Position numbers and translations under genes: made by a program. The notes beneath the pieces were generated by a model. That model had not been told where the DNA came from and did not search any database. It saw only the letters and a list, made by a program, of their open reading frames with translations. From IMG/VR virus record IMGVR_UViG_3300042516_002421, positions 1-64,000 of that record: a stretch of 64,000 nucleotides of DNA; one strand, given 5' to 3'. Shown here one piece after another: positions 1 to 64,000 of the stretch (its first letter is position 1; each line of letters starts with the position of its first letter). The stretch comes from a virus.

Positions 1-1
1 C

Positions 2-718
2 AACGAACCCATAACTCTGGCCGACACCCCCGCAGACCAGTCCGCGTTCCTCCAGTCCATCACGGAAAACTCAAACCTAGAGTCCGCAGAAGCCATAGCC
101 GCCCAGTTTGCCCAATCGGTCACGGAGGATGCAAATCTTGCCGACGCCAACACCGTCTTCTTTGCCTTTGGCCAGACCCGGACCGAGGATATCCTTGAGG
201 TGGCCGATGCCAGCACGCAGCAGTCCAGCTTCTTGCAATCCATCACAGAGCCAAGCACCCTCAACGATACCCCTGTAATCACGGCCCAGTTTGCTCAATC
301 CATTACAGAGGCCACAACCGTAAATGACATCCGGGCCATAGCCGCGCAGTTTGCCGTAGCCATTTCTGAGGGTGCAACGATTGAGGACGCCGCCACAATC
401 ATCAGTGTGTTTGTGGACTCCATCACGGAGAACTTTGGGGTTGAGTCTGTCGAGGCCATTACCGCCAGCTTCCTTGGCAGCGTCATTGAGAACCTGAACG
501 CCGACGACATCCGCACCGTGCAGGCCGGGTTCAATGTGGCCGTTTCAGAAAATGTGGTGCTGGCTGAGAGCTTTAGGGTGGGCGGCTGGATCACGATTGT
601 TACTGGGCAGAACCCAGATTGGGTAAACATCACCAGCAGCCAGAACCCCGGCTGGGCTGGAATAGATGACAGCCAGAACCCTAACTGGCAAAATATCAAC
701 AGTGAGCAGCCACCGTAA
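2..718 (+). CDS. Repeat-rich tail fibre/virion protein, 5' truncated
   Basis: The frame is open from base 2, so the start lies outside the window. The visible 238 residues are degenerate repeats of about 26 residues built on QSITE ... D ... AQFA, followed by an aromatic tail in which QNPxW occurs three times. It is a diverged homologue of 56800..57639, which gives the probable full-length layout. Such repeats fit a trimeric fibre or other surface structural protein, but no domain was recognised. It precedes the lysis genes, as its homologue does at the right end of the window. Confidence 0.7.
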   Translation, partial: NEPITLADTPADQSAFLQSITENSNLESAEAIAAQFAQSVTEDANLADANTVFFAFGQTRTEDILEVADASTQQSSFLQSITEPSTLNDTPVITAQFAQSITEATTVNDIRAIAAQFAVAISEGATIEDAATIISVFVDSITENFGVESVEAITASFLGSVIENLNADDIRTVQAGFNVAVSENVVLAESFRVGGWITIVTGQNPDWVNITSSQNPGWAGIDDSQNPNWQNINSEQPP

Positions 719-727
719 AAATGAATC

Positions 728-1207
728 ATGATCGACCCGATAACCGCACTTGCCGCTGTCTCCTCGGCGGTCAACCTTGTAAAAAAGGCCGTCAAGACGG
801 TACAGGATGTGCAGTCTCTCGGGCCGGTACTGGGGCAGTATTTTGACGCCAAGGCGCAGGCGATAGAGGTTGTTGAGAAGGCCAAGACCGGGACGTTCAA
901 GGGTTCGTCACTGGGCAAGGCGCTGGAGTTGGAGCTTGCGTTGGAGCAGGCTAGGGAGTTTGAAGAGCAGGTAAAGATGCTGTTCTTTCAGGCGAACAAG
1001 ATGGACGTTTGGATGCGGATCACCGCCCGAGCCAAACAGATGGAGGCAGATGCAGCCCGTGCAGAAGGTCGGCGCAAGGCAGAAGCAAAGCGCAAACAGG
1101 CTGAGATGGAAGAGTTGGGCTTGATCTGTGCGGCTGTTTTCTTCACCATCTTGGTTCTGGGCCTGACGAGCTATTTTGTGTTCGAAGCACTACAAAGGCA
1201 GTATTGA
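728..1207 (+). CDS. MIDPIT-type conserved phage protein with C-terminal TM segment
   Basis: 159 residues starting MIDPITALAAVSSAV. It has a helical N-terminus, a charged helix rich in Ala, Arg, Lys and Glu around residues 95-130, and one hydrophobic C-terminal segment (about residues 133-153). The function is unknown. Its place directly before a membrane protein, a holin and a lysozyme suggests a role in lysis or at the membrane. It is a diverged paralogue of 62445..62924, and a decayed third copy of its 5' end lies at 61694. Confidence 0.8.
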   Translation: MIDPITALAAVSSAVNLVKKAVKTVQDVQSLGPVLGQYFDAKAQAIEVVEKAKTGTFKGSSLGKALELELALEQAREFEEQVKMLFFQANKMDVWMRITARAKQMEADAARAEGRRKAEAKRKQAEMEELGLICAAVFFTILVLGLTSYFVFEALQRQY

Positions 1208-1208
1208 G

Positions 1209-1823
1209 ATGCCCGAGAAGCTCAACGCCAACACAACCCTCGATAAGATTTTGGGGTATGTGGACTCACCGTTCAAACTGTTTGCGGTGATCCTGATGGC
1301 GGTGTTTGCATTCGCTGGGTTTGCCCTGTACGAGAGTCAGGAGTTTATTCGGGAAGCCTACAAAGAGTCTCAGAAGCTGCCAGAGATACGGACAGACCGT
1401 GCAGATGATGTGGCGACGATGCTGTTCAAACAGACGGGTGCAACAGTGGTGGCAGTGTTTAAAGTCAATCCATTGTTCAACTCTAGGACACTCTACAGAG
1501 CCTACACCAAGGATGGGCGTGATAAGACGATTGAGAACATCGACGTTGGCTTGTTTACCCACAACTCAGCAAATAATTCAGATGTGGTCAAACTGATGAC
1601 CAATGAAGTCCCATGTAGCGAATACCGTTACGCTCAATCAGAGATCGGACTGTGGTATCTTGAGAAGGGTGTGACGTACACTTGCCGCGTCAGCGTACCA
1701 CCGGATTCGCACCGTTTTGTGGGGCAGGTTACGGTTGGCTGGGCAACGCAGCCTGCAAATATCGAGCAGACCAAATTTATGCTGGAGATTGCCAGTGCGA
1801 TGTTAACCAAGAGAGGAAGCTGA
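1209..1823 (+). CDS. Membrane-anchored protein of lysis cassette
   Basis: 204 residues. The ATG at 1209 directly follows the previous stop and fits better than the upstream in-frame start at 1176, which lies inside the preceding gene. One strong TM helix (about residues 19-39) is followed by a soluble domain of about 160 residues with two cysteines (PCSEY and YTCRV), consistent with a periplasmic domain. No family was assigned. It sits between the MIDPIT-type gene and the holin, so a role in regulating lysis is plausible but not shown. Confidence 0.75.
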   Translation: MPEKLNANTTLDKILGYVDSPFKLFAVILMAVFAFAGFALYESQEFIREAYKESQKLPEIRTDRADDVATMLFKQTGATVVAVFKVNPLFNSRTLYRAYTKDGRDKTIENIDVGLFTHNSANNSDVVKLMTNEVPCSEYRYAQSEIGLWYLEKGVTYTCRVSVPPDSHRFVGQVTVGWATQPANIEQTKFMLEIASAMLTKRGS

Positions 1824-1824
1824 T

Positions 1825-2316
1825 ATGGACTGGCTCAAACAAGTTGCACCGACAATCGCCACCGCTTTGGGCGGTCCTCTAGCAGGCATGGCTGTGTCTG
1901 CTATTTCCAAAGCTATTGGCGTCGATCCTGAGAAGGTGAATGACCTCATCTCCGACAACAAATTGACTGCCGAGCAGGTAGCCCAGATCAAGATTGCCGA
2001 GATCGAGCTTCAGAAACAGGCGCAGGAGCTTGGGCTGAACTTTGAGAAGCTTGCCGTGGACGACCGCAAGAGCGCCCGCGAGATGCAGGCTACTACCCGC
2101 TCTTGGGTACCGCCTCTTTTAGCTGCCGCAGTGACGATTGGATTCTTTGCAATCCTCGGTGGGATGATGTTTGGGAAGATGTCGGTGGCAGATAACACGG
2201 CGCTCACCATGATGTTGGGTTCGCTCGGCACCGCATGGACCGGGATCATCGCCTATTACTTTGGTTCGTCCGCTGGCTCACAGGCAAAAACCGATTTACT
2301 GAGTAAAGCAAAATGA
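1825..2316 (+). CDS. Holin (GTA-type 3TM holin family)
   Basis: 163 residues: an N-terminal hydrophobic stretch (ALGGPLAGMAVSAI), a charged helical middle with DDRKSAR, then two C-terminal TM helices (about 95-115 and 126-145). The layout matches the phage holin family described for gene-transfer-agent release, which permeabilises the inner membrane so that the endolysin reaches the wall. Its stop overlaps the next start (ATGA). A diverged functional equivalent is encoded at 63234..63737. Confidence 0.8.
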   Translation: MDWLKQVAPTIATALGGPLAGMAVSAISKAIGVDPEKVNDLISDNKLTAEQVAQIKIAEIELQKQAQELGLNFEKLAVDDRKSAREMQATTRSWVPPLLAAAVTIGFFAILGGMMFGKMSVADNTALTMMLGSLGTAWTGIIAYYFGSSAGSQAKTDLLSKAK

Positions 2317-2825
2317 AACAGGTGTTGCTTGAAGCAATTAATAACGGCATGGATAGTGCCGTGAAAAAATTGTATCAAGGGAAGCGAGGTACTTGTTCGG
2401 TTGACGGGTGCCCGCACAATGCTCTGGCTAAAGGGTTGTGTAACGCACATTACATTCGTGCAAGAAAAAACAAAAACATGGCTGTACCCGTGCAGTCTTT
2501 TGCTGAAGGATGTGTTGATTGTGGTCAACCGTTAAACAGTAAAGGCGGTTGGATGCGTTGTGCAAAACACTTCAAACTTGCACGGCAACGAACCATAAAA
2601 GAGGCGCTTGTTGACGCAATGGGGGGCTGCTGCCAAAAGTGCGGAAGAGTTTTTAGCCTTTCTGTGTATGATTTTCACCATGTTGGTGACAAAGACGAAA
2701 ATCCGTCTCGCTTAATCGCAAACTCTAGCATAGAAAAAATTGCCGCTGAGATTGAAAAATGTATTTTGCTTTGCGCCAATTGCCATAGGATTGAACATGA
2801 AACAGAATTGGGAAACAGCACTTAA
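2313..2825 (+). CDS. HNH homing-type endonuclease
   Basis: 170 residues, Cys/His rich. N-terminal zinc-knuckle-like pairs (CSVDGCPHN, CNAHY, CVDCG, RCAKH) precede an HNH core: CQKCG, then DFHHVG and the terminal CANCHRIEH. This is the zinc-stabilised HNH nuclease arrangement of phage free-standing endonucleases. It is wedged between holin and lysozyme, overlapping the first by four bases and the second by 29, so it probably invaded the lysis operon. The equivalent place at the right end (between 63234..63737 and the lysozyme) has no HNH gene. Confidence 0.85.
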   Translation: MKQVLLEAINNGMDSAVKKLYQGKRGTCSVDGCPHNALAKGLCNAHYIRARKNKNMAVPVQSFAEGCVDCGQPLNSKGGWMRCAKHFKLARQRTIKEALVDAMGGCCQKCGRVFSLSVYDFHHVGDKDENPSRLIANSSIEKIAAEIEKCILLCANCHRIEHETELGNST

Positions 2826-3306
2826 ACACATTCTTAAGTGGGAAGGCGGCTACGTTAACCACAAAGATGATCCGGGTGGCAGAACCAACCTTGGAGTAAC
2901 GCAACGTGTCTGGGAAGAGTGGACTGGCAAGCCTGCGACTGAAGCAGATATGCGTGGACTTACCATTGAAATGGTTACTCCTCTGTACAAGAAGCGTTTT
3001 TGGGACGCTATTCGTGGGGATGATCTTCCTTCTGGTGTGGATTTGTGCGTTTTTGATTGTGCCGTTAATGCTGGTACTGGGCGGGCTGCTCGATTCTTGC
3101 AGCAGACTGTGGGAGTGGTGGCGGACGGTGCAATTGGTCCCAAGACGCTGGAAGCCGTGACAAAGATGTCAGCCGATGAGATCATCGAGAAGTTCTGCGA
3201 TCTACGCGAGGCGCACTACAAGAGCTTGAACACCTTTGCCACATTTGGTAAGGGCTGGATGCGGCGCTTGGACGGCATCGAGGTTGAGTGCAAACAAATG
3301 GCGTGA
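2797..3306 (+). CDS. Endolysin, GH108 N-acetylmuramidase with peptidoglycan-binding domain
   Basis: 169 residues from the ATG at 2797; a longer frame from 2740 is only the end of the HNH gene read in another frame. The N-terminal catalytic domain has the family's KWEGGY motif, with Glu16 the expected catalytic acid, and the DDPGGRTNLGVTQ block. The C-terminal part (GAIGPKTLEAV) is the peptidoglycan-binding domain usual in these proteins. There is no signal peptide, so export would depend on the holin. The right-end lysis cassette uses an unrelated GH24 lysozyme. Confidence 0.9.
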   Translation: MKQNWETALKHILKWEGGYVNHKDDPGGRTNLGVTQRVWEEWTGKPATEADMRGLTIEMVTPLYKKRFWDAIRGDDLPSGVDLCVFDCAVNAGTGRAARFLQQTVGVVADGAIGPKTLEAVTKMSADEIIEKFCDLREAHYKSLNTFATFGKGWMRRLDGIEVECKQMA

Positions 3307-3313
3307 GGGCTGT

Positions 3314-5245
3314 ATGCCGCTTCAGAAACTGCAACTGAGACCCGGAGTCAATCGAGAATCAACCACCCTTGCCAATGAGGGCACTTGGTTTGAGATGGAC
3401 AAGGTGCGGTTTCGCTCGGGCTATCCTGAGAAGCTGGGCGGTTGGGAGCGAGACACCGGCACGCAAGAAAGTGGGTTACCCCCGCCGACCGGGTCTTTCT
3501 GGGGCGTCTGCCGTTCGCTGTGGAACTGGATTACGCTGTCGGGCTACAACCTGCTTGGGCTTGGCACCAACCTCAAATACTACATTCAGAACGGCACTGA
3601 CGGCACGTTCCACGACATCACCCCTTTGCGTGACACCGCCACGGTTGCATCCAACGCCTTCACAACCACCAACGGACTGACCACCGTTGTCATCAATGAC
3701 ACGAGTCACGGCGCAATCACGGGCGACTTTGTGACCATTTCTGGGGTGTCGGGCCCAGTAAACGGCATCCCGGCAGCGGACCTGAATCAAGAGTTCCGCA
3801 TCACCGCTATAGACGCTAACACATACAGCATTACCGTGGCCACTCCCGCCACTTCTTCAGGCACCACGGGGGCGGCAACTTTTGCGTATCAAATCACACC
3901 CGGCGAAGAGGTTGATACGGCAGTAGCCGGTTGGGGTGCAGGGGGTTGGGGCGGCGTGACGCCCGGTTTCCCCTCAACAGGCTGGGGCTTGTCTGCGGCG
4001 TTGACTCAATTACGGCTGTGGAGCCAGTCTAACTACGGCCAAGACCTGATCATCAACCCGCGTGGCGGGGCGCTGTATTTGTGGAAGGTAAACGCCAGCC
4101 CGATGGTGTATGACCGTGCCGTTCTTCTGTCTTCAGCCAGCCCTTCTCCTTACACCACAGACGCCGATTGCCCCTCTGTCTCCAATATGGTGGCGGTATC
4201 GGACGCTTCGCGTTTTGTTATTTCGTTTGGTTGCAACGACTACGGCTCGGCTACCCAAGACCCCCTTTTGATTCGCTGGTCTGATCAGGAAGACTACGCG
4301 GTTTGGACCCCTGCCGCGACCAATCAGGCGGGCAGTTATCGCCTGTCCACAGGCTCCAGCATTGTTGCACATCAACAAACCCGGCAGGAGATTTTGGTCT
4401 GGACCGACGCAGCCATTTACTCCATGCAGTATCTTGGGCCTCCGTACATCTGGGGCTTTCAGGTCTTGGGATACAACATCTCGATTGCCGGTCCCAACGC
4501 TACAGCCACCGCAGCCAACATCACATACTGGATGGGGCTGGATAAGTTCTACATGTACTCAGGTCGCGTTGAGACCCTGTACTGCCCGTTGCGTCAGTAC
4601 ATCTTTGGCAACATCAACCTTGAGCAGCAGTATCAGTTCTTCGCCAGCACCAACGAGGGCTACAACGAAATCTGGTGGTTCTACTGCTCGGCAAATTCGA
4701 CCGTCATCGACAGGTACGTCATCTACAACCACCTTGAGCGGGTCTGGTCTTATGGTAATCTGTCGCGCACGGCATGGCTCGATACGCCTCTGAGGGATCA
4801 CCCGACGGCTACTGGCTACAACGGGGTGCTGGTCTATCACGAGAGTGGTGTGGATGATGGCACTACGAACCCGCCTAGCCCCATCTCGGCTTACATTCAG
4901 TCCGCCGACTTTGACCTCGGTGACGGGCATAACTACGGCTTTGCATGGCGCATGATCCCGGACATCACGTTCGATGGGTCTTACGTCAACAACCCGCAGG
5001 TCACGTTCACGCTGCGGCCACGGCAGAACCCCGGTGCCAACTACAGCGCCGCAGGTACGCCCACTGTAACCAGCACGCAGAACTATCAGGGCCAGCGGAA
5101 CTACACGGTGCAGCAGTTCACCCAGATTGTTTACACGCGCATCCGTGGCAGGCAGATGGCGTTCAAGGTCAGTTCAGATGGCCTTGGGGTCAACTGGCAG
5201 TTGGGTGTCCCGTCGCTCGACGTACGTCCTGACGGAAGGCGTTAA
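3314..5245 (+). CDS. Tail/DNA-stabilisation-type structural protein
   Basis: 643 residues from the ATG at 3314; the upstream in-frame start at 3236 lies inside the lysozyme gene. It begins MPLQKLQLRPGVNRES, an opening common in podovirus tail proteins. The length and the downstream ejection genes are compatible with a packaged-DNA-stabilising tail protein (P22 gp10-like role), but this is inferred from position and overall character. A Ser/Thr/Gly-rich insertion lies around residues 110-190. The next gene starts immediately after the stop. Confidence 0.6.
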   Translation: MPLQKLQLRPGVNRESTTLANEGTWFEMDKVRFRSGYPEKLGGWERDTGTQESGLPPPTGSFWGVCRSLWNWITLSGYNLLGLGTNLKYYIQNGTDGTFHDITPLRDTATVASNAFTTTNGLTTVVINDTSHGAITGDFVTISGVSGPVNGIPAADLNQEFRITAIDANTYSITVATPATSSGTTGAATFAYQITPGEEVDTAVAGWGAGGWGGVTPGFPSTGWGLSAALTQLRLWSQSNYGQDLIINPRGGALYLWKVNASPMVYDRAVLLSSASPSPYTTDADCPSVSNMVAVSDASRFVISFGCNDYGSATQDPLLIRWSDQEDYAVWTPAATNQAGSYRLSTGSSIVAHQQTRQEILVWTDAAIYSMQYLGPPYIWGFQVLGYNISIAGPNATATAANITYWMGLDKFYMYSGRVETLYCPLRQYIFGNINLEQQYQFFASTNEGYNEIWWFYCSANSTVIDRYVIYNHLERVWSYGNLSRTAWLDTPLRDHPTATGYNGVLVYHESGVDDGTTNPPSPISAYIQSADFDLGDGHNYGFAWRMIPDITFDGSYVNNPQVTFTLRPRQNPGANYSAAGTPTVTSTQNYQGQRNYTVQQFTQIVYTRIRGRQMAFKVSSDGLGVNWQLGVPSLDVRPDGRR

Positions 5246-6631
5246 ATGACCCTGATCGTCACATCAGAGTTTGAACTCAACCGAGTCGTTGCGCCTCGTC
5301 TGCCGACCGCGCCTGTTGAATACGAGAAGCGGTATCACGATCAGTTTGCTGACGTTCTGCGTCTGTACTTCAACCGACTCGACAACATCCTGGGTCAATT
5401 GGTGGCTTCTATGGAAACAATCCCGGTATCAATTGGCGGCACTAACACGGATGCTTTTGGGCGGCTGCGGGTCAGCAACCCCCTGACCCTGTTTGACTCA
5501 TCCCACCGCTACGCTGACAACAACCTGTGGGTCAACAGCATCACCGGCACCGCAGCGGCAACCTTTAACGCAAATGAGGGATTGGTAGACCTGACGGTTG
5601 GCTCGGCCAGTGGGGATGAGATCATCCGCGAGACCATCAAAGTCTTTTCCTACCAGCCGGGTAAGAGCCTGTTGGTGATGAACACGTTTGTGTTTGGTAC
5701 GGCCAAGGCCAACCTGCGCCAGCGGGCTGGCTATTACGGTGCAGCCAACGGCATTTACTTTGAGCGCGAAGGCTCCATCAACTACATGGTCGAGCGCAGC
5801 AGCGTGACAGGTGCTCCAATCAACACCCGTGTTGCTCAAGCGGACTGGAACCAAGACCCGATGGACGGAACCGGGCCGTCTGGCCTGACGCTTGACTCCT
5901 CCAAGGCGCAGATTCTGTACCTTGATATTGAGTGGCTGGGTCTTGGCACTGTCCGTACGGGGTTCATCATCAACGGAGCATTTGTTCCGTGCCACAACTT
6001 TGACCACGCCAATTTGGTCAACACCACCTATATCACCACCGCTTCATTGCCGCTGCGGTATGAGATGGCCAACGTGGCTGCAACGACCGGAGCCAGCACC
6101 CTTAAACAGGTTTGCTCGACGGTAATCTCTGAGGGTGGATATGAACTACGCGGTGCGCAGTTGTCGGCCGGTACCCCCATCACAACCCCGAAAACCCTGA
6201 CCACTGCTGGGACGGTTTACCCTATTGTGTCGTTCCGCTTGAAATCAACGCGGTTGGACGGTATCGCCATCCTGACCGCGATATCAATTTTGGGCATCAC
6301 AAACAATGCAAACTATCAGTGGTCGGTGGTTGTAAACGGCACCACGACAGGTGGCACTTGGGTCAGTGCAGGCACAAACTCTTCTGTTGAGTACAACATC
6401 ACCGGCACATCGTTCTCTTCGACCGGGGGCCGCATCTTGGCGACGGGTTATTTCCAAGGCTCCAACCAAGGGGCCACCAGCGTGGACATTTTGAAAGCTG
6501 CGCTGTTCACCACCCAGCTTGAGCGCAACCCATTTACCGCGACGGCCTATGAGATTACGCTGGCTTGCACGGCTGCATCCAACGGCGATCAGGTTCTTGG
6601 TTCTCTGGACTGGGAAGAGATCAGCCGGTAA
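5246..6631 (+). CDS. Virion structural protein
   Basis: 461 residues starting at the base after the previous stop. It contains DAFGRLRVSNP near residue 72, a motif I associate with tail or capsid surface proteins of several phage groups, then a long beta-rich, Gly/Thr-rich body. No enzymatic motif was seen. Position in the tail module supports a structural role; the exact role is unknown. Confidence 0.6.
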   Translation: MTLIVTSEFELNRVVAPRLPTAPVEYEKRYHDQFADVLRLYFNRLDNILGQLVASMETIPVSIGGTNTDAFGRLRVSNPLTLFDSSHRYADNNLWVNSITGTAAATFNANEGLVDLTVGSASGDEIIRETIKVFSYQPGKSLLVMNTFVFGTAKANLRQRAGYYGAANGIYFEREGSINYMVERSSVTGAPINTRVAQADWNQDPMDGTGPSGLTLDSSKAQILYLDIEWLGLGTVRTGFIINGAFVPCHNFDHANLVNTTYITTASLPLRYEMANVAATTGASTLKQVCSTVISEGGYELRGAQLSAGTPITTPKTLTTAGTVYPIVSFRLKSTRLDGIAILTAISILGITNNANYQWSVVVNGTTTGGTWVSAGTNSSVEYNITGTSFSSTGGRILATGYFQGSNQGATSVDILKAALFTTQLERNPFTATAYEITLACTAASNGDQVLGSLDWEEISR

Positions 6632-6660
6632 TTGATCAAATAAACCCCCCATGATAGACT
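6632..6660 (+). promoter_or_regulatory. Possible sigma70-type promoter
   Basis: TTGATC at 6632-6637, 17-bp spacer, TAGACT at 6655-6660, in the 57-bp gap before 6689. The -10 resembles that of the promoter at 30808-30835 (same TAGACT hexamer). It would start a transcript about 20 bases before the GTGAGG ribosome-binding region of the ejection-protein genes. Confidence 0.45.
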
Positions 6661-6688
6661 CGATCAACCCCTTTCTCGTGAGGCCCCA

Positions 6689-8581
6689 ATGAGCCTACAA
6701 GTTCTTGCCCAAGATATGGCTGCCCGTGGTCGGGGGCCGGACACACAGCTTATCCACATGAGCCCACGCGAAGTCGCGGGGCTTCAGGCGCTGGCAATGG
6801 CCCACGGCGGGTCTCTAAGTATTAACCCTGAGACTGGCTTGCCCGAGGCGGGGTTCTTGGACAACTTGCTGCCGATGATCCTGGGTGTGGGGGCGATGGC
6901 ACTCACAGGTGGGGCAGCAGGCGCGGCTATGCCTGGGCTCTTTGGGCTCGGCATGCCCGCAACCATCGGCCTTGGGGTCGGGGCGCTAGAAACGGCGCGT
7001 ACGGGCGATTTGGGTAAGGGTTTGATGGCCGGTCTTGGTGCCTACGGCGGTGCCGGTCTTGCAGGCGGTTTGATGGCTGCTGGCGGTGCTGGGGCTGCTG
7101 GTGCTGGAGCCACAGAGGCTGCAAATACCGCCGCTATGGAATCTATGGGGTCGGCTCTGGCGCGGGATCAAGCCGCCGCCGCTGCGTTGCCTAGCGGGTT
7201 GGGTACAGGAGCTTTTGGTGTTTCACCAGTTGCACCAATGCCTGAGTTTTTCAGTCAATCCCCCGCACTCGATATAGGCTCCCATGTGGAAGCGATGGGC
7301 ACCCCCCGCATGCCTTTTTCTACGCCGGTTGCTCCACCGACAACGCCTTCGGCATTTGGACAAAACCTGTCTCAAATGGGACGCGGACTGACAAATCTTA
7401 CCGAAGCCGGTGGGCGCGAAGCGTTCATGTCCGAGGCGGGAGTAGGCGGCGGCAAGGGGCTGCTCAAGTATGGCGCTGCAACAGGACTGCCTTTGCTGCT
7501 TGGTGAGGAAGAGGATAACGCACTGGCTCCGGTGGACAACGAACAGTTCCGCTACGCCTACTCCCCCGGTCGTGTTGACAACCCTATGGCGGCGTATCCG
7601 TCAGACTATCGCGGAGAGTATGCATATTTCCGCCCGACATTTACCCGCATGGCAATGGGCGGCCCCGTAGAAGACATGTCCGATGCCAACGTCTACGACA
7701 TGCAAAATGCCCGCGGCGGTGTTTCAGACTTGGGTGTGGATATGTCTACCGGGATGCAGCGTATGGCTGACGGGGGGCTTTCTGGTTTTAAACCCCTGTC
7801 TGGGTACGGGGATGAAACGCGGAACGGTTACACCTATGACCCGCTGACGCAGTCATACAAAAAGGTTGAGCCGCAAAAACCGACAAAAGCTGGTGATTCT
7901 GGTCGCACAATGAATTTTGGTGGCGCGGGTGGTGATTTGGCTGCTGCGGGCCCCAGTTCCAACGATTTTGGTATGGGGGCGATTGGGTTTGGACAAGGCT
8001 TGGCTGGTCTGGGTTTGACTGGCTTGGGTAATGCTATAGCGGGCCCCGGGATTAATGCGCTCGGCGCAGCAGAATCGGCGGCTGCACAAGCCTCTGCTGA
8101 TCATGCCGCCAACGCAGCAGCAAATGAAGCGGGCATAAGTGCCGCTTTTGGAAGCGCCGACTCTACTGCTGCCGGTCCAAGTGGAGACGTTTCCGGCGGA
8201 TATGGGGGAGTTGACAGCGGGGGGTATAGCGGCGACGGAAGCGGCGGTTATTACGCGGCGGGCGGTCTTGCAGCTATGGCGGGCGGCGGGTACTCCCACC
8301 TTGGCGACTACTCTGATGGCGGCAGGCTGCTGCGTGGCCCTGGTGACGGGGTCTCTGACTCTATCCCTGCCACGATTGCAAATAAACGTCCCGCCCGTCT
8401 TGCAGATGGTGAGTTTGTGGTACCGGCCCGGATTGTCTCTGAACTGGGTAACGGCTCGACCGAGGCTGGTGCGCGTAAGCTCTACGCCATGATGGACCGT
8501 GTGCAACGTGCTCGGGGTAAAACCACCGGCAAAGGCAAGGTGGCCAAGAATACCCGTGCCGAGAAGTACCTGCCAGCATGA
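6689..8581 (+). CDS. Gly/Ala-rich virion protein, probable internal/ejection component
   Basis: 630 residues. The N-terminal third has long Gly/Ala hydrophobic stretches (about residues 55-150), the middle is low-complexity, and the C-terminal 70 residues hold a conserved-looking block (DGEFVVPARIVSELGNGS, GARKLYAMMDR) seen in many phage tail-associated proteins. No catalytic motif. It opens the ejection-protein module and overlaps the next start by four bases. Confidence 0.55.
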   Translation: MSLQVLAQDMAARGRGPDTQLIHMSPREVAGLQALAMAHGGSLSINPETGLPEAGFLDNLLPMILGVGAMALTGGAAGAAMPGLFGLGMPATIGLGVGALETARTGDLGKGLMAGLGAYGGAGLAGGLMAAGGAGAAGAGATEAANTAAMESMGSALARDQAAAAALPSGLGTGAFGVSPVAPMPEFFSQSPALDIGSHVEAMGTPRMPFSTPVAPPTTPSAFGQNLSQMGRGLTNLTEAGGREAFMSEAGVGGGKGLLKYGAATGLPLLLGEEEDNALAPVDNEQFRYAYSPGRVDNPMAAYPSDYRGEYAYFRPTFTRMAMGGPVEDMSDANVYDMQNARGGVSDLGVDMSTGMQRMADGGLSGFKPLSGYGDETRNGYTYDPLTQSYKKVEPQKPTKAGDSGRTMNFGGAGGDLAAAGPSSNDFGMGAIGFGQGLAGLGLTGLGNAIAGPGINALGAAESAAAQASADHAANAAANEAGISAAFGSADSTAAGPSGDVSGGYGGVDSGGYSGDGSGGYYAAGGLAAMAGGGYSHLGDYSDGGRLLRGPGDGVSDSIPATIANKRPARLADGEFVVPARIVSELGNGSTEAGARKLYAMMDRVQRARGKTTGKGKVAKNTRAEKYLPA

Positions 8582-9027
8582 ACATCGACGAAGGCAAACT
8601 TGAGTGGTTCGGAGGGAACCAAGACGCCCTGAATATGTTTCGGGCGTTTATCTTTTTGTCGCATGCTTGGGATGACATGGTGGACAAGGATAAGGATGTA
8701 TCCGATGACACCATTAACCAAGCCTTCCTGACCGCGCTTGTTTATCTTCCGGCCAACCCGTTTTACCGCAGTATCCAAGACGCCATCTTGCCGATGTGGT
8801 TAGTTGTAGTTTCTTCGTTTGAAACTGCAAATACTTTTGAGCGAAACAAAGACCCGCATGGGATTGAGATTGCGCACAGTCTGCGGTACGCTGCTGGCAA
8901 TATCGTGGCTTACGCCGTACATGTTTGTGTTGGCCCAGAGAAAGCAAAAGAGATTCTTCCAGATGTCTGGAAAGCTGTGTTTTATGAGCGGTTTGACGAC
9001 TACCGCAAGGAGCATTTAAATGTTTAA
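8578..9027 (+). CDS. Conserved helical phage protein with acidic DDxxD-like motif
   Basis: 149 residues, predicted mostly alpha-helical. Near residue 28 it reads HAWDDMVDKDKD, an acidic motif that resembles the DDxxD metal site of class I terpenoid synthases. The rest does not resemble such an enzyme and there is no second (NSE/DTE-like) metal motif. It overlaps both neighbours (ATGA at the start, 8 bases at the end) and belongs to the structural operon. Function unknown. Confidence 0.6.
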   Translation: MNIDEGKLEWFGGNQDALNMFRAFIFLSHAWDDMVDKDKDVSDDTINQAFLTALVYLPANPFYRSIQDAILPMWLVVVSSFETANTFERNKDPHGIEIAHSLRYAAGNIVAYAVHVCVGPEKAKEILPDVWKAVFYERFDDYRKEHLNV

Positions 9028-10093
9028 GCTTTGGAAGTGGTTGTTCAACCCCGACTGGTTTATTCTGAGTGTTGGCGGCGGCGGTGGCGGTTCGGCCCCT
9101 GCTTCTCAAACACAAGTTTCTGATCTGCCAGAGTGGGCCAAGCCGTACGCCAAAGAGACTCTTGGCAAAGCTTCTGCGCTGACAGACATTAATCAGAGCC
9201 CATATCAGACGTACGGCGGTGAGCGGACCGCTGGTTTTACGCCAATGCAGCAACAGGCTCAATCGGCAGCAGCGCAAATGCAGCCATCTCAACTTGGGCA
9301 GCAAGCTGGGCAGCTAGCTGGTGCTGCTACGTACGGGGCCTTGGGCACAACGTATGACCCCTACCGCATGGGAGAGTTCACTTCTGGCCGCGCTGCTCAG
9401 TACATGAACCCGTTCGTCGAGATGGCGATGGAGCCCCAGCTTCGTGAAGCCCAGCGTTCGTCTGAGATGCAGCGTATGGCTGATCAGGCGCAGGCGGTTC
9501 GCTCCGGAGCGTTTGGTGGTGGCCGTCAGGCTATCGTTGAGGCAGAGCGCCAGCGTAACCTGGGCACTCAAATGGGTGACATCCGCGCTCGTGGCCTGAT
9601 GTCAGCCTTTGATCAGGCTCAGCAGAACTTTGCACGTGAGCAACAGCTTCGTGAGCAGTCTCGCCAGTACGGAGCCAATCTAGGTTTGCAGGGATTGCAG
9701 ACCGCGCTTCAAGGGGCAGGACAGATGGGGCAGTTGGGCCAGACAGAGTTTGGTCAGCGCAAAGATATTATGGGCCTACAGTCCCAGTTTGGCGAGCAGC
9801 AACAGCAGCTAGAGCAGCAACGCCTTGGTCAGAGATACCAAGACTTCCTCGACCAGCAGCGGTATCCGTATCAGCAGTTGGAGTTCATGTCGAACATACT
9901 GCGCGGCACGCCGATGGGCACTGTGCAAACCATGTACCAAGCACCGCCAAGTCTGGGGTCCCAGCTATTGGGCGCTGGCACTGCACTAGGCGGCGCATAC
10001 CTGGCAGGCGGTCGCAGATTTGCCGAAGGTGGTGAGATCGAAGACATGCCCGCCGGTCTGGCCGATCTGGCTCTGATGAAGTTGGGAGCTTGA
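9020..10093 (+). CDS. Probable internal virion/ejection protein
   Basis: 357 residues. A short hydrophobic N-terminus and a poly-Gly stretch (GGGGGG) are followed by LPEWAKPY and then a long Gln/Arg-rich helical region (about residues 120-300) with FGGGRQA. Such Gln-rich helical proteins next to a giant ejection protein are typical of podovirus internal proteins that enter the host with DNA; this is inferred from composition and location. The C-terminus reads GGRRFAEGGEIEDMP. Confidence 0.55.
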   Translation: MFKLWKWLFNPDWFILSVGGGGGGSAPASQTQVSDLPEWAKPYAKETLGKASALTDINQSPYQTYGGERTAGFTPMQQQAQSAAAQMQPSQLGQQAGQLAGAATYGALGTTYDPYRMGEFTSGRAAQYMNPFVEMAMEPQLREAQRSSEMQRMADQAQAVRSGAFGGGRQAIVEAERQRNLGTQMGDIRARGLMSAFDQAQQNFAREQQLREQSRQYGANLGLQGLQTALQGAGQMGQLGQTEFGQRKDIMGLQSQFGEQQQQLEQQRLGQRYQDFLDQQRYPYQQLEFMSNILRGTPMGTVQTMYQAPPSLGSQLLGAGTALGGAYLAGGRRFAEGGEIEDMPAGLADLALMKLGA

Positions 10094-10094
10094 G

Positions 10095-11696
10095 ATGATT
10101 AACGTCAACCAGATCACTTCGCAGCTTGCACGGTTGCCTGATCAGGCGCTGCAGCAGTACGCGCAGATGCACAAGAACGACCCGTACATCTTGTCGTTGG
10201 CGTTGTCGGAATCCAACCGCCGTAAGCAAATGCGAGAAGGCGCACAAGCCATCGTTCCTGAGCAACCCAAGGTTGTAGACCAAGTGATTCAGAGCATGGC
10301 CGCACCTATGCCCGAAGATGTCGGCATCGCACAACTTCCCGCAGGTGAGATGGAGTTTGCTGACGGCGGCATTGTTGCGTTTGACGAGGGCGGCCCGGTT
10401 GAGCGGTATCAGTCTGGCGGCATGATGGATGGCTTTTATATTACGCCGGAGCAAATGGCTTTGGACGAGCTACGCAGGCAAAACGCATTGCGCAGGCAAA
10501 ATGCAAGACGTGCCGAAGAAGAGGCAAGACGTGCTGAAGAAGCGCGTTACAACGCACTTGTTGAAGGCCGACCAGTCCCTGCTGCCCCCGCTGTTGCTGC
10601 CGCTTCTGGTGCACCTGCTGCTCCCGCTTCTGCTGCTCCTGCTGGAAACCGTCCCGCCGCTGGGGCTGCCCCTGCTGGGGCTCGTCCTCCAGCTGGTTCT
10701 CGTCCTCCTGCTGGCGAACGTCCTCCTGCTAATGCTCGTCCAGCCGCTCCCGCTGCTCCTGTAGCTGCGCGTCCAAATCTGGACGTTGGCGAAATGACCA
10801 AAAAGGCGCTGGAGTCTGCAGCAACGCAGCCCAACCAGTTTGCTAAGGACATTGAGGCGCTTGGCAAAGAACGCGTTAAGGCCAAGGAAGAAGAGGCTGC
10901 AGGTGTCGAAGCCATTCAGAAGAGGTTTGATGACATCTTCAAAGGCCGCAGAGAACGCCTTGGTATTCGAGAAGAAGAAGTTGCCAATATGAAAGATCAA
11001 GGCATCGGCTTGGCACTTTTGCAGGCTGGTGCCGCCATGATGTCTACGCCCGGTGGAATCGGTATGGCGCTTGGCAAAGGTGTCAAGGTCGGTACCGAAC
11101 AGTATGCTTTGGGGTTGGATCGGATTCGTAGCGCACAAGAAAAGCTCGCCGACGCACGGGATCGTTTGGATGAAGCTGAGGCGCAGCGCGGCGAGATGTC
11201 TGCCCGCGAGTTGCTCAGGGTCCGCGGCGAAGTGAAAAATGCCGGTATCAGCGCCCGCGAGGACATGATTAAGTCCAACATGCAGATGTACGGTGTAAAC
11301 CGCGATATCGCCATGAAGATGGTGGACAACCAGATTAAAGTGGGCGTTGCGCAGTTTGATGCACAGAACCGTAGAGAACTTGCAGAAATGGAAATACGGA
11401 GCCGGGAACGGACAGCCGCTATGCTTCCATCTGAGTTGCGCGGTGCAATGATGCTGGGTACTGGCAGCACAGACGCAGAAAGATTGCGTAGTGGTCTTTC
11501 GGCGCTTGTGGAATCTAAAGACCGGATGACCGAATCAAAGCTTGCTGAGCTTTACGCCAAGCATGTGGCAGACGCGAAGAAAGAAGTTCCTCCTGCAACG
11601 CCCATGACACCGCTAGAATTTGCAAGGTCAATTCGTTCTGCTGTTAGCGCTTTCAGACCTACTGTTGCGGATGTTTCCAACCCGCTACCTAGGTAA
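10095..11696 (+). CDS. Probable internal virion protein with Pro/Ala linker
   Basis: 533 residues. The N-terminal part includes EFADGGIVAFDEGG and YQSGGMMDG. A Pro/Ala-rich low-complexity linker of about 70 residues (roughly 155-225) leads into a charged, probably coiled-coil C-terminal half with a short hydrophobic patch (IGLALLQAGAAMMS). There are no enzymatic motifs. It starts two bases after the previous stop and is followed by a 64-base gap before the giant ejection protein. Confidence 0.55.
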   Translation: MINVNQITSQLARLPDQALQQYAQMHKNDPYILSLALSESNRRKQMREGAQAIVPEQPKVVDQVIQSMAAPMPEDVGIAQLPAGEMEFADGGIVAFDEGGPVERYQSGGMMDGFYITPEQMALDELRRQNALRRQNARRAEEEARRAEEARYNALVEGRPVPAAPAVAAASGAPAAPASAAPAGNRPAAGAAPAGARPPAGSRPPAGERPPANARPAAPAAPVAARPNLDVGEMTKKALESAATQPNQFAKDIEALGKERVKAKEEEAAGVEAIQKRFDDIFKGRRERLGIREEEVANMKDQGIGLALLQAGAAMMSTPGGIGMALGKGVKVGTEQYALGLDRIRSAQEKLADARDRLDEAEAQRGEMSARELLRVRGEVKNAGISAREDMIKSNMQMYGVNRDIAMKMVDNQIKVGVAQFDAQNRRELAEMEIRSRERTAAMLPSELRGAMMLGTGSTDAERLRSGLSALVESKDRMTESKLAELYAKHVADAKKEVPPATPMTPLEFARSIRSAVSAFRPTVADVSNPLPR

Positions 11697-11760
11697 TAGA
11701 ATTGAAGCGACGGCGCAGAAAATGGGTGTTCGCCAAGCCCAATTGATGTAAGAGTTTTCT

Positions 11761-14700
11761 ATGCCAAAAGCAGTTCAACTTCCTAATGGTTCTTGGTTTC
11801 CACTGTTGGAAAATGAAGATCCTACGGATGCGCTTATAGAAGCTCAGAAGAAGTACCCGGAAGCTTTTGGGATTGCTCCTCCTAAGCCTGCAAAAGAGCT
11901 TGGGGCTGCGGGCTTTTCACTTAGAGATCTGGCAACGTCCTTCGGCCTTGGTGCGGTTGGCGGGACCAAAGCACTTACCGATGTTGCAGGCGCAGACAAT
12001 GTTGCATCGCAGCAATTGCAAAGGGCAAGTCAAGCACTTCAGGAGACGTTTACTCCTGAGCGTCAAGCTGAACTGCAAAGACAACAGCGCCGGATGCAGG
12101 CTGCTGAGAAAGAAGGAACGCTGGCAGAAATTGGGGCGGGTCTACGGAATGTTCTCGAGGCACCGCTTCAATCTACGGCTCAGGCTATTGGTTCGTTTGT
12201 ACCGTACTTGCCGGCATTGTTTGCTGCTCCCGCGGCGGCTGCTTTGCGTCTGGCTCCTGGGGCTGTCCGTGCCGTAACTGCTGCTGCTGATGCCGCACCG
12301 GCGGTAATTGGTACGGCTCAAGGACTTGGTGCTGTCAAGGGCTCGATCTATGAAGGGGTGCTAAGGGCTGAGATTGAAGCTGGCACTCCGGAGAATGTTG
12401 CTCAAGCCAAGGCGGTCCGGGCGCAAGAGTATTTTGGCAACAACTTCGAGCAGATTGCACTGGGTGGTGCGCTTGGATACGGTGCAGCACGGTTTGGTGC
12501 AGAACGGCTGCTGACCCCTGGTGGTAGGCAGGGATTGCCTGCTGGCCTTGGAAGGCGCGTCGGTACTACCGCGGTGGCTGAGGCAGGTACTGAAGCTGCA
12601 CAGGCGGCTCAAGAGCGGGTTGCACAGAATCTGGCACTGCAACGAGAAGGATTTGATGTACCTACTTTCCAGGGTGCAGCTGGTGCTGCGACTCAGGAAG
12701 GTTTGATGGGTGCCCTGGGTGGTGCTCCTGTGGCTGCTTTTGCAAGGCCAACCGCTGCGCCTGTTGCTCCGCAGGCTCCTTTCGTAGAAGAGCCAGCACC
12801 TCCAGCCCCGCCATCAGAACTCCAGACAGCGATTGAAAGAACTACTGGGGTAGCTGCTCCTGCACCAATGCAGCCTATGAGCCTGGAAGAAGCACGAATT
12901 GCCAGGATGCGCAAGGCTCAGGAGGACATAGATGCGGCTGTAGAACAGGAACAAGAACGCGCCAGGAGGTTCGGCCCTCGTCCTTCTGTGCCTGTGGTTC
13001 AGCCTATGGATACTGGTCGTATGGCAGAAACGATGCCTATGGCCACGCCCATGGATCGGTTGCTTGAGAAACAGCGACAAGTCGATGAGCGCCGTCTGGC
13101 TGCTGGGTTGCCCACAAGCACTGGCGTTATGCCGGAAGGGACCAAACCTGAGCGGCCAAGAGAGCCCAAGATTGTTGATAACCGTCCGTTGAATGAACAG
13201 GGTGCCCGTAATCGCCTGATGGTGATGCAGGACATGCTGAAGAACGAGGGCGGCGATCCTAATAGTCTGGCCATCATCCCTCACCCCACGGCTAAGGGGC
13301 GGTTTGCCATTACATCGCTTGATCGTCCTGTTGAACTGACGCCAGGACTACCTGAGACGGCTATTACGAAGCCGCCGGCAGAGCCCATCATTGACCCGGT
13401 TGACGCCTATGTCAATCGTGCAAGGGCTACAAACACGCCAGCTGCTATGCGGTTTGTTCGGGACTATGACGATGGCCGCATAACCCGTGCTGACGTTGAG
13501 CGGGCTTTGGAAGCTGAGCGACAGGCTGGTCGTCCCTTGCCGTTTACTTACACCGAAACAGGTGAGCCTGGAATTGTTGCCCCTGGTGGGTTCAAAGCCA
13601 GGGCTCCGGCAACTGAGACGCAGATAGAGCTAAAGAGGATTAGCGACAGCAACAGTGACTTTGCTGTGGATAACGTGGTCAGTGATGGCAAGCGGCAATT
13701 TGTTGCCAGTGCTACGCCCACATTGGACACTGAGAAACGACTGCCTTTGGTATTGACCAGTGCTGAGCAGTCAGCGGCAGATGCTATTCAAGATCGTCTT
13801 GATGCATCGACCACCGCAGAGGAGAGGACAGAGGCAGAGGCTTTGCTCAGGAACACTCTGAGAAGGGCGCTGTCTCGCAATCTCGCTGATGTTGACGTAG
13901 GCCGGTTTCAGCCGCCTACGGCAGAGACTCCGCCTGTTGAGCCTCCTCCCACAGAGCCACCGCCTACAGAGCCTCCACCGCCTACTGTTGAACCGCCAAA
14001 GTCGGCAGCTGAGTTGGCACAACGCTTGCCGGTCTTGCGTCAGAACCCTGAGGTTGAGGCTGCTAATAAAGCAGGTAACTTCGGTGCGCTAATTGATGCG
14101 CTGGCCAAGAGCAGCAATCCTGTTGTCAAAAAGATTGCAGAGATCTCGCAGAAGTACAGGAACAAAATCACGCTGAAGAAAGCACAGCGTAGTTTTCCAA
14201 GGTATCCAAACGCCATTGGGTTGTACAACTCAGGCGAAGACTCTATCGTCATGCGTTCTGACTACGCTGGGGATGAGAGCACTAGCGTACATGAGATTGT
14301 TCATGGCTTGACAGTCAAGTCTATGCTTGCGCCTAATGCGCGTCAGCAGCCTATTGTCAAAGAGATTGAAGCCCTGTATCAATACGTCAAGGTAGAGCTT
14401 GCCAAGAAGGGCATGGGCTGGGATGGCAAGAAAAGGCCGCGCAAATTCCAGACTCAGGTCTATGGCATGGCCGATGCTTTTGAATTTGTAAGCGAGGCAA
14501 ACAGCAATCCTGATTTTCAGTTCTTGCTGATGAACATCCCTTACAAGGGCAATCGCAGTGCTTGGACTCAATTTACCCGCTTGGTTGCTAATCTGCTTGG
14601 CATCAAAGATGTCAATGCACTGACTGAGATCATCAACCTGACTGACAAACTGACGGCCATCCCTGGTCGTGGGTCTCTGTTTGGCCAAGGTAAGGGTCAG

Positions 14701-17700
14701 ATTTTTGAGCGTGCTGAGGGACGAGAGGTAAGCCCTATCGGCTTTTACTCTGCACTTTCTGACGCTGTTTCAAAGTCTACTGTTAAGGCTGCGCCGGTCG
14801 ATGGCTGGAAGGCCATGTTCAAAGGCATGGTCAACAAGGGCGTTGTCAAACAGAACGAACTTGAGTGGACTGGTATCAATGACTGGCTGGATCTACAGCA
14901 AGGCCGGGTCACCAAAGATCAGGTCAAAGAGTACCTTGATGCCAATGGTGTGCAGGTTGAGGAGACGGTGTTGGGTCGCCGCAATGGCGAGCGGCCGCCT
15001 ATCGTTGTGCGAATGAGCCAGCTCGAGAACGCTCTTGATGCTGGCGACGCAACCCAGGAGGAAATCGCCGAGTACCGAAGGCTAAGCGAGGAGGTCCGCC
15101 TGAATGGTCTCCCGGAGACTCCTGAGATCCTCCCCACCAAGTACGGTCAGTACACCCTACCCGGTGGCAAAAACTACCGTGAGGTGTTGCTGACATTACC
15201 AGTTCAGCAGACCCTTGAGGATCGTTATGCAGAGATGCGAGGCGAAGCAGGTAATGTCTATCGTTCTCGTCACTGGGATCAGCCTAACGTCCTCGCCCAC
15301 ATCCGGGTCAATGACAGGACCGATGCCGATGGCAACAAGGTTCTGTTCATTGAGGAGATCCAATCTGACTGGGGTCAAGAAGGCAAGAAGAAAGGTTTTG
15401 CTGGCAAACTAACTGGTAAAAATGCTGAGTATCAACGTTTATACAAACAGTTCCTTGATAACACACTCCCAGAAGATCAGTATGATTATTTTTATGAATT
15501 GCAAGATGAGCTTGGAGGTGGAATTGAGGCCGAGCGTGGATCAGCAATTCCAACCGCCCCCTTCGTCATCAAGACTGAAGGCTGGCTGAACCTTGCCCTC
15601 AAACGCATCATGATCATGGCTGCTGAAGGTGGCTATGACAAGGTGGCGTTTGTCAATGGTGAGCAGTCTGCTAATCGGTATGACCTAAGCAAATCTATTG
15701 ACCGCATCGATGCTAAGCGTAGACCAAATGGAACATATGAAATTGATGTTTCAACTAAAGAGGGGAAAGACTTTAATCGCAGCGGTCTGACGCCAGAAGA
15801 ACTTGAAGACAACGTTGGTAAGGAGATGGCGCAGAAGATCATCGACGCAACAGCCAGCGATCAAAAGCGTGTGCGCTTTAGCGGCCTTGACCTCAAAGTC
15901 GGCGGCGAAGGTATGAAGACCTTCTACGACAAGATCGTACCCAGCGCTCTTAATAAGCTGCTGCCTAAGCTTGGCGGCGGGAAGATGTCCACAATAGACA
16001 TTAGGCAGAGTGAGCCAACATTTAATCCCGACACAGGCGAGAAGGACATTTACGATTACGAGCCGCAACCCGGCTTTGACATCACCTCTGAGATGCGGGA
16101 CAAGGTTGATGAAGGCATCGAGTTGTTCAGCATGGAGCGTGAGCCAGAAGCACCGCCCAAGGTTGATGCCCGGAAAGAAATGGCCAAGGCAGAGGGTACG
16201 CCTGCACAACAAGCAGCCGCCATCCTTGAACAGACTGGCATGCAGCAGCAGGCTGAAGAGCCAAACCGGGTGAAGAACGTCCTCGAGTCTCTGCGGAAGA
16301 TGGGTGAGAACCCGCAGCTAACCAAAGAGTCGGCCAAGGCTACTCTCAAACAGTGGACCGATAAGCTCGAGACGATGGCGTTCTCGGGTGATGCTGCGTT
16401 CAACAATGACATCCGTCGCAACTTGATGGCGGATCTGAATGAGCACCCAGAAGTTATTGGCATGTTGCTCGAGGCCAGCCAATCACAGGCTGTGCATGCA
16501 GACGCCTTGGCTACGCAGTTCATCGTGGACGGCGGGATTGCCTATGACTCTGAAGCCAAAAAGTGGGTGTCGGTCAAGAAAGAGGACAACTTCATCAAGC
16601 TGTCCCAGTCGATTGACGCCTTGGCTGCGAAGTACAAAATCAGCAAACAAGAGGCTGAGCGTATTGCTCACACCCACTTTGTTGCCAAGCGGTTCAAGTC
16701 ACTGGCTGCAAAGCAGGACCGGCGCAATACTGAGATTGCTGATCTTGAAGAGAAGATCAACAAGGTCAACGGCGACATTCGCAGGGAAACTGATGCGAAT
16801 AAGCGTGACCGTTTGTACGCAGAGCGGGATGGATACCGTAAGCAGGTAGACGACCTGAAGAAGGCAAAGGTCTTAATCAGCGATGACCAGCGGGCAATGA
16901 TTGATCCTGGCATGCGGTTGGCTGAGATCATGCCAGAGCTCAAAGACATCAGTGACATTTGGCAGGGTATCCGTACCAATGCTGTCAAGGCACTTATGGA
17001 TGGCCAACTCTGGAGTATAGAGACGGCTGAGGACATGCTGGACAACGTTGACTACGTGCCTTTCTACAGGGACGAGCAACTGGAAGCAGGTGGCGGCCCG
17101 TTGGAATTTATCCGTGGTCTTCAGGTCAAGGCTGAGGAGTTCCGCCTGAAGGGCAGTAATGCTCCTGTGCATGACGTGTTTGACAACATGGTGCGCTGGA
17201 GTCAGTACGCGGTCAATCGAAGTGTGAGGAACCACAAAGCCTTGCAGATGATTGATCTCGGCAAGGAAATCAAAGTTGGTGACGCCAAGATGGCCACCAA
17301 AGTTGACAAGATGGAGCCGGGCAAAAACATTGTTCGCGTGTTCCGTAACGGTCAACAGGAGCTTTACGAGGTTGCCGATCCGCTGTACATGGATGCGTTC
17401 ACGTCCATCAGCAACGTGGCCATCCCCAGCATCAAGTTCTTCTCTTGGTTTGCTGACATGCTGCGTAACTCGGTGGTCTTGTACCCCTTGTTCTCGGTTG
17501 CCCAGGTGCCGCAGGATGCGTTCTCGGCCATGTTTACCTCTGGCCTGAAGCCTCGGTTTGCCCTCAAGATCCCGATGCTGGCGGTCAAAGAGTTTGTCAA
17601 GACACTGACCAAGACTAGCCAGACGCACAACCTTCTCAAGAAGTATGGTGCAACTGGTGTGCGTGACTTCTCGGCTGCTGTCGCCCGGATGGATGTGGAA

Positions 17701-18978
17701 ATTGCTGCTGGCTTGAAGCCGCCCAAGACAATCACTGGCAAGGGCATCGAGCTTCTCAGTCACATTGCCATGTCGGCTGACAATGCTATTCGACAGGCGG
17801 TCTACGAAGCGTCGATGCAGCAAGGCTTGAGCAAAGCTGAAGCGATTGAGAAAGCCTTTGACATCATCAACTTCCGTCGCCGCGGAAGCAGCAAGATGAT
17901 CAACCTGCTGGGTCAGGTGGTGCCGTTCTTCTACGCGTACATGTCTGTTCAGCGTGTGGCCATGAAGACCATTACGGGAACTGGCATCTCTCCGTCTAAT
18001 CGGATGGCGGCTCTGTCTACCCTGGCCACCATGTCAGGCGGTCTGATGGCCATGAGCATGCTGTATGCGATGCTGGTTGCTGAGGACGAGGACTATCAGG
18101 ATACGCCTACAGCGGTGCGAGATCGAGTTTTGGTGATCCCAGGAACTGGCTTGCGGATTCCTCTGCGCCCGGACATGTTCCTGATGCCGAAGGTTCTCGC
18201 CGAGCACACCTATCACCTGCTAACTGACAACGGTATGTCGGATGCTAAGAAGGCCAGGACTTCTATGTTCGACGCGCTGGTCAATGCTGTATCCAGCCCA
18301 ACACCGGTTCCGCAGGCTATCAAGCCTGTGCTCGAGGTGGCGGTCAACTATGACTTCTTCCAGGGCAAGCCGGTCGTGGGCTTCTTTGAGAAACAAAAGG
18401 AAGCCGAGCGGCAGTTTACGGATGCCACCTCGGAGTTTTCTAAGATACTTGGCAAGGCCGGCGCATCACCGATAGTGGCAGATCATCTGATCCGCGGGAT
18501 GTTTGGATCTGTGGGTGGGTTGTTCCTGTATACAACCAACTTCATGATCAACAACGACTCTGCTGTCGAGCGTCCGTCGGTCTCTGTCAAGGACATGATT
18601 GCAAGCGTTCCGGGTACTGGCGGGTTCGTTGGCAAGAGCACGGAGAATGCCCTGAAGAATGACTTCTATCTGCTGCGGGATGAGGTGGCCAAAGCCAAGG
18701 CAACCTACAACGACATCAAGGTTCGTTCACCGCAGGGCATAGAAGAGTTCCTGGCCGACGAGAAGAACGTCATCAGGCTGAAGATGGCTCGTACGACTGA
18801 GAAGATCGCAGACGAATTGAGCAAGATCCGCAGGGCAATTTCTCAGGTGAACAACGCACCGTCTGATCTCATGACGCCAGAACAAAAGGGAGAGAAGATT
18901 GAAGAGCTCCGCCGCGTTGAAAAGGAAATGCTCAAAGCGGTTGATGTCAAGGGCTTGAGGGCGCTAGCTCAGCTGTAA
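11761..18978 (+). CDS. Giant polyvalent DNA-ejection protein with metallopeptidase-like motif
   Basis: 2405 residues, the largest gene. In order: an N-terminal hydrophobic Ala/Gly region (about 130-330); Pro-rich linkers (about 345-370 and 718-745); a zinc-peptidase motif HEIVH at 844-848; a block starting HWDQPN at about 1171 with IEEIQSDW near 1197, typical of large phage polyvalent proteins; a charged helical middle; and a C-terminal region with FRRRGSSK near 2037 and hydrophobic helices resembling the LPD38 domain. The family is thought to be packed in the capsid and injected with the DNA, protecting or translocating it. The 3' end overlaps the opposing gene at 18964 by 15 bases. Confidence 0.8.
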   Translation: MPKAVQLPNGSWFPLLENEDPTDALIEAQKKYPEAFGIAPPKPAKELGAAGFSLRDLATSFGLGAVGGTKALTDVAGADNVASQQLQRASQALQETFTPERQAELQRQQRRMQAAEKEGTLAEIGAGLRNVLEAPLQSTAQAIGSFVPYLPALFAAPAAAALRLAPGAVRAVTAAADAAPAVIGTAQGLGAVKGSIYEGVLRAEIEAGTPENVAQAKAVRAQEYFGNNFEQIALGGALGYGAARFGAERLLTPGGRQGLPAGLGRRVGTTAVAEAGTEAAQAAQERVAQNLALQREGFDVPTFQGAAGAATQEGLMGALGGAPVAAFARPTAAPVAPQAPFVEEPAPPAPPSELQTAIERTTGVAAPAPMQPMSLEEARIARMRKAQEDIDAAVEQEQERARRFGPRPSVPVVQPMDTGRMAETMPMATPMDRLLEKQRQVDERRLAAGLPTSTGVMPEGTKPERPREPKIVDNRPLNEQGARNRLMVMQDMLKNEGGDPNSLAIIPHPTAKGRFAITSLDRPVELTPGLPETAITKPPAEPIIDPVDAYVNRARATNTPAAMRFVRDYDDGRITRADVERALEAERQAGRPLPFTYTETGEPGIVAPGGFKARAPATETQIELKRISDSNSDFAVDNVVSDGKRQFVASATPTLDTEKRLPLVLTSAEQSAADAIQDRLDASTTAEERTEAEALLRNTLRRALSRNLADVDVGRFQPPTAETPPVEPPPTEPPPTEPPPPTVEPPKSAAELAQRLPVLRQNPEVEAANKAGNFGALIDALAKSSNPVVKKIAEISQKYRNKITLKKAQRSFPRYPNAIGLYNSGEDSIVMRSDYAGDESTSVHEIVHGLTVKSMLAPNARQQPIVKEIEALYQYVKVELAKKGMGWDGKKRPRKFQTQVYGMADAFEFVSEANSNPDFQFLLMNIPYKGNRSAWTQFTRLVANLLGIKDVNALTEIINLTDKLTAIPGRGSLFGQGKGQIFERAEGREVSPIGFYSALSDAVSKSTVKAAPVDGWKAMFKGMVNKGVVKQNELEWTGINDWLDLQQGRVTKDQVKEYLDANGVQVEETVLGRRNGERPPIVVRMSQLENALDAGDATQEEIAEYRRLSEEVRLNGLPETPEILPTKYGQYTLPGGKNYREVLLTLPVQQTLEDRYAEMRGEAGNVYRSRHWDQPNVLAHIRVNDRTDADGNKVLFIEEIQSDWGQEGKKKGFAGKLTGKNAEYQRLYKQFLDNTLPEDQYDYFYELQDELGGGIEAERGSAIPTAPFVIKTEGWLNLALKRIMIMAAEGGYDKVAFVNGEQSANRYDLSKSIDRIDAKRRPNGTYEIDVSTKEGKDFNRSGLTPEELEDNVGKEMAQKIIDATASDQKRVRFSGLDLKVGGEGMKTFYDKIVPSALNKLLPKLGGGKMSTIDIRQSEPTFNPDTGEKDIYDYEPQPGFDITSEMRDKVDEGIELFSMEREPEAPPKVDARKEMAKAEGTPAQQAAAILEQTGMQQQAEEPNRVKNVLESLRKMGENPQLTKESAKATLKQWTDKLETMAFSGDAAFNNDIRRNLMADLNEHPEVIGMLLEASQSQAVHADALATQFIVDGGIAYDSEAKKWVSVKKEDNFIKLSQSIDALAAKYKISKQEAERIAHTHFVAKRFKSLAAKQDRRNTEIADLEEKINKVNGDIRRETDANKRDRLYAERDGYRKQVDDLKKAKVLISDDQRAMIDPGMRLAEIMPELKDISDIWQGIRTNAVKALMDGQLWSIETAEDMLDNVDYVPFYRDEQLEAGGGPLEFIRGLQVKAEEFRLKGSNAPVHDVFDNMVRWSQYAVNRSVRNHKALQMIDLGKEIKVGDAKMATKVDKMEPGKNIVRVFRNGQQELYEVADPLYMDAFTSISNVAIPSIKFFSWFADMLRNSVVLYPLFSVAQVPQDAFSAMFTSGLKPRFALKIPMLAVKEFVKTLTKTSQTHNLLKKYGATGVRDFSAAVARMDVEIAAGLKPPKTITGKGIELLSHIAMSADNAIRQAVYEASMQQGLSKAEAIEKAFDIINFRRRGSSKMINLLGQVVPFFYAYMSVQRVAMKTITGTGISPSNRMAALSTLATMSGGLMAMSMLYAMLVAEDEDYQDTPTAVRDRVLVIPGTGLRIPLRPDMFLMPKVLAEHTYHLLTDNGMSDAKKARTSMFDALVNAVSSPTPVPQAIKPVLEVAVNYDFFQGKPVVGFFEKQKEAERQFTDATSEFSKILGKAGASPIVADHLIRGMFGSVGGLFLYTTNFMINNDSAVERPSVSVKDMIASVPGTGGFVGKSTENALKNDFYLLRDEVAKAKATYNDIKVRSPQGIEEFLADEKNVIRLKMARTTEKIADELSKIRRAISQVNNAPSDLMTPEQKGEKIEELRRVEKEMLKAVDVKGLRALAQL

Positions 18979-19233
18979 TTCGACAAGCCTTTTGACGGTC
19001 ACATTAAGGGCATCGAGCTCATCCATCTTACGGGTGAGCCATGCCCTTTTCTGTCCATGCCAGCCAAGCATCGGCCCCTGGTGGCAGTCGTAGCAAAGAG
19101 CAACGCAGGTGTACTGCTGATGCTGCTTGATGTGATGTGCCGAAGATGGGGGCGGCGCATCACACACAGAGCAGGGCAATGACTTGACTAGAGCCAAGTG
19201 CTGTTTTTCAGAGGGGCTTATCTTGTTGAACAT
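18964..19233 (-). CDS. Ref-like HNH nuclease
   Basis: 89 residues. CSVCDAPPPSSAHHIKQ followed by ALCYDCHQGP and GWHGQ matches the compact HNH/zinc fold of the P1 Ref (recombination enhancement function) nuclease group. Known Ref proteins cut DNA in concert with RecA filaments. It is the last gene of the recombination operon, converging on the giant ejection gene with a 15-base overlap. The assignment rests on motif order only. Confidence 0.7.
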   Translation of the reverse strand: MFNKISPSEKQHLALVKSLPCSVCDAPPPSSAHHIKQHQQYTCVALCYDCHQGPMLGWHGQKRAWLTRKMDELDALNVTVKRLVELQLS

Positions 19234-19378
19234 TTGTCCAGTCCCAAAGGCAGTACATGGCGGACATGACGGCCTGGATCTCTTTGTGGAAGTCTTCGTA
19301 GTCTTGTTTGGATACCCGCTGCTTCATAGTCTCAATGTGGTCTGAGGCAACCTTCAGGTAGTGCAGTCCGTTCTCCAT
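19208..19378 (-). CDS. Small hypothetical protein in recombination operon
   Basis: 56 residues from the ATG at 19378, which overlaps the upstream stop as TGATG. A longer reading to 19498 would run back through the neighbour and is unlikely. Helical and charged, with a short aromatic end (CLWDWTN). No family recognised. Confidence 0.55.
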   Translation of the reverse strand: MENGLHYLKVASDHIETMKQRVSKQDYEDFHKEIQAVMSAMYCLWDWTNVQQDKPL

Positions 19379-19587
19379 CACATCCTCCGGCTTCGTTCGT
19401 CCATCATGGCATCGGAGATTTCCCATGCCGTTGCTGCGATCTCTTGATAAGTGTTTGCATCTTTGGTCATGTTGATCAAAGCAAAAGCAGCGTACCAATC
19501 CTGCAGGGTTATTTCCTGTATGGAGACCGGGTCAGACTTCTCGAGCAGGGCTTCAACCCCTAGTTTTTTTGGCAGCTTTTTTGACAT
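19378..19587 (-). CDS. Small hypothetical protein
   Basis: 69 residues starting MSKKLPKKLG, acidic and helical (LQDWYAAFALINM). It overlaps the previous gene by 35 bases and is coupled to the next by TGATG. No recognisable domain. Confidence 0.55.
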   Translation of the reverse strand: MSKKLPKKLGVEALLEKSDPVSIQEITLQDWYAAFALINMTKDANTYQEIAATAWEISDAMMDERSRRM

Positions 19588-19870
19588 TGCGGCTCACAAT
19601 CATTGGCTCAAGAGTTTTTTCCAAGTACTTCGCAAAGGACTCGCCGTTTACCCCGACGGACAGGAACCACTTGTCTTTGTTGACAGTGGCAATCACATCG
19701 CGCAGGGCTTTGTTGTATCCACCATTGAACTCCTCATCGCCTTCGATAATAATAGTGATGGCATCTCGTACAAGAGAGGAGGCTTTGCGCTCTCCTGCAG
19801 CTTCCTTTAGCTTCTTGTAGACATCTGCCGGCAGATGGACGGAGTAGGGGATCAGACGCTTTGGGTCCAT
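19553..19870 (-). CDS. Ribbon-helix-helix (Arc/MetJ-type) DNA-binding protein
   Basis: 105 residues. The N-terminal 45 residues (IPYSVHLPADVYKKLKEAA ... SSLVRDAI) have the beta-strand, helix, helix pattern of RHH repressors, which dimerise and insert a beta sheet in the DNA major groove. The C-terminal half is of unknown fold and ends in a basic tail. It may regulate the recombination operon in which it lies; there is no direct evidence of target sites. Confidence 0.6.
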   Translation of the reverse strand: MDPKRLIPYSVHLPADVYKKLKEAAGERKASSLVRDAITIIIEGDEEFNGGYNKALRDVIATVNKDKWFLSVGVNGESFAKYLEKTLEPMIVSRNVKKAAKKTRG

Positions 19871-20271
19871 AGTTGAAAGTCCTTGTTTAATTGCCAGAGT
19901 TTTTCTGCGGCTTTTTCATTGCTCTTCAATTCAGCCCGAGACGAGATGCCAAGGGCTCGACGTAACCAAGAGATCACTTCTGTCTCATCGTCATCGAGTA
20001 TCTCGCCTCTGGCCATAAGATACTCTGCAAACGGTTTAGATCTGCAGAGTATGCCAGCGGTTCGTACAGGATCTCGCTGGTACTCAACATCCTTATTCAT
20101 GGGTTTGTCCTCGCCATTTAGGCGAACCATGACTACTTGATATCGAGCGCCAACGAAATCCCTCAGCAACGCTTCAGGTATCTCGTCCGGATGCAGGCAC
20201 AAGGTCAGGACGTATCCTGTCTTGTCCTGCTTAAGGGCTACCTTGATGGCCTCAAACTGAAGCGTTTGCAT
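19852..20271 (-). CDS. Conserved hypothetical phage protein
   Basis: 139 residues. It opens MQTLQFEAIKVALKQDKTGY and includes LHPDEIPEALL and an acidic DDDETEV segment. No motif points to a function. The SSB gene lies 12 bases upstream in the transcript and an RHH gene overlaps downstream, so a role in DNA metabolism is likely by context. Confidence 0.6.
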   Translation of the reverse strand: MQTLQFEAIKVALKQDKTGYVLTLCLHPDEIPEALLRDFVGARYQVVMVRLNGEDKPMNKDVEYQRDPVRTAGILCRSKPFAEYLMARGEILDDDETEVISWLRRALGISSRAELKSNEKAAEKLWQLNKDFQLWTQSV

Positions 20272-20282
20272 GTTGACGACTC

Positions 20283-20651
20283 CTAGAAAGGCACGTCTTC
20301 ATCTGTTGCTGGTGCAGGCTGCGGTTCGTGGACAGCCGGCTTGGGTTCCTGGCGGCTGCTCTGGAGCAAGACATCGTTCACCCGGAGACGAAAAGCCTTC
20401 CGAGTTTCTCCAGTCTTCTTGTCAGTCCAAGACTCTTCGGACAAAGAACCAGCGACGGTGACCTTTGTTCCCTTGGTGATGTAAGAAGAGAGGCTCTCTG
20501 CCTTACGTCCCCACAGGGTTGCGTTCCACCAGATGGTCTTGTCCTTGCCTTGGGAGTCGGCGATGGAGAAGTTAGCAACGTGGTTGCCGTCTTGCAAGAT
20601 AGCAAGTTCAGCATCTTTACCGACTACGCCGGCTACAGTAATTGAGTTCAT
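20283..20651 (-). CDS. ssb: Single-stranded DNA-binding protein
   Basis: 122 residues. The OB-fold region spans about residues 1-98 (MNSITVAGVVGKDAEL, FSIAD, WWNATLWG, KGTKVTVAGSL). A Pro-rich linker leads to the acidic tip DEDVPF, the interaction tail of bacterial SSBs that recruits repair proteins. It would coat single strands during replication and ERF-mediated annealing. The start overlaps the ERF stop (ATGA). Confidence 0.9.
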   Translation of the reverse strand: MNSITVAGVVGKDAELAILQDGNHVANFSIADSQGKDKTIWWNATLWGRKAESLSSYITKGTKVTVAGSLSEESWTDKKTGETRKAFRLRVNDVLLQSSRQEPKPAVHEPQPAPATDEDVPF

Positions 20652-21346
20652 TCTTGCTCCTGAAACTTCAGTTTGGCGTTCTTGAAAAGAACCATGAGAT
20701 CTGAATAGGCAGATGCATTGATCGCCTTGTACTGGTCGTAGATGTTCTTGTTGTTGCGGAACAAGTTCATTACGTCATCCGCATTTGCGGCGGTATCGAG
20801 CCCAATCGTTGTGACATCCTTGACCACTTCAAGCCAGGACTCTGGATCACCATCTGGTGCTGCAGACACCTTCAGATTCCACGGGCCTTCTTTCTTGCCA
20901 CTCATCTCAGCAGGCGCTTTGACAACTGGCGCTGGCGCTGGAGCCGGAGCAGGAGCTGATTGTTTAGCCACGGGTCGAGCAGCGGCGTTGCCGTCATCGT
21001 CCTCTGGAGCTAGACCGCATGCTGTCATCAAGCTGTATCTGCGAGCATAAGTAAGAGCACTGCCATAGCCTTGAGGATCATGCTTGGGTGCCGGGACATG
21101 GAGCGGCCCACTGCTAATCTGTTCGCCAGACTCATGCAGGAAGATCGTCTCCACGATCACGCCATCCTCACACATAGAAGTCTTCTGCGTGAGCATGATT
21201 GAGTTATTGTTGAGTGCGTCTATGACGGCATCAACACAGATTGCCAGATTGGCGTACTTAGTTCTGAAGTGTGGGTTAGTTGAAGACTTGAGTGCCGGCC
21301 CAAATTCTTTTTGAGCCTGCACCAAAGCTTTGGCAATGCCTGTCAT
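20648..21346 (-). CDS. erf: ERF-family single-strand annealing recombinase
   Basis: 232 residues. The N-terminal domain (ALVQAQKEF, NPHFRTKYANLA) and the GYGSALTYARRYSL block followed by the acidic EDDDGNAA segment are hallmarks of the ERF superfamily (P22 Erf). These proteins form rings on ssDNA and anneal complementary strands for recombination and genome circularisation. An Ala/Pro linker (about 125-145) separates a C-terminal domain. Neighbours are SSB and a Cas4-like nuclease, giving a complete annealing system. Confidence 0.9.
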   Translation of the reverse strand: MTGIAKALVQAQKEFGPALKSSTNPHFRTKYANLAICVDAVIDALNNNSIMLTQKTSMCEDGVIVETIFLHESGEQISSGPLHVPAPKHDPQGYGSALTYARRYSLMTACGLAPEDDDGNAAARPVAKQSAPAPAPAPAPVVKAPAEMSGKKEGPWNLKVSAAPDGDPESWLEVVKDVTTIGLDTAANADDVMNLFRNNKNIYDQYKAINASAYSDLMVLFKNAKLKFQEQE

Positions 21347-21349
21347 TTA

Positions 21350-21628
21350 TCAGTTCCTTTTAAATTTACTGCGCTTAGCGGGACGGCCAGGACGGCCTTT
21401 GGGGGTTCCATCTTTTTTGTACCCATAGGGGGCAATCGGATCACGAACAACTACTGCTTTCTTCACTGAAGAAGTTGGCATTTCCAATTTGATTACTGGA
21501 ATGTCTTTGTCCTCCAGTTCAGCAAACATATCTACAGGGGCGCAGATCTGCCTGATCATCAGTTCAGCGCGGTCGCGGATAGCTTGTTTGATGAAACCGA
21601 AGTCGTCTTCTTGGAGTTGGTGGTGCAT
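21350..21628 (-). CDS. Small basic-tailed protein, AT-hook-like C-terminus
   Basis: 92 residues from the ATG at 21628, which has AAAGGA seven bases upstream; an in-frame TTG at 21661 is less likely. The C-terminus PKGRPGRPAKR resembles an AT-hook (GRP core in basic context), suggesting minor-groove DNA binding. The rest is helical and acidic. It lies between ERF and the Cys-rich peptide gene. Confidence 0.55.
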   Translation of the reverse strand: MHHQLQEDDFGFIKQAIRDRAELMIRQICAPVDMFAELEDKDIPVIKLEMPTSSVKKAVVVRDPIAPYGYKKDGTPKGRPGRPAKRSKFKRN

Positions 21629-21639
21629 TTTTTTATCCT

Positions 21640-21789
21640 TTAGAAGCAGTTGGTAGTGCAATTACCAAAGTAGCAACACGTAGTACATGTGACCATCCTG
21701 CCACCACTCGTGATGGTATGAGTAGAACAAGATGCCCATGCACCTGTAGTCATAAGTGCAATGCTGATTGCTGCGAGAACTTTCTTCAT
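21640..21789 (-). CDS. Secreted Cys-rich mini-protein
   Basis: 49 residues. A signal peptide (MKKVLAAISIALMTTGAWA) precedes a mature 30-residue peptide with six cysteines: CSTHTITSGG, then VTCTTCCYFGNC and a final TNCF. AAAGGT lies upstream of the start, and the ATG overlaps the stop of the Cas4-like gene (ATGA), so it is translated within the recombination operon. A shorter relative with the same CxTHxIT...GR.VTCT core is at 23146..23259. Export to the periplasm and disulfide bonding are inferred; function unknown. Confidence 0.65.
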   Translation of the reverse strand: MKKVLAAISIALMTTGAWASCSTHTITSGGRMVTCTTCCYFGNCTTNCF

Positions 21790-22655
21790 GATTTACCTTT
21801 CAAGTATGTTTGATACTGATCACAGAACTTGCTGACCGAGCAGAAGCTCGAGCAACGAGTGCGATCACCTTCTCTTACTTCGATGATGTAGCCCTTTGGG
21901 GGCATCGCTTTCTCTGCGTCCTCCTTTGTGAGGTGAACGCTCTTTGCCCTAACGCCGCCATCTTTCTTGACAGCGTAGGTAGTGGGCTTTTCCCACATCT
22001 CGTCTGCAGTACATTCAGGCAACGTGTCATCACTGTTGGCGCTGAAGTACGCATCATTGTGTAGCGTGAGCCTAGACTTGACGTAGGCTTCACGTTCTTC
22101 TTGTGACCACAGGGGAATGTTGATCACTGTAACTGGTGACTTGGGGTAGCTGTCTTTCGTTAGGGCATCACGGCGTGACCAGTCACGGATGATAGCTACG
22201 ATCTGCAGGCCCTTGACGTGCTGGCCTTTGACGTTCTCAACGAGCCATGCATAGAGGTTCAGTTGCTTGTGCCAGTCAGACTTCTCATTCATCACCGACC
22301 ATGCACCAGTGACCTTGTAGTCGCTGATCACCACCCCGTCGTCATAGACTTCCTGAAGATCGATAGCGCCGCTGATTGACCAGCCATCGAACTCGATGTG
22401 CAGGCGCTGCTCAACGACATGGTTCTCATCGCGGCCATGCTGCAGGATGTTGTGGACAGCAGAACCAAAGAGAGACCAGACAGAGTCGCTGGCATCTTGC
22501 TCGAGTTCATCCCAGTGCTTGCGCGTGAGGTTGACGATCCGCGGCGAGTTGAGGATCTGAGTTACGGTGATCTGAGATCCTTGACTGGAGTACGTAGGAC
22601 GCTTGATGACATTGAGAAAAGTCTCTGGCAAATCGAAGTTGTTGGTGATCTTCAT
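21786..22655 (-). CDS. Cas4/RecB-type PD-(D/E)XK nuclease
   Basis: 289 residues from the ATG at 22655, with GAGAG upstream; extension to 22712 would run through the promoter. Nuclease motifs: His68, Asp99 (GAIDLQ), DYK at 112-114 and QLNLY at 131-135. Cysteines in LPECT and RCSSFCSVSKFC could hold an iron-sulfur cluster as in Cas4/AddB-type nucleases. Likely an end-resecting exonuclease that supplies ssDNA to ERF and SSB. First gene after the promoter at 22684-22712. Confidence 0.85.
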   Translation of the reverse strand: MKITNNFDLPETFLNVIKRPTYSSQGSQITVTQILNSPRIVNLTRKHWDELEQDASDSVWSLFGSAVHNILQHGRDENHVVEQRLHIEFDGWSISGAIDLQEVYDDGVVISDYKVTGAWSVMNEKSDWHKQLNLYAWLVENVKGQHVKGLQIVAIIRDWSRRDALTKDSYPKSPVTVINIPLWSQEEREAYVKSRLTLHNDAYFSANSDDTLPECTADEMWEKPTTYAVKKDGGVRAKSVHLTKEDAEKAMPPKGYIIEVREGDRTRCSSFCSVSKFCDQYQTYLKGKS

Positions 22656-22683
22656 GGCGCTCTCATCAGATGTGATAGACTGA

Positions 22684-22712
22684 AATGTACCTGCTATGAA
22701 TGTAGGTGTCAA
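22684..22712 (-). promoter_or_regulatory. Promoter of recombination operon
   Basis: Reading on the minus strand: TTGACA (22707-22712, perfect), 17-bp spacer, TACATT (22684-22689, 4/6). Predicted start near 22677, about 20 bases before the ATG at 22655. It should drive 22655 down to 18964. Confidence 0.7.
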
Positions 22713-22750
22713 CAGGCGTCGAACCTAACTGTTGCAATGTAGGGAAAACC

Positions 22751-23038
22751 ATGAGACGAGCAGCAAGAGTTGATGCGAATCAGGAGCAGATTGTCAGCGC
22801 CTTGAGGACGTGTGGTGCTACCGTACGGGTCGTCACCCAGGGCGATGGACTGCCGGATCTGCTGGTTGGGTACCGCGGCTACACGATCCTCATGGAGGTC
22901 AAAGATGGCCGGAAGCCACCGTCTGCCAGGAAGCTGACTGAAGAGGAAGAAAAGTTCTTCCAGAACTGGAAGGGCGGTATGCTTGCCATAGTGAACAGCG
23001 TTCAGGAAGCCCTTGAACTGCTCAAGAGGTGTGATTAA
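22751..23038 (+). CDS. VRR-NUC-like small nuclease
   Basis: 95 residues from the ATG at 22751 with AGGG upstream. TQGDGLPDLLVGYRG followed by ILMEVKDGRKPPSARKLT gives the GxPD ... ExK catalytic pattern of VRR-NUC/PD-(D/E)XK nucleases found as short phage genes. It is transcribed divergently from the recombination operon and stands alone on + within a long minus-strand region. Likely a junction or nicking nuclease; the substrate is unknown. Confidence 0.75.
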   Translation: MRRAARVDANQEQIVSALRTCGATVRVVTQGDGLPDLLVGYRGYTILMEVKDGRKPPSARKLTEEEEKFFQNWKGGMLAIVNSVQEALELLKRCD

Positions 23039-23101
23039 AATGAAGGTGCAAGGTTAGGGATTTCCTTGCAGTTGTCATTTCGTTTAGTCTTCTTGGTGAC
23101 T

Positions 23102-23145
23102 ATCCCTCTGGTCCTGACCTCGCTTTCGGCCAGAGGGATCTTTTT
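23102..23145 (+). terminator. Terminator-like hairpin that also holds a ribosome-binding site
   Basis: Arms ATCCCTCTGG (23102-23111) and CCAGAGGGAT (23130-23139) form a perfect 10-bp stem followed by CTTTTT. It would end transcription of the nuclease gene. The ATG of the next small gene follows directly at 23146 and its only Shine-Dalgarno-like sequence (GAGGG) lies in the 3' arm. Confidence 0.65.
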
Positions 23146-23259
23146 ATGGCCAAACGTATCCTTGCCGCACTGAGCATTGTCCTGGCCACTAGCGCCTGGG
23201 CTCAATGCACCACCCACGCCATAACAGCCAACGGTCGTGTGGTCACCTGCACTGTTTGA
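23146..23259 (+). CDS. Tiny secreted peptide related to 21640..21789
   Basis: 37 residues: a signal peptide (MAKRILAALSIVLATSAWA) and an 18-residue mature part with two cysteines (QCTTHAITANGRVVTCTV). The mature core matches the start of the Cys-rich peptide at 21640..21789 but ends before the CC...C part. Translation may be limited by the hairpin that covers its ribosome-binding site. Function unknown; related but encoded on the opposite strand. Confidence 0.6.
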   Translation: MAKRILAALSIVLATSAWAQCTTHAITANGRVVTCTV

Positions 23260-23278
23260 AAAAATCTTTGTTGACCCC

Positions 23279-23308
23279 TTGACAGGGGCTTAAAAGATCC
23301 GGTAAAGT
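23279..23308 (+). promoter_or_regulatory. Promoter of structured RNA
   Basis: TTGACA at 23279-23284 (perfect), 18-bp spacer, TAAAGT at 23303-23308 (4/6). The predicted start near 23312-23316 coincides with the first hairpin of the RNA, and no open reading frame of note follows. Confidence 0.6.
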
Positions 23309-23311
23309 TCG

Positions 23312-23441
23312 TTCCATTGCTAGGCAGTGGAATGCTAAGCAAGAGCCGATAAGTCAGATCCCGACCCCGTAATGGGGTTGCGCCAGTCCAAAAGATTGGT
23401 GTCATTCCACCGGGGTCTGTCTTATCGGCTTTTTTGTTTTC
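23312..23441 (+). ncRNA. Candidate structured small RNA with intrinsic terminator
   Basis: A 5' hairpin TTCCATTGC/GCAGTGGAA (23312-23332) is followed by a long stem: AGCCGATAAG (23344-23353) pairs with CTTATCGGCT (23421-23430), and after one T-T mismatch CAGATCCCG pairs with CGGGGTCTG. Inside are two hairpins, ACCCC/GGGGT and GCCAGTC/GATTGGT. A T-run (TTTTTTGTTTT) follows. Several pairs are G-U only in the plus-strand transcript, which fixes the strand. GTGGAATG (23327-23334) can also pair with CATTCCAC (23403-23410), giving an alternative fold. No known family was recognised. Confidence 0.6.
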
Positions 23442-23453
23442 CACGCCCAGCTG

Positions 23454-23805
23454 TGCTCCAGAAGTCTATCGGGTTCTGGGTCGGCATGAGGGAAGCGTAG
23501 GAAGCCTTCGGGTGTAGTCCGCAGTCCACCGACCCTACAACGTTCTGGTCTGGGGCGAGAGCGCACAGAAGATGCAAGCGCAATTGGGGATGACGCCGTA
23601 GATGTCCGGGGGTTCAAGTCCACCGGGTGGCATTTGCGGTACGGGCGGCCAAGCTAGACGCAGCAGGATGCGGAAAGTGCCCGTAGGTGGATCAGCCTGA
23701 TGTGAGTCCACCCCACACGATACTCAGCTACGGCTCCGGGGATGTGGAAAGTTGCCAACGGGATTCAGTTCCCGTAGGCAATCCCATGTCCAGCCGAGCC
23801 TAGCA
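23454..23805 (+). other. Non-coding stretch with extensive RNA-like secondary structure
   Basis: No convincing gene. Inverted repeats in order: CCAGAA/TTCTGG (23458-23479); GGGTCGG/CCGACCC (23478-23535); a T-arm-like GGGTTCAAGTCC near 23610; ACGGGC/GCCCGT (23641-23684); GGTGGA/TCCACC; and a nested long arm at 23727-23799 in which GGCTACGGCT pairs with AGCCGAGCC (one bulge), GGATGTGG with CCATGTCC, TTGCC with GGCAA, and ACGGGA with TCCCGT. The two G-U pairs in one helix again favour plus-strand RNA. A short motif GGATGYGGAAAGT occurs twice. May be a large structured RNA of unknown class. Confidence 0.45.
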
Positions 23806-23834
23806 CTCACCAAAGATGTCAAAACACAGCACCT

Positions 23835-24020
23835 TTAGACAGCACGCTGGTGCTCGAGAGGGTCGTACTTCTTAGATTTGTCGATGATCTGGTTGTCAAA
23901 TTTGATGATCAGGACTTTCTCACGGATGTACTGGCACTCGTTGTATCGGTGCAACCACTGCTCGTCACCTGTACTTTTGTACAAGTTGCGAAGTTCTTCG
24001 AGTCGTTCATTCAAGTTCAT
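23835..24020 (-). CDS. Small hypothetical protein
   Basis: 61 residues starting MNLNERLEELRNLYK, charged and helical. It overlaps the next upstream gene by ATGA-type coupling and is the last gene of the minus-strand small-gene block. No domain recognised. An operator-like palindrome (23970-23983) lies inside it. Confidence 0.55.
   Translation of the reverse strand: MNLNERLEELRNLYKSTGDEQWLHRYNECQYIREKVLIIKFDNQIIDKSKKYDPLEHQRAV
23966..23989. promoter_or_regulatory. Operator-like palindrome inside a coding region
   Basis: TGTAC-TTTT-GTACA (23970-23983) with right flank AGTTGC. Over 24 bases it matches the palindromic operator at 38604-38627 at 20 positions. It lies within 23835..24020, so it may be a real binding site or a coding coincidence. 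Confidence 0.3.
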
Positions 24021-24211
24021 TTTTGTTTCTTCGTGTTTCCAGTAGGGCTTGATTTTGATTTGAGGATTCGCCGCGGCTTGGGGGTGGTGATGGCTAGCTC
24101 TTGGGTTTTGAAAGAGTGATCGTTATAACAATGTCGTCGGCGGATGACTATGCCGTTGATGTTCTTGGTTTCTACTACGTCTGTTGCTGCACTGCACAAA
24201 GGACATTTCAT
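24017..24211 (-). CDS. Small zinc-ribbon protein, NrdR-N-like
   Basis: 64 residues. MKCPLCSAATDVVETK followed by IRRRHCYNDHSF resembles the N-terminal zinc ribbon of NrdR (CPxC ... RRRxxC), except that the second ligand pair is Cys/His rather than Cys/Cys. There is no ATP-cone, so it is not an NrdR regulator. The C-terminus is basic. Probable nucleic-acid or protein-binding finger. Confidence 0.6.
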   Translation of the reverse strand: MKCPLCSAATDVVETKNINGIVIRRRHCYNDHSFKTQELAITTPKPRRILKSKSSPTGNTKKQK

Positions 24212-24336
24212 TAATTGTTGTCCTTGTTTTTGATTGTTTCTGCCAACGCAAAGTTTGTCTGAACCCAGGCGGGGTAGCTGTCTCGAGATGCATCATTGGC
24301 CATCTTGATGAGATGGATTTTGTCCTCTTGGGTCAA
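24211..24336 (-). CDS. Small hypothetical protein, TTG start
   Basis: 41 residues. The TTG at 24336 has AAAGGAG about eight bases upstream and overlaps the previous stop; the stop overlaps the next ATG as TAATG. The sequence MTQEDKIHLIKMANDASRD resembles the opening of 25600..25788 (MKEDIIRMAREAG), supporting a real gene. Confidence 0.5.
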   Translation of the reverse strand: MTQEDKIHLIKMANDASRDSYPAWVQTNFALAETIKNKDNN

Positions 24337-24626
24337 TTAAATTTCTCCTTTGGGGGGGCGTCTTGCATGGCCATGGCGTTGATGTGTTCGTTGGCTTTGA
24401 TCATCATCTCCGCGGCGTCCATTTCGGTGGCGTTTAGAGCGATCAAGGCCAAGCCGTCTCGGTTGTTGTTGTTGATCATTACAAGGCCGTGGGTGTCTTC
24501 GTCCAAGTAACATTCAATCAACGATGATATTACAAAGCGCAAGTGGTCTCGCAAGTCCTCATCCATTTCTGAGAGCGCTTGTTCCATCTCTTTGGCGCTC
24601 AAGGACATGAACTTTTTGTCAATCAT
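24333..24626 (-). CDS. Hypothetical acidic protein
   Basis: 97 residues, acidic and helical, with SEMDEDLRDHLRFVISSLIE and a run of four Asn. No motif recognised. Translationally coupled on both sides (four-base overlaps). Confidence 0.55.
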   Translation of the reverse strand: MIDKKFMSLSAKEMEQALSEMDEDLRDHLRFVISSLIECYLDEDTHGLVMINNNNRDGLALIALNATEMDAAEMMIKANEHINAMAMQDAPPKEKFN

Positions 24627-24859
24627 TTGGTGTCCTCTACTTTTTCATACGTCATCTCAAAGATGTCGGGCTTGCAGGGGTAGTGCTCACCCTTGACGCC
24701 GGTGATGATCCAGTCGCCGGGGGTCACGTAGTGAATGCCCTCCAAGGTATGAATCCTGCCAATCACGGGGTCCGCAGGATGCATGTACACCACGGGATGA
24801 TCACCATCCTTAAACCACTGTGTTGCCTCAATGACCACCGGTTTCTTTCTGAATTTCAT
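24623..24859 (-). CDS. Conserved small phage protein (MKFRKKPVVIEA type)
   Basis: 78 residues. MKFRKKPVVIEATQW and GDWIITGVKGEHYPCKPDIFEMTYEKV are characteristic of a widespread small phage protein of unknown function found among early genes. Likely a compact beta-rich domain. Coupled by four-base overlaps to both neighbours. Confidence 0.7.
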   Translation of the reverse strand: MKFRKKPVVIEATQWFKDGDHPVVYMHPADPVIGRIHTLEGIHYVTPGDWIITGVKGEHYPCKPDIFEMTYEKVEDTK

Positions 24860-25044
24860 TCTGTACCTCCAAACTTGTTATCCTCCTGCTCCTCTATATA
24901 ACGTCCCCACACATGATCCAAGAGGTCAGCAGCTTGGTTGAGTTTATGAATGAGTGTTTTGTGCTGGTACTCATCAAGCCCCTGTGCGTAGCCGCGCAGC
25001 CAGGAAGCAGTGGTGAAGTACTGAAGTTTGTTTGGGTCAATCAT
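24856..25044 (-). CDS. Small hypothetical protein
   Basis: 62 residues (MIDPNKLQYFTTASW), helical with an acidic C-terminus. No recognisable domain. Overlaps both neighbours by four bases. Confidence 0.55.
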   Translation of the reverse strand: MIDPNKLQYFTTASWLRGYAQGLDEYQHKTLIHKLNQAADLLDHVWGRYIEEQEDNKFGGTE

Positions 25045-25436
25045 TTCTTTTTCCTTGGTGCAAAGTTTGGCATGCGAGGGTCAGGTTTCTTTTTTTCTGG
25101 CGACAGTACTTTGATTTTGTCAAGCTGTTGAATGATCCATTCACAGTCTGCTCGCAAAGCATCAAAGCGAAACTTGTCTTCTTTGCTTATCGTATAGGGC
25201 TCGTTGTTGTAGAGGCCGTACATGTCGTACATATCGTTGAATAGGTCCCGCACCCGCATGTGTGCAGTTAACGTGACTTCAACATCACAATCCCAGATTT
25301 TGGAAATCACTGCCAAGGCTTGCTCAGTTTCGCCGTCGCAGTAATTAGATGTGTAAAACGAAAAGACAGCTTGGCCGTCCTCCGAAACATCACCTGTTTG
25401 CATGACTTGGTGTACTACAAACTCTACGGCTTTCAT
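25041..25436 (-). CDS. Hypothetical protein
   Basis: 131 residues from the ATG at 25436, which follows GGAGAG and overlaps the previous stop; a longer in-frame start at 25487 lies inside the neighbour. It begins MKAVEFVVHQVMQTG and ends in a basic PRMPNFAPRKKK tail. No domain recognised. Confidence 0.55.
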   Translation of the reverse strand: MKAVEFVVHQVMQTGDVSEDGQAVFSFYTSNYCDGETEQALAVISKIWDCDVEVTLTAHMRVRDLFNDMYDMYGLYNNEPYTISKEDKFRFDALRADCEWIIQQLDKIKVLSPEKKKPDPRMPNFAPRKKK

Positions 25437-25603
25437 TCTGGGTCTCTCCATAGGTCGGGCGTTGCCCACAAAAATAAACACTCCCACACCCTGCGGTGCT
25501 CGGGGTGCAACTTGTCGTGATAGAACATGGCCAGATTAAGTTGTTGATCACGCGCAAACTCCCACCATTCTTCGGCGGTGTACGGGGGGTATTTGCGAGT
25601 CAT
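25433..25603 (-). CDS. Small Trp-rich hypothetical protein
   Basis: 56 residues (MTRKYPPYTAEEWWEFARDQ ... LWRDPE), with six Trp. The ATG overlaps the previous stop (ATGA) and its own stop overlaps the next start. Too short for automatic calls but well placed in the operon. Function unknown. Confidence 0.55.
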   Translation of the reverse strand: MTRKYPPYTAEEWWEFARDQQLNLAMFYHDKLHPEHRRVWECLFLWATPDLWRDPE

Positions 25604-25788
25604 TTGGGTTCTGCCCCAAACGCTTTGCGGATCAGGTCCGCAGAATGAAACGGCTCGGCTTCGTATGCAATCTCAGCGCATCGTGCAGCAACAAGGGCGG
25701 CGAATCGTTCAAACGCGTCTTCTGCCCTACCAATTTCGCCGTCATAAAACCCAGCCTCCCGCGCCATGCGGATGATGTCTTCTTTCAT
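25600..25788 (-). CDS. Small early-type phage protein
   Basis: 62 residues, MKEDIIRMAREAGFYDGEI followed by FERFAALVAARCAEIAYEAEPF. This pattern (helix, then F..A..VAAR) is common among small phage proteins of unknown function and resembles 25785..26135 and 27082..27282 in its second half. Coupled to both neighbours. Confidence 0.65.
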   Translation of the reverse strand: MKEDIIRMAREAGFYDGEIGRAEDAFERFAALVAARCAEIAYEAEPFHSADLIRKAFGAEPK

Positions 25789-26135
25789 GCTTGCCCCCTT
25801 GCTCGGATGGCGGCGGCTTTACTTCTCACCCATGAAATCGCATAGCTGGATTCCATCTCTCGCTCCATGTCGTCTGCCATACCGTCAATAATCCGCGCAC
25901 ACGCCTCACGCTCTTTGTGTACCGCAGCATCCACAGCGGGCTGGATCATTTGCACGGCAGTCTCTTGCAGTTTGTTCAACGTCTCACACAATGCGCTCAA
26001 CCCTGAGATTTGCTCCTGACTCTGCTTGGCCGCTTCCAGAGCTTCGCGCAGCAGTTTGCGTTGGGCTGGATACGCATCGTCAAAGTTCAGGGTTGCCAGC
26101 ACGAGGTTAATCGCCTCGATGGATGTTCGGTTCAT
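25785..26135 (-). CDS. Early-type phage protein with EREACA motif
   Basis: 116 residues, mostly helical. The C-terminal part has HKEREACARIIDGMADD and AAAIRARGQA, a motif shared with 27082..27282. Function unknown. Start overlaps the upstream stop by four bases. Confidence 0.6.
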   Translation of the reverse strand: MNRTSIEAINLVLATLNFDDAYPAQRKLLREALEAAKQSQEQISGLSALCETLNKLQETAVQMIQPAVDAAVHKEREACARIIDGMADDMEREMESSYAISWVRSKAAAIRARGQA

Positions 26136-26347
26136 GATTCCATCCTCCCAGTAACAACCTCAGCGGCAAGCCGCGAGCACTCCCAATGCACCTCCATATT
26201 GGTGATGTTGGCAGCGTATTTGCATCTAGTCATGTCCTTTTTTCGAACAATCACAAGCACCTGCTCATCGGGTTCGGTTTCTTCAAGGGCGCAAGTCAGT
26301 GCAGCAACTGCATCCCACTTGGCATTTATCGGGTGGATTTTGCTCAT
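26132..26347 (-). CDS. Small hypothetical protein
   Basis: 71 residues (MSKIHPINAKWDAVAALT) with a central VLVIVRKKDM strand and a Cys in HWECSRLAAEVV. No domain recognised. Four-base overlaps on both sides. Confidence 0.55.
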   Translation of the reverse strand: MSKIHPINAKWDAVAALTCALEETEPDEQVLVIVRKKDMTRCKYAANITNMEVHWECSRLAAEVVTGRMES

Positions 26348-26562
26348 GTGTCACTCGCTACGTCTGCCTGAATTAACTGCGCTGCAACGTGCCAGTAGTT
26401 GTGCGCTCCTTTTGCCGCCTCGTGCTGGATCATCAGCAGGTTGACGATGCGTTGTCGCTCTGCCATGACACCAGAGGCGTATTCAGATGTGCAATAGTTA
26501 GGCTTGCCACCACAGTATGTTTTTACTGGTGGTTTCTGATTCATGTTGTGGTCTCCACTCAT
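26344..26562 (-). CDS. Small hypothetical protein
   Basis: 72 residues with two Cys near the N-terminus (TYCGGKPNYC). An internal Met (MNQKPPV at residue 7) is an alternative start. Helical C-terminus. Unknown function. Confidence 0.5.
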   Translation of the reverse strand: MSGDHNMNQKPPVKTYCGGKPNYCTSEYASGVMAERQRIVNLLMIQHEAAKGAHNYWHVAAQLIQADVASDT

Positions 26563-26861
26563 TTCAAAAACTCCTTGACATCTTCATACACGCCGTTCCG
26601 TGCCGGGTTGTCGGACTCCAACTTAGTCCACCCGGCGTAGCGCATTTCGTTCTCGCAGCGTTCAAGCAGTTCACGCGCTCTGTCGCGCTCCTTTGCCAAC
26701 TCACGCATCACCTCAATGACCGCCTGCTCGTGCTTGAGCAATATGGCGCGGATCATCTCCATCGGCGTTTCAATCATGGCAACCGCTGCGGCCTTGACTT
26801 TCTCATTGTCTGTCTTTGCCTTGGCAACAGCCTCGGCGTGTAGCTTGCTTAATGGTTTCAT
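26559..26861 (-). CDS. Hypothetical helical protein
   Basis: 100 residues, highly charged helices (KDRARELLERCENEM-type composition), probably coiled-coil. No motif. Coupled to both neighbours. Confidence 0.55.
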   Translation of the reverse strand: MKPLSKLHAEAVAKAKTDNEKVKAAAVAMIETPMEMIRAILLKHEQAVIEVMRELAKERDRARELLERCENEMRYAGWTKLESDNPARNGVYEDVKEFLK

Positions 26862-27085
26862 GATGCATACCCATCCGTAATGACTTTGTTCTTCGCCTCC
26901 TCCAGCGCACCGATCAGGGTAAGCCGGTCAGGCACAGTGGATACTTTGATCTTGAACTGGCCCCTGTCTTTCCAGAAGCACAACACGATCACACTGTCTG
27001 GCAACTCGTCAATTGCCTCGTTCAGTACCACTTTGGCCTGCACCTTGTGGTGATCAGGGATGGTCAGGGTTTTGAGCTTGCTCAT
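26858..27085 (-). CDS. Small hypothetical protein
   Basis: 75 residues (MSKLKTLTIPDHHKVQ) with alternating strands (VIVLCFWKDRGQFKIKV). No domain recognised. Confidence 0.55.
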   Translation of the reverse strand: MSKLKTLTIPDHHKVQAKVVLNEAIDELPDSVIVLCFWKDRGQFKIKVSTVPDRLTLIGALEEAKNKVITDGYAS

Positions 27086-27282
27086 TCTTGCTCCCTTGCT
27101 CTGATGTCAGCGGCAATGTTCTTGCAAGCAGTATGGTGTGCCACGTTTTCTTTTACAGATGCGTCCAACAGCATTCTGTTTTCTGCCACTTTCGCACACG
27201 CCTCACGCTCGGCTGCAACGGCTGCTTTCACCGCCGCCTCAAGCTCTGAGCGGTAGCACAGGGTGTCGTCGTCATCTTTCAT
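27082..27282 (-). CDS. Small early-type phage protein with EREACA motif
   Basis: 66 residues: MKDDDDTLCYRSELEAAV, AEREACAKVAENRM and IAADIRAREQE. It shares the EREACA...IRAR pattern with 25785..26135. The start lies in an AAGGAGAAGAACACATGA cassette also used by the next upstream gene. Confidence 0.6.
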   Translation of the reverse strand: MKDDDDTLCYRSELEAAVKAAVAAEREACAKVAENRMLLDASVKENVAHHTACKNIAADIRAREQE

Positions 27283-27485
27283 GTGTTCTTCTCCTTAAGG
27301 ATTGACTCGGCGCTTGTCGCGGCCTGAAGTTTGGTCAGGCAGGATTGGTTAATCGCCGAGAAGTCTTTCTCCGTCAGCCCGACCCACTCACGCTCAATCT
27401 CTGCCTCCAGCACCAAGGGTGTCTTGGGGTCTACAGGCACAACACCCATCTGAGGATGCAGCCACTGCTTGAACCGAATCTTCAT
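27279..27485 (-). CDS. Small hypothetical protein
   Basis: 68 residues from the ATG at 27485, which has AAGGAG ten bases upstream; a frame back to 27584 is antisense-like overlap with the previous gene. Begins MKIRFKQWLHPQMG and ends KEKNT, the same ending as its upstream neighbour because both stops sit in the same ribosome-binding cassette. Confidence 0.6.
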   Translation of the reverse strand: MKIRFKQWLHPQMGVVPVDPKTPLVLEAEIEREWVGLTEKDFSAINQSCLTKLQAATSAESILKEKNT

Positions 27486-27886
27486 GTGTTCTTCTCCTTT
27501 ATGCCGTGCGCTGCTTCGACGGCGCGGGCGAACTTGACGATGTCTTTGGCGAGCCGTGGCTCCTCTGCCGGATGAAACGGCCACAGGGCTTGGTATTGCC
27601 GCCAGATAGCCTCATCCGTCAGCGGCTGGCGCTGTGCTGCGGGCGGGGTGGTGTAGAGGGGTTGCACTTCAATTCCGTGCTCACGCGCCAGTTTCGCTCG
27701 TTCCGGGTCATCGCTCATAACGTAGTCATGCCACACCTTTGATGGAACCCAACGCCACGCCACCGGCTCCTGCTTCTCAGCCTGCTCGATAGCTGTGCGG
27801 AGAGCGGCTCTTGCTGCGTTTACCTGCTCCCACGAATAGGCGTCCAGCGCCTCCAGCGCCTGCTTTGCTGCTTCAATGAGTGTCAT
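27482..27886 (-). CDS. Conserved phage hypothetical protein
   Basis: 134 residues from the ATG at 27886 (GGAGGG upstream; ATGA overlap). It contains EVQPLYTTPPAAQRQPLTDEAIWRQ, a segment frequent in small early phage proteins of many tailed phages. Function unknown. Confidence 0.65.
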   Translation of the reverse strand: MTLIEAAKQALEALDAYSWEQVNAARAALRTAIEQAEKQEPVAWRWVPSKVWHDYVMSDDPERAKLAREHGIEVQPLYTTPPAAQRQPLTDEAIWRQYQALWPFHPAEEPRLAKDIVKFARAVEAAHGIKEKNT

Positions 27887-28071
27887 TCCAAAGCCCTCCA
27901 TCTGCTCTTGGGTTCACTCGCCCGCTGGACGTAGAAGTGAATCAGAAAATTGAAAATCTGCACGTAGGTCATGTCGATGCCGGTGTCGCGTTTGATGCGC
28001 TCGCGGATCAGGTCAATGTCCTTTGTCACTGGCACAGTGATGCGCTTCGCATCAGTACGAGACTTGCTCAT
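27883..28071 (-). CDS. Small RHH-like protein
   Basis: 62 residues. RITVPVTKDIDLIRERI followed by a helix (YVQIFNFLIHFYVQRA) fits a short ribbon-helix-helix layout. Possibly a DNA-binding regulator; evidence is pattern only. Coupled to both neighbours. Confidence 0.5.
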   Translation of the reverse strand: MSKSRTDAKRITVPVTKDIDLIRERIKRDTGIDMTYVQIFNFLIHFYVQRASEPKSRWRALE

Positions 28072-28523
28072 GCCCGCTTCGCCTCCGCGGCTTCAACTGG
28101 CAAACTGACACGGCTTTCAAGTTCAAGGATGGCGTCGGCCAAGTCTTGATCCAGCAGGTGCAGCTTCTGTGTCCAGCGGGCAATCGTCATTTGAATATCA
28201 CGAAGCATCTCGGCCTTCATGTATTCGTTGTTCACCACTTCGGATGTCAATCTGTAACCGCCGCCAGCTTCCCTGTCAGTGGGCAGGCTAACAAATGCCC
28301 TGATCTCAACGGGCGATGTCTCAACCATTGTGATCTTGCAACGGGCAATCAAAGCCCGCGCTTGATGCTTACGGTACTGTACTGCTGCCTCTGTGTCATC
28401 CCACTCAAAATGCTTGTGAAGGATGCTGCTCTCATCTTGAGCTTCTTGCAGCACATCGTCTACCCTCAGGACACCGCCATTTTGACGGGCCATCTTTGTC
28501 AACAACTTACGTTCCTGTTCCAT
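28068..28523 (-). CDS. Conserved phage protein (HKHFEWDD type)
   Basis: 151 residues. The block SSILHKHFEWDDTEAAVQYRKHQARALI is typical of a conserved phage family of unknown function often found among early/replication genes, which has a possible helix-turn-helix N-terminus (ARQNGGVLRVDDVLQEAQ). The start has AAGGAGAAACAC upstream. The pentamer repeat lies directly upstream. Confidence 0.65.
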   Translation of the reverse strand: MEQERKLLTKMARQNGGVLRVDDVLQEAQDESSILHKHFEWDDTEAAVQYRKHQARALIARCKITMVETSPVEIRAFVSLPTDREAGGGYRLTSEVVNNEYMKAEMLRDIQMTIARWTQKLHLLDQDLADAILELESRVSLPVEAAEAKRA

Positions 28524-28544
28524 GTGTTTCTCCTTGAGTTAAAA

Positions 28545-29306
28545 AATTGCCTGCCAAACCAGTCCCTGCCATGCCGTGCGCTACCAAACCGAGACTAGCC
28601 TAACCTGCCTTGCCAAACCTGAACTTGCCCAGTCCTTCCATTCCAAGTTACGCCTTGCCTGCCGTACCTGTACGAGCCTGTCCTTGCGCTGCCTAGCCCC
28701 GCCTAACCTGCCAAGACACACCGCACCTCGCGCTTCCGTGCCCCATCTAGCCTGCCGAAACAGTCCTTGCCATACCACGCCTAACTCGGACTCTCCTAAC
28801 CTGCCTTGCCGGACCGTACCACGCCACACGTCACCTCTCGACGCCATGCCCCGCCTGCCATGCAGTGCCGAACCCGTCCGCGCCCAACGCGACCATGACA
28901 CAACTTGCCTGCCGTGCCAAACCAGACCAGAACCTGCTGAGCCGAGACGCTCCGCTCCTAGCCTGCCGTGCCGTACCCAACCGGGCCTTACCAGACCTCA
29001 CCTCAACTTGCCCGTCCGTTCCTGGCCTGCCATACCCAATTGAGCCGTACCATACCAAGCCAAACCGCGCCGAGCCTGCCGTACCAAAGCAAACCAAACC
29101 GCATCGAGCCGCGCCGCTCCTAGCCTGCCGTACAGTAACTAACCATGCCGAGCCGCGCCCAAAAGCGCCTCTCCGAGCCTAGCCACACCTGCCGTACCAA
29201 ACCAGACTCGACCGCACCTCAACTTGCCGCGCCAATCCTGGCCTGCCGAGCCTAAACGCACCGGGCCGGTACAAGCCCAGCCTGTCCCAGACTTGACGAG
29301 CCTGCG
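28545..29306 (-). repeat. Degenerate 5-bp-periodic GGNNN repeat
   Basis: About 760 bases in which, on the minus strand, GG recurs roughly every five bases with three variable bases between (GGCAT, GGCAG, GGTTT, GGTAC and so on); on + it reads CCNNN. The phase slips occasionally. Because the period is not a multiple of three, open frames inside are low-complexity by-products. No gene is supported here. It separates two minus-strand genes that read in the same direction. Confidence 0.85.
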
Positions 29307-29310
29307 GCGT

Positions 29311-29499
29311 TTAATCTGAGGTTGATTCTTCTGTTTCCCTTTCTTTTAAATGTCTTAATGTTTTGGGTAGTGTTGGATGTTGTTCCCACATAGGATTTCT
29401 ATCAAGCCATCCTCTCACATGGCGTTTACAGCATCCTTCCGTGACAATTATGTATGGCGCTCCTTTTAAAGAATCCCGCCTTCTATCAAGTTTGCACAT
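29311..29499 (-). CDS. Small hypothetical protein
   Basis: 62 residues: MCKLDRRRDSLKG, VTEGCCKRHVRGW, then a charged tail. Three Cys and two His could bind metal. No family recognised. Followed by the pentamer repeat. Confidence 0.5.
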   Translation of the reverse strand: MCKLDRRRDSLKGAPYIIVTEGCCKRHVRGWLDRNPMWEQHPTLPKTLRHLKERETEESTSD

Positions 29500-29508
29500 A
29501 CAGCCCCC

Positions 29509-30171
29509 TCACTTGATCCCAAACTTTGAGATCACCTCTTTCTCCCGATTGCTCGGGACCACTTGGAACAGGCCAAACCCGCAGCCAGCCGAGGCTTTGC
29601 TGTCGGGACGACCCGCGCCAATTCCTACTTGCAGTCCACAACGGGACACAAGGTTCAACACATCAACCATCTTGAACTGATCGGTGTCATACCGAACACG
29701 GAGCCTTGCCGCCCAGTTACGATACATCGGACGGGAGCGCACATCAACCACGCCCGTTGCGTTGCGGGTATGGGCCGTGTACGTCTGGCTATCGCCGTAT
29801 ATACGAACCAGAGGCACGCCGTCATTGATGTCGAAGCCATCAGCCTCAACGAACGTAGACAGCTTGGCAAGAGTCATCTTAAACCCAACCAACCGACACG
29901 CACTGATCATGGCTGCACGAAACGCCGCGGCATTCATGCCTTCCCACCCATCAGATGAACGATACCGTGCTTCCTCTGCTTCTTTCTCGTAGTCTCGAGC
30001 ATCTCGGTTCTTCTTGCTGCTTGCGCTCTTACCCTCTGCCATCTTTGCCATGAGCTCGGCCTTCTTGGAGAACCGTTCTATGACCAACGGTGCGATGCCT
30101 TCAATGTAGAAGTCAGTCACGCCAAATTTGGGGGGGCTAATTACGCAGGTCTCTTCTTTTACAGTCGTCAT
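29509..30171 (-). CDS. Conserved phage protein, possibly RAMP-like
   Basis: 220 residues. IEGIAPLVIERFS at the start, an Ala/Lys-rich middle, GMNAAAFRAAMISACRLVGF, then RSRPMYRNWAARLRVRYD and VGIGAGRPDSK...GFGLFQV. I recognise the order (I.G..PL..RF; RP...W...L...YD; G..RP..G..F.V) as a conserved phage family of unknown function whose Gly-rich end is reminiscent of Cas7/RAMP folds. That fold is inference. Confidence 0.55.
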   Translation of the reverse strand: MTTVKEETCVISPPKFGVTDFYIEGIAPLVIERFSKKAELMAKMAEGKSASSKKNRDARDYEKEAEEARYRSSDGWEGMNAAAFRAAMISACRLVGFKMTLAKLSTFVEADGFDINDGVPLVRIYGDSQTYTAHTRNATGVVDVRSRPMYRNWAARLRVRYDTDQFKMVDVLNLVSRCGLQVGIGAGRPDSKASAGCGFGLFQVVPSNREKEVISKFGIK

Positions 30172-30197
30172 TTGCTTTCTCCTTGTTGATTGATAAC

Positions 30198-30380
30198 TTA
30201 CTTAACTCGTTTCATCTTCACCCACTCAGGCTCTTTGTCGTCAACAAAGATTGGGGGTCTCTTCTCGCTGGGTGGTGTCCAGCCGTACTTGCGCCACGTC
30301 TTTTGAACATCAGCGCCACTTGTCCACACGAATTCAGGATGTCCTATCGGAATCCATGGGTCAGTTCTTTTTGCGTTCAT
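30198..30380 (-). CDS. Small hypothetical protein
   Basis: 60 residues from the ATG at 30380, which has GGAGGATCGA upstream. Rich in Pro and Trp (DPWIPIGHPEFVW, WRKYGWTPPSEKRPP). Unknown function. Overlaps the upstream gene by four bases. Confidence 0.55.
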   Translation of the reverse strand: MNAKRTDPWIPIGHPEFVWTSGADVQKTWRKYGWTPPSEKRPPIFVDDKEPEWVKMKRVK

Positions 30381-30604
30381 TCGATCCTCCAGCAACGTAA
30401 AGCTCCTTCGTTTGTCTTGCGAATAGAAAATTTCCGGTTCGTCTGCTTGCTGAATCTGGATGCAGAGACAGCTACAGCAGCGCGGCTCCACTCAGGAAAA
30501 AGTTCAAAGCTGTCGCCAACTTCAAGTTTTGCGAACGGGTACTTGAACATCGGATAGGGAACGTTGCTCTCAATGATGGGGGTCTGTTCTTTCTTCTTCA
30601 CCAT
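30377..30604 (-). CDS. Conserved small phage protein (KYPFxxLEVGDSF type)
   Basis: 75 residues from the ATG at 30604 (GGAGGAAGCACC upstream). YPFAKLEVGDSFEL and a C-terminal RKFSIRKT...ALRCWRIE match a small family common in phages of Proteobacteria; function unknown, possibly DNA-binding. Confidence 0.65.
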   Translation of the reverse strand: MVKKKEQTPIIESNVPYPMFKYPFAKLEVGDSFELFPEWSRAAVAVSASRFSKQTNRKFSIRKTNEGALRCWRIE

Positions 30605-30729
30605 GGTGCTTCCTCCATCTTGTCTCGCTCTTCTTCTTTCTGTTGACGCTTCCGTCTCTGGTACGCCGCCTCTTGTTCCGCTGTCCACGGGGTGGGGCCT
30701 TCAAGAGGAGGGAATGGCCAGTCACTCAT
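30598..30729 (-). CDS. Small Pro/charged protein, first gene of early block
   Basis: 43 residues (MSDWPFPPLEGPTPWTAEQE then a Lys/Arg/Glu helix ending APW). ATG at 30729 with AAAGGA upstream; it ends in another frame within the start of the next gene. Sits about 30 bases downstream of the predicted minus-strand promoter, so probably the leading gene of the block. Confidence 0.55.
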   Translation of the reverse strand: MSDWPFPPLEGPTPWTAEQEAAYQRRKRQQKEEERDKMEEAPW

Positions 30730-30763
30730 GTCTTTGTCCTTTCAAAAAGTTGCGTGAAGTAAC

Positions 30764-30791
30764 ATCATAGCACGAAGCTGGCACATAGCAA
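30764..30791 (-). promoter_or_regulatory. Promoter of the minus-strand early block
   Basis: On the minus strand: TTGCTA (30786-30791, 4/6), 16-bp spacer, TATGAT (30764-30769, 5/6). Predicted start near 30757, upstream of 30729. Confidence 0.5.
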
Positions 30792-30811
30792 GTACTGTTT
30801 GTACCTGTTGC
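30792..30811. promoter_or_regulatory. Operator-like site between divergent promoters
   Basis: TTTGTACCTGTTGC (30798-30811) matches the right half of the palindrome at 38604-38627 at 13 of 14 bases; a second GTAC lies at 30792-30795. It overlaps the plus-strand -35 element, so a bound protein could control both directions. Confidence 0.4.
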
Positions 30812-30835
30812 AAAAGACGCTTGTTGTGGTAGACT
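30808..30835 (+). promoter_or_regulatory. Promoter for ParB-like/helicase/primase operon
   Basis: TTGCAA (30808-30813, 4/6), 16-bp spacer, TAGACT (30830-30835, 4/6). Predicted start near 30842, about 60 bases before the ATG at 30903. Confidence 0.45.
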
Positions 30836-30902
30836 GGTCTGGCTGCCAGAGGTGCAGAGGGCGTTCTTTACACCCAAAAATTGATTCAACCAAGGAGATC
30901 CC

Positions 30903-31094
30903 ATGAATGAGCAGTTCCAAGAGATCGAGATCGTATGGAAGGTGCGTGTCGTCGCCAAGCGCAGCATCGCCAGGACATTGGCAGTCAACGTCAAGGAACA
31001 CCTTGATGCTGTCAGCAAAAAAATCCCGGACGTTCTCGTAGGTGAAAGCGTTGTATCGGCTATGGAAGTTAACAACAAAGAGGTGAGCAAGTGA
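30903..31094 (+). CDS. Small hypothetical protein
   Basis: 63 residues (MNEQFQEIEIVWKVRVVAKRS) with AAGGAGATCCC before the start. Basic/helical; no domain. Overlaps the GTG of the ParB-like gene by four bases. Confidence 0.6.
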   Translation: MNEQFQEIEIVWKVRVVAKRSIARTLAVNVKEHLDAVSKKIPDVLVGESVVSAMEVNNKEVSK

Positions 31095-31948
31095 CTGAAA
31101 AAATCAACATCGAAGCCATCATCCTTGACTCGCGTCTGCAGAGCAGGGTCAAGACAGACGAGAACATGATCGATGAGTTCGTCGAGAGCATGGAGCAGGG
31201 GGATGTCTTCCCGCCCGTGCAGATCTACCTCGTTGATGAGACGGACTACTACCTCGTTGACGGATGGCATCGTGTGCTGGCCTGCAAAAAACTTGGCTAC
31301 GAGGACATTGATTGCGTCATCAAAGAAGGGACATGGCGTGAAGCGAAGTGGGCAAGCTTTGCAGCCAACAAGCAGCATGGTCTTCGTCCCTCGAGGGCTG
31401 ACAGGAGGAAGCAGCTTGGCGAATGTCTGCATGATCCAGAGTGGTCAGCGTACAGCGACAACATGATTGCCAAGCATTGCGGATGCAGCCGCGGTCTTGT
31501 GCTTCAAATGCGCAAAGAGTTGAAGATTGAGAAGTCGGACGTTGTAAAAACCGTGAGTGGTGGCAAGGTATCGACGACCAACATCAAGAAGCAGAAGGAT
31601 GACGGTGCACCGGAGAAGAAAGACAAAGCGATCAAGCCGGCCCCAGTGCATGAAGAAGAGGAGGAAAGTTTTGAGGGCTACGATGAAAAAGATGATGTGA
31701 TTGCCGATCAAAAGGAAGAGATCATCAGACTGCAAGACCGCCTTGCCATCGCAGCATTCGACGCATCCGATGAAGAGAAGGAGCTTGCACAGCAAACCAT
31801 CGATGAACTGCGAGAGCAGGTCAGGGTGTTGGAAATCGAGATGGTTGCGGTCAAGACTAGCCGTGACACCTTCCAGAAAGAAAACGCAGAGATGAAGAAG
31901 CAGATTCTGGCTATGCAGAAGAAGCTCAAGTCGTACGAACCCAAATAA
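31091..31948 (+). CDS. ParB/Srx-type nuclease-domain protein
   Basis: 285 residues from a GTG start. FPPVQIYLVDETDYYLVDGWHRVLACKKLGY is the ParB N-terminal fold with its DGWHR motif; a helix-turn-helix follows (MIAKHCGCSRGLVLQMRKEL). The C-terminal 90 residues form a long coiled coil (about 200-280). Such phage ParB-like proteins bind or nick DNA and can act in replication or gene control. It heads the replication operon together with helicase and primase. Confidence 0.75.
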   Translation: MTEKINIEAIILDSRLQSRVKTDENMIDEFVESMEQGDVFPPVQIYLVDETDYYLVDGWHRVLACKKLGYEDIDCVIKEGTWREAKWASFAANKQHGLRPSRADRRKQLGECLHDPEWSAYSDNMIAKHCGCSRGLVLQMRKELKIEKSDVVKTVSGGKVSTTNIKKQKDDGAPEKKDKAIKPAPVHEEEEESFEGYDEKDDVIADQKEEIIRLQDRLAIAAFDASDEEKELAQQTIDELREQVRVLEIEMVAVKTSRDTFQKENAEMKKQILAMQKKLKSYEPK

Positions 31949-31993
31949 ACATGGCCAAAGCCGACTGGCCTGTGTGTCGGCAGTGGAGATCAA

Positions 31994-33469
31994 ATGTTAA
32001 ATTTACGCAAGTATCAAGAGGACTGCCTCGATGCGCTGCGTGAGGGATTCAGGCAAGGTAGCAATGCCCAGATCCTTTACGCGCCTACGGGCGCAGGCAA
32101 AACAGAGATGGCCATCGCGTTGCTCAAAGCCACCTACGACAAGGGCAACAAGTCGGCCATGATTCTTGACAGGATCATCCTGTGTGATCAGACAAGCAGC
32201 AGGCTGCAACGCTACGACATCAATCATGGCGTGTTGCAGTCGGGGCACTGGCGATACCGGCCATACGAACCCATCCAAATCTGCTCTGCTCAGACCCTCG
32301 AGAAGAGGGGCAGCTTCCCTGGCTTGTCTTTGTTGATAGTTGACGAGTGTCACGCCACCAGACGGCAGACTGTTGAGTTCATCAAAAACAATCCGGAGAT
32401 TAGAGTCATCGGGCTGACGGCCACACCTTTCACCAAGGGATTGGGAAAGATATACAACAACGTGGTCAGCACGGTGACGACCCAGCAGCTGGTCGAAGAG
32501 AAGATCCTCGTTCCGTTGCGAGTGTTTATTTCCAAGGAAATCAACATGACCGGGGCAAAGAAGATCGCTGGTGAGTGGAGCCAGAAGGAAGCAGAGGCCC
32601 GCGGCATGACAATCACTGGTGATGTCGTGTCATCGTGGGTGCAGAAAACCAATGAGATCTTTGGCAAGCCGGTCAAGACCATCGTGTTCTCGAGCGGCGT
32701 CAATCACGGCCAGGATCTGGCTCGCAGGTTTGCTGAGGCCGGCTACAACTTCATCAGCGTGTCTTACAAGGACGACGACAAGTACAAAAGGGAAGTGATC
32801 GAAGACTTCAGCAAGCCTGACACCGAGATCCATGGGCTGATAGCAACGGATGTCCTGACCAAGGGCTTCGATGTGCCAGACGTTCTCATCGGGGTGTCTG
32901 CTCGGCCATTTAGCAAGTCGCTGTCGTCTCACATCCAGCAGATGGGGAGGGTGATGCGGGGCTCGCCTGGGAAAGAGTTTGCTGTGTGGATTGATCACAG
33001 CGGAAACTACATCCGGTTCCGTGAGGATTGGGATGAAATATTTGAGAGCGGGGTAAGCGCTCTTGATGACGGCAAAGAAAAGCCGAAGCCTGAGAAGACG
33101 GAGCGAGAAAAGCAGGAGCAAAAGTGCCCATCGTGTGGCGCTCTTTGGCCCACCGGCAGCGACACCTGCATCAATTGCGGTTACGTTCGCAAAACAAAGA
33201 GCATGGTGTCAGAGTTGCCGGGTGAGCTTAGCGAGCTTCAGGGCAAGCTCAAAACCACACTGACCAAAGAACAGTTTTGGGCCATGTGCAGGCATCAAAT
33301 AGCTTTTGCCGGTTGGTCAAGTGGCAGGGCAGCACACACATACCGAGAACGGTTCGGCGTATGGCCTCGTAACCTTGATTCGGTAGGAGAGTTGCCTCCC
33401 AATCCAGAGTTTCAAAAGTTCGTCAAAGCAAAACTGATTAGATATCTTAAAGGCATGAAGCGCATATGA
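31994..33469 (+). CDS. SF2 DNA helicase (UvsW/ResIII type) with zinc finger
   Basis: 491 residues. Walker A APTGAGKT at 30-37, DEAH-like VDECH near 116-120, motif III TATPF, and motif VI HIQQMGRVMRG show a superfamily 2 helicase. A zinc finger CPSCG...CINCGY follows at about residues 376-397, then a short C-terminal domain. Phage SF2 helicases remodel forks and recombination intermediates. Its stop overlaps the primase start by four bases. Confidence 0.85.
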   Translation: MLNLRKYQEDCLDALREGFRQGSNAQILYAPTGAGKTEMAIALLKATYDKGNKSAMILDRIILCDQTSSRLQRYDINHGVLQSGHWRYRPYEPIQICSAQTLEKRGSFPGLSLLIVDECHATRRQTVEFIKNNPEIRVIGLTATPFTKGLGKIYNNVVSTVTTQQLVEEKILVPLRVFISKEINMTGAKKIAGEWSQKEAEARGMTITGDVVSSWVQKTNEIFGKPVKTIVFSSGVNHGQDLARRFAEAGYNFISVSYKDDDKYKREVIEDFSKPDTEIHGLIATDVLTKGFDVPDVLIGVSARPFSKSLSSHIQQMGRVMRGSPGKEFAVWIDHSGNYIRFREDWDEIFESGVSALDDGKEKPKPEKTEREKQEQKCPSCGALWPTGSDTCINCGYVRKTKSMVSELPGELSELQGKLKTTLTKEQFWAMCRHQIAFAGWSSGRAAHTYRERFGVWPRNLDSVGELPPNPEFQKFVKAKLIRYLKGMKRI

Positions 33470-34281
33470 ACTTCATTCAATTCGCAAGAGCGCATGGGAT
33501 TTTGATAGATTACTTGCCACCCGTCGGGGTGTGGAAAAGATACCCAACTGAAGACCATCCGCGTAAACGAAACGGCGCGGTCAAATTCATGGGCAGCGTC
33601 GGGTTTGTACAGAACTGGGCGGTCAACGAGGCGGTCAATGTCTGGCACGGAGAGGGCGCAGAAGTAGACCACTCGGAAATGCAAAGGCTGGCTCGAGCAG
33701 AGAAGGAAAAGCGAGAGCGTCTGCAGAAAGAGGCCGCGTCAAAGGCTGGCTGGATTCTCAAGCAATGCCAGATAGCCCATCATGAATATCTCAAACGCAA
33801 GGGCTTCTCTGAAGAGCAGGGATACGTTTGGCTAAATGAGGGCAAGAAGATCTTGTGCATACCCATGAGGATAGGCAGCAATTTGGTCGGGCTGCAGATG
33901 ATTGATGAGGAAGGCAACAAGAAGTTTCTTTATGGGCAGCGCACGTCCTTCGCTCAGTTTGTCTTTGACAACAAGGGCATTCATGTCCTGTGCGAGGGGT
34001 ATGCCACCGGCTTGAGCATACGCGCCGTGCTCAAACAGTTAAAGAGACGCTACACCCTGCACATTTGCTTCTCCGCAAATAACATGGAGAAAGTCGCTTC
34101 CACTCTGCCAGGAGGGTTCGTTGTGGCCGACAACGATTTGAGCGGCACGGGAGAGAAGGTGGCAAAAAAAATCGGCTGGGCGTACTACATGCCGCCAGCC
34201 GGTGATTTCAATGATTTTTTCGTTGACCAGGGGCTGTTCAAAAGCAGTCAAACCCTTGGCAAGTCCATGCCGTTAGCTTAG
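33466..34281 (+). CDS. TOPRIM-domain primase-like protein
   Basis: 271 residues. The TOPRIM fold spans roughly 165-250: CEGYATGLS with Glu177, FVVADNDLSGTG with Asp222 and Asp224, and GDFNDFF near the end. These acidic residues bind Mg in DnaG-type primases. The N-terminal zinc-binding motif typical of DnaG is missing, so it may use another priming partner. Overlaps the opposing gene 34273 at the 3' end. Confidence 0.8.
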   Translation: MNFIQFARAHGILIDYLPPVGVWKRYPTEDHPRKRNGAVKFMGSVGFVQNWAVNEAVNVWHGEGAEVDHSEMQRLARAEKEKRERLQKEAASKAGWILKQCQIAHHEYLKRKGFSEEQGYVWLNEGKKILCIPMRIGSNLVGLQMIDEEGNKKFLYGQRTSFAQFVFDNKGIHVLCEGYATGLSIRAVLKQLKRRYTLHICFSANNMEKVASTLPGGFVVADNDLSGTGEKVAKKIGWAYYMPPAGDFNDFFVDQGLFKSSQTLGKSMPLA

Positions 34282-34476
34282 AAGTGGATCTGGCAAGGAC
34301 TGTCGTTCGTTGGTCGTGACTTCCTTGATGCCAAGGATTCTTGTTTCTTTGGCATCTCGGTCATCGTAGTCCAGTGCCATGGTGTGGATGATTCTCATGG
34401 CATCCAGCTTGGACTCAGCCGGCAGATCGATTTGAAGTTCAACCTCTCGCACGAGGCGCACCCGATAGGTTTTCAT
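34273..34476 (-). CDS. Small hypothetical protein
   Basis: 67 residues, MKTYRVRLVREVELQIDLPAE: a short beta sheet then a helix. TAGGAGAATCGA upstream. Last gene of the second minus-strand block, converging on the primase with a 9-base overlap. Function unknown; similar in style to 35025..35189. Confidence 0.6.
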   Translation of the reverse strand: MKTYRVRLVREVELQIDLPAESKLDAMRIIHTMALDYDDRDAKETRILGIKEVTTNERQSLPDPLLS

Positions 34477-34485
34477 TCGATTCTC

Positions 34486-34581
34486 CTACGGGCGCAGAAA
34501 GAACACGTCGGCCAAGATAAAGATGACCGCAATCACCAGTACAACCCGTTCAACTTTTTCAGCGAGCGTGAGCGGTGGCAT
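34486..34581 (-). CDS. 31-residue single-TM membrane protein
   Basis: MPPLTLAEKVERVVLVIAV then a hydrophobic run to FFLRP; nearly the whole second half is one TM helix. The ATG at 34581 has a strong AAGGAGGATCAA. A 41-residue version from 34611 is possible but has a weak ribosome-binding site. Function unknown. Confidence 0.5.
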   Translation of the reverse strand: MPPLTLAEKVERVVLVIAVIFILADVFFLRP

Positions 34582-34607
34582 TTGATCCTCCTTGATGTAA
34601 GACTCGT

Positions 34608-34808
34608 TCATTTGTGCAACTCTTTGTAGTTGTCCTGAGCCCACGTTGTGAGCAGGTGCGCGTTCAAAACACAGTCCTTGATGGATTGAAAGTATTCTGG
34701 CGTATGGTTGGCCGGGTTGTCTAGATAGGCTTCCAGATCTCGAGCAGCGGCCCCGAGCAGGTAGTGCATATGACGCAAGGCGTCAGGGATGTTGTCTGGG
34801 TTTGTCAT
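34608..34808 (-). CDS. Small hypothetical helical protein
   Basis: 66 residues (MTNPDNIPDALRHMHYLLGAA), all-helical. Its start lies in an AAGAAGGAGAAGCCAAATGA cassette shared with 35025..35189. Function unknown. Confidence 0.6.
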   Translation of the reverse strand: MTNPDNIPDALRHMHYLLGAAARDLEAYLDNPANHTPEYFQSIKDCVLNAHLLTTWAQDNYKELHK

Positions 34809-35023
34809 TTGGCTTCTCCTTCTTGGTTGATGCCCAACAACTGGGCACGAATCACATCTAACTCGGAGAGAACTTTCTCTCGGTTACCTTTGAACCCCAT
34901 CTCTTTGAGGATTGCGTATGCACTGCGCCCTCGGCGGTGCATCCCTTTGATCTCGAGCATGAGCATCGAGCGCAGCGTAAGCAGCCGCGCTCCTTCGATT
35001 TGGCTTCCTGTCAGTACGGTCAT
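34805..35023 (-). CDS. Small hypothetical protein
   Basis: 72 residues from the ATG at 35023 (GGAGCAATGAC upstream), MTVLTGSQIEGARLLTLRSML. The central RRGRSAYAILKEMGFKG could be a helix-turn-helix. Ends EGEAK, as does 35186..35521, because both stops sit in the same ribosome-binding cassette. Confidence 0.6.
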   Translation of the reverse strand: MTVLTGSQIEGARLLTLRSMLMLEIKGMHRRGRSAYAILKEMGFKGNREKVLSELDVIRAQLLGINQEGEAK

Positions 35024-35024
35024 G

Positions 35025-35189
35025 TCATTGCTCCTCTTTGTGTATCTGGTTGACGTACCAGTCCTGATCACATAGCTCTGGGTCACCGTTCAATCTTTCC
35101 CATGCCATGTCTTCGGCCTGTCCTTTGTCTTCGGCTTCGACCTCGATCTCAAGGTAGGCTACGCGTTTGAACTCAACGTAGTACTTCAT
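35025..35189 (-). CDS. Small hypothetical protein
   Basis: 54 residues, MKYYVEFKRVAYLEIEVEAED, a two-strand then helix layout ending HKEEQ. AAGGAGAAGCGAA upstream. The amino-terminal pattern (KYYVEF...LEIEVEAE) recalls 34273..34476. Function unknown. Confidence 0.55.
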   Translation of the reverse strand: MKYYVEFKRVAYLEIEVEAEDKGQAEDMAWERLNGDPELCDQDWYVNQIHKEEQ

Positions 35190-35521
35190 TTCGCTTCTCC
35201 TTCTTTACGATTAAACACATAACGGCGCAGGGCTTCATAGAAGGCCGGCTCCCCTTCAAAGAACAGTTCCGGGCTATCGTCATCCCGGCAGATGTTCTCG
35301 TTGATGCTCTTGGCTGCAGCCCTCATGGCTTCCTTGATCAGGGTATCCATGTGCTTGGTGCGCTTCAATCGGCTATACAACTCTGTGGTGGCATCGTTGA
35401 CTTGGTCTAGGTACTTGGCCTCTGCCACAGGGTCTAAGCCCTTCATACAATACGCGGCCTCTCCGGCATCACGGATGATGTAGGCCAGTTCTCCATTAGT
35501 CTTGTCATGATAGGGGTTCAT
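35186..35521 (-). CDS. Hypothetical protein
   Basis: 111 residues starting MNPYHDKTNGELAYIIRDA, helical, with an acidic ICRDDDSPE segment. No family identified. Coupled to the next gene by a four-base overlap. Confidence 0.55.
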   Translation of the reverse strand: MNPYHDKTNGELAYIIRDAGEAAYCMKGLDPVAEAKYLDQVNDATTELYSRLKRTKHMDTLIKEAMRAAAKSINENICRDDDSPELFFEGEPAFYEALRRYVFNRKEGEAK

Positions 35522-35555
35522 TTGTTCTCCTTGTGAAACGAGATGTTACATCATG

Positions 35556-35795
35556 TTAGTCGTTGTTGCAAGCTCTAATGGCAAGATTTTCTATGTCTCT
35601 GATTTGGTCTGTTCTCAGCATAGGCATGATGTCAATCCCGCCGCACTTGATGGCAAAGGCCAGGGCTTCGGGCGCGTACTCTGGCCGTGCCCACTCTAAC
35701 GGGCCACCTACAGCCGCTTCCCCTTCGAAATATTCCGCTTCCACTTCGACAGGGACACCAAAATAGGTTACGTCAACGGTAATAATCTTGCTCAC
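35556..35795 (-). CDS. Hypothetical protein
   Basis: 79 residues (MSKIITVDVTYFGVPVEVEAEYF) with an acidic beta-rich N-terminus and helical C-terminus. Overlaps the upstream gene by 23 bases. Unknown function. Confidence 0.55.
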   Translation of the reverse strand: MSKIITVDVTYFGVPVEVEAEYFEGEAAVGGPLEWARPEYAPEALAFAIKCGGIDIMPMLRTDQIRDIENLAIRACNND

Positions 35796-35970
35796 GGTTT
35801 CTCTCCAAAAAAACTTCAGCCGCTAGCTTGCAGGCCGCGATGGTTTGCTCCGACTCCCCTTTGCTAAGGGCGTCAATCAGGGCCAGAGACTGCCGCATAT
35901 CAGCGTGCGTTCTGGCCCGTGCGCTCATGATTAAAACCCGCGTGAGCGGGTGTTCAGCGTGTGGAATCAT
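35773..35970 (-). CDS. Small hypothetical protein
   Basis: 65 residues. The ATG at 35970 overlaps the previous stop; Met15 (35928) is an alternative. Helical, Ala/Arg rich. Unknown function. Confidence 0.5.
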   Translation of the reverse strand: MIPHAEHPLTRVLIMSARARTHADMRQSLALIDALSKGESEQTIAACKLAAEVFLERNREQDYYR

Positions 35971-36146
35971 CTAGCGTCAACCCTGCCCCGTTCGATTAGC
36001 CGTCGGGCTTCGGGCAGGGCGTCCGGGTTTTCTTTGGACAATGTTTTCCGAATTTCGTACAAAGCGCGAGCCGCGGCAATAGGGTCTCTGGCCCTTTCGA
36101 GCCGCGCCCCTAGTTGGATATAGAATCTTTCGGCGTGTTTCAACAT
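35967..36146 (-). CDS. Small hypothetical protein
   Basis: 59 residues (MLKHAERFYIQLGARLERARD ... LIERGRVDAR), Arg-rich helices. It fills the gap between 35970 and 36148 with an ATGA link to the next gene and starts one base after the upstream stop. Function unknown. Confidence 0.55.
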   Translation of the reverse strand: MLKHAERFYIQLGARLERARDPIAAARALYEIRKTLSKENPDALPEARRLIERGRVDAR

Positions 36147-36147
36147 G

Positions 36148-36828
36148 TCAGCCCCGCACGATAGGAATAACTTTACGGGCCTTTGCGTCCGTTATCCGGG
36201 CCTTTGACCCGTGAGCGCGAAACCCAACGATAACCGCCCGGTGTGCTTTTTGGCACAGGCCACAGTCGGCGCACGTCACATTTTCACGGGTTTGAGCCGG
36301 GCATACGACAATGGGCAAGCCGCCGGGTGTAGTGGTTTTTTCGGGTGTATCAATCGGCACAATGGCAGTCACGGGTAACCCGGTGGCCGCCAGGGCGTCA
36401 GCTTCCCCAGAGTCATCAGCCGACAAATTGACGGTAAAGCCCCACTCAGTAGCAGCCCGTGCCCACTTGATAGCATCCGGGCTCTTTTTGTGGGTGTAGG
36501 TGAAACCGCGCCGGCCACGGTTAGCCGCCACAATCTCGCCCAGGGCCACAGGATCTACAGTCTCGCCCGAGCCGGGTAGATCCCCAGCCACATTGTGCCG
36601 CCACAGTTGGCCCGGTGGCAGTGCAGCGATAGACTGGCACAGTTCTGCCAGTGTGCCGCCCCTTTGCGGGACTTTATCCCATGACATCCGGGTGTAGTAG
36701 TCCTCAGCGTAGCAGTCAGCCCGATAGTGTGGGCAGGACTGTGGGCACGTTTCCCGCTGGCTATAAGTCACGGGGATAGGCCCGGTTTTGCTGTTGCTTG
36801 ATTTTTGAATGAAGTGGTAGCGCATCAT
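36148..36828 (-). CDS. Conserved Cys-rich phage protein (DUF7227-like)
   Basis: 226 residues. CPQSCPHYRADCYAEDY, GQLWRHNVAGDLPG, NRGRRGFTYTHK and VTCADCGLCQKA are a signature set of a conserved phage family. The eight or so cysteines may hold a metal cluster. Its biochemical role is not known to me. It is the largest gene of the second minus-strand block. Confidence 0.65.
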   Translation of the reverse strand: MMRYHFIQKSSNSKTGPIPVTYSQRETCPQSCPHYRADCYAEDYYTRMSWDKVPQRGGTLAELCQSIAALPPGQLWRHNVAGDLPGSGETVDPVALGEIVAANRGRRGFTYTHKKSPDAIKWARAATEWGFTVNLSADDSGEADALAATGLPVTAIVPIDTPEKTTTPGGLPIVVCPAQTRENVTCADCGLCQKAHRAVIVGFRAHGSKARITDAKARKVIPIVRG

Positions 36829-37064
36829 TTGACCCCTGCAATTTGTTTCAGTTCAGTTTTAATACGTTTCGCGTCCGGGCCGCGCCAAGTCCCTGCATTC
36901 GCAAGGAAGTACAAAACCATAGACCGGCCATCATCAAGCCCGTACGAGTCACGGATTGAGCCCAATTGAGCCATGGCCTGCAAGTACGGAACAGCCCCAA
37001 AGTACGGTTTAGCCCAGTGCGCCCGGATGTCCTGAGCGATAGCGGAAAGTGTGCGTGTTGTCAT
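36825..37064 (-). CDS. Conserved small phage protein
   Basis: 79 residues: AHWAKPYFGAVPYLQAM and MVLYFLANAGTWRGPDAKRIKTELK. The YFLANA.TWRG segment recurs in a small family from phages and plasmids, function unknown. Four-base overlap with the next gene. Confidence 0.65.
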   Translation of the reverse strand: MTTRTLSAIAQDIRAHWAKPYFGAVPYLQAMAQLGSIRDSYGLDDGRSMVLYFLANAGTWRGPDAKRIKTELKQIAGVK

Positions 37065-37066
37065 GG

Positions 37067-37327
37067 TTACAGTCCTTTTGAATAGTGGTCGTATGACCGA
37101 ATGGGGGAGCGAGAATCCGTGTGCTTTCCGACAATTGACAGGGCTATCCCTCTCGCGTTAGCTTCATTAATGAACGTCAAATAGTCCATGTCTTCTTCTA
37201 GATAGACTGTGCCGCCCCGTTGGTAAGAGTAGGTGCTTATCCATTTGTCAATCCCCCAGGCGGTCAGTGTGGCCCGTTTGACGGCTAACCAGCCATGGCC
37301 AGGGTCAGAGTAGAAGTTCAGTTTCAT
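37067..37327 (-). CDS. Conserved small phage protein
   Basis: 86 residues from the ATG at 37327 (AAGGGG upstream; the TTG at 37342 is weaker). MKLNFYSDPGHGWLAVKRATL ... EEDMDYLTFINEA is a compact family known from phages and plasmids, function unknown. Confidence 0.65.
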   Translation of the reverse strand: MKLNFYSDPGHGWLAVKRATLTAWGIDKWISTYSYQRGGTVYLEEDMDYLTFINEANARGIALSIVGKHTDSRSPIRSYDHYSKGL

Positions 37328-37338
37328 GGTGCGCCCCT

Positions 37339-37563
37339 TCAATAGCCGTGCGAGATAGCCCAGTCGGCGATTCTCTCGATTGTTGAATTGGGAACCCGGC
37401 GCTGCCGTCCGGTGTGGTGCTCGAGCGAGCCCGTATCCTGCAGTGCAGCAAGCGAAGCGAAGTAGTGAGTGCCCTTGTCGTTGTAGTCAATAAAGCACTC
37501 AGTAGTGTCGTTGTCGGTATCTAGTTCGACTAGGTAACCGCTAATGATGGTGGTGGCTTTCAT
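37339..37563 (-). CDS. Hypothetical protein, first gene of second minus block
   Basis: 74 residues (MKATTIISGYLVELDTDND) with a beta-rich N-terminus and a helix-turn-helix-like C-terminus (RRVPNSTIERIADWAISHG). AAGGAT upstream. No certain promoter was found in the 100 bases before it. Confidence 0.55.
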   Translation of the reverse strand: MKATTIISGYLVELDTDNDTTECFIDYNDKGTHYFASLAALQDTGSLEHHTGRQRRVPNSTIERIADWAISHGY

Positions 37564-37662
37564 GGGTTCTATCCTTCATGTCCGGCACATCGCCGTACCC
37601 GTATTTTCGGGTGTAGGGGCACAATGTCCAATTGATTGTTCTAAAGGAAAAACCGGGCCCGA

Positions 37663-37691
37663 TTGATTTTTCCTATCCGTTCCCCTATGAT
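37663..37691 (+). promoter_or_regulatory. Promoter for packaging/structural genes
   Basis: TTGATT (37663-37668, 4/6), 17-bp spacer, TATGAT (37686-37691, 5/6). Predicted start about 37698, only two or three bases before the ATG at 37701. Confidence 0.6.
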
Positions 37692-37700
37692 GGCAGCACT

Positions 37701-38534
37701 ATGCCAAACCGCAAAACCGATAAACCGATGCCCAGAGCCCGTGTGCGCGAAGCGCTGCAGTCAGTCCCCTTGCACACTGTATTAGGGGAAGCACATAGAG
37801 CACTAACACCAAAGCAAAGGAAGTTCGCGTTAGAAGTCGCTAAGGGAAGCACTAAGGCGGATGCCTATAGATCAGCCTACAACGTCAACAGTTCCGCTAC
37901 GCTCACATCAAACCCGTACCATCTCGCGGCAGACAGTAGGATACGAGCAGAGATAGAAGCTATAGAACTAGCTATGAGAGCGCAGGAATACCAAACCCCC
38001 ACAGCCTTACGACAATTGGTGATTCATTCTCTAGTCAAAGTGATCACAGACCCTGATTCAAAGCCAGGCCAAATCACTGCAGCGGCTAAGGTGCTGGGCA
38101 CGGTAACGGAAGTGGCAGCGTTCACTGAGCGTAAAGAGATACGCCGGGTTTCGGACAGTGAGTCAGCACGCACGGCCATACTTGACGAACTCAAAGCACT
38201 CATGAAGCATGACGCGACGGATGTAGATGCGGTGGACATCAGCGCCGACAGTCTACTGGCAGAACTCGAGAGCGCTGGCAGAACCGCGGACACCCCTGAC
38301 GAAACGACAGAGCCAGGCGCCGACCCCCACCGTACCCCCACCCCCCCTTTTGACGCGCCGCCCGACGACTTGTATAAGCATACTATCCCACACGAAGGGT
38401 ACCCTCATTTTTCCCAAACCACCAAAACTGCCGACAGCGACTCTAGCGAAGACCCCCCCTTGCCTTTGTTGGCAGGGACCCCTACTGGGGAGTGTAAAAA
38501 TTTTGGCGTCCAGTCCGTTAAGGGCGATACATGA
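37701..38534 (+). CDS. terS: Terminase small subunit (probable)
   Basis: 277 residues from the ATG at 37701; a TTG at 37632 would add 23 residues but lies upstream of the promoter. LTPKQRKFALEVAKGSTKADAYRSAY is the helix-turn-helix signature of the small terminase, which recognises the packaging site. A disordered acidic/Pro C-terminus follows (about 210-277). It precedes the large terminase, separated by a regulator gene. The start may be leaderless. Confidence 0.75.
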   Translation: MPNRKTDKPMPRARVREALQSVPLHTVLGEAHRALTPKQRKFALEVAKGSTKADAYRSAYNVNSSATLTSNPYHLAADSRIRAEIEAIELAMRAQEYQTPTALRQLVIHSLVKVITDPDSKPGQITAAAKVLGTVTEVAAFTERKEIRRVSDSESARTAILDELKALMKHDATDVDAVDISADSLLAELESAGRTADTPDETTEPGADPHRTPTPPFDAPPDDLYKHTIPHEGYPHFSQTTKTADSDSSEDPPLPLLAGTPTGECKNFGVQSVKGDT

Positions 38535-38546
38535 CGTAACAATCGT

Positions 38547-38571
38547 CAACATGTACATTTGTACAAGATGG
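38547..38571. promoter_or_regulatory. Operator 1 upstream of LexA-like gene
   Basis: TGTACATTTGTACA core at 38552-38565 with left flank CAACA. Left half identical to operator 2; the right flank (AGATGG) deviates. Confidence 0.6.
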
Positions 38572-38603
38572 CCCTGTCAAATGAACAAGAGCTAACAACG
38601 GTA

Positions 38604-38625
38604 AACATGTACATTTGTACATGTT
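38604..38625. promoter_or_regulatory. Operator 2 upstream of LexA-like gene
   Basis: Perfect palindrome: arms AACATGTACA and TGTACATGTT around a central TT. Centre-to-centre distance from operator 1 is 56 bp. It lies 27 bases before the LexA-like gene. Confidence 0.7.
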
Positions 38626-38652
38626 GCTAAATATTACGCGATAGGAATTAGT

Positions 38653-38946
38653 GTGGATAAGGTGTTGATAAATCGGGAGATGAGGAGTGAGAAGAGTTAT
38701 GAGTGGTGTATGGGGGCTGGGATGACGCCGATGCAGAGGGAGGTGTTTTTGGTGATTGATGAGTGGTGGAAGGAGTATGGGTATGGGCCGAGTCTCAGGG
38801 ATATATGTGAGGTTCGAGGGAAGGCGGGCTTGGGGAGTACGAAGAAGATTATTGACAGGTTGGTGAGGTTGGGGGTGTTGAAGAGGGTTGAGCGGATGAG
38901 TCGGACGGTTCGGCCTGTGTATGTGAACTTTAGGAACCTGAAGTGA
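38653..38946 (+). CDS. LexA-type winged-helix regulator without peptidase domain
   Basis: 97 residues from a GTG start with AGGAA upstream. MTPMQREVFLVIDEWWKEYGYGPSLRDICEV...GSTKKIIDRLVRLGVLKRVE is the LexA DNA-binding winged helix in full. The LexA autoprotease part is missing, so it cannot be cleaved by RecA. The palindromes at 38547-38625 directly upstream are natural binding sites for such a dimer, giving autoregulation. It overlaps the large terminase start. Confidence 0.7.
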   Translation: MDKVLINREMRSEKSYEWCMGAGMTPMQREVFLVIDEWWKEYGYGPSLRDICEVRGKAGLGSTKKIIDRLVRLGVLKRVERMSRTVRPVYVNFRNLK

Positions 38947-40448
38947 AGATCTTGGATTTGATTGATAAGTTGGGTCCTGCGGAGAGGGAGAAGTTGTTTG
39001 CTCAGGTTCAGGAGTACAAGGGTGCTCTTGAGCGGGAGAAGTGTCAGACATCGTTCTTGGCGTATGTAAAGAAGATGTGGCCGGGGTTTATCCATGGCCG
39101 GCACCATGCTGTGATGGCTAAGAAGTTTGAGGGGATTGCGGAGGGGAAGATTAAGAGGCTGATCATCAACATGCCGCCGCGGCATACGAAGTCGGAGTTT
39201 GCTTCGTACCTGTTGCCGTCTTGGTTTTTGGGGCGGTTTCCGGACAAGAAGGTGATTCAGACCTCGAACACGTCTGATCTGGCGGTCGGTTTTGGCCGGA
39301 AGGTAAGGAACCTTGTTGGATCGGAGATGTACGCGGATGTTTTTCCTGACGTAACGCTGCGGCAGGACAGTAAGTCGGCGGGACGATGGGCCACTAATAG
39401 GAATGGGGAGTACTTCGCTATTGGTGTGGGCGGTACGGTGACGGGTAAGGGTGCGGATTTGCTCATTGTGGACGACCCGCACTCGGAGCAAGAGGCTGCT
39501 TCTGCGCTTGGAAACCCGGCAATCTACGATTCTGTGTACGAGTGGTACACATCCGGACCCCGGCAGCGTCTTCAGCCTGGGGGAGCCATCGTTATTGTGA
39601 TGACTAGGTGGGCTGAAAGGGACTTGACGGGTCAAGTTCTCAAGGACGCCATGAAAAGGAACAAGGAAGATGAGTGGGAAGTGATCGAATTTCCCGCCAT
39701 CATGCCTTCTAACAACCCACTTTGGCCTGAATTTTGGAGTTTGGACGAGTTATTGGCCCTACGGGAGGAGTTGCCGCCTAGTAAGTGGAACGCTCAGTAC
39801 CAACAGTCGCCGACCGGGGAAGAAGGGGCGATTGTTAAGCGCGAATGGTGGAAGATTTGGCCCAAAGATCAGCCGCCGCGGTGCGATTATGTGATCCAGT
39901 CGTGGGATACGGCGTTTACAAAGAGCGAGCGGGCGGACTATAACGCCTGTACTACCTGGGGCGTTTTCTGTTTGGACGAAGATCCTAGCAATGTCAACAT
40001 CATTTTGCTCGATTCCTTCAAAAAACGGATGGAGTTCCCTGAGTTGAAGGACGCGGCGCTCGAGCAGTACAAGATATGGCAGCCCGATTCGTTCATCGTG
40101 GAGGCCAAGGCCGCTGGTGCCCCACTGATATATGAGCTTCGCAAGATGGGCATCCCAGTACAGGACTACACACCCACTCGAGGCACCAAATATCAGCGAA
40201 ACGACAAGGTTGCTCGTCTAAACTCGGTCTCAGACATGTTCAGGAGCGGCAAAGTGTGGGCTCCAGACATGCGGTTTTCGCACGAATTGATCGATGAGAT
40301 GGCTTCTTTTCCGAACGCCGAACATGATGACTTGGTGGACTCAAGCACTCAAGCACTGTTAAGATTTAGACAAGGCGGATTTTTGAGGCTCAACTCTGAT
40401 GAAGAAGACGAACCCCAGTTTTTCCGTAGGCAGAGGGCTTACTATTAA
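38943..40448 (+). CDS. terL: Terminase large subunit
   Basis: 501 residues, GTG start overlapping the previous stop. The ATPase domain has a Walker A-like PPRHTKS (78-84), Walker B LLIVDD (173-178) and the TRWAERDLTGQ motif. The C-terminal nuclease domain begins SWDTAFTKSERADYN. This is the packaging motor that cuts concatemers and drives DNA into the prohead through the portal (next gene). Length and motif order are normal. Confidence 0.95.
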   Translation: MKILDLIDKLGPAEREKLFAQVQEYKGALEREKCQTSFLAYVKKMWPGFIHGRHHAVMAKKFEGIAEGKIKRLIINMPPRHTKSEFASYLLPSWFLGRFPDKKVIQTSNTSDLAVGFGRKVRNLVGSEMYADVFPDVTLRQDSKSAGRWATNRNGEYFAIGVGGTVTGKGADLLIVDDPHSEQEAASALGNPAIYDSVYEWYTSGPRQRLQPGGAIVIVMTRWAERDLTGQVLKDAMKRNKEDEWEVIEFPAIMPSNNPLWPEFWSLDELLALREELPPSKWNAQYQQSPTGEEGAIVKREWWKIWPKDQPPRCDYVIQSWDTAFTKSERADYNACTTWGVFCLDEDPSNVNIILLDSFKKRMEFPELKDAALEQYKIWQPDSFIVEAKAAGAPLIYELRKMGIPVQDYTPTRGTKYQRNDKVARLNSVSDMFRSGKVWAPDMRFSHELIDEMASFPNAEHDDLVDSSTQALLRFRQGGFLRLNSDEEDEPQFFRRQRAYY

Positions 40449-40456
40449 GGATCATC

Positions 40457-42955
40457 ATGGCCACTAATGTTGACAAGGCTTTGTATCAAAACCCGGTTGG
40501 GATCGCTGAGGCTGCATCAGGCGAGGAATCGATTGAAATTGAGATCATTGATCCAGAGCAGGTCAATATTGAGATGGGAGGGCTAGAGCTATCTATCACG
40601 CCCGGAAAAGATCCAGATGGGTTCGATGCCAATCTGGCTGAAACCCTCTCTAGAGGCGAGATCGCTATGCTTGCCGGCGAGCTTGCAGAAGACATCAGAA
40701 ACGATCTTGGCTCCCGCACTGAATGGGAGAAGTCATATGTGCAGGGCCTTAAGCTCTTGGGCCTGCAGTATGAAGAAAGAACCGAACCCTGGGATGGCGC
40801 ATGCGGCGTGTTCCACCCGATGATCACCGAGGCTGTGGTTAGGTTTCAATCAGAATCGATTACAGAGACGTTCCCCGCGGCAGGCCCGGTCAAGACAAAA
40901 ATTCTTGGCAAGCAAACGCCTGAGAAAGATGAAGCTGCGGATCGGGTTCAGGCTGACATGAACTACGAACTCACCGAGGTGATGAAAGAGTTCCGCCCTG
41001 AGCATGAGCGTATGCTGTGGAGTCTACCGGCCACTGGATCTGCTTTTAAAAAGGTCTACTACGATCCGTCTCTTGGCCGCCAAGTCAGTATGTTTATCCC
41101 GGCAGAAGACATCATCCTGCCGTATGGAGCTACCGATCTTGACACCTGCTACCGTGTCACGCACGTCTTGCGCAAGACCAAGAGCGAGATCATCAAGCTG
41201 CAGCAGGCTGGCTTTTATTGCGACATTGAGTTGCCAGATCCGGACAGAAGCAAAACGGATATCCAGCAAGCAAAAGACAAAGAGACTGGTTTTTCAGATC
41301 TCAATGACGACCGCTATACGATCTACGAGAGTCATGTTGACTTGGTAATTGACGGCGATCCCTATACGGAAGTTGATGAAGATGATCAGCCTGTTGGCAT
41401 TGCACTGCCATATGTTGTGACCATCCTCAAAGGAACAAATGATGTTCTGGCCATCAGGCGCAATTGGGAAGAAAGCGATCCTCTGCACCTCAAGCGCCAG
41501 CACTTTGTTCACTATCAATACATCCCTGGCTTCGGTGCTTATGGCTTTGGCCTGTTCCATCTGATTGGTGGATATGCCAAGAGCGCAACAAGCATCATGC
41601 GCCAGTTGGTTGATGCTGGTACGTTGTCTAACCTACCGGGTGGCCTTAAGTCTCGGGGCCTGAGGATTAAAGGTGATGACACCCCGATTGCACCGGGTGA
41701 GTTCAGGGATGTAGATATTTCCTCTGGTGCGCTGCGGGACAACATCTTGCCGCTGCCATACAAAGAACCAAGCCAAGTGTTGGCTGCTTTGATGGACAAG
41801 ATCGTAGAAGAGGGACGCAGGTTTGCTTCGACGGCAGACATGAAGATCTCTGATATGTCTGCACAAGCCCCTGTCGGTACGACATTGGCTTTGCTTGAAA
41901 GACAACTCAAAGTGATGACCGCGGTATCTGCGCGTCTGCACTATTCTTTCAAACAAGAACTCAAACTTCTGGCTGGTCTCATTCGAGATTACACGGATGA
42001 TGACTATGACTACGATCCGGTTGATGCACCGCGTAAAGCCAAAAAGTCGGACTACAGCCATGTAGAGATTATCCCGGTCAGTGACCCCAACGCGGCCACC
42101 ATGAGCCAGCGGGTGGTGCAGTATCAAGCCGTCATTCAAATGGCTCAGATGGCACCAGACATCTATGATCTGCCCAAGTTGCACCGCGGCATGCTTGATG
42201 TTTTGGGAATCAAAAACGCTGCAGATCTTGTGCCTTTGCCAGATGACCAGAAGCCCAAAGATCCAGTTTCTGAAAACATGGCGGCGCTCAAGGGTGAGCC
42301 ACTTAAAGCCTTTAGGTATCAGGATCATCAAGCCCACATTCAAGTGCATATGTCGGCCATGCAAGATCCGATCATCATGCAGCTTGTTGGACAAAACCCA
42401 CGGGCTAATCAAATTCAAGCAGCCATGATGGCGCACATTGCCGAGCATGTTGGCTTTGCTTACAAGCAAAAGATCGAGCAACAGCTTGGTATGCCGCTGC
42501 CTCCTGAAGATGAAAAACTGCCGCCGCAGATTGAACTTCAGCTATCGGCCATGATGGCTCAGGCGGCTCAGCAGGTTCTTCAGCAGAGCCAGCAACAAGT
42601 TTCTCAACAGCAGGCCCAGCAGCAAGCGCAAGATCCTGTGATCCAAATGCAACAGCAAGAGTTGCAGCTTCGTGCTCAAGAGTTGCAACTCAAAGCACAA
42701 GAGGTGCAGATCAAAGCTCAGTCGGCCATGCAAGAAGCTGATCTCAAGCAAAAACAAATGGCTATTAGTGCTGCGGCAAGAGCAGATGATCTCAAGTTGA
42801 GAGAGAAACAAGTAGCCGTTGATGCTGCTTTTAAAGCGGACAAACTCGCCGCCGATCAACAACGTGAAGGCGTGCGCATGGGTATCGACATCGCAAAATC
42901 AAAATCTCAACAACGTGCACAAGCACAACAACCAAGGAGTAGGCCCAACCAATGA
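40457..42955 (+). CDS. Portal protein
   Basis: 832 residues. The body (WDGACGVFHPM, AGTLSNLPGGL, PLPYKEPSQVL) is typical of podovirus portals. A very Gln-rich helix of about 120 residues (roughly 695-832; QQQVSQQQAQQQ) forms the C-terminal end, similar to the barrel extension of P22-like portals. It forms the dodecameric ring through which DNA is packed. The next gene overlaps by ATGA. Confidence 0.9.
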   Translation: MATNVDKALYQNPVGIAEAASGEESIEIEIIDPEQVNIEMGGLELSITPGKDPDGFDANLAETLSRGEIAMLAGELAEDIRNDLGSRTEWEKSYVQGLKLLGLQYEERTEPWDGACGVFHPMITEAVVRFQSESITETFPAAGPVKTKILGKQTPEKDEAADRVQADMNYELTEVMKEFRPEHERMLWSLPATGSAFKKVYYDPSLGRQVSMFIPAEDIILPYGATDLDTCYRVTHVLRKTKSEIIKLQQAGFYCDIELPDPDRSKTDIQQAKDKETGFSDLNDDRYTIYESHVDLVIDGDPYTEVDEDDQPVGIALPYVVTILKGTNDVLAIRRNWEESDPLHLKRQHFVHYQYIPGFGAYGFGLFHLIGGYAKSATSIMRQLVDAGTLSNLPGGLKSRGLRIKGDDTPIAPGEFRDVDISSGALRDNILPLPYKEPSQVLAALMDKIVEEGRRFASTADMKISDMSAQAPVGTTLALLERQLKVMTAVSARLHYSFKQELKLLAGLIRDYTDDDYDYDPVDAPRKAKKSDYSHVEIIPVSDPNAATMSQRVVQYQAVIQMAQMAPDIYDLPKLHRGMLDVLGIKNAADLVPLPDDQKPKDPVSENMAALKGEPLKAFRYQDHQAHIQVHMSAMQDPIIMQLVGQNPRANQIQAAMMAHIAEHVGFAYKQKIEQQLGMPLPPEDEKLPPQIELQLSAMMAQAAQQVLQQSQQQVSQQQAQQQAQDPVIQMQQQELQLRAQELQLKAQEVQIKAQSAMQEADLKQKQMAISAAARADDLKLREKQVAVDAAFKADKLAADQQREGVRMGIDIAKSKSQQRAQAQQPRSRPNQ

Positions 42956-43146
42956 TTCAAGATTTCGCACGCGTACTGCGCGAGAAGATACGCTTCGATA
43001 TGAACAACTACGCCGATGATTTGGCTGGTGGTTCATGTCGCTCTTTTGACGAATACCAAAAACTTTGCGGTGTGATCCAGGGTCTCGCTATCGCAGAGCG
43101 TCATTTAATCGACCTTGCAGAGAAAGTTGAAAAATCAGATGAGTGA
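42952..43146 (+). CDS. Small helical protein between portal and co-chaperonin
   Basis: 64 residues (MIQDFARVLREKIRFDMNNYADD), helical. Present between portal and head genes, coupled to both; likely a small head-assembly factor. No motif. Confidence 0.6.
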   Translation: MIQDFARVLREKIRFDMNNYADDLAGGSCRSFDEYQKLCGVIQGLAIAERHLIDLAEKVEKSDE

Positions 43147-43573
43147 AATTCTCCTGCCCCCAGGTATCAGCCTGCCACCAACCATCCAGCCAATTCAAAA
43201 GCCCACGGAAGATTCTTCGTCTGAAGAAAAAGCGACGAGTTTGCCCAGGCCAACAGGTTGGAAAATACTCTGCATCGTGCCAGACGTTTCCGAAAAACTT
43301 GACGGCACAGACTTGGACTTGGTCAAACCAACGTCCATTTTGAAACAAGAAGAACACGCCACCACGGTGCTGTTCGTCTTGGAAGTTGGCCCCGACGCAT
43401 ACAAAGACCAAGCCAAGTTTCCCACTGGCGCTTGGTGCAAAAAGGGCGATTTCATCTTGGTGCGCACGTACTCGGGTACGCGGTTCAAGATTTTTGGCAA
43501 AGAGTTTCGACTGATCAATGACGATCAGGTGGACGCAGTGGTGCAAGATCCGCGTGGTTTGACACGCGCCTAA
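43139..43573 (+). CDS. GroES-like co-chaperonin
   Basis: 144 residues from the ATG at 43139. The C-terminal 100 residues fit the Cpn10 fold: GWKILCIVPDV at the start, then VLEVGPDAYKD, CKKGDFILVRTYSGTRFKIFGKEFRLINDDQVDAVV. The N-terminal 40 residues are Pro-rich. Phage GroES analogues (T4 gp31) pair with host GroEL to fold the capsid protein; location before the scaffold and capsid genes supports this. Confidence 0.8.
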   Translation: MSEILLPPGISLPPTIQPIQKPTEDSSSEEKATSLPRPTGWKILCIVPDVSEKLDGTDLDLVKPTSILKQEEHATTVLFVLEVGPDAYKDQAKFPTGAWCKKGDFILVRTYSGTRFKIFGKEFRLINDDQVDAVVQDPRGLTRA

Positions 43574-43582
43574 GGAGTACTC

Positions 43583-44554
43583 ATGGCAAACGAATTTAAA
43601 TTTCCGGATGAACAGCCGGAGAATAAAGCCGAACCTGAAAAGGAAGTGGCTAGTTCTGCTGAAGAAGTAGAAATTGAGATTGTTGACGACACCCCTGAGA
43701 AGGATCGTGGTCGCAAACCTCTTGATCGAGAGGTGGCAGATCCTAATGATGATGAGCTTGACTCGTATACAGAAGGTGTCAAGAAACGCCTGAAGGAACT
43801 AACTCATGCTCGCCATGATGAGCGTCGAGCAAAAGAAGCACTAGCCCGTGAAAAGATTGAGCAGGAGCGCCTGCTTATGGCCGTCATGGATGAAAACAAA
43901 CGGCTCAAGCAGTACGTCAAAACTGGCACTGAGCAGTATGCAACCATGGCTCAACAGGCAGCAGAAGCCAAGCTAGAAAAAGCAAGGCGGGATCTGAAAG
44001 CTGCTCAAGAGGTATACGATACTGACGCCATCATTGCTGCTCAAGAAGCACTGGCTGAAGCTAAGTGGGAGACACAAAATGTAAAAAATTTCCAGTCAAC
44101 CTCTTTACAACAGCCTCAAGAAGATGTACAAATTCAACAACCGCAAACCCAACAAGTTCGGGCCGACGAAAAGACACTGCGCTGGCAGGCAAAAAACCAG
44201 TGGTTCGGCTCGGATGGGTTTGAGGAAATCACCAGCTACGCACTAGGGCTGCATAAAAAACTAGTTGCCAACGGGTACGACCCGCGAAGTGATGATTATT
44301 TCGAGCAGATAGATGCTCGCGTACATTCCAAGTTCCCAGAAATTTTTGGGGAGGCGGAAGAAAAGCCACGGTCGCAAGTTTCCCAAGCGGCACCGGCTAA
44401 AAAACCTACATCTGTTGTGGCCCCTGCCAGTCGTTCGACCGGCAGAAAAAAGGTTGAACTAACACCGTCGCAAGCCGCGTTGGTGAAAAAATTTAATCTT
44501 GATCCGCAAAAGTATGCACAGGAAGTTTTGAAACTGGAGTCGCAAAATGGTTGA
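43583..44554 (+). CDS. Scaffolding protein (probable)
   Basis: 323 residues, highly charged and helical (about 70-190 coiled coil), acidic N-terminus (EEVEIEIVDDTPEKD), a C-terminal basic end. Composition, size and place between portal and capsid are those of scaffolding proteins. Begins after AAGGAGTACTC. Confidence 0.75.
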   Translation: MANEFKFPDEQPENKAEPEKEVASSAEEVEIEIVDDTPEKDRGRKPLDREVADPNDDELDSYTEGVKKRLKELTHARHDERRAKEALAREKIEQERLLMAVMDENKRLKQYVKTGTEQYATMAQQAAEAKLEKARRDLKAAQEVYDTDAIIAAQEALAEAKWETQNVKNFQSTSLQQPQEDVQIQQPQTQQVRADEKTLRWQAKNQWFGSDGFEEITSYALGLHKKLVANGYDPRSDDYFEQIDARVHSKFPEIFGEAEEKPRSQVSQAAPAKKPTSVVAPASRSTGRKKVELTPSQAALVKKFNLDPQKYAQEVLKLESQNG

Positions 44555-45005
44555 AACACAAGATCGCAATCCTCGTGAATTGAAGTCACGCGAAAAATCT
44601 GCTCGTGCAGTGTATGTACCGCCGAGCAACCTGCCTGATCCGACACCTGAGCCGGGCTGGGTGTACCACTGGGTTGGTACGCACATCTTGGGACAGGCCA
44701 ATCCTACCAACGTATCCCAAAAGATGCGTGAGGGTTGGGAGCCGGTGAAAGCAACGGACCATCCGGAACTGATGCTCTTGGGTAACGAAAAGACAGGCAA
44801 CGTGGAGATTGGTGGGCTCATGCTCTGCAAGATGCCATCCGAACGCTTCCGTTCCCGTCAGGACTATTACAACAAGCAAGCTCAGGGCCAGATGGACTCA
44901 GTGGACAACCACTTTTTGAGAAACAATGACCCGCGTATGCCGCTGTTTTCGGACAAGAAATCGTCCACGACACGGGGTGCCGGGTTTGGTTCTGGTTCAA
45001 AGTAA
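44547..45005 (+). CDS. Conserved head-region protein
   Basis: 152 residues. YVPPSNLPDPTPEPGWVYHWVGTHILGQANPTNVSQKMREGWEPV is a segment I associate with a conserved phage head-module family. Function unknown; may act in capsid assembly. Overlaps the scaffold stop by 8 bases. Confidence 0.65.
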   Translation: MVETQDRNPRELKSREKSARAVYVPPSNLPDPTPEPGWVYHWVGTHILGQANPTNVSQKMREGWEPVKATDHPELMLLGNEKTGNVEIGGLMLCKMPSERFRSRQDYYNKQAQGQMDSVDNHFLRNNDPRMPLFSDKKSSTTRGAGFGSGSK

Positions 45006-45018
45006 CAAGGAGTAATTC

Positions 45019-45630
45019 ATGGCATATCCTACCGTCGATAAGACGTATGGATTCAAGGCTATCAATCGACTTGATGGTCTTCCGTACGCAGGTCAGACTC
45101 GTCTGATCCCTATTGCGGCCAGCTACGCTACCGCAATCCTCAATGGCGACACCGTTGCCGTTGACACCACGGGTTTTCTCGTGGCCAAAACCACCAGCAA
45201 CTCCGGTGATGCCATCGGTGTTATGGTTGGTTGCCAGTACGTAAACTCGCTCGGCCAAACCGTGCAGTCGCAGTACTATCCCGCCGCCGCATCGACTTCT
45301 ACCAATCTGGCTTACGCCTACGTGGTGGATGATCCGTTTGCGACGTTCAAGGTTGTTGCCGCAGCCAACTCCACCACGACTACCCCTTCCGGGTACACCC
45401 GTGCGCTGGTTGGCTCGAACGTGGCGATGGCTACTGCTACCGGCTCGACTGCCACTGGCGATTCCGCCTACGGCATCAACGGTGCATCGGCTGACACCAC
45501 CAGCACCTTGCCCATCCGTGTGGTTGATGTTGTGCCTGAAACTTCCTATATCTCTGGTGGTACCACGTACTACTACGAGTTCATTGTGAAGTTCAACCAA
45601 CATCAGTACCTCGACACGACCGGCGTCTAA
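45019..45630 (+). CDS. Capsid-associated protein, possible decoration protein
   Basis: 203 residues, beta-rich, low in charge (MAYPTVDKTYGFKAINRLDG ... YAGQTRLIPIA). Directly upstream of the capsid gene with AAGGAGTAATTC. Position and composition suggest a capsid stabilising or decoration protein. Confidence 0.55.
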   Translation: MAYPTVDKTYGFKAINRLDGLPYAGQTRLIPIAASYATAILNGDTVAVDTTGFLVAKTTSNSGDAIGVMVGCQYVNSLGQTVQSQYYPAAASTSTNLAYAYVVDDPFATFKVVAAANSTTTTPSGYTRALVGSNVAMATATGSTATGDSAYGINGASADTTSTLPIRVVDVVPETSYISGGTTYYYEFIVKFNQHQYLDTTGV

Positions 45631-45646
45631 TAAGGAGTACTGAAAA

Positions 45647-46579
45647 ATGGCTATTTCACGCGCACAACTGCTCAAAGAACTGCTCCCCGGCTTGAACGCT
45701 CTGTTCGGCATGGAGTACGCCCGTTACGGCGAAGAGCACAAGGAAATCTACGAGACCGAGAAATCGGAGCGTAGCTTTGAAGAAGAGACCAAGCTGTCGG
45801 GCTTCTCCGCTGCACCTGTCAAGAACGAGGGCTCTGCCATCGCTTACGACAATGCGCAGGAAGCGTTTACCGCCCGCTACACCCACGAGACCATTGCTCT
45901 GGGCTTCTCGATCACCGAAGAGGCAATCGAGGACAACCTGTACGACAGCCTGTCTGCTCGTTACACCAAAGCTCTGGCCCGTGCTATGGCCTACACCAAG
46001 CAGGTCAAGGCTGCAGCCGTCATCAACAACGGCTTCAACGGTGCATACGCTGGCGGTGATGGCGTCTCGTTGTTTGGCAACAACAGCTCGGGCACCCGTG
46101 TTGGCCACCCCCTGGTTTCGGGCGGTGTCAACTACAACAGCCCGACCACTGGTGTTGACCTTAACGAGACCGCTCTGGAAAACGCTGTGATTCAAATCGC
46201 TGCGTGGACCGACGAGCGTGGCCTGCTGATCGCAGCCAAGCCCCGTAAGATGGTGATCCCCCCGAGCCTGATGTTCGTTGCCAAGCGTCTGCTTGACACC
46301 GAGCTGCGGGTTGCAACTGCTGATAACGACATCAACGCTATCAAGCAGATGGGTGCCATCCCCGAGGGCTACACCGTCAACCACTTCTTCACCGATCCGA
46401 ACGCATGGTTCCTGACCACCGACGTTCCCAACGGTCTGAAGCACTTCGAGCGTATGCCCCTGGCAAACTCGATGGACGGTGATTTCGATACCGGCAACGT
46501 GCGCTACAAGGCTCGTGAGCGTTACAGCTTCGGCTGGAGCGATCCGCTGGGTATGTGGGGTTCTGCAGGCTCGTCCTGA
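45647..46579 (+). CDS. Major capsid protein
   Basis: 310 residues. The opening MAISRAQLLKELLPGLNALFGMEY, the FEEETKLSGF loop and RYTHETIALGFSITEEAIEDN resemble HK97-fold capsid proteins of the Mu/SU10 type. It follows scaffold and precedes a strong terminator, typical for the most abundant virion protein. TAAGGAGTACTGAAAA is a strong ribosome-binding site. Confidence 0.85.
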   Translation: MAISRAQLLKELLPGLNALFGMEYARYGEEHKEIYETEKSERSFEEETKLSGFSAAPVKNEGSAIAYDNAQEAFTARYTHETIALGFSITEEAIEDNLYDSLSARYTKALARAMAYTKQVKAAAVINNGFNGAYAGGDGVSLFGNNSSGTRVGHPLVSGGVNYNSPTTGVDLNETALENAVIQIAAWTDERGLLIAAKPRKMVIPPSLMFVAKRLLDTELRVATADNDINAIKQMGAIPEGYTVNHFFTDPNAWFLTTDVPNGLKHFERMPLANSMDGDFDTGNVRYKARERYSFGWSDPLGMWGSAGSS

Positions 46580-46591
46580 TGACTTCACCGG

Positions 46592-46619
46592 AAAAAGGGG
46601 CCTTGTGCCCCTTTTTCTT
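46592..46619 (+). terminator. Intrinsic terminator after capsid gene
   Basis: AAAAAGGGGC (46592-46601) and GCCCCTTTTT (46607-46616) form a perfect stem with a CTTGT loop, followed by more T-rich sequence. Confidence 0.85.
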
Positions 46620-46631
46620 TTCCTGTATATT
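46603..46631 (+). promoter_or_regulatory. Possible promoter overlapping the terminator
   Basis: TTGTGC (46603-46608, 3/6), 17-bp spacer, TATATT (46626-46631, 5/6). The -35 lies in the terminator loop and 3' arm. It would restart transcription for the downstream virion genes. Confidence 0.4.
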
Positions 46632-46720
46632 GTGCGTATCCCGGGGTCATCCGGTATTGCTGACAGGTCCCGGCCTGACGACATGCAGACAGCAGTACCC
46701 CAATCGCATGTGAGGATCAA

Positions 46721-47251
46721 ATGGCTAACACCACCTTCAACGGCCCGGTTCGATCGCAGAACGGCTTCCAGACTATTTCCATCGACGCAACCACTGGGGT
46801 TGTTACCACCGCTCCTGTTTCTATGGGCGTTTCTGGCATTGTTGCCGCCCCGGTTGCTCTGGCTGACGCCAGCGCCACTTTGACCGCCGCAGCCAACGCT
46901 GGTGGCATGGTCAATATCGTCCCTAACGGTACGCAGGACAACACCTACACGCTGCCTGCGCCTGTTGCTGGCACTTCGTTTGTGTTTGTGTACGGCGGCG
47001 GCGCAGCAGATGCTACCGACTTCATCATCAACACGGGTTCGAACACCAACTACTTCATTGGTGGTGTAGCTTTCCATGACACCGATGATGGCGCAGCTTC
47101 TGTTGTGTTCTCTGACGGCAACTCCAATTCCAAACTGCAAGTGAATGTACCTGCTTCTGCTCAAATCACCGTGATTGCCAAAGACGCCACAAACTGGCAA
47201 GTGTTTGGCACGGTGGTTGGCGCAACCGCCCCTACGTTTGCTGACCAGTAA
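46721..47251 (+). CDS. Virion structural protein
   Basis: 176 residues, Ala/Thr/Gly-rich beta protein (MANTTFNGPVRSQNGFQT). GTGAGG upstream. Probably a capsid decoration or head-fibre protein; no domain recognised. Confidence 0.6.
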   Translation: MANTTFNGPVRSQNGFQTISIDATTGVVTTAPVSMGVSGIVAAPVALADASATLTAAANAGGMVNIVPNGTQDNTYTLPAPVAGTSFVFVYGGGAADATDFIINTGSNTNYFIGGVAFHDTDDGAASVVFSDGNSNSKLQVNVPASAQITVIAKDATNWQVFGTVVGATAPTFADQ

Positions 47252-47263
47252 TAGGAGCGCATC

Positions 47264-47764
47264 ATGACGATGCAGTTTGACGTAAAGTCGAAACACATGT
47301 CCTCTCCGGGCGTGGCGGTAAACTACCGAACACGCCTCAAAGGGGCCGTTGTGTCGGCAAACACTAGTGCGGCCACTCGTAATACCGTGTTTGCAAACAA
47401 CGTGACGCAAACGGGTACTTACGGGCGGTCTACGAACACTGTGACGGTGACCATAACAAGTCACGGCCTTACTTCTGGGGACCGCGTTTGGTTGGACTTT
47501 TCTGCTGGCACAGGCGGCACTGCAACAGACAACATCTATGCGGTTACGGTGTCGGACGCCAACACGTTTACGGTAACGGACTCTGCCAGTGGCACCATCA
47601 CCGGCTCCCCTGCGGTGTCAATGTACGCTGACATCCTGATGGAAGCAGATTCGTACAACGCGACTGCGTTTCCTGTGGTGATTCCGGGCGAAGGAATTCT
47701 GGCCAAAGACGGTATTTTTGTTGGCTTGGTTGCAAACGTAACAACCACTTTGTTCTATGGCTGA
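47264..47764 (+). CDS. Virion structural protein
   Basis: 166 residues, beta-rich (VTVTITSHGLTSGDRVWLDF). The ITSHG...GDRV stretch resembles the Ser/Thr-rich insertion in 3314..5245 (INDTSHGAITGDFV). Overlaps the next gene by 8 bases. Role unknown. Confidence 0.6.
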   Translation: MTMQFDVKSKHMSSPGVAVNYRTRLKGAVVSANTSAATRNTVFANNVTQTGTYGRSTNTVTVTITSHGLTSGDRVWLDFSAGTGGTATDNIYAVTVSDANTFTVTDSASGTITGSPAVSMYADILMEADSYNATAFPVVIPGEGILAKDGIFVGLVANVTTTLFYG

Positions 47765-48494
47765 AGAAAAGACTATCGACCTCAGTGGGCGCAAGCTGTT
47801 TATTGCCATTCCGGCGTACGACGGGAAGGTGAATATCAAGCTCGCTTATACGCTTGCGCAACTGATGCCGATGGCTTTGCGGGTAGGGGTGTCGGTCAAG
47901 ATGGGGCATGTATCTGGCTGCTCCATCATCACGATGGCTCGCAACATGTTGGTGGACGAGTTTCTCAAGTCCGACTGCACCGACTTGCTCTTCATTGACG
48001 CCGATGTGGTTGCTACGCCTGACCAGATTCTGCGTTTGATGGCGCAGAGCGGGAACAAGGATATCACCGCTGGCGCATACCCCCGCCGTCGCAAAGACAA
48101 GATGTTCTTCATGGATCTGCACTTTGACGAAAACGGTGACCCCGAGTTCGAAGGTTCCATGATGCGCATCTTGCGTGTTGGCACGGGGTTTATGCTGGTT
48201 CGTCGCAATGTTGTTGAGCATCTGGCAGAAAAGGCAGAGCGATACCTTGGCCAGGACGGCATTGGGCAGGTTGCCAACGTGTTTGAGTTCACGCTCAAGG
48301 ACGGCAAGTTTGTGGGCGAGGACTACTCGTTTTGTGACAAGGCGCGTGCAGAGGGTTTCAAGGTCTGGATTGACGTTGAGATCAGTTTGCCGCATATTGG
48401 CACAGAAGAGTTCACAAACGATTTCCGCCAAGAAGTGGTGGTGCCGTTGCTTGAAGAAATCCGCAAGTCCAAGTTGAAAGTCGCAAATGGCTAA
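47757..48494 (+). CDS. GT-A type glycosyltransferase
   Basis: 245 residues. IAIPAYDGKVN opens a nucleotide-sugar binding fold; LLFIDADVV has the DxD metal site (Asp81, Asp83); GEDYSFCDKA is the acceptor-side ED motif. This is a family 2-like transferase found in head modules of several phages; it may glycosylate virion proteins or the host surface. Not a DNA-base modifier by any visible motif. Confidence 0.8.
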   Translation: MAEEKTIDLSGRKLFIAIPAYDGKVNIKLAYTLAQLMPMALRVGVSVKMGHVSGCSIITMARNMLVDEFLKSDCTDLLFIDADVVATPDQILRLMAQSGNKDITAGAYPRRRKDKMFFMDLHFDENGDPEFEGSMMRILRVGTGFMLVRRNVVEHLAEKAERYLGQDGIGQVANVFEFTLKDGKFVGEDYSFCDKARAEGFKVWIDVEISLPHIGTEEFTNDFRQEVVVPLLEEIRKSKLKVANG

Positions 48495-48741
48495 GACCGC
48501 AGCATGGCAGCGCAAGGAAGGCAAGAACCCCAAGGGCGGACTCAACGCCAAGGGGCGTGCCTCCTACAACAAAGCCAATCCGGGCAAGCCGGGGCTCAAG
48601 CCCCCGCAGCCCCAAGGCGGAGCACGCCGCGACTCCTTCTGTGCCAGGATGTCTGGGATGAAGGCCAAAATGACCGGCGAGAAAGCCAAGAAGGACCCAA
48701 ACAGCCGTATCAACAAAAGCCTGAGGGCGTGGAACTGCTGA
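48487..48741 (+). CDS. Small basic phage protein (DUF6321-like)
   Basis: 84 residues: AWQRKEGKNPKGGLNAKGRASYN and RRDSFCARMSGMKAK. This family is conserved in tailed phages from aquatic bacteria; function unknown. The basic charge suggests DNA or capsid interior association. Confidence 0.7.
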   Translation: MAKTAAWQRKEGKNPKGGLNAKGRASYNKANPGKPGLKPPQPQGGARRDSFCARMSGMKAKMTGEKAKKDPNSRINKSLRAWNC

Positions 48742-48742
48742 A

Positions 48743-48991
48743 ATGGATGTAACGCTGTGGAACGCTGCGCTCTCCCTCGTCTCCGCCCTGATTTTGTTCT
48801 GGGTGAAGATGTCCACGGACGAGATGAAGCGCATTCAGATTCTTCTCAACCGCACCCGAGAAGAGATTGCGAAGGAGTATGTCACCAAGTCAGAGGTGCA
48901 TAACGACATCAATCGCGTTTTAGATCGGATAGATCGGCTTGAGAAAAAAATTGATGACTTTATGAAGGAGCAGCGCAGTGCCCTCGGTTAG
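48743..48991 (+). CDS. Small TM/coiled-coil protein
   Basis: 82 residues: an N-terminal TM helix (about 5-22, LWNAALSLVSALILFWV), then a coiled coil (EVHNDINRVLDRIDRLEKKI). The shape fits membrane-associated phage accessory proteins (spanin- or holin-partner-like). Overlaps the next gene. Confidence 0.6.
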   Translation: MDVTLWNAALSLVSALILFWVKMSTDEMKRIQILLNRTREEIAKEYVTKSEVHNDINRVLDRIDRLEKKIDDFMKEQRSALG

Positions 48992-49469
48992 CAAGAAACA
49001 ACACAACTTGATGGCTATGGTGGCCAATGACCCTGCTGCTGCTAAGCGTGTAGGAATCCCCCAGTCTGTCGGCAAGGAGTTTATGAAGGCAGACAAGGGA
49101 AGGCGGTTTGGATCTAGTGAAAGCCAACCAAATAAACAGGCTATCAATAAACCCAAAACCAATCAAGGCAAACAAGAACTTTTTGCAAGAGGTGGTGACA
49201 TGAAAGAATCCAAGGCAATGGTTAAGAAAGAAATTGGCTTTATGAAAAAAGCCGGCGCTCCAAAATCTATGATCAAGCACGAGGAGTCAGAGATGAAAAG
49301 CATGAAGAAAATGGCCAACGGTGGTATCACCAAAGCCAAAATGGGTGTTGTCAAGACTGCTGCTCCAAGCCGTGACGGCATGGCTGCCAAGGGCAAGACC
49401 AAAGGTACGCAGGTCAAAATGGCTGGCAGCAAGCCCCTTGGTATGAAAAAGGGCGGCTACGCCTGCTAA
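48978..49469 (+). CDS. Basic KKQHNLM-type phage protein
   Basis: 163 residues, GTG start with AAGGAG upstream. KKQHNLMAMVANDPAAAKRVGIPQSVGKEFMKADKG is a block known from aquatic phage genomes; the second half is Lys/Gly/Met-rich with MKKMANGGITK and MAAKGKTKG. Function unknown, probably virion-associated. Confidence 0.65.
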   Translation: MPSVSKKQHNLMAMVANDPAAAKRVGIPQSVGKEFMKADKGRRFGSSESQPNKQAINKPKTNQGKQELFARGGDMKESKAMVKKEIGFMKKAGAPKSMIKHEESEMKSMKKMANGGITKAKMGVVKTAAPSRDGMAAKGKTKGTQVKMAGSKPLGMKKGGYAC

Positions 49470-49481
49470 TAGGAGGCCATC

Positions 49482-50303
49482 ATGGCTCGACGTTCTCGTA
49501 ATTTAGCTGGCCTCGCTGCGCTGGGCGCGTTGGGTGTCATGGCGAGCAGGGGTCTTTACAAAAAACCGGGTGAAGCACTTGCTCCTGTAGAGTATCGTGG
49601 GACTGACCGTCCACCCGAAATGCCCCGTGCGCCTTCAGCTGCGTCTGCAGCAGCGCCTTCAGCTGCGTCTGCAGCAGCACCGGCAACAGCACGCGAAGCT
49701 TTGGCATCTCCTGACGAGGATTTCCCAAGGGCAGGAAGAACACTTCCACTTGCTGATACCGGCGGAATGGGACGGTCAGAAGGCATAGAGGCTGCAGATC
49801 AAAGCAAGATGGGTCCTGTTGTGCCCGCAGCTGTTGTGCCCGCAGCTGCTGCTGCGGCTGCCGGTTCTCGTCCACGCCCCGCTTTTGTTGCTGACGATTC
49901 TCAACGTAAGGCTAATGCTGCCGCAGATGCGATGTTTGAAAACCGTGCTCCTGTTATTGGGCCTCGAAGCGGTGGAACAGGTGGCGCAACCGCAGCAGAC
50001 ATGGCTGCACTGGAACGTCAACGGGCAGCTGAAGCTAATCGGGCACGCGGTAAAAATCGTGCTCCTACTGTTGGGCCCCGTAGCACGGGGACAGGCGGCG
50101 CTACTGCACGAGAGTTAGAAGCATACCGCCGCCAACAAGAACAGTTGGCAAGACGTGGCCGGGGGTTTAACACCTCTCGATTTAAAGAAGGCGGTGCAGT
50201 TAAAGCCAGTCCAAAGAAAATGGCTTCTGATAAAGTGTCCACCGCTTCTAAACGCGCAGATGGTATTGCCCAGCGTGGCAAAACCAAGTGCAAAATGTAC
50301 TGA
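49482..50303 (+). CDS. Low-complexity virion-type protein with RADGIAQRGKT end
   Basis: 273 residues. N-terminal hydrophobic segment (LAALGALGVMAS), Ala/Pro/Ser tandem duplications (PSAASAAA twice, and VVPAA twice), a repeated block (RAPVIGPRSGGTGGAT / RAPTVGPRSTGTGGAT), and the C-terminal motif KRADGIAQRGKTK. The motif is shared with 50654..51103. Function unknown. Confidence 0.6.
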   Translation: MARRSRNLAGLAALGALGVMASRGLYKKPGEALAPVEYRGTDRPPEMPRAPSAASAAAPSAASAAAPATAREALASPDEDFPRAGRTLPLADTGGMGRSEGIEAADQSKMGPVVPAAVVPAAAAAAAGSRPRPAFVADDSQRKANAAADAMFENRAPVIGPRSGGTGGATAADMAALERQRAAEANRARGKNRAPTVGPRSTGTGGATARELEAYRRQQEQLARRGRGFNTSRFKEGGAVKASPKKMASDKVSTASKRADGIAQRGKTKCKMY

Positions 50304-50312
50304 GGTGACACT

Positions 50313-50651
50313 ATGGCCACAAGCCCCAGAAGGATGACTGTTGGCGAAGCAGAGATGCTGCAAGAGGCCAAAGACAAAAAAGCCGCTCCAAAGTTGGAGA
50401 GGGCATACAACCAGTCTTTGACAAACACTGCCCCTGCTCCCGCTGACAAGCCTAAACCTGCCCCGGCCAAAGCTCTTTCTGTGGGCGAAGCAGAAATGCT
50501 TCAAGAAGCCAAAGACAGGAAAATGGCCCCCAAGCTGGAGCGGGCTTACAACCAGTCGCTCACCAGCACGGAAGAAAAGAAAGCCAAGGGTGGTGTCACT
50601 CGCGCCGATGGCTGCATTACCAAGGGCCACACCCGTGGCAAGATGGTGTAA
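50313..50651 (+). CDS. Protein with duplicated 27-residue unit and basic C-terminal motif
   Basis: 112 residues. VGEAEMLQEAKD...APKLERAYNQSLT occurs twice (about 8-35 and 52-79), joined by a Pro/Lys linker; the end TRADGCITKGHTRGKMV is a variant of the RADGIAQRGKTRGK motif of its neighbours. Function unknown. Confidence 0.6.
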   Translation: MATSPRRMTVGEAEMLQEAKDKKAAPKLERAYNQSLTNTAPAPADKPKPAPAKALSVGEAEMLQEAKDRKMAPKLERAYNQSLTSTEEKKAKGGVTRADGCITKGHTRGKMV

Positions 50652-50653
50652 CC

Positions 50654-51103
50654 ATGTCGAGGAAGAAAAAGCTCGTCAAGGCAGCTAAAGTCCTTGGTGG
50701 CTTGGGCGCGGCATATGTTGCCCATGAGCTTGCAAACCCAACGACTATAGATTTGGGGCCGCCACTCAGAAGGGATGAAGAGCCAGCGCCTGCTGCTGCG
50801 CCAGCCGCTTCCAGCCCTGCCCCACGCCCTGCTGTAAGGAATAGACTCCAAGACATCAGGGACGACGAATTTATGGCCGGAAGCAGGTCGTTCGGGCAAG
50901 GTCCGGCTAATGCCTACAAACGTCTGCAAGAAGCTTCCGCGTCTGGCGAATATGCCTCTCCATCCCTGAACCGGGGTGAAGCAAAAGATCAAATTCCTGC
51001 CGGTGATCTGGGTCAATTTTTCAAAAAGGGCGGCGTGGTAAGCGCATCCCGTCGCGCAGATGGTATTGCCCAGCGCGGCAAAACTCGCGGGAAGATGGTG
51101 TAA
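50654..51103 (+). CDS. Virion-type protein with RADGIAQRGKTRGK C-terminus
   Basis: 149 residues. Basic N-terminus (MSRKKKLVKAAKVL) with a hydrophobic helix, Ala/Pro linker, KKGGVVSASRRADGIAQRGK end. The shared C-terminal motif may be a targeting or assembly tag; that is inference. Confidence 0.6.
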   Translation: MSRKKKLVKAAKVLGGLGAAYVAHELANPTTIDLGPPLRRDEEPAPAAAPAASSPAPRPAVRNRLQDIRDDEFMAGSRSFGQGPANAYKRLQEASASGEYASPSLNRGEAKDQIPAGDLGQFFKKGGVVSASRRADGIAQRGKTRGKMV

Positions 51104-51105
51104 CC

Positions 51106-51390
51106 ATGATGGCCAGCCGTGGTATGGGGGCCATTAACCCCAGCAAGATGCCCGGGCCGAAACGCAAGGCCCGTAGAGATGATACTGACTTTGATCAGTA
51201 CGCGGCTGGCGGCCAGACTAAGTCCAAGGTCAATCAGGCTGGCGTCTACACCAAGCCGGGTATGCGCAAGTCGCTGTTTGAGTCAATCAAGTCCCGTGCG
51301 GTGCAGGGCACAGGCGCAGGGCAATGGAGCGCCCGCAAGGCACAGCTTCTGGCCAAGCAGTACAAGGCCCGTGGGGGTGGGTATAAGTGA
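51106..51390 (+). CDS. Small basic phage protein (KPGMRKSLFESIK type)
   Basis: 94 residues. YTKPGMRKSLFESIKSRA followed by GQWSARKAQLLAKQYKARGGGYK is a conserved motif set in aquatic phages. Basic; possibly DNA-bound in the capsid. Overlaps the next gene by four bases. Confidence 0.7.
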   Translation: MMASRGMGAINPSKMPGPKRKARRDDTDFDQYAAGGQTKSKVNQAGVYTKPGMRKSLFESIKSRAVQGTGAGQWSARKAQLLAKQYKARGGGYK

Positions 51391-51620
51391 AAGACCCGCA
51401 GCAGTCGCTTAAAGACTGGGGTGCCCAGAAGTGGCGTACCAAGTCTGGCAAACCGTCTTCTAAGACGGGGGAGCGATATTTGCCTGAGAACGCCATCAAG
51501 GCGTTGACTCCCGCTGAGTATGCTGCCACGACCCGTGCCAAGCGGGCGGGCAAGAAGGCTGGAAAACAATTTGTAAAGCAACCACCTAAGGTGGCGGCGA
51601 AGACGGCGAGGTATAGGTAA
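51387..51620 (+). CDS. Small basic phage protein (KDWGAQKWRTKSGKPS type)
   Basis: 77 residues: QSLKDWGAQKWRTKSGKPS and RYLPENAIKALTPAEYAATTRAKR. Conserved in aquatic phages next to the preceding family; function unknown. Confidence 0.7.
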   Translation: MKDPQQSLKDWGAQKWRTKSGKPSSKTGERYLPENAIKALTPAEYAATTRAKRAGKKAGKQFVKQPPKVAAKTARYR

Positions 51621-52564
51621 TGGCCACCACATCAGGCGCAGCAGGTTTCAACCTCGATTTGACTGAGATTGTTGAGGAAGCGTTTGAGCGCGTGGGCTCG
51701 GAGTTGCGTACCGGCTATGATCTAAAGACGGCTCGCCGGTCTCTAAATCTGATGTTTGCTGACTGGGCAAACCGCGGCATCAACATGTGGACCTTTGAGC
51801 AGGGCACTATCCCGCTTATCCAAGGGCTCAATACTTACACGTTGCCAAATGACACGGTGGATCTGCTAGAGCATGTTATTCGCACTCAGCCAAATCAGCA
51901 GTCCAATCAAGCCGATCTGACGATCACGCGTATCAGTGTTTCTACCTACGCGACGATCCCTAATAAACTGACGCAAGCCCGTCCTATCCAAGTTTGGATT
52001 CAACGGTTGGACGGCCAAGTGTCTCCTACTGGATACACTTATCAAAGTGCCAATACCGGGGCACAGACAATCACGCTTTCGTCAACCGTGGGACTGCCTA
52101 CCACTGGGTATTTGAACATCGGTGCCGAGACCATCTATTACGGCTGGATCAACAATAGCACTCAGATTGGCGGCGTGTTCCGGGCACAAAACGGCACTAG
52201 CCAGATTACCCCGTCTGTTGGCACTGCGGTGTACGTCAACAACATTCCCCGTGTTACTGTCTGGCCAACGCCGGATCAAGGCACTGTGGGCAACCCCACG
52301 TACCAGTTTGTGTACTGGCGCATGCGTCGGGTGCAGGATGCCGGTGGCGGTGTCAACGTGATGGATGTGCCGTTTCGGTTTATCCCCTGCATGACGGCGG
52401 GACTGTCGTACTATATGGCGCTCAAGGTTCCCGGTGCGATGGAGCGGTTGCCGGTACTCAAGCAGCAGTATGACGAGGCTTGGGACTTGGCTTCGCAGGA
52501 AGATCACGAAAAAGCAGCTGTGCGGTTTGTGCCGCGCAGGCAGTACATCGCTGGGGCGTTCTAA
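51620..52564 (+). CDS. Head-tail connector/tail-tube type protein
   Basis: 314 residues. VEEAFERVGSELRTGYDLKTARRSLNLMFADWANRGINMWT opens a conserved podovirus connector-like family, followed by a beta-rich insertion and a C-terminal helical part (YMALKVPGAMERLPVLKQQYDEAW). Position before the adaptor gene supports a connector role. Starts on the previous stop. Confidence 0.65.
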   Translation: MATTSGAAGFNLDLTEIVEEAFERVGSELRTGYDLKTARRSLNLMFADWANRGINMWTFEQGTIPLIQGLNTYTLPNDTVDLLEHVIRTQPNQQSNQADLTITRISVSTYATIPNKLTQARPIQVWIQRLDGQVSPTGYTYQSANTGAQTITLSSTVGLPTTGYLNIGAETIYYGWINNSTQIGGVFRAQNGTSQITPSVGTAVYVNNIPRVTVWPTPDQGTVGNPTYQFVYWRMRRVQDAGGGVNVMDVPFRFIPCMTAGLSYYMALKVPGAMERLPVLKQQYDEAWDLASQEDHEKAAVRFVPRRQYIAGAF

Positions 52565-52992
52565 TGCCCAATCGTTTTTCGTCCGGCAAGTTTGCGATTG
52601 CGCAGTGTGACCGCTGCAACTTTCGCTTTAAGCTCAAAGAGCTTAAGACATACACGCTCAAGACGAAGAACGTGAACATGTTGGTGTGCCCGGCTTGCTG
52701 GGACCCCGACCATCCGCAGCTTCAGTTGGGCATGTATCCTGTGGAAGACCCGCAGGCTGTGCGCAACCCAAGGCCGGACATCACGTATCGGTTGGGCGGC
52801 AACAACGGTCTGCAGATTTCAAACATTAGCGGTACGGACCCGGATGAAGACGGAACGGCCACAGGCGGTAGCCGTATTTTTCAGTGGGGCTGGAATCCGG
52901 TTGGCGGATCGAGTTTTTTTGATGCTGCTTTGACACCAAACAACTTGGTGCTGACGGTAAATTTGGGCACAATTACGGTTGCAACGACATAA
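52564..52992 (+). CDS. Zinc-ribbon virion-module protein
   Basis: 142 residues from the ATG at 52564 (TAATG overlap). CDRCNFRFKLKEL and CPACWDPDHPQ supply four Cys for zinc; the rest is beta-rich. Conserved in similar head modules; function unknown. Confidence 0.65.
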   Translation: MPNRFSSGKFAIAQCDRCNFRFKLKELKTYTLKTKNVNMLVCPACWDPDHPQLQLGMYPVEDPQAVRNPRPDITYRLGGNNGLQISNISGTDPDEDGTATGGSRIFQWGWNPVGGSSFFDAALTPNNLVLTVNLGTITVATT

Positions 52993-53002
52993 GGAGTCGA
53001 TT

Positions 53003-53170
53003 ATGATGGACGCAAAGAAGGCTGTGCATAAACACGAGAAAGCCATGCACCCTGGCAAACCTCTGACCAAGATGAAAGCTGGCGGCAAGACCAATGCCGA
53101 CATGCTTAAGTATGGGCGCAACATGGCCAAGGTCATGAACCAGCGTAGCCCTGGCCGCAAGGGAGGTTAA
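53003..53170 (+). CDS. Small basic Lys-rich protein
   Basis: 55 residues from the ATG at 53003, after AAGGAGTCGATT. MMDAKKAVHKHEKAMHPGKP, strongly basic. Belongs to the run of small basic proteins in this module; function unknown. Confidence 0.6.
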   Translation: MMDAKKAVHKHEKAMHPGKPLTKMKAGGKTNADMLKYGRNMAKVMNQRSPGRKGG

Positions 53171-53171
53171 T

Positions 53172-53372
53172 ATGGCAACGTATCAATCTCCAAAACCTGC
53201 ACCGATTCAGCCGGCAGGTGTCTCCAACAACAAGGAGCATCTGAAGAATATAAATCAGTCCGTGGCAAACAACCACAGCAATGACTACCCCGGCGTAAAA
53301 ACCAGCGGTATCAAAATCCGTGGCACGGGTTGCGCAACTAAAGGTGTGATGGCTAGGGGTCCGATGGCATGA
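53172..53372 (+). CDS. Small protein ending in TKGVMARGPMA
   Basis: 66 residues, Asn/Pro rich, with a basic end GTGCATKGVMARGPM that recalls the C-terminal motifs of 49482-51103. Function unknown. Overlaps the adaptor gene by four bases. Confidence 0.6.
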   Translation: MATYQSPKPAPIQPAGVSNNKEHLKNINQSVANNHSNDYPGVKTSGIKIRGTGCATKGVMARGPMA

Positions 53373-54082
53373 ACTACGCTGCCCTGTCTGCTGCAATTCA
53401 GGACTACACCCAGAACTACGAAACGGAGTTCGTGGCGAATATCCCTGTCTTTGTTCAACAGGCAGAGCAGCGCATTTACAACTCGGTCCAGTTTCCGTCT
53501 TTACGCAAGAACGTCACGGGCTCTGTGTCTGCCAGCAACAAGTACCTGTCGTGTCCAAATGATTTCCTGTCGGTCTATTCGCTGGCGGTCATCACGGGCG
53601 TGACGGGCGGCAACCTCAACACGGGGTCGTACGAGTACCTGCTCAACAAGGATGTGAACTTCATCCGGCAGGCATACCCGTCGCCAAACGACACTGGGAC
53701 GCCCAAGTACTATGCGCTGTTTGGGCCAACAGTTTCTAGCGCAACCATCTCTGACGAGTTGAGCTTTATCCTCGGCCCGACACCTGATGCGGCCTATGAT
53801 GTCGAGTTGCATTACTACTATTACCCTGAGTCAATCACGGTTGCCGCTGATGGCCAGACTTGGCTGGGCGACAACTTTGACACGGTGTTGTTGTACGGCT
53901 CCCTGGTGGAGGCTTACACGTTCATGAAGGGCGAGAACGACATGATGGCCTTGTACGACGGCAAGTACAAAGAAGCTCTTGCTCTGGCCAAACGTCTGGG
54001 TGATGGACTTGAGCGCAGCGATGCCTACAGGTCGGGTCAGTACCGCGCAGCCCCGCTGCCGCAGAATAACGGGGTGGCTTGA
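53369..54082 (+). CDS. Head-tail adaptor protein (SU10-adaptor-like)
   Basis: 237 residues. LSAAIQDYTQNYETEFVANIPVFVQQAEQRIYNSVQFPSLRKNVTG is the opening of a phage adaptor family, and a C-terminal helix (LYGSLVEAYTFMKGENDMMALYDGKYKEALA) is also typical. It would bridge portal and tail. Confidence 0.75.
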   Translation: MNYAALSAAIQDYTQNYETEFVANIPVFVQQAEQRIYNSVQFPSLRKNVTGSVSASNKYLSCPNDFLSVYSLAVITGVTGGNLNTGSYEYLLNKDVNFIRQAYPSPNDTGTPKYYALFGPTVSSATISDELSFILGPTPDAAYDVELHYYYYPESITVAADGQTWLGDNFDTVLLYGSLVEAYTFMKGENDMMALYDGKYKEALALAKRLGDGLERSDAYRSGQYRAAPLPQNNGVA

Positions 54083-54504
54083 TGGCGTTCGCAGGCAATT
54101 ATTCTTGCAACACGCTGCGGTCTGGGCTTGCCAACGGCACGATCAACTTCGCCTCGGACACGTTCTATCTGGCGCTGTACACCAACTCAGCCACGCTGGA
54201 TCAGACCACCACAGCGTACACTGTGACGGGCGAAGCCTCTGGTGGCAACTATGTCGCTGGAGGTCAGGTTGTGACCGCCACCATCGCAAGCCAAGACACA
54301 GCCAGCGGCAGCATCACGTACGTCAACTTCTCCTCTCCAGCATGGACGGGGGCGATTACAGCGCGTGGTGCATTGATCTACACGCCGGGTGACAACGGCG
54401 CTGTGTGCGTGTTGGACTTTGGGTCTGACAAAACCTCAACCACCACTTTCACCGTGCAGATGCCCGTCAACACTGCAACTTCTGCTTTAATTCGACTTGT
54501 TTAA
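54082..54504 (+). CDS. Virion structural protein
   Basis: 140 residues from the ATG at 54082 (ATGA overlap). Beta-rich, Thr/Ala/Ser rich (FYLALYTNSATLD, ARGALIY). Resembles small tail or head-surface proteins; no certain family. Confidence 0.6.
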   Translation: MAFAGNYSCNTLRSGLANGTINFASDTFYLALYTNSATLDQTTTAYTVTGEASGGNYVAGGQVVTATIASQDTASGSITYVNFSSPAWTGAITARGALIYTPGDNGAVCVLDFGSDKTSTTTFTVQMPVNTATSALIRLV

Positions 54505-54513
54505 GGAGTTATC

Positions 54514-55119
54514 ATGCAAAAAGAGTTTTCCAACTTTGGTGACCACGCTGAAGTGACTATGCGGTCCAATGTGGCTGGCGCAGAGTCTGTTGGTATTGAG
54601 GGCCACTACCATGTGGTCTGCCGCGATGCCGATGGCAACATCAAGTGGGAAGAGCAGTTCCCCAATCTGGTCAACGCGGTTGGCAAAGAACTCATGCTTG
54701 ACACGCTGCTGTCTGGCACTTCTTACACCACCGTTGGTCCGTTCCTGGGCTTGATTTCTGGCGCAAGCCCGACCTTTGCTGCGGCAGACACGATGGCTTC
54801 GCACGGCGGCTGGACGGAGTTCACCAACTACACCGTGGGCGGTTCGGCTGTTCGTGGCACGGCATCGTTTAGCGCAGCATCATCGACTGGCACCACGCCC
54901 ACCAACGTGACGACCAAGACTGCTTCCGCCATTACCTACACCATCACGGGTGGCGGTGGCACGGTGGGTGGCTGTTTCTTGGTGACCGGCTCTGGCGCAT
55001 CTTCGACTCAAGGCAATACCTCTGGTACGCTGTACAGCGCAGGCGCATTTGCCACTGCCAAGGTCACGACCGCAGGCGACACTGTTTCTGTTACCTACAG
55101 CACCACCGCAACATCTTGA
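54514..55119 (+). CDS. Virion structural protein
   Basis: 201 residues with AAGGAGTTATC upstream. The N-terminal part (EGHYHVVCRDADGNIKWEEQFPNLVNAVGKELMLDTLL) matches a widespread phage tail-associated domain; the rest is Ser/Thr/Gly-rich. Function unknown. Confidence 0.6.
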   Translation: MQKEFSNFGDHAEVTMRSNVAGAESVGIEGHYHVVCRDADGNIKWEEQFPNLVNAVGKELMLDTLLSGTSYTTVGPFLGLISGASPTFAAADTMASHGGWTEFTNYTVGGSAVRGTASFSAASSTGTTPTNVTTKTASAITYTITGGGGTVGGCFLVTGSGASSTQGNTSGTLYSAGAFATAKVTTAGDTVSVTYSTTATS

Positions 55120-55132
55120 TAAGGAGTCTTAA

Positions 55133-56791
55133 ATGGCTCTGGTCCTTGCAAACCGTGTCCAAGAATCGGCCACGGCGAATACGACTGTAAGTTTCACGCT
55201 TACGGGGGCAGTCGCCGGGTTTCAGACGTTTGCGGTTATTGGCGATACCAACACCACCTACTACTCTGCCACTGACGGGTCGGGTAACTGGGAGGTGGGT
55301 CTTGGCACGTATTCGACCACGGGCCCCACACTGACGCGCACGACGATTTATGCGTCGAGCAACTCCAACAACGCTGTAACCTTCTCGGGCGCGGTCAACG
55401 TCTTTGTGACCTACCCGTCCGGGCGGTCGGTCAATCTGGATGGAAGCGGTAACGTCTCCGCCCTGGGCACGGTGGCTTCTGGCACATGGCAGGGATCAAC
55501 TATTGCTGTGGCGTATGGTGGTACGGGGGTTACATCCTCCTCCGGGGCCAACTCGGTGGTGCTGCGCGATGCCAACTCCAACATCACGGTCAACCGGGTC
55601 AATCAGGCCAACACCAACACAACCGCAGCAGGGGGAACCACAGCCCTGACGGCGGCATCCAGCTACATTCAAACCCTTGTTGGGACGGGTGGGCAGACGT
55701 ATGCACTGCCTGACGCCACTACTCTGACAACGGGTGTGGCGTTTGTGTTCAACAACCTTGCCACGGGCACCCTGACCATCACGGACTACGCCACTGCCAC
55801 AATTGGCACCATCCCCTCGGGTGGTGCAGGCGCGGTGTTTTTGACGAACAACGGCACGACGGGCGGCACTTGGGACCTCCACGCTTATCTGCCGGAGGGC
55901 GTGACGTTTGGCACAAACGCCTTCAATCTTGGCTCGGCGGTCATCTCCGGTGGCACTTGGCAAGGCGGCACAATCCAGCCAGGGTACGGCGGCACCGGCC
56001 TGACCACGTTCACGGCGGCAAACTACGCCCTGTACTCAACCAGCGCCTCGGCACTGACCGCTGGCACTTTGCCTGCTGCGGCGGGCGGTACGGGCGCTAC
56101 AGCCACTCCCACAAACGGCCAACTGTTGATTGGCAACGGCACCAATTTTGCCGTTGCAACACTGGGTACCAGCACAGGTATCAGCACAACGACTGGCTCT
56201 GGCACGCTGACCATCAATAACACGGGCGTGACAAGTGCCGTTGCAGGCACCGGCATTAGTGTGAGCGGCGCTACGGGCGCAGTAACTATTACAAATAGCG
56301 GCGTCACTTCCATTACTGGCACCGCCAACCAGATTACCGCGTCTGCTTCTACTGGCGGTGTGACGCTTTCTACTCCACAGAGTATTAACACAAGCGCCAG
56401 CGTTCAGTTTGGTTCTTTTGGTGTAGGCACGGCGGCATCTGGGACAACGGGTGAAATTCGGGCGACTAACAACGTCACAGCTTATTACTCCGACGACCGT
56501 CTCAAGAAAAAACTCGGCAAGATCGAGAATGCTCTGGACAAGCTGTGCAGCCTTGATGGTTTTTACTATGAGGCCAACGAAACAGCGCAGGCTTTGGGAT
56601 ACGAGGCTAAGCGTGAGGTGGGTGTTTCGGCGCAAGCCGTGCAGGCTGTAATGCCAGAAATTGTTGCCCCTGCCCCAATTGACGATAAATATTTGACTGT
56701 GCGGTACGAGCGTGCTTTGCCGCTGGTAATTGAGGCCATCAAAGAGTTGCGGGCGGAAGTCGCTGAAATTAAGAAAGCCCTGCTTGGGTAA
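55133..56791 (+). CDS. Tail fibre with intramolecular chaperone (peptidase S74-like)
   Basis: 552 residues. Gly/Thr/Ser-rich beta-repeat shaft, with repeated AAGGTGAT/YGGTG segments, and a C-terminal S74 auto-chaperone (about 440-552) with YYSDDRLKK, where Ser453 and Asp454 are expected cleavage-site residues. The domain trimerises the fibre and then cleaves itself off. Likely a receptor-binding fibre. Confidence 0.85.
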   Translation: MALVLANRVQESATANTTVSFTLTGAVAGFQTFAVIGDTNTTYYSATDGSGNWEVGLGTYSTTGPTLTRTTIYASSNSNNAVTFSGAVNVFVTYPSGRSVNLDGSGNVSALGTVASGTWQGSTIAVAYGGTGVTSSSGANSVVLRDANSNITVNRVNQANTNTTAAGGTTALTAASSYIQTLVGTGGQTYALPDATTLTTGVAFVFNNLATGTLTITDYATATIGTIPSGGAGAVFLTNNGTTGGTWDLHAYLPEGVTFGTNAFNLGSAVISGGTWQGGTIQPGYGGTGLTTFTAANYALYSTSASALTAGTLPAAAGGTGATATPTNGQLLIGNGTNFAVATLGTSTGISTTTGSGTLTINNTGVTSAVAGTGISVSGATGAVTITNSGVTSITGTANQITASASTGGVTLSTPQSINTSASVQFGSFGVGTAASGTTGEIRATNNVTAYYSDDRLKKKLGKIENALDKLCSLDGFYYEANETAQALGYEAKREVGVSAQAVQAVMPEIVAPAPIDDKYLTVRYERALPLVIEAIKELRAEVAEIKKALLG

Positions 56792-56799
56792 GACGCAAC

Positions 56800-57639
56800 G
56801 TGTTTGGAATATCTAACTTCGCCCAAACCCCGTTTGCGTCTCTTGCGGGGGGAAGTTTTTCTTTTGCTATTACTGAAGATATTGTTTTGGCCGACGCCAG
56901 TACTCAGGTTTCTGCCTTTTTGCAATCCATCACTGAGGTCATCACTGAGAACGACATTGAGATCACAGGCAACGCGCTGTTTATTGCCACCATCAATGAG
57001 CCGTTTACAGCCGACGACGCCAGCACCCAAGCCTCGACGTTTCTGCAATCCATCAGCGAGAACTCCAACCCGGCAGATGTCATTGCCATCTCGGCTCAGT
57101 TTGCCCAATCTGTCACTGAGAACGCAGACCTTGCCGATACCCAGAACGTCTTCTTTGCCTTTGGCCAGACCCGCACCGAAGACATTTTGGAGGTGGCCGA
57201 TGCCAGTGTTCAGCAGTCCAACTTTGGGCAATCCATCATTGAAAACGCCAACCTCAATGACACCCCTGTAATCACCGCCCAGTTTGCTCAGTCCTTGTCT
57301 GAGGCTATGACGATGAACGACATTCAGGCCATCGCCGCTCAGTTCGCCCAGGCTGTGACAGAGGGGATGACGGTTGAGGACGCCGCTGCAATTGTTAACG
57401 TCTTTGTGGACACCGTCGTTGAAAACTTTGGGGCGGCATCTGTCGAGACCATTGTGGCTGGGTTTATTGGCAGTGTCATCGAGAACCTGAACGCCAACGA
57501 CATCCGCACTGTGCAGGCCGGGTTCAATGTGGCCGTGTCTGAGAACGCGGTCCTGGCCGACAGCTTCGGGCTGGGTGGGTGGATAAAAATAGTTACCGCT
57601 CAAAACGCAAACTGGCAGAATATCAACAATTCCCAGTGA
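56800..57639 (+). CDS. Repeat-rich tail fibre/virion protein
   Basis: 279 residues from a GTG start (weak ribosome-binding site). MFGISNFAQTPFASLAGG leads into about nine degenerate repeats of QSITE/N...D...AQFA and a short end QNANWQNINNSQ. Homologous along its length to the truncated gene at 2..718, which has an expanded terminal repeat. Function not known beyond fibre-like. Confidence 0.7.
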   Translation: MFGISNFAQTPFASLAGGSFSFAITEDIVLADASTQVSAFLQSITEVITENDIEITGNALFIATINEPFTADDASTQASTFLQSISENSNPADVIAISAQFAQSVTENADLADTQNVFFAFGQTRTEDILEVADASVQQSNFGQSIIENANLNDTPVITAQFAQSLSEAMTMNDIQAIAAQFAQAVTEGMTVEDAAAIVNVFVDTVVENFGAASVETIVAGFIGSVIENLNANDIRTVQAGFNVAVSENAVLADSFGLGGWIKIVTAQNANWQNINNSQ

Positions 57640-57648
57640 GGAACATCT

Positions 57649-58425
57649 ATGTCCACCTACTCCCCCAGCCTGCGAATTGAGCTTATCACCACGGGTGATC
57701 AAGCCGGTACGTGGGGCAACACAACCAACACCAACCTCGGCACGTTGATCGAGTCGTCGATTGCCGGGTACATCTCTGTATCTGTGATTGCTGCCAATCA
57801 GGCGTTTACGGCCGCAAATGGCGCTCCGGATGAAGCGCGGCACATGGCGATTGCTCTGACCACCTCGACGGGTGCCAACTTCGCGGTGTATGCACCCCCG
57901 GCAGAAAAGACCTACGTCATCTACAACGCCAGTGCCTATACAGCAACCATCTACAATTCGACGGTGCTTGGCAACACAACGGCTGCTGGCGCTGGAGTGG
58001 CAATCCCGGCAGGCAAAACCGTGACAGTCTGGTCGGATGGAACCAACTTTGCGTTTCAGAACAATCACCTATCCAGCCTAACGCTTGCAACCGACCTTGC
58101 CGTAGCTGACGGAGGCACTGGAGCTTCATCGTTTACCAACGGCGGGATATTGCGCGGTAATGGTACGTCGGCGCTTTCTGTCGCCTCGGCAGCAGACATC
58201 GTTGCAGCCATTGGGGCCACGGCTGTGACAAACGCAACGAACGCAACGAATGCAACGAACGCGACGAATGCAACGAACGCCACCAAGTTAGCCACTACCA
58301 ACTTTACTGTTGAAGAGTCTGGAGGCAAGCTGGTATTTAAGTATGGCGCGACAACAATTGGCTCAATAGACTCGTCTGGCAACTTCATAATGGTGGCCAA
58401 CGTGACCGCATACGGAACGCCGTGA
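57649..58425 (+). CDS. Tail fibre protein with TNA repeats
   Basis: 258 residues. MSTYSPSLRIELITTGDQAGTWGNTTNTNLGTLIE is a common N-terminal phage fibre domain. Near residue 195 TNATNATNAT is encoded by a 9-bp tandem repeat (58228-58283). The end (GGKLVFKYGATTIGSIDSSGNF) is a fibre-tip-like segment. Confidence 0.75.
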   Translation: MSTYSPSLRIELITTGDQAGTWGNTTNTNLGTLIESSIAGYISVSVIAANQAFTAANGAPDEARHMAIALTTSTGANFAVYAPPAEKTYVIYNASAYTATIYNSTVLGNTTAAGAGVAIPAGKTVTVWSDGTNFAFQNNHLSSLTLATDLAVADGGTGASSFTNGGILRGNGTSALSVASAADIVAAIGATAVTNATNATNATNATNATNATKLATTNFTVEESGGKLVFKYGATTIGSIDSSGNFIMVANVTAYGTP

Positions 58426-58436
58426 GGTAATAAACC

Positions 58437-59411
58437 ATGACAATGGTATCTTCCGGGCCAATCTCCCTTGGGGGTACGGCCACTACAAGTGGTTTGAACC
58501 AATCCATTAACGTGGAGCTTGGTTATAGTGGCACGGCACAAATCAGTTTAAATGATGCCGCTGTTCGTGCACTATTGGGCAAGGCCAGCGGTGCCATTTC
58601 TTTGAATGATGCTTATGGCAAGTCCAACACATTCTCATTCACAATCTCGTCAAACCAGACCAACGCCAACCTCCGTACGCTGGCTGTAAATGCTGGGTGG
58701 AATCAGTCGAGCAAAGTCATCGCCACTATTGCCAGCGGTGTTTACTGCTCAAGCAATAGCACTGGCACGCCTGGTTTAACTATTAATGGGTCGTTCCCCA
58801 GCGGGGTGGACTTAATTAACGGCGGTTTCATCATTGGCATGGGCGGTAACGGCGGTGCTGGTTCTGGTGGTAGCGGTAGCTCAAGTGTTGCTGGTTCCGC
58901 TGGTGCTGCTGGTGGGTTGGCTTTGTCTGTATCAGTCGCGGTTAGCATCACCAATAACAACACTATAGGCGGTGGTGGGGGTGGGGGCGGAGGAGGCCGA
59001 ACCGGCATTTACACCTATGTGGACGGTAATAAAGATAGTCGCCTTGCCTGCGTTGGGGGCGGTGGTGGTGGCGGCGGTAGATCAGGTGTTGCTGCAAATT
59101 CTTCTGGCGGAGCAGGGGGGCCTGCTACTGGGCAAGACTCTTCATACCCTGGAAGCGCCGGTTCTTCTGGCACATCTTCAGCAGCAGGGGGCGGTGGAGC
59201 AGGGGGCGTGGGGATTGTAAGCGTAACAGGTGGAGCAGGCGGCGCAGGGGGTGGCTGGGGCTCTGCTGGTAGCACTGGCGGAAACACTTCAGGTCTAACA
59301 AGCAATACTCGTCCAGGCCCCTATTCCGGCGGCTCAGGCGGCGGCGCAATCACAGGAAATTCAAATATCACATGGGTTGCCTTTGGCACCCGTCTTGGGA
59401 GTATCACATGA
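58437..59411 (+). CDS. Polyglycine-rich fibre-tip/adhesin-like protein
   Basis: 324 residues. N-terminal ISLGGTATTSGLNQSINVELG and SLNDAYGK; the second half holds many Gly runs (GGGGGGGGGG, GGGGGGGG) and GGAGGGW. The Gly-rich pattern resembles polyglycine sandwiches of phage adhesins such as gp38 of T-even relatives, which bind receptors; inferred. Overlaps the next gene by four bases. Confidence 0.65.
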   Translation: MTMVSSGPISLGGTATTSGLNQSINVELGYSGTAQISLNDAAVRALLGKASGAISLNDAYGKSNTFSFTISSNQTNANLRTLAVNAGWNQSSKVIATIASGVYCSSNSTGTPGLTINGSFPSGVDLINGGFIIGMGGNGGAGSGGSGSSSVAGSAGAAGGLALSVSVAVSITNNNTIGGGGGGGGGGRTGIYTYVDGNKDSRLACVGGGGGGGGRSGVAANSSGGAGGPATGQDSSYPGSAGSSGTSSAAGGGGAGGVGIVSVTGGAGGAGGGWGSAGSTGGNTSGLTSNTRPGPYSGGSGGGAITGNSNITWVAFGTRLGSIT

Positions 59412-59998
59412 GCATTGAGTACACATACAACGTCATCGCCGTTGACCAAGCGGCGCATTCTATGGAGATTGTTTACACCTCCGCTGGCCGTCAAACCATG
59501 CATATTGGCACCCGGCTGCCTTATGTTGGTGAGACGTTGGAAGCAATCGTGCAAATGTACGCGCCCATCGCGTACTGGATTGAGCAAGATGAGCACACCA
59601 TCGCGGTTGCCGTCGGTTCGTCCGGCACGATGAATAAGCCCGTGCCCATCACGCTTGAGATTGCAAAAGCAAACAAGATGGCTGAGCTTGCAAACGACAG
59701 GTGGAGGGCGGAAGTGGCGGGTGTTCAGATTTACAACGCGACGATCACGACCGACAGAGGCTCTCAGGCGGCGCTGAACAATGCCAATCTTGCGCTGCAA
59801 AGTGGTGCCGTCCAAACGGTAAGCTGGAAAGCGCTGAACGAGACATGGCTGGACTTGGATGCAACCGAGATGGCTGCCGTGGTTCAGGCGGTAACGGCGC
59901 ACGTTCAAAGTTGCTTCACCACGGAAGAACAATTGGTCGCCCTCGTGAAGGCCGCTACGACCATTGAAGCTGTCGAGGCAATTACATGGCCGCAGTAA
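59408..59998 (+). CDS. Fibre-associated DUF4376-like protein
   Basis: 196 residues from the ATG at 59408. The C-terminal part (DRWRAEVAGVQIYNATITTDRGSQ ... AVTAHVQSCF ... EAITW) has the DUF4376 pattern seen in tail-fibre assembly or fibre-tip proteins. N-terminal 85 residues unclassified. Follows the fibres and overlaps the ATP-grasp-like gene by 13 bases. Confidence 0.7.
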   Translation: MSIEYTYNVIAVDQAAHSMEIVYTSAGRQTMHIGTRLPYVGETLEAIVQMYAPIAYWIEQDEHTIAVAVGSSGTMNKPVPITLEIAKANKMAELANDRWRAEVAGVQIYNATITTDRGSQAALNNANLALQSGAVQTVSWKALNETWLDLDATEMAAVVQAVTAHVQSCFTTEEQLVALVKAATTIEAVEAITWPQ

Positions 59999-60876
59999 AT
60001 GTTTATATGCCACTTGCAGACCAAAGGATTGGTCTTGCGGCGTATAAGCCCACGCTCGACAGGCTGGGGATCGGGGTAACGCCTTTCAAAGACGGGGCAG
60101 ATTCGGTTCTGCTTGTCTCCGATCACACGGCAGTCAGCGTGGGTGGGCACCCGGCATACATGCCGGCGTCGTCCCTGGAAAAAATCCTGAATCGTGATCG
60201 TCTTCACGAGACGGGCTTGGCCACGTTGCCCACGGTTGTCATTGAGAGGCCGGAAGACGCCCCCTCGGGCACGCTTGCAAAGCCCCGCAACTCCGCCACG
60301 GGCGGGTGGGTGCATCAGCCGCATCTGGGCTTTCCAGTGGAAGATTTGGACATCCATTTTTCTGTGGGAAGGTCTGGCGACATCCATGTGATCGCCGCCC
60401 AACGGCACAAGCATCTGGACACCAAGAAGCCTGCGGAACTGCGCATGGCAACGCCGGATGAGTATGTCGGCGTCTGTGAGCAGATAACCGCCGCCTGCAA
60501 GCGGCTCAACATCACTGGCGGCCTGCACGACATTCAGTTCTTGTCCTACCAAGGCGTATGGTGCGCAATCGACTGGAACCCACGGGCCCCGCAGGTTTAC
60601 ACGCAGGGTCTGGCGAACAAGTACCCGTGCCTTGATGCGGCCCTGGCTCACATGGTTGGCTTGCCCATCCCAGACGTAGCCCCGGCAGTGTTCGTCAATC
60701 GTTCGTACTGGGGCTCTCCAATCCCGAGAAGCAAGCGGCGGTTGATTGAATCGTTTGGTTTGCTGCCTCGCACGGACGCAAAAGACAAGGGCGGAGATTT
60801 CATCCGGGTCAACGGCGTGGGTGCAACCGAGGCCGAAGTCAACGCAAAGTTTGACGCGATGGAGGCTGCACTGTGA
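59986..60876 (+). CDS. ATP-grasp-like protein
   Basis: 296 residues. The probable nucleotide-binding half has LAKPRNSATGG, then HFSVGRSGDIHVIAAQRHKHLD and the final metal-site-like DWNPRAP (Asp196, Asn198, Arg200), as in ATP-grasp ligases. The acceptor is unknown; no ligase partner is adjacent. It sits among accessory genes downstream of the fibres, coupled by ATGA to the Bug receptor gene. Possibly a virion- or surface-modifying enzyme. Confidence 0.6.
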   Translation: MAAVNVYMPLADQRIGLAAYKPTLDRLGIGVTPFKDGADSVLLVSDHTAVSVGGHPAYMPASSLEKILNRDRLHETGLATLPTVVIERPEDAPSGTLAKPRNSATGGWVHQPHLGFPVEDLDIHFSVGRSGDIHVIAAQRHKHLDTKKPAELRMATPDEYVGVCEQITAACKRLNITGGLHDIQFLSYQGVWCAIDWNPRAPQVYTQGLANKYPCLDAALAHMVGLPIPDVAPAVFVNRSYWGSPIPRSKRRLIESFGLLPRTDAKDKGGDFIRVNGVGATEAEVNAKFDAMEAAL

Positions 60877-61697
60877 AGCGGTTTCTGTTGGCGTTGGCTT
60901 TGATCTCGACCAATGTGTTTGCGTCAACGCTGACCATCGTCACCACATCGGGCCCAGGCTCCCTGTCGGATCAAGCGGCAAGGTTTCTCCAGCCGCTGCT
61001 GGCCAAAGAGCTTGGGGTGGACGTAGTCGTGACAAACGCCCCAGGCGGGAACGGTGTTGTCGGATTCCGGGCCTTCAACCAACTCAGCGGGGATCACATC
61101 TTGATCGGCAGCTTCGCCGTTCCTTTTGTGGCCAAAACGCTGCCGCAAAAAGACTTTGACCCCATCAGCGAGTTCGTGCCGGTCGTTGGGTTGACCCATG
61201 CGCCGATGAACATCTTGGTGCCTGCCAAGTCTCCGGTCAAGGATGTGGCGGGGCTGGTGGCTCTTTCCAAGGCCAACAACGGCCTCAAGGGCGGTACTGC
61301 ACACCCGTCGGCGAATGCGTCCATGCACATTTTGGACAAGACCATCGGCACCAACACGCAGCAAATAAATTACAAGCAGATAACCCAACTGTACACAGAC
61401 CTGTCGTCTGGCATTCTGGACTACGCATTTGGAGGCGCAACCAGTTCTGCGGCGGCCTTGGTTCAAAGTGGCCACCTGCGTTCGCTGGGGCGGCTTGATC
61501 AAACGGGTGTTCCTGATTTCTCTTGGACTGCTTTGTTTGTCAAAGCCGGAAATGAGAATGGCAAGGTCGCACAAGCCGCGAAGAAAGTCGTGACCGCTGA
61601 GAATATGGCTGCCCTGCCACAACCGTTTTTTAAAGCAGATGCTGCAACACTTCGCAGCCAGTTGCTGCGAGAATATGCGCTCATACCAATACCATGA
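60873..61697 (+). CDS. Periplasmic solute-binding protein, Bug/TctC family
   Basis: 274 residues. Signal peptide MKRFLLALALISTNVFA, then TIVTTSGPGSLSDQAARFLQPLLAKELGV and NAPGGNGVVGFRAFNQ, the typical opening of tripartite tricarboxylate transporter receptors; GGTAHPSANASMHIL and FGGATSSAAALVQSG follow. Somewhat shorter than typical family members. Such proteins are abundant in Burkholderiales and bind small organic acids. In a phage this would be an auxiliary uptake gene. Confidence 0.8.
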   Translation: MKRFLLALALISTNVFASTLTIVTTSGPGSLSDQAARFLQPLLAKELGVDVVVTNAPGGNGVVGFRAFNQLSGDHILIGSFAVPFVAKTLPQKDFDPISEFVPVVGLTHAPMNILVPAKSPVKDVAGLVALSKANNGLKGGTAHPSANASMHILDKTIGTNTQQINYKQITQLYTDLSSGILDYAFGGATSSAAALVQSGHLRSLGRLDQTGVPDFSWTALFVKAGNENGKVAQAAKKVVTAENMAALPQPFFKADAATLRSQLLREYALIPIP

Positions 61698-61756
61698 TCG
61701 ACCCGATAAGCGCCCTTGCTGCCGTATCTTTTGCGATGAGTATGTTCAGATTGTAG
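61694..61756 (+). pseudogene. Decayed 5' fragment of MIDPIT-type gene
   Basis: Translates MIDPISALAAVSFAMSMFRL then stops. The first 12 codons match 728 and 62445 closely, then similarity ends. It lies just before the oxygenase gene, as expected if that gene was inserted next to a copy of the MIDPIT start. Confidence 0.6.
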
Positions 61757-61798
61757 TCGAGTAAAACACGGTCGTACACCAAAAAATAACCAATTCAA

Positions 61799-62359
61799 AT
61801 GCTGCAAAACCAAACAATTATTGAAGCTGAAGTTGACAACGGACGCAAGCTGCGGCTGTACGATAGCGTGTTTGACATGTCGTATCGTTCATGGGTTTAT
61901 CAGTTTATGAGAAACTCGTTTTTTAAAATTGGTTGGGCAGACAGTGTTACGCCAGAGAAAAAAGGATATGAGTTTTTACACTCTGCTTTTTCTGAAGATG
62001 ATTTAAAGTCGCTTGAATACATAGAGCGGCTACAGCAAACCCCGGTCGGGCAAGAGCTCGTCGGGCATACGCTTAGCAAAGCTGTTTTAAATTTATCCAC
62101 ACCTGCGGATGTTAATTTTATTCATACGCACCCAGAGGATAAAGTTGTTTTGTACTACGTAAATCTAGACTGGCAAGATGGCTGGCATGGGGAAACGCTG
62201 TTCTATGATGAGGCTGGTAAAAATATCAGGTTTGCCAGCGCATATACCCCCGGCAGAATAATTGCATTTGACGCAAAGATACCTCATACAATCCGCCCTC
62301 AATCATATATTGCCTCGTTTTACAGATTAACTTTTGCTTTGGTATATACAAAATGTTGA
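61799..62359 (+). CDS. 2OG-Fe(II) oxygenase (prolyl-hydroxylase-like)
   Basis: 186 residues. NFIHTHPEDKVVLYYVNLDW, GWHGETLFYDE, TPGRIIAFDAKIPHTIRP follow the double-stranded beta-helix order; His109, His163 and Arg166 are likely iron and 2-oxoglutarate residues. The usual HxD is HTH here, so the third ligand is uncertain. Phage members hydroxylate unknown proteins. AT-richer than its neighbours, suggesting acquisition. Confidence 0.75.
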   Translation: MLQNQTIIEAEVDNGRKLRLYDSVFDMSYRSWVYQFMRNSFFKIGWADSVTPEKKGYEFLHSAFSEDDLKSLEYIERLQQTPVGQELVGHTLSKAVLNLSTPADVNFIHTHPEDKVVLYYVNLDWQDGWHGETLFYDEAGKNIRFASAYTPGRIIAFDAKIPHTIRPQSYIASFYRLTFALVYTKC

Positions 62360-62448
62360 TTGTATTAGACGATGTTCTTGAGGAAGCCAGCCGCATTGCA
62401 CTGGTAAATTTTTTTTCGTCTGGGCATCAGGCCCAACGCGCATCATGA
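62353..62448 (+). CDS. Small ORF of uncertain status
   Basis: 31 residues, MLIVLDDVLEEASRIALVNF, overlapping the oxygenase stop and the MIDPIT-type start (ATGA). It could be a leftover of another gene or a short coupled peptide. Confidence 0.3.
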   Translation: MLIVLDDVLEEASRIALVNFFSSGHQAQRAS

Positions 62449-62924
62449 TCGACCCGATCACCGCCCTTGCTGCAATATCGTCAGCGGTTGAGCTTGTAAA
62501 AAAGGTTGCCGCGACGGTTGATGATGTCACCTCGCTCGGGCCGGTGCTGGGTAAATATTTTGATGCCAAAGCCGACGCCATCGAAGTTGTTCAAAAGTCG
62601 CAGCAGGGTGAGTTCAAAGGGTCCGCTTTAGGCAAGGCGCTTGAACTGGAAATGGCCATTGAGCAGGCCAAGCAGTTTGAGGAACAGATCAAGATGCTGT
62701 TTTTCCAGGCAAACAAGATGGATGTCTGGGCCAGAATTGCTGCCAGGGCGCAAAGGATGGAAGCAGACGCAGCCCATGCGGCGAGGCGTAAAAAGGAAGC
62801 CGCAAAGAAACGGCAGCAGGAGTTGGACGAGTTGTTCATTATTTTGATCGGCGCGTTGGTGGTGTTTGTCGTTATCGGCGCAACTGTTTGGTTCATCGTG
62901 GAAGCCACGGCGCAAGGGAAATAA
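62445..62924 (+). CDS. MIDPIT-type conserved phage protein, right copy
   Basis: 159 residues. Same length and layout as 728..1207: MIDPITALAAISSAVELVKKV, LGPVLGKYFDAKADAIEVV, charged helix, C-terminal TM helix (about 133-153). Diverged by about a quarter at DNA level by eye. Starts the second lysis cassette. Function unknown. Confidence 0.8.
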   Translation: MIDPITALAAISSAVELVKKVAATVDDVTSLGPVLGKYFDAKADAIEVVQKSQQGEFKGSALGKALELEMAIEQAKQFEEQIKMLFFQANKMDVWARIAARAQRMEADAAHAARRKKEAAKKRQQELDELFIILIGALVVFVVIGATVWFIVEATAQGK

Positions 62925-62925
62925 A

Positions 62926-63234
62926 ATGGCTGAAGAAACCGCAAAGAGTGCATTGATCGAAAAGATTGCGTTTGCCCTCCTGCCGCTGCTTTTTAGCTGC
63001 GTGGTGTATCTCATGTCGGCGCTGTCAAACCTGAGCCATGAGGTCACCATCTTGAACAGCAAGATCAGCCTTGTGGTGACCAGCGACAACAAACAGGCCA
63101 CCAACACCGGGGCCGAGTTGGCCAGGGAGCGGCTGCGTCAAGACCTGTCAGCGGAAATCCAAAAGAACCGCGACGACATCCAGTACAACCGCCAAAAGAT
63201 TGCAATCATTGAAGCCAAAATGGAGAAAAGATAA
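62926..63234 (+). CDS. Small TM/coiled-coil protein of second lysis cassette
   Basis: 102 residues from the ATG at 62926. TM helix at about 14-33 (FALLPLLFSCVVYLM), then a coiled coil to the basic end. It is in the position of 1209..1823 in the left cassette but is not similar in sequence. Confidence 0.65.
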   Translation: MAEETAKSALIEKIAFALLPLLFSCVVYLMSALSNLSHEVTILNSKISLVVTSDNKQATNTGAELARERLRQDLSAEIQKNRDDIQYNRQKIAIIEAKMEKR

Positions 63235-63737
63235 TGCTGTCACTCATCTCTACCCTCGGCGGTTTGCTTATTTCCGGGCTGCCCAAACTGCTTGAGTACT
63301 TCCAAAACAAGGCCGACCAGAAGCACGAGCTTGCCCTGGCCCGGATGCAAAATGAGCGTGAGTTGGCTCTGGCCGCTCAGGGGTACGCCGCCCAGCAGAA
63401 GATTGAAGAAATCCGCACCGACCAAGTGATGATGCAGACCGAAGCGCAGATGACGGAAGCCGCTCTCAAACACGACGAAAAAGTGTTGGACAGGGCCAGC
63501 CAGTGGGTTGCCAGTTACGTCGGCACTGTGCGTCCGACCGTGACGTACATCTTCGTGATTGAGCTGGTGCTGATCAACCTGTTCCTGTGTTACTACCTGT
63601 ACACAAACCCTGGAATGATCAAGAGTATGGACGACGTTCTGAAGTACTCGGACATCATCTTCAGCCCCGATGAAATGTCGATGTTGGGCGCGATCATCGG
63701 CTTTTGGTTTGGAACCCGGACCTGGGGCAAGAAGTGA
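63234..63737 (+). CDS. Holin (3TM-type), right copy
   Basis: 167 residues. Hydrophobic N-terminus (LISTLGGLLISGLPKLLEY), long charged helix, TM helix at about 100-120, and a C-terminal hydrophobic stretch (MLGAIIGFWFGTRTW). Same architecture as 1825..2316, low identity. Overlaps the lysozyme start (GTGA). Confidence 0.75.
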   Translation: MLSLISTLGGLLISGLPKLLEYFQNKADQKHELALARMQNERELALAAQGYAAQQKIEEIRTDQVMMQTEAQMTEAALKHDEKVLDRASQWVASYVGTVRPTVTYIFVIELVLINLFLCYYLYTNPGMIKSMDDVLKYSDIIFSPDEMSMLGAIIGFWFGTRTWGKK

Positions 63738-64000
63738 AACTGAGCAAGGTCGGCGCTGATCTGATGCATAAGTACGAGGGGTTTAGAAACCGCCCGTACC
63801 TGTGTCCGGCGCACATCTGGACAATTGGTTATGGCCATGTGCTGTACCAAGAACAGATTCGCCTGCCCATGATGCGGCCAGAAGGCAAGACCCAGGCCGA
63901 CATCCCCATGATCCGCAGGGAGTACCCATTAAAACCGGAGGACAATCGTGTCTGGTCTAAGCAGGAAATTAACGATCTCTTCGACGCGGATGTCGCAAGT
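63734..64000 (+). CDS. Endolysin, GH24 lysozyme, 3' truncated by window
   Basis: 89 residues visible from a GTG start. KYEGFRNRPYLCPAHIWTIGYGH has the E-8-C-5-T catalytic pattern of T4-like lysozymes (Glu15, Cys24, Thr30). It differs from the left cassette's GH108 enzyme. Confidence 0.85.
   Translation, partial: MKLSKVGADLMHKYEGFRNRPYLCPAHIWTIGYGHVLYQEQIRLPMMRPEGKTQADIPMIRREYPLKPEDNRVWSKQEINDLFDADVAS

Follow-up and report, generated by a model that had tools for sequence, protein, structure and literature searches.

Comparative analysis of related viral sequences indicates that the stretch at 23279-23441 of the window is a genuine gene for a folded RNA, conserved in the evolution of bacterial viruses. 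On balance we lean towards reading it as the 5' module of a two-part phage noncoding RNA (ncRNA) unit, an RNA that acts in trans and carries a leaky terminator metering a 3' RNA. The comparative data show a kept promoter position, conserved helices, a covarying pseudoknot, a U-run, an adjacent 3' RNA and modular exchange. The unit is apparently undescribed before: no earlier account was found in the literature covered, which stopped short of most subscription papers and of the 2017 survey of 224 RNAs. That paper on 224 candidate RNAs is presumably the source of the Rfam family RF02932. The window, the whole stretch of DNA analysed, comprises 64 kb of a 66.4-kb virus record and encodes a large terminase, a portal, head genes, a helicase, a primase, an Erf-type annealing protein and SSB; the closest relatives of the portal are in phages such as Pelagibacter phage HTVC027P. 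A single ORF of 2405 aa (11761-18978, +) precedes the replication region.

Related phage loci were fetched by means of neighbouring protein genes, and nhmmer, then run on these loci, found the RNA in L003, L004, L009, L010, L085 and MW202545.1 (Manatee Spring phage). A degenerate pattern of the core sequence matched at least 119 IMG/VR viral contigs, while the same pattern with a scrambled 3' part gave no match in viral contigs. Nine matches were obtained in 257 Gb of cellular genomes. By inspection they lack the flanking anatomy, their model scores reach at most 25.5 bits and they look like chance, so a cellular occurrence was rejected. MW202545.1 was the sole match in the phage and plasmid collections, and 1 of 50,697 INPHARED records carries the RNA. 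Nearly all examples are metagenomic contigs from uncultivated phages, which may be why the family has been missed so far.

From these matches, 69 non-redundant RNAs were aligned (alignment A1). The invariance of the core is partly forced by the search pattern, and the covarying positions lie outside its fixed letters. RNAalifold recovered the P1 stem and the hairpins described below, with 16 doubly substituted pairs. When the pseudoknot is counted among the variable helices, 95.5% of cells are paired, compared with 82.9% in shuffled alignments and at most 53.6% when strands are slid by 1-3 columns; the covariation score with the pseudoknot is 0.396, against 0.161 shuffled and at most 0.124 slid. 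The covariation search proposed with the original prediction was thereby carried out on the 69 RNAs, and the helices passed it, covarying strongly. The claim that no known family matches the RNA also held: at the gathering threshold, Rfam 15 (4227 models) gave no match in the whole window and none for the 5' modules of 14 further loci. In the 1 kb around the RNA, a search at E <= 10 returned only one sub-threshold match, on the minus strand and implausible.

A sigma70-type promoter is predicted at 23279-23308 (+). The perfect TTGACA described earlier is present as the -35 element (23279-23284), and the best -10 candidate, TAAAGT (23303-23308), follows after an 18-nt spacer. This placement sets the expected transcript start near 23315. 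Exact TTGACA occurs in 71% of the 69 homologues, whose promoters score 10.0/12 on average as opposed to 7.5/12 in block shuffles, and the distance from the end of the -10 element to the conserved core is 40-59 nt in 66 of them. The contents of 23279-23441 are as originally claimed, while the interval does not serve as the extent of the RNA, since it takes in the promoter; we moved the RNA start to near 23315. With this promoter and a terminator, a structured RNA on the plus strand needs no reading frame, as had been proposed. The minus-strand ORF at 23202-23444 is unsupported, and a protein-coding explanation was rejected. Immediately 5' of the RNA lies a tiny plus-strand ORF (23146-23259) with counterparts in L003, L107, L183, L190 and L193. 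The encoded peptides (37-50 aa) begin much like a signal peptide and share a conserved motif, C(S/T)TH...NGR.VTCT; in relatives they are Cys-rich.

The minimum free energy (MFE) of the 5' module is -73.7 kcal/mol (z = -7.85), and none of 200 shuffles was equally stable. The predicted branched fold, with its main stem, one T.T mismatch and two inner hairpins, was found as claimed. The stem, P1, is formed by 23343-23363 and 23411-23431 (+), 21 positions on the 5' strand with the mismatch at 23354. Covariation is evident in the homologues: 10 of its 20 pairs have changed on both sides, and 99.3% of cells are paired in the 69 sequences. At its foot, the expected U-run (23430-23435, +) is present and kept as a T-run in the homologues, so that P1 and the U-run together provide the stable stem and U-run expected of an intrinsic terminator. 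Within P1, hairpin A (ACCCC/GGGGT, 23364-23378, +) is paired in 98.3% of aligned cells, a near-invariance partly built in by the search pattern. Hairpin B (23380-23402, +) appears in the MFE structure as GCGCCAGTC/GATTGGTGT in the window and is variable in sequence; all six of its tested pairs have changed on both sides in the 69-RNA alignment. Each of the 69 RNAs has exactly one G.U wobble in P1, in the upper stem at one of two neighbouring positions, columns 68/69 of A1 (window 23359-23360), which may perhaps stop P1 from pairing with the similar strand of hairpin A. Outside P1, the P0 hairpin (23317-23342, +) pairs TTGCTAGGC (23317-23325) with GCTAAGCAA (23334-23342) and holds GTGGAAT in its loop. 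Its stem averages 6.5 bp, against 5.4 +/- 0.15 with partners swapped among homologues; on this comparison the P0 stem is shorter and weaker, yet real.

The loop of P0 contains the 5' strand of a putative pseudoknot, GTGGAATG (23327-23334, +; 7-nt core GTGGAAT). Its exact complement CATTCCAC (23403-23410, +) is the junction strand J, which adjoins hairpin B and the 3' strand of P1. The two strands covary, and the helix is 93.7% paired in the 69-RNA alignment; one of its pairs occurs as GC (26), AU (22), CG (12) and UA (8) across the homologues. As an independent measure, J and the 5' region at best pair over 7.72 nt on average, compared with 5.48 +/- 0.16 when partners are exchanged. The original prediction had set this pairing against a 5' hairpin, UUCCAUUGC/GCAGUGGAA, and suggested a two-state RNA. 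That hairpin proved peculiar to the window copy, since its 5' strand is missing from L004, whose RNA is almost identical. What is conserved at the 5' end is P0, the hairpin around the GTGGAAT loop. The pairing of GTGGAATG with CATTCCAC, in contrast, is kept and covaries together with the main stem. As the pseudoknot is compatible with P1 and hairpins A and B, the two-state reading is unsupported, and a stable fold is the simpler interpretation, given that the pseudoknot does not compete with P1. A switch as the main reading was thus rejected.

Pairing of loop and J in cis rather than in trans is predicted from the geometry of the module. P1 is 18-23 nt long in 117 of 122 units, unrelated subfamilies included, and a spacer of 12 nt (median) separates it from the pseudoknot core. 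These lengths would fit a P0 hairpin docked beside a two-turn stem. They are uncorrelated (rho -0.03), which indicates no length compensation. Alternatively, the P0 loop might kiss J of another RNA to build dimers or rings, comparable to phi29 packaging RNA or the GOLLD and ROOL cages. Covariation does not distinguish the two arrangements. In 68 of 69 RNAs the loop and J show complementarity of 6-11 bp. GOLLD and ROOL, often found beside tRNA genes, do contain conserved intermolecular kissing loops (PMC12286853). We nevertheless hold the intermolecular arrangement to be improbable, as the near-constant P1 length, the short spacer and the position of J directly between hairpin B and P1 all fit docking within one molecule.

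The RNA had been described as a free-standing transcription unit. This part of the claim did not stand: a second covarying RNA begins about 15 nt past the U-run in the same orientation, with no room for a promoter between the two modules, and the window RNA is the 5' half. The second structured ncRNA, a 3' module that we call type D, extends over about 375 nt (approximately 23447-23822, +). In ten relatives, 34 of its 87 pairs are doubly changed, compared with 16.2 +/- 2.4 after shuffling and at most 14 after sliding, and G-U usage favours the plus strand. Relatives of type D follow 5' modules that belong either to the window's subfamily or to subfamily 2. The 3' region is no more stable than shuffled sequence (mean z +0.2), which makes fold energy uninformative here, and covariation was used instead; it is this covariation that supports a structured 3' module. 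A hairpin resembling a tRNA T-arm, GGGGGTTCAAGTCCACC, lies within type D at 23608-23624 of the window and is kept in some relatives and shortened in others.

Other loci carry other RNAs in the same slot. RF02932 (Betaproteobacteria-1 RNA) follows directly past the U-run in L002 (100.1 bits), L105 (98) and L136 (90.6), each a full-length match well above the gathering score of 49.4. No RF02932 match was obtained for the window's own 3' module, either in the window as a whole or in the 1 kb around the RNA, and no 3' type other than RF02932 had a match at gathering score among the loci scanned against Rfam. The most frequent 3' type, type A, counts 114 G-U against 8 A-C cells on the plus strand and 34 against 23 on the minus strand, and by this usage is an RNA on the same strand as the 5' module. 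In MW202545.1 (L002 5928-6385), two ORFs annotated as hypothetical proteins, UOF78434.1 and UOF78433.1, overlap the RNA of the 5' module and RF02932; both are probably spurious. Additional RNA-like modules, E (GGGAACTGG..GGGTTAGCKCC..CTGCTT) and F (TGATGATGGTG..CACCATCATCA), occur as insertions, either between U-run and 3' module or within a type A hairpin (E and F loci: L152, L174, L199, L005, L006, L007, L282; and L085, L100, L101, L102, L116, L127).

The association was also recovered when the search set out from the 3' side, with type A and RF02932: 69 of the 76 distinct regions upstream of the matches contain a terminator-type hairpin. Of these hairpin-bearing units, 65 have the U-run 8-39 nt before the 3' anchor, and 53 have a pseudoknot of at least 7 bp (mean 7.0 versus 5.1 +/- 0.14 swapped); about a quarter of the units found from this side are without a perfect 7-bp pseudoknot in that test. 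By inspection, the 5' modules fall into about seven sequence subfamilies. Unrelated subfamilies share the same anatomy with different codes, such as GTCGGAG/CTCCGAC, GTAGCAA/TTGCTAC and GTTGCGA/TCGCAAC, and one 3' type is found after different 5' subfamilies and vice versa. Identity between the window and L003 is 96-100% in most flanking blocks and falls to 65-78% in the 5' module; with L004 the module is 83-96% identical and the upstream flank about 30%. From these alignments, the 5' module is swapped between near-identical phages, and 5' and 3' modules mix freely.

The diversity of codes, 35 distinct 7-nt sequences in 122 units, and the exchange of 5' modules between near-identical phages would suit an RNA-based specificity system, an antisense immunity or exclusion device comparable to the phage P4 or c4 RNAs, in which the 7-nt code targets the same-code nascent RNA of another phage. 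A precedent is found in ColE1-type plasmids, where specificity is set by 7-nt loop kissing. We give this explanation very little weight: no separate target was found, codes of the GTGGAAR type are very common and would discriminate poorly, and there is no evidence for a temperate lifestyle of these phages.

For the unit as a trans-acting RNA with a leaky terminator, we propose the following course. Host sigma70 RNA polymerase would initiate at the TTGACA promoter and produce a predicted RNA of about 120 nt, in which the P0 hairpin would fold first, followed by hairpins A and B. J would pair with the P0 loop, in a pseudoknot of 7-11 bp, just before P1 closes, and closure of P1 would bring about termination at the U-run. 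With P0 and the pseudoknot alongside a P1 of roughly two turns, the RNA would be compact and stable. Some polymerases would read through the terminator into the 3' module, whose structured RNA is larger and of interchangeable type, and the terminator would in this way meter the amount of 3' RNA. Read-through is predicted solely because no promoter would fit between the modules, and the terminator itself looks strong. Both RNAs most likely act in trans during infection, as structured and possibly protein-binding RNAs.

The same arrangement might instead be a cis-acting attenuator similar to a riboswitch, with a regulated terminator and a pseudoknot that senses a ligand or protein and switches the 3' RNA on or off. 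The 5' module does sit between promoter and 3' module with the terminator as its closing stem, many 5' subfamilies precede the same 3' modules, and CGGGGTC in P1 could pair instead with GACCCCG of hairpin A in the window's subfamily. A post-terminator motif resembling J, TTTTCCAC (23437-23444, +), changes to TTTCTCAC in L003 alongside the change of code. CTCAC occurs in 5 of 11 GTGAG-type units and 3 of 57 others (Fisher p = 0.002, relatedness ignored). Since the motif follows the type of pseudoknot in some units, the P0 loop could find a new partner once polymerase has read through. The trend is weak, and the motif is missing from many units, including the subfamily-2 examples read, so we rejected it as a general second partner of the P0 loop. 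The promoter, folded leader, terminator stem, U-run and transcribed sequence beyond are likewise those of intrinsic-terminator leaders, attenuators and riboswitches. Against this, the pseudoknot and P1 are structurally compatible rather than exclusive, no conserved antiterminator pairing recurs across subfamilies by inspection, and what follows is a structured ncRNA and no fixed gene, the downstream genes being inconsistent and mixed in family and strand. An attenuator therefore appears to us unlikely, though it deserves to be taken seriously.

The mixed family and strand of the nearest downstream genes also bear on a possible partner gene: none recurs among the neighbours of the RNA loci, and this variation indicates no partner protein. 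A tRNA gene lies directly 5' of the unit in 6 of 94 loci, too few for tRNA linkage as a general rule. In L253, L256, L178, L003 and L004, a recurrent element ending CAGTCCCCAGCCGTGTTGGT is located 5' of the unit promoter, which suggests that it forms an array of ncRNA modules with the unit. Many loci are near replication, recombination or terminase genes, as might be expected of an origin, a packaging site or a recombination hot spot, a DNA-level element with hairpins that function as DNA and an incidental promoter. The location is not fixed, and the promoter, the terminator U-run and the one-sided G-U usage point to RNA; we find such an element hard to credit.

Among known systems, GOLLD and ROOL resemble the unit as phage-encoded structured ncRNAs of unknown function with conserved kissing interactions and in their tRNA-gene setting, seen here in 6 of 94 loci. 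The 5' module differs in being far smaller, with its own terminator, cassette exchange and another sequence and secondary structure. Neither the window nor the 14 loci matched the GOLLD or ROOL models at gathering score; RF02932 and tRNA were the only families matched. The phi29-type pRNA, another phage RNA, likewise combines a junction with a loop and a strand that are complementary. In contrast to it, the 5' module has no Rfam match, ends in a terminator and places its 5' hairpin outside the closing stem, and the host phage has a conventional large terminase. RF02932 is itself one of the unit's 3' modules; its Rfam entry covers only the 120-nt 3' element and not the 5' module.

Functions are known for few phage RNAs, and GOLLD and ROOL, the most elaborate of them, are still unexplained. 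The present work adds many phage RNAs that share a clear anatomy, together with a pseudoknot code that covaries and module swaps that occur in nature, features that make function testable by exchange of parts, and it places the orphan family RF02932 in the context of a transcription unit. We tentatively raise the possibility of a new modular RNA device, in which a pseudoknot-coded terminator RNA stands interchangeably before several ornate ncRNAs. If so, the unit would work as a plug-in RNA operon, regulating or countering defence through RNA alone, and would have spread across diverse uncultivated phages by cassette exchange.

Follow-up and report, generated by a model that had tools for sequence, protein, structure and literature searches.

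A LexA-fold winged helix without peptidase ahead of terL: a probable phage autorepressor with clade-diversified operators

The locus described here raises the question of what a gene for the DNA-binding half of LexA does directly before the large terminase gene of a tailed phage, and which protein reads the palindromes in front of it. The locus lies in a 64-kb window, meaning the whole stretch of DNA that was analysed, which is part of a 66,442-bp virus record; the features are collected in Table 1. The 97-aa regulator matches LexA_DNA_bind (PF01726) over residues 23–85 with an E-value of 3.4e-7, its 30.4 bits lying above the gathering score of 23.7, and it matches PHROG_3502, a family with no function assigned, with an E-value of 3.7e-11. 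The AlphaFold model, for which an alignment of 53 sequences served as input, has a pLDDT of 86, and its best PDB matches are LexA and LexA–DNA complexes; 3jsp and 3jso, both LexA–DNA complexes, give Z-scores of 11.9 and 11.8 at 1.2 Å over 68–69 residues, and unrelated winged-helix (wHTH) entries in the same structure search fall below them, at Z of about 9. Similarly, 52 of the 53 diverse family members match LexA_DNA_bind and no other Pfam family (E<=0.001). By its profile matches and modelled fold, the regulator is a member of the LexA DNA-binding domain family with the LexA winged helix.

The reading frame stops after the wing, overlapping terL, and the C-terminal S24 Ser-Lys peptidase/dimerisation domain is absent from it, as is a dimerisation domain of any known type. 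The initial annotation had held that the gene encodes only the LexA DNA-binding domain, which is borne out by the PF01726 match and the lack of a peptidase domain in the gene. Peptidase_S24 was found nowhere in the 66,442-bp record, in a search that was positive in 10 of 14 control genomes. Since the S24 peptidase domain is absent, RecA-stimulated self-cleavage could not remove the regulator, and the predicted insensitivity to such cleavage fits the missing domain. HTH_3 (PF01381) likewise gave no match in the record, with 14 of 14 control genomes positive, and the phage CI/HTH_3 repressor class was rejected because this domain was not found. Neither a tyrosine integrase nor a serine recombinase was found in the record; with the S24 peptidase, both recombinases and HTH_3 all absent there is no sign of lysogeny, in a record that is possibly incomplete.

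Table 1. Positions of the genes, dyads and other features discussed in the text
Feature	Position	Strand	Remarks
terS, terminase small subunit gene	about 37701..38534	+	PHROG_51, 4.8e-7; upstream neighbour of the regulator gene
Intergenic regulatory region with both dyads	38535..38652		118 bp, from terS stop to GTG start of the wHTH gene
Predicted operator O1	38548..38569		AACATGTACATTTGTACAAGAT; core TG-N10-CA; 17/18 identical to O2
Predicted operator O2	38604..38625		AACATGTACATTTGTACATGTT; core TG-N10-CA; perfect 10-bp arms, TT centre
wHTH regulator gene, LexA DNA-binding domain only	38653..38946	+	97 aa, GTG start; PF01726, PHROG_3502, AlphaFold
terL, terminase large subunit gene	38943..40448	+	PHROG_38, 3.5e-110; Terminase_6C, 3e-11
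Candidate third operator core	23970..23983		TGTACTTTTGTACA; exact TGTACN4GTACA match; inside ORF 23835-24020 (-)
Structured non-coding RNA candidate	23309-23440	+	MFE -71.2, z -10.6; stem and T-run at the end

The position of the regulator between the small and large terminase genes, as first annotated, is confirmed by the PHROG matches of its two neighbours, and the start of terL overlaps the end of the regulator gene by 4 bp. Scans of viral contigs yielded 335 loci with the regulator gene, of which 225 are unique and 145 remain after dereplication by upstream sequence; the pattern-confirmed relatives number more than 500. A terL gene was found in 212 loci; in 211 of these the regulator precedes it on the same strand at a distance of less than 1 kb, and in 94 the two are within 20 bp of each other. 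Because the regulator stands just upstream of terL in nearly all of these loci, it would control the packaging/late operon, and the control of late genes proposed earlier follows from this position. Only four isolated phages were matched (tblastn, E<=0.01), weakly, and all of them infect Mycobacterium: the LexA-like protein of Cosmo, MaryV and their relatives, annotated in Cosmo as 'LexA-like DNA binding domain protein', has 31% identity to the regulator over 58 residues (E 3e-3), and GIL01 is not among the four. The scan of genome contigs returned a single relative, in a MAG contig labelled Geobacteraceae. A profile search with no positive control did not find the wHTH in five named phages with a related terL, and the open-access literature searched yielded no report of a terS-wHTH-terL arrangement.

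The predicted operators O1 and O2 are spaced 56 bp centre to centre, and O1 is a weaker copy of O2 with a 14-bp core in common. The initial annotation was right in placing two dyads before the gene, but its perfect 22-bp palindrome is not one because of the TT centre, and O2 is symmetric at 20 of its 22 positions. Shuffling the gap 3000 times gave the score of the 22-bp dyad in only 4 cases, and CATGTACATTTGTACATG, with up to 3 mismatches allowed, has 5 strand-wise matches in the window against 0.01 expected by chance. The sole stronger dyad detected in the 64-kb window is terminator-like and lies near 46.6 kb; this long dyad around 46,610, GAAAAAGGGGCCTTGTGCCCCTTTTTC, is probably a bidirectional terminator. 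The third core, which is missing from the earlier listing, is kept in a 98%-identical relative (L005/G010). About 0.07 such cores are expected by chance by our own estimate, and for this reason the third core is regarded only as a likely operator; judged by its sequence it is alone near chance level, yet distal copies occur in relatives too.

Dyads were scored by one scheme that can be applied to any sequence, a score of at least 8 being counted as strong. Strong dyads are present in 47% of the 145 dereplicated upstream regions; the corresponding shares are 2.6% for dinucleotide-shuffled sequences and 1.5% for control stretches of the same length from the terL region. About half of the 145 regions have no dyad above this strict threshold. 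When TG-Nk-CA with at least 5 of 7 flanking pairs was counted for k from 8 to 18, TG-N10-CA was seen 42 times in the 145 dereplicated loci against 1.6 expected, and each of the other spacings was seen 0–6 times against 0.6–2.0 expected. The E. coli SOS box is CTG-N10-CAG (CTGT-N8-ACAG), and the geometry of the TG-N10-CA sites in the relatives, as read from these counts, is the SOS-box register. In the first 43 dereplicated loci the half-site prefers T at 7, G at 6 and G/T at 5 from the centre; this preference is weaker in the wider set of loci, since entire clades there keep the frame but have different letters in it. The half-sites group by protein clade, with TAGAA accompanying the helix SMSNTSK, AGGGTAACA accompanying GRGNV, and TACTG accompanying many helices of the type GMGNT[AS][ED]; for instance, the operator is TTACTGGTAAATTTACCAGTAA in L011 and CAATGGAAACGTTTCCATTG in L022. 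In the L014 group the dyad sits behind an extra gene. In the TACTG clade (the own and distal sites of G005, L011 and L086) GTTATCAA stands to the left of the dyad and TTGACAAC to its right, extending it to an imperfect inverted repeat of about 46 bp.

This register allows for the possibility that host LexA reads the dyads, which would place the phage operon in the host SOS regulon and leave the wHTH as a decoy or as unrelated. The sites share the geometry of the E. coli SOS box, the TACTG-N10-CAGTA of one clade comes very close to it, and host LexA is used by GIL01 (PMC6182141); the register is constant, however, and the letters differ between phages, the operators of the window are ATGT-N8-ACAT and are without the C of CTG, and in the five wHTH-negative phages (a set defined with no positive control) the best dyad before terL is not of the TG-N10-CA type. 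Reading by host LexA is thus considered quite improbable. The regulator itself resembles E. coli LexA in its winged-helix fold (Z 11.9) and in the TG-N10-CA register of the sites before its gene (CTG-N10-CAG), and differs from it in being without the S24 peptidase/dimerisation domain, in carrying about 22 extra N-terminal residues and in having predicted operators that are private to each phage.

The copies of the dyad within one genome point to a phage-encoded reader. In 12 loci, 2–4 tandem copies of the locus's own dyad stand upstream of the regulator, such as two of the GAAATAAACGTTTATTTC type in L136, two of the GAATTAAACGTTTAATTC type in L141, and the pair in the window. Copies far apart in a genome also agree with each other: in G005 the site before the gene is TACTGGTAAATTTACCAGTA and its counterpart at a distance of 11.8 kb is TACTGGTCGATTTACCAGTA, with 2 differences in 20 positions; in G007 the two are TACTGTAAGTTCTTACAGTA and, at a distance of 13.6 kb, TACTGTAAGTTCTTTCAGTA, with 1 difference in 20; and G002 and G003 have exact TGGCAACGTTGCCA copies. 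The own operators of G005 and G007 differ from each other at 7 of 20 positions. Since distant copies change together, a factor acting in trans is indicated, and the LexA-fold protein encoded beside the sites would be the most economical candidate. The initial annotation had proposed autoregulation through these sites, and comparison supports it well, the dyads being in LexA register, phage-specific and altered together with their copies. In G004 (L036 record, 67,062 bp), eight TGGNAACGTTNCCA copies are distributed genome-wide, several of them in coding sequence, and the reversed control pattern has 0.

Across the loci, operator distance tracks protein distance (Mantel r 0.37), and the recognition helix shows no further link to the operator when the effect of all other residues is removed (partial Mantel r 0.016, p 0.36). 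No residue-to-base code between helix and operator is claimed on the basis of this partial correlation. Because operators follow relatedness and the helix adds nothing, matched specificity is supported for clades and not for residues; within the TACTG clade the inner N10 stretch, though still largely symmetric, varies between the operators of near-identical proteins.

It is also conceivable that the dyads act as RNA hairpins, in a terminator or attenuator, or that they belong to a cos/pac packaging element between terS and terL. A packaging site could well be expected at such a place, flanked by the terminase genes. Within 38452-38510, and at the equivalent place in relatives, a C-run/G-run and A+T-rich block is conserved between the end of terS and the dyads, with TATATTTTT/AAAAATTTT after the G-run; phages without the regulator likewise have A+T-rich runs ahead of terL, and this conserved block could be a packaging site or a promoter. 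Against the hairpin, no terminator-like site is present in 38350-38720, perfect centres such as AACGTT leave no loop, and the mismatches in the dyads include A-A and T-T, not G-U types only; against packaging, tandem copies and copies 10–15 kb away are unexpected for a single cut site. The hairpin or terminator reading was rejected on the missing terminator-like site and the mismatch types, and hairpin and packaging functions taken together are regarded as extremely improbable.

The analysis shows the fold and the synteny of the regulator, the dyads with their register, and the agreement in sequence among the copies; from these we infer binding, repression, late timing and a mode of relief. 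The LexA-fold winged helix would bind the TG-N10-CA operators of its own gene with two monomers per dyad, and the bound regulator would repress its own synthesis and the terL (packaging/late) operon that its gene heads. Relief would more likely come about by titration during genome multiplication, by turnover or through a further phage factor. The specificity would have diverged among phages, every operator copy within a genome changing in step. On these grounds, which are those of comparative sequence analysis, the regulator is probably a non-cleavable LexA-fold autorepressor that acts on its own gene and the terL operon through TG-N10-CA sites, with specificity diversified by clade. Counting against this reading are the upstream regions that have no strong dyad, the extra gene in the L014 group, the missing helix effect, the varying inner N10 stretches behind near-identical proteins, the distal copies that fall in coding sequence, and the lack of a sigma-70-like promoter in the gap of the window and of a known dimerisation domain.

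The sign of regulation has to be weighed against a known activator. It has been reported that gp6 of GIL01, a temperate tectivirus of Bacillus, is a truncated LexA homologue whose gene is grouped with the early ones; from a palindrome, GaCACA-nn-TGTGaC, centred at -43.5, it activates P3, the late promoter (PMC6182141). By analogy, the regulator could accumulate, bind a dyad upstream of a late promoter and recruit RNA polymerase, and the fact that its gene heads the terL operon is in line with this. However, the gap between dyad and start codon is less than 20 nt in 23 of 68 loci and less than 35 nt in 42 of 68, and dyads that lie near or overlap the start codon leave no room for a promoter between them, which makes activation there unlikely. 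In addition, no sigma-70-like promoter was recognised in the gap of the window, including downstream of O1/O2, and the gp6 gene lies away from P3, whereas the regulator here adjoins its own site. An activator of late transcription is therefore an unlikely reading, and repression, including autorepression, appears the likelier mode from the placement of the sites. GIL01 gp6 is nevertheless the closest precedent, as a phage LexA DNA-binding domain without peptidase that has its own palindrome and controls late genes; the domain architecture and the position of the present gene fit this, and its control of late genes is predicted from terL. The differences are that the present gene precedes terL in a tailed phage, that the spacing is N10, that the site is at the regulator's own gene and that repression is likelier.

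The autorepressor may also act at a second place. Five genomes have a copy of their own version of the operator 10–15 kb away beside a non-coding RNA candidate: G005 (locus L345), G007 (L346), G002 and G003 (L343/L344) and G004 (L354). In these five, one side of the distal copy has a leftward gene, with its start codon about 40–70 bp away in the cases with a called ORF; on the other side is a non-coding stretch, about 150–200 nt long and divergent from this gene, that ends in a terminator-like hairpin and a T-run; no Rfam or tRNA match was found in these stretches where they were scanned. The conserved distal motif TAGNRCNNGTCAACAG was searched for in ten further genomes and is absent except for two one-mismatch matches, and other distal copies, which lie inside coding sequence, may be due to chance. 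In the window, the structured RNA candidate of Table 1 is in the same early region and is preceded by a promoter-like TTGACA-18-TAAAGT at 23279-23308, with the third core 530 bp beyond; tRNA (ARAGORN) and Rfam scans of the window, this candidate included, gave no match. A small ORF nearby, 22706-23038 (+), presumably encodes a VRR-NUC nuclease, as recognised by eye. With such an operator next to both a small non-coding RNA candidate and a leftward early gene, the regulator may act at the distal site of these relatives too.

A regulator of this kind is already known from GIL01 gp6 and LexA; what is new is the terL setting, the predicted autoregulatory placement and the diversified operators. 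PHROG_3502, which is matched by all 53 diverse members and has no function assigned there, would be given one, as the present data suggest, and the DNA-binding half of LexA alone would be shown to serve as an autoregulator in tailed phages. The many protein–operator pairs, at one genomic position and in one geometry with changing letters, could lead to recognition rules for the LexA fold, and, if the distal site is functional, the control of packaging genes would be linked to a phage small RNA. The findings suggest that this group of uncultivated phages has its own, diversified form of the SOS switch, one which DNA damage cannot cut. More tentatively, a large uncultivated lineage might keep both its late/packaging operon and a distal early small-RNA locus under a non-cleavable LexA-fold repressor that has been re-specified repeatedly; if true, the lineage would offer a natural set of LexA operators with changed specificities, and these might define groups of immunity or exclusion.
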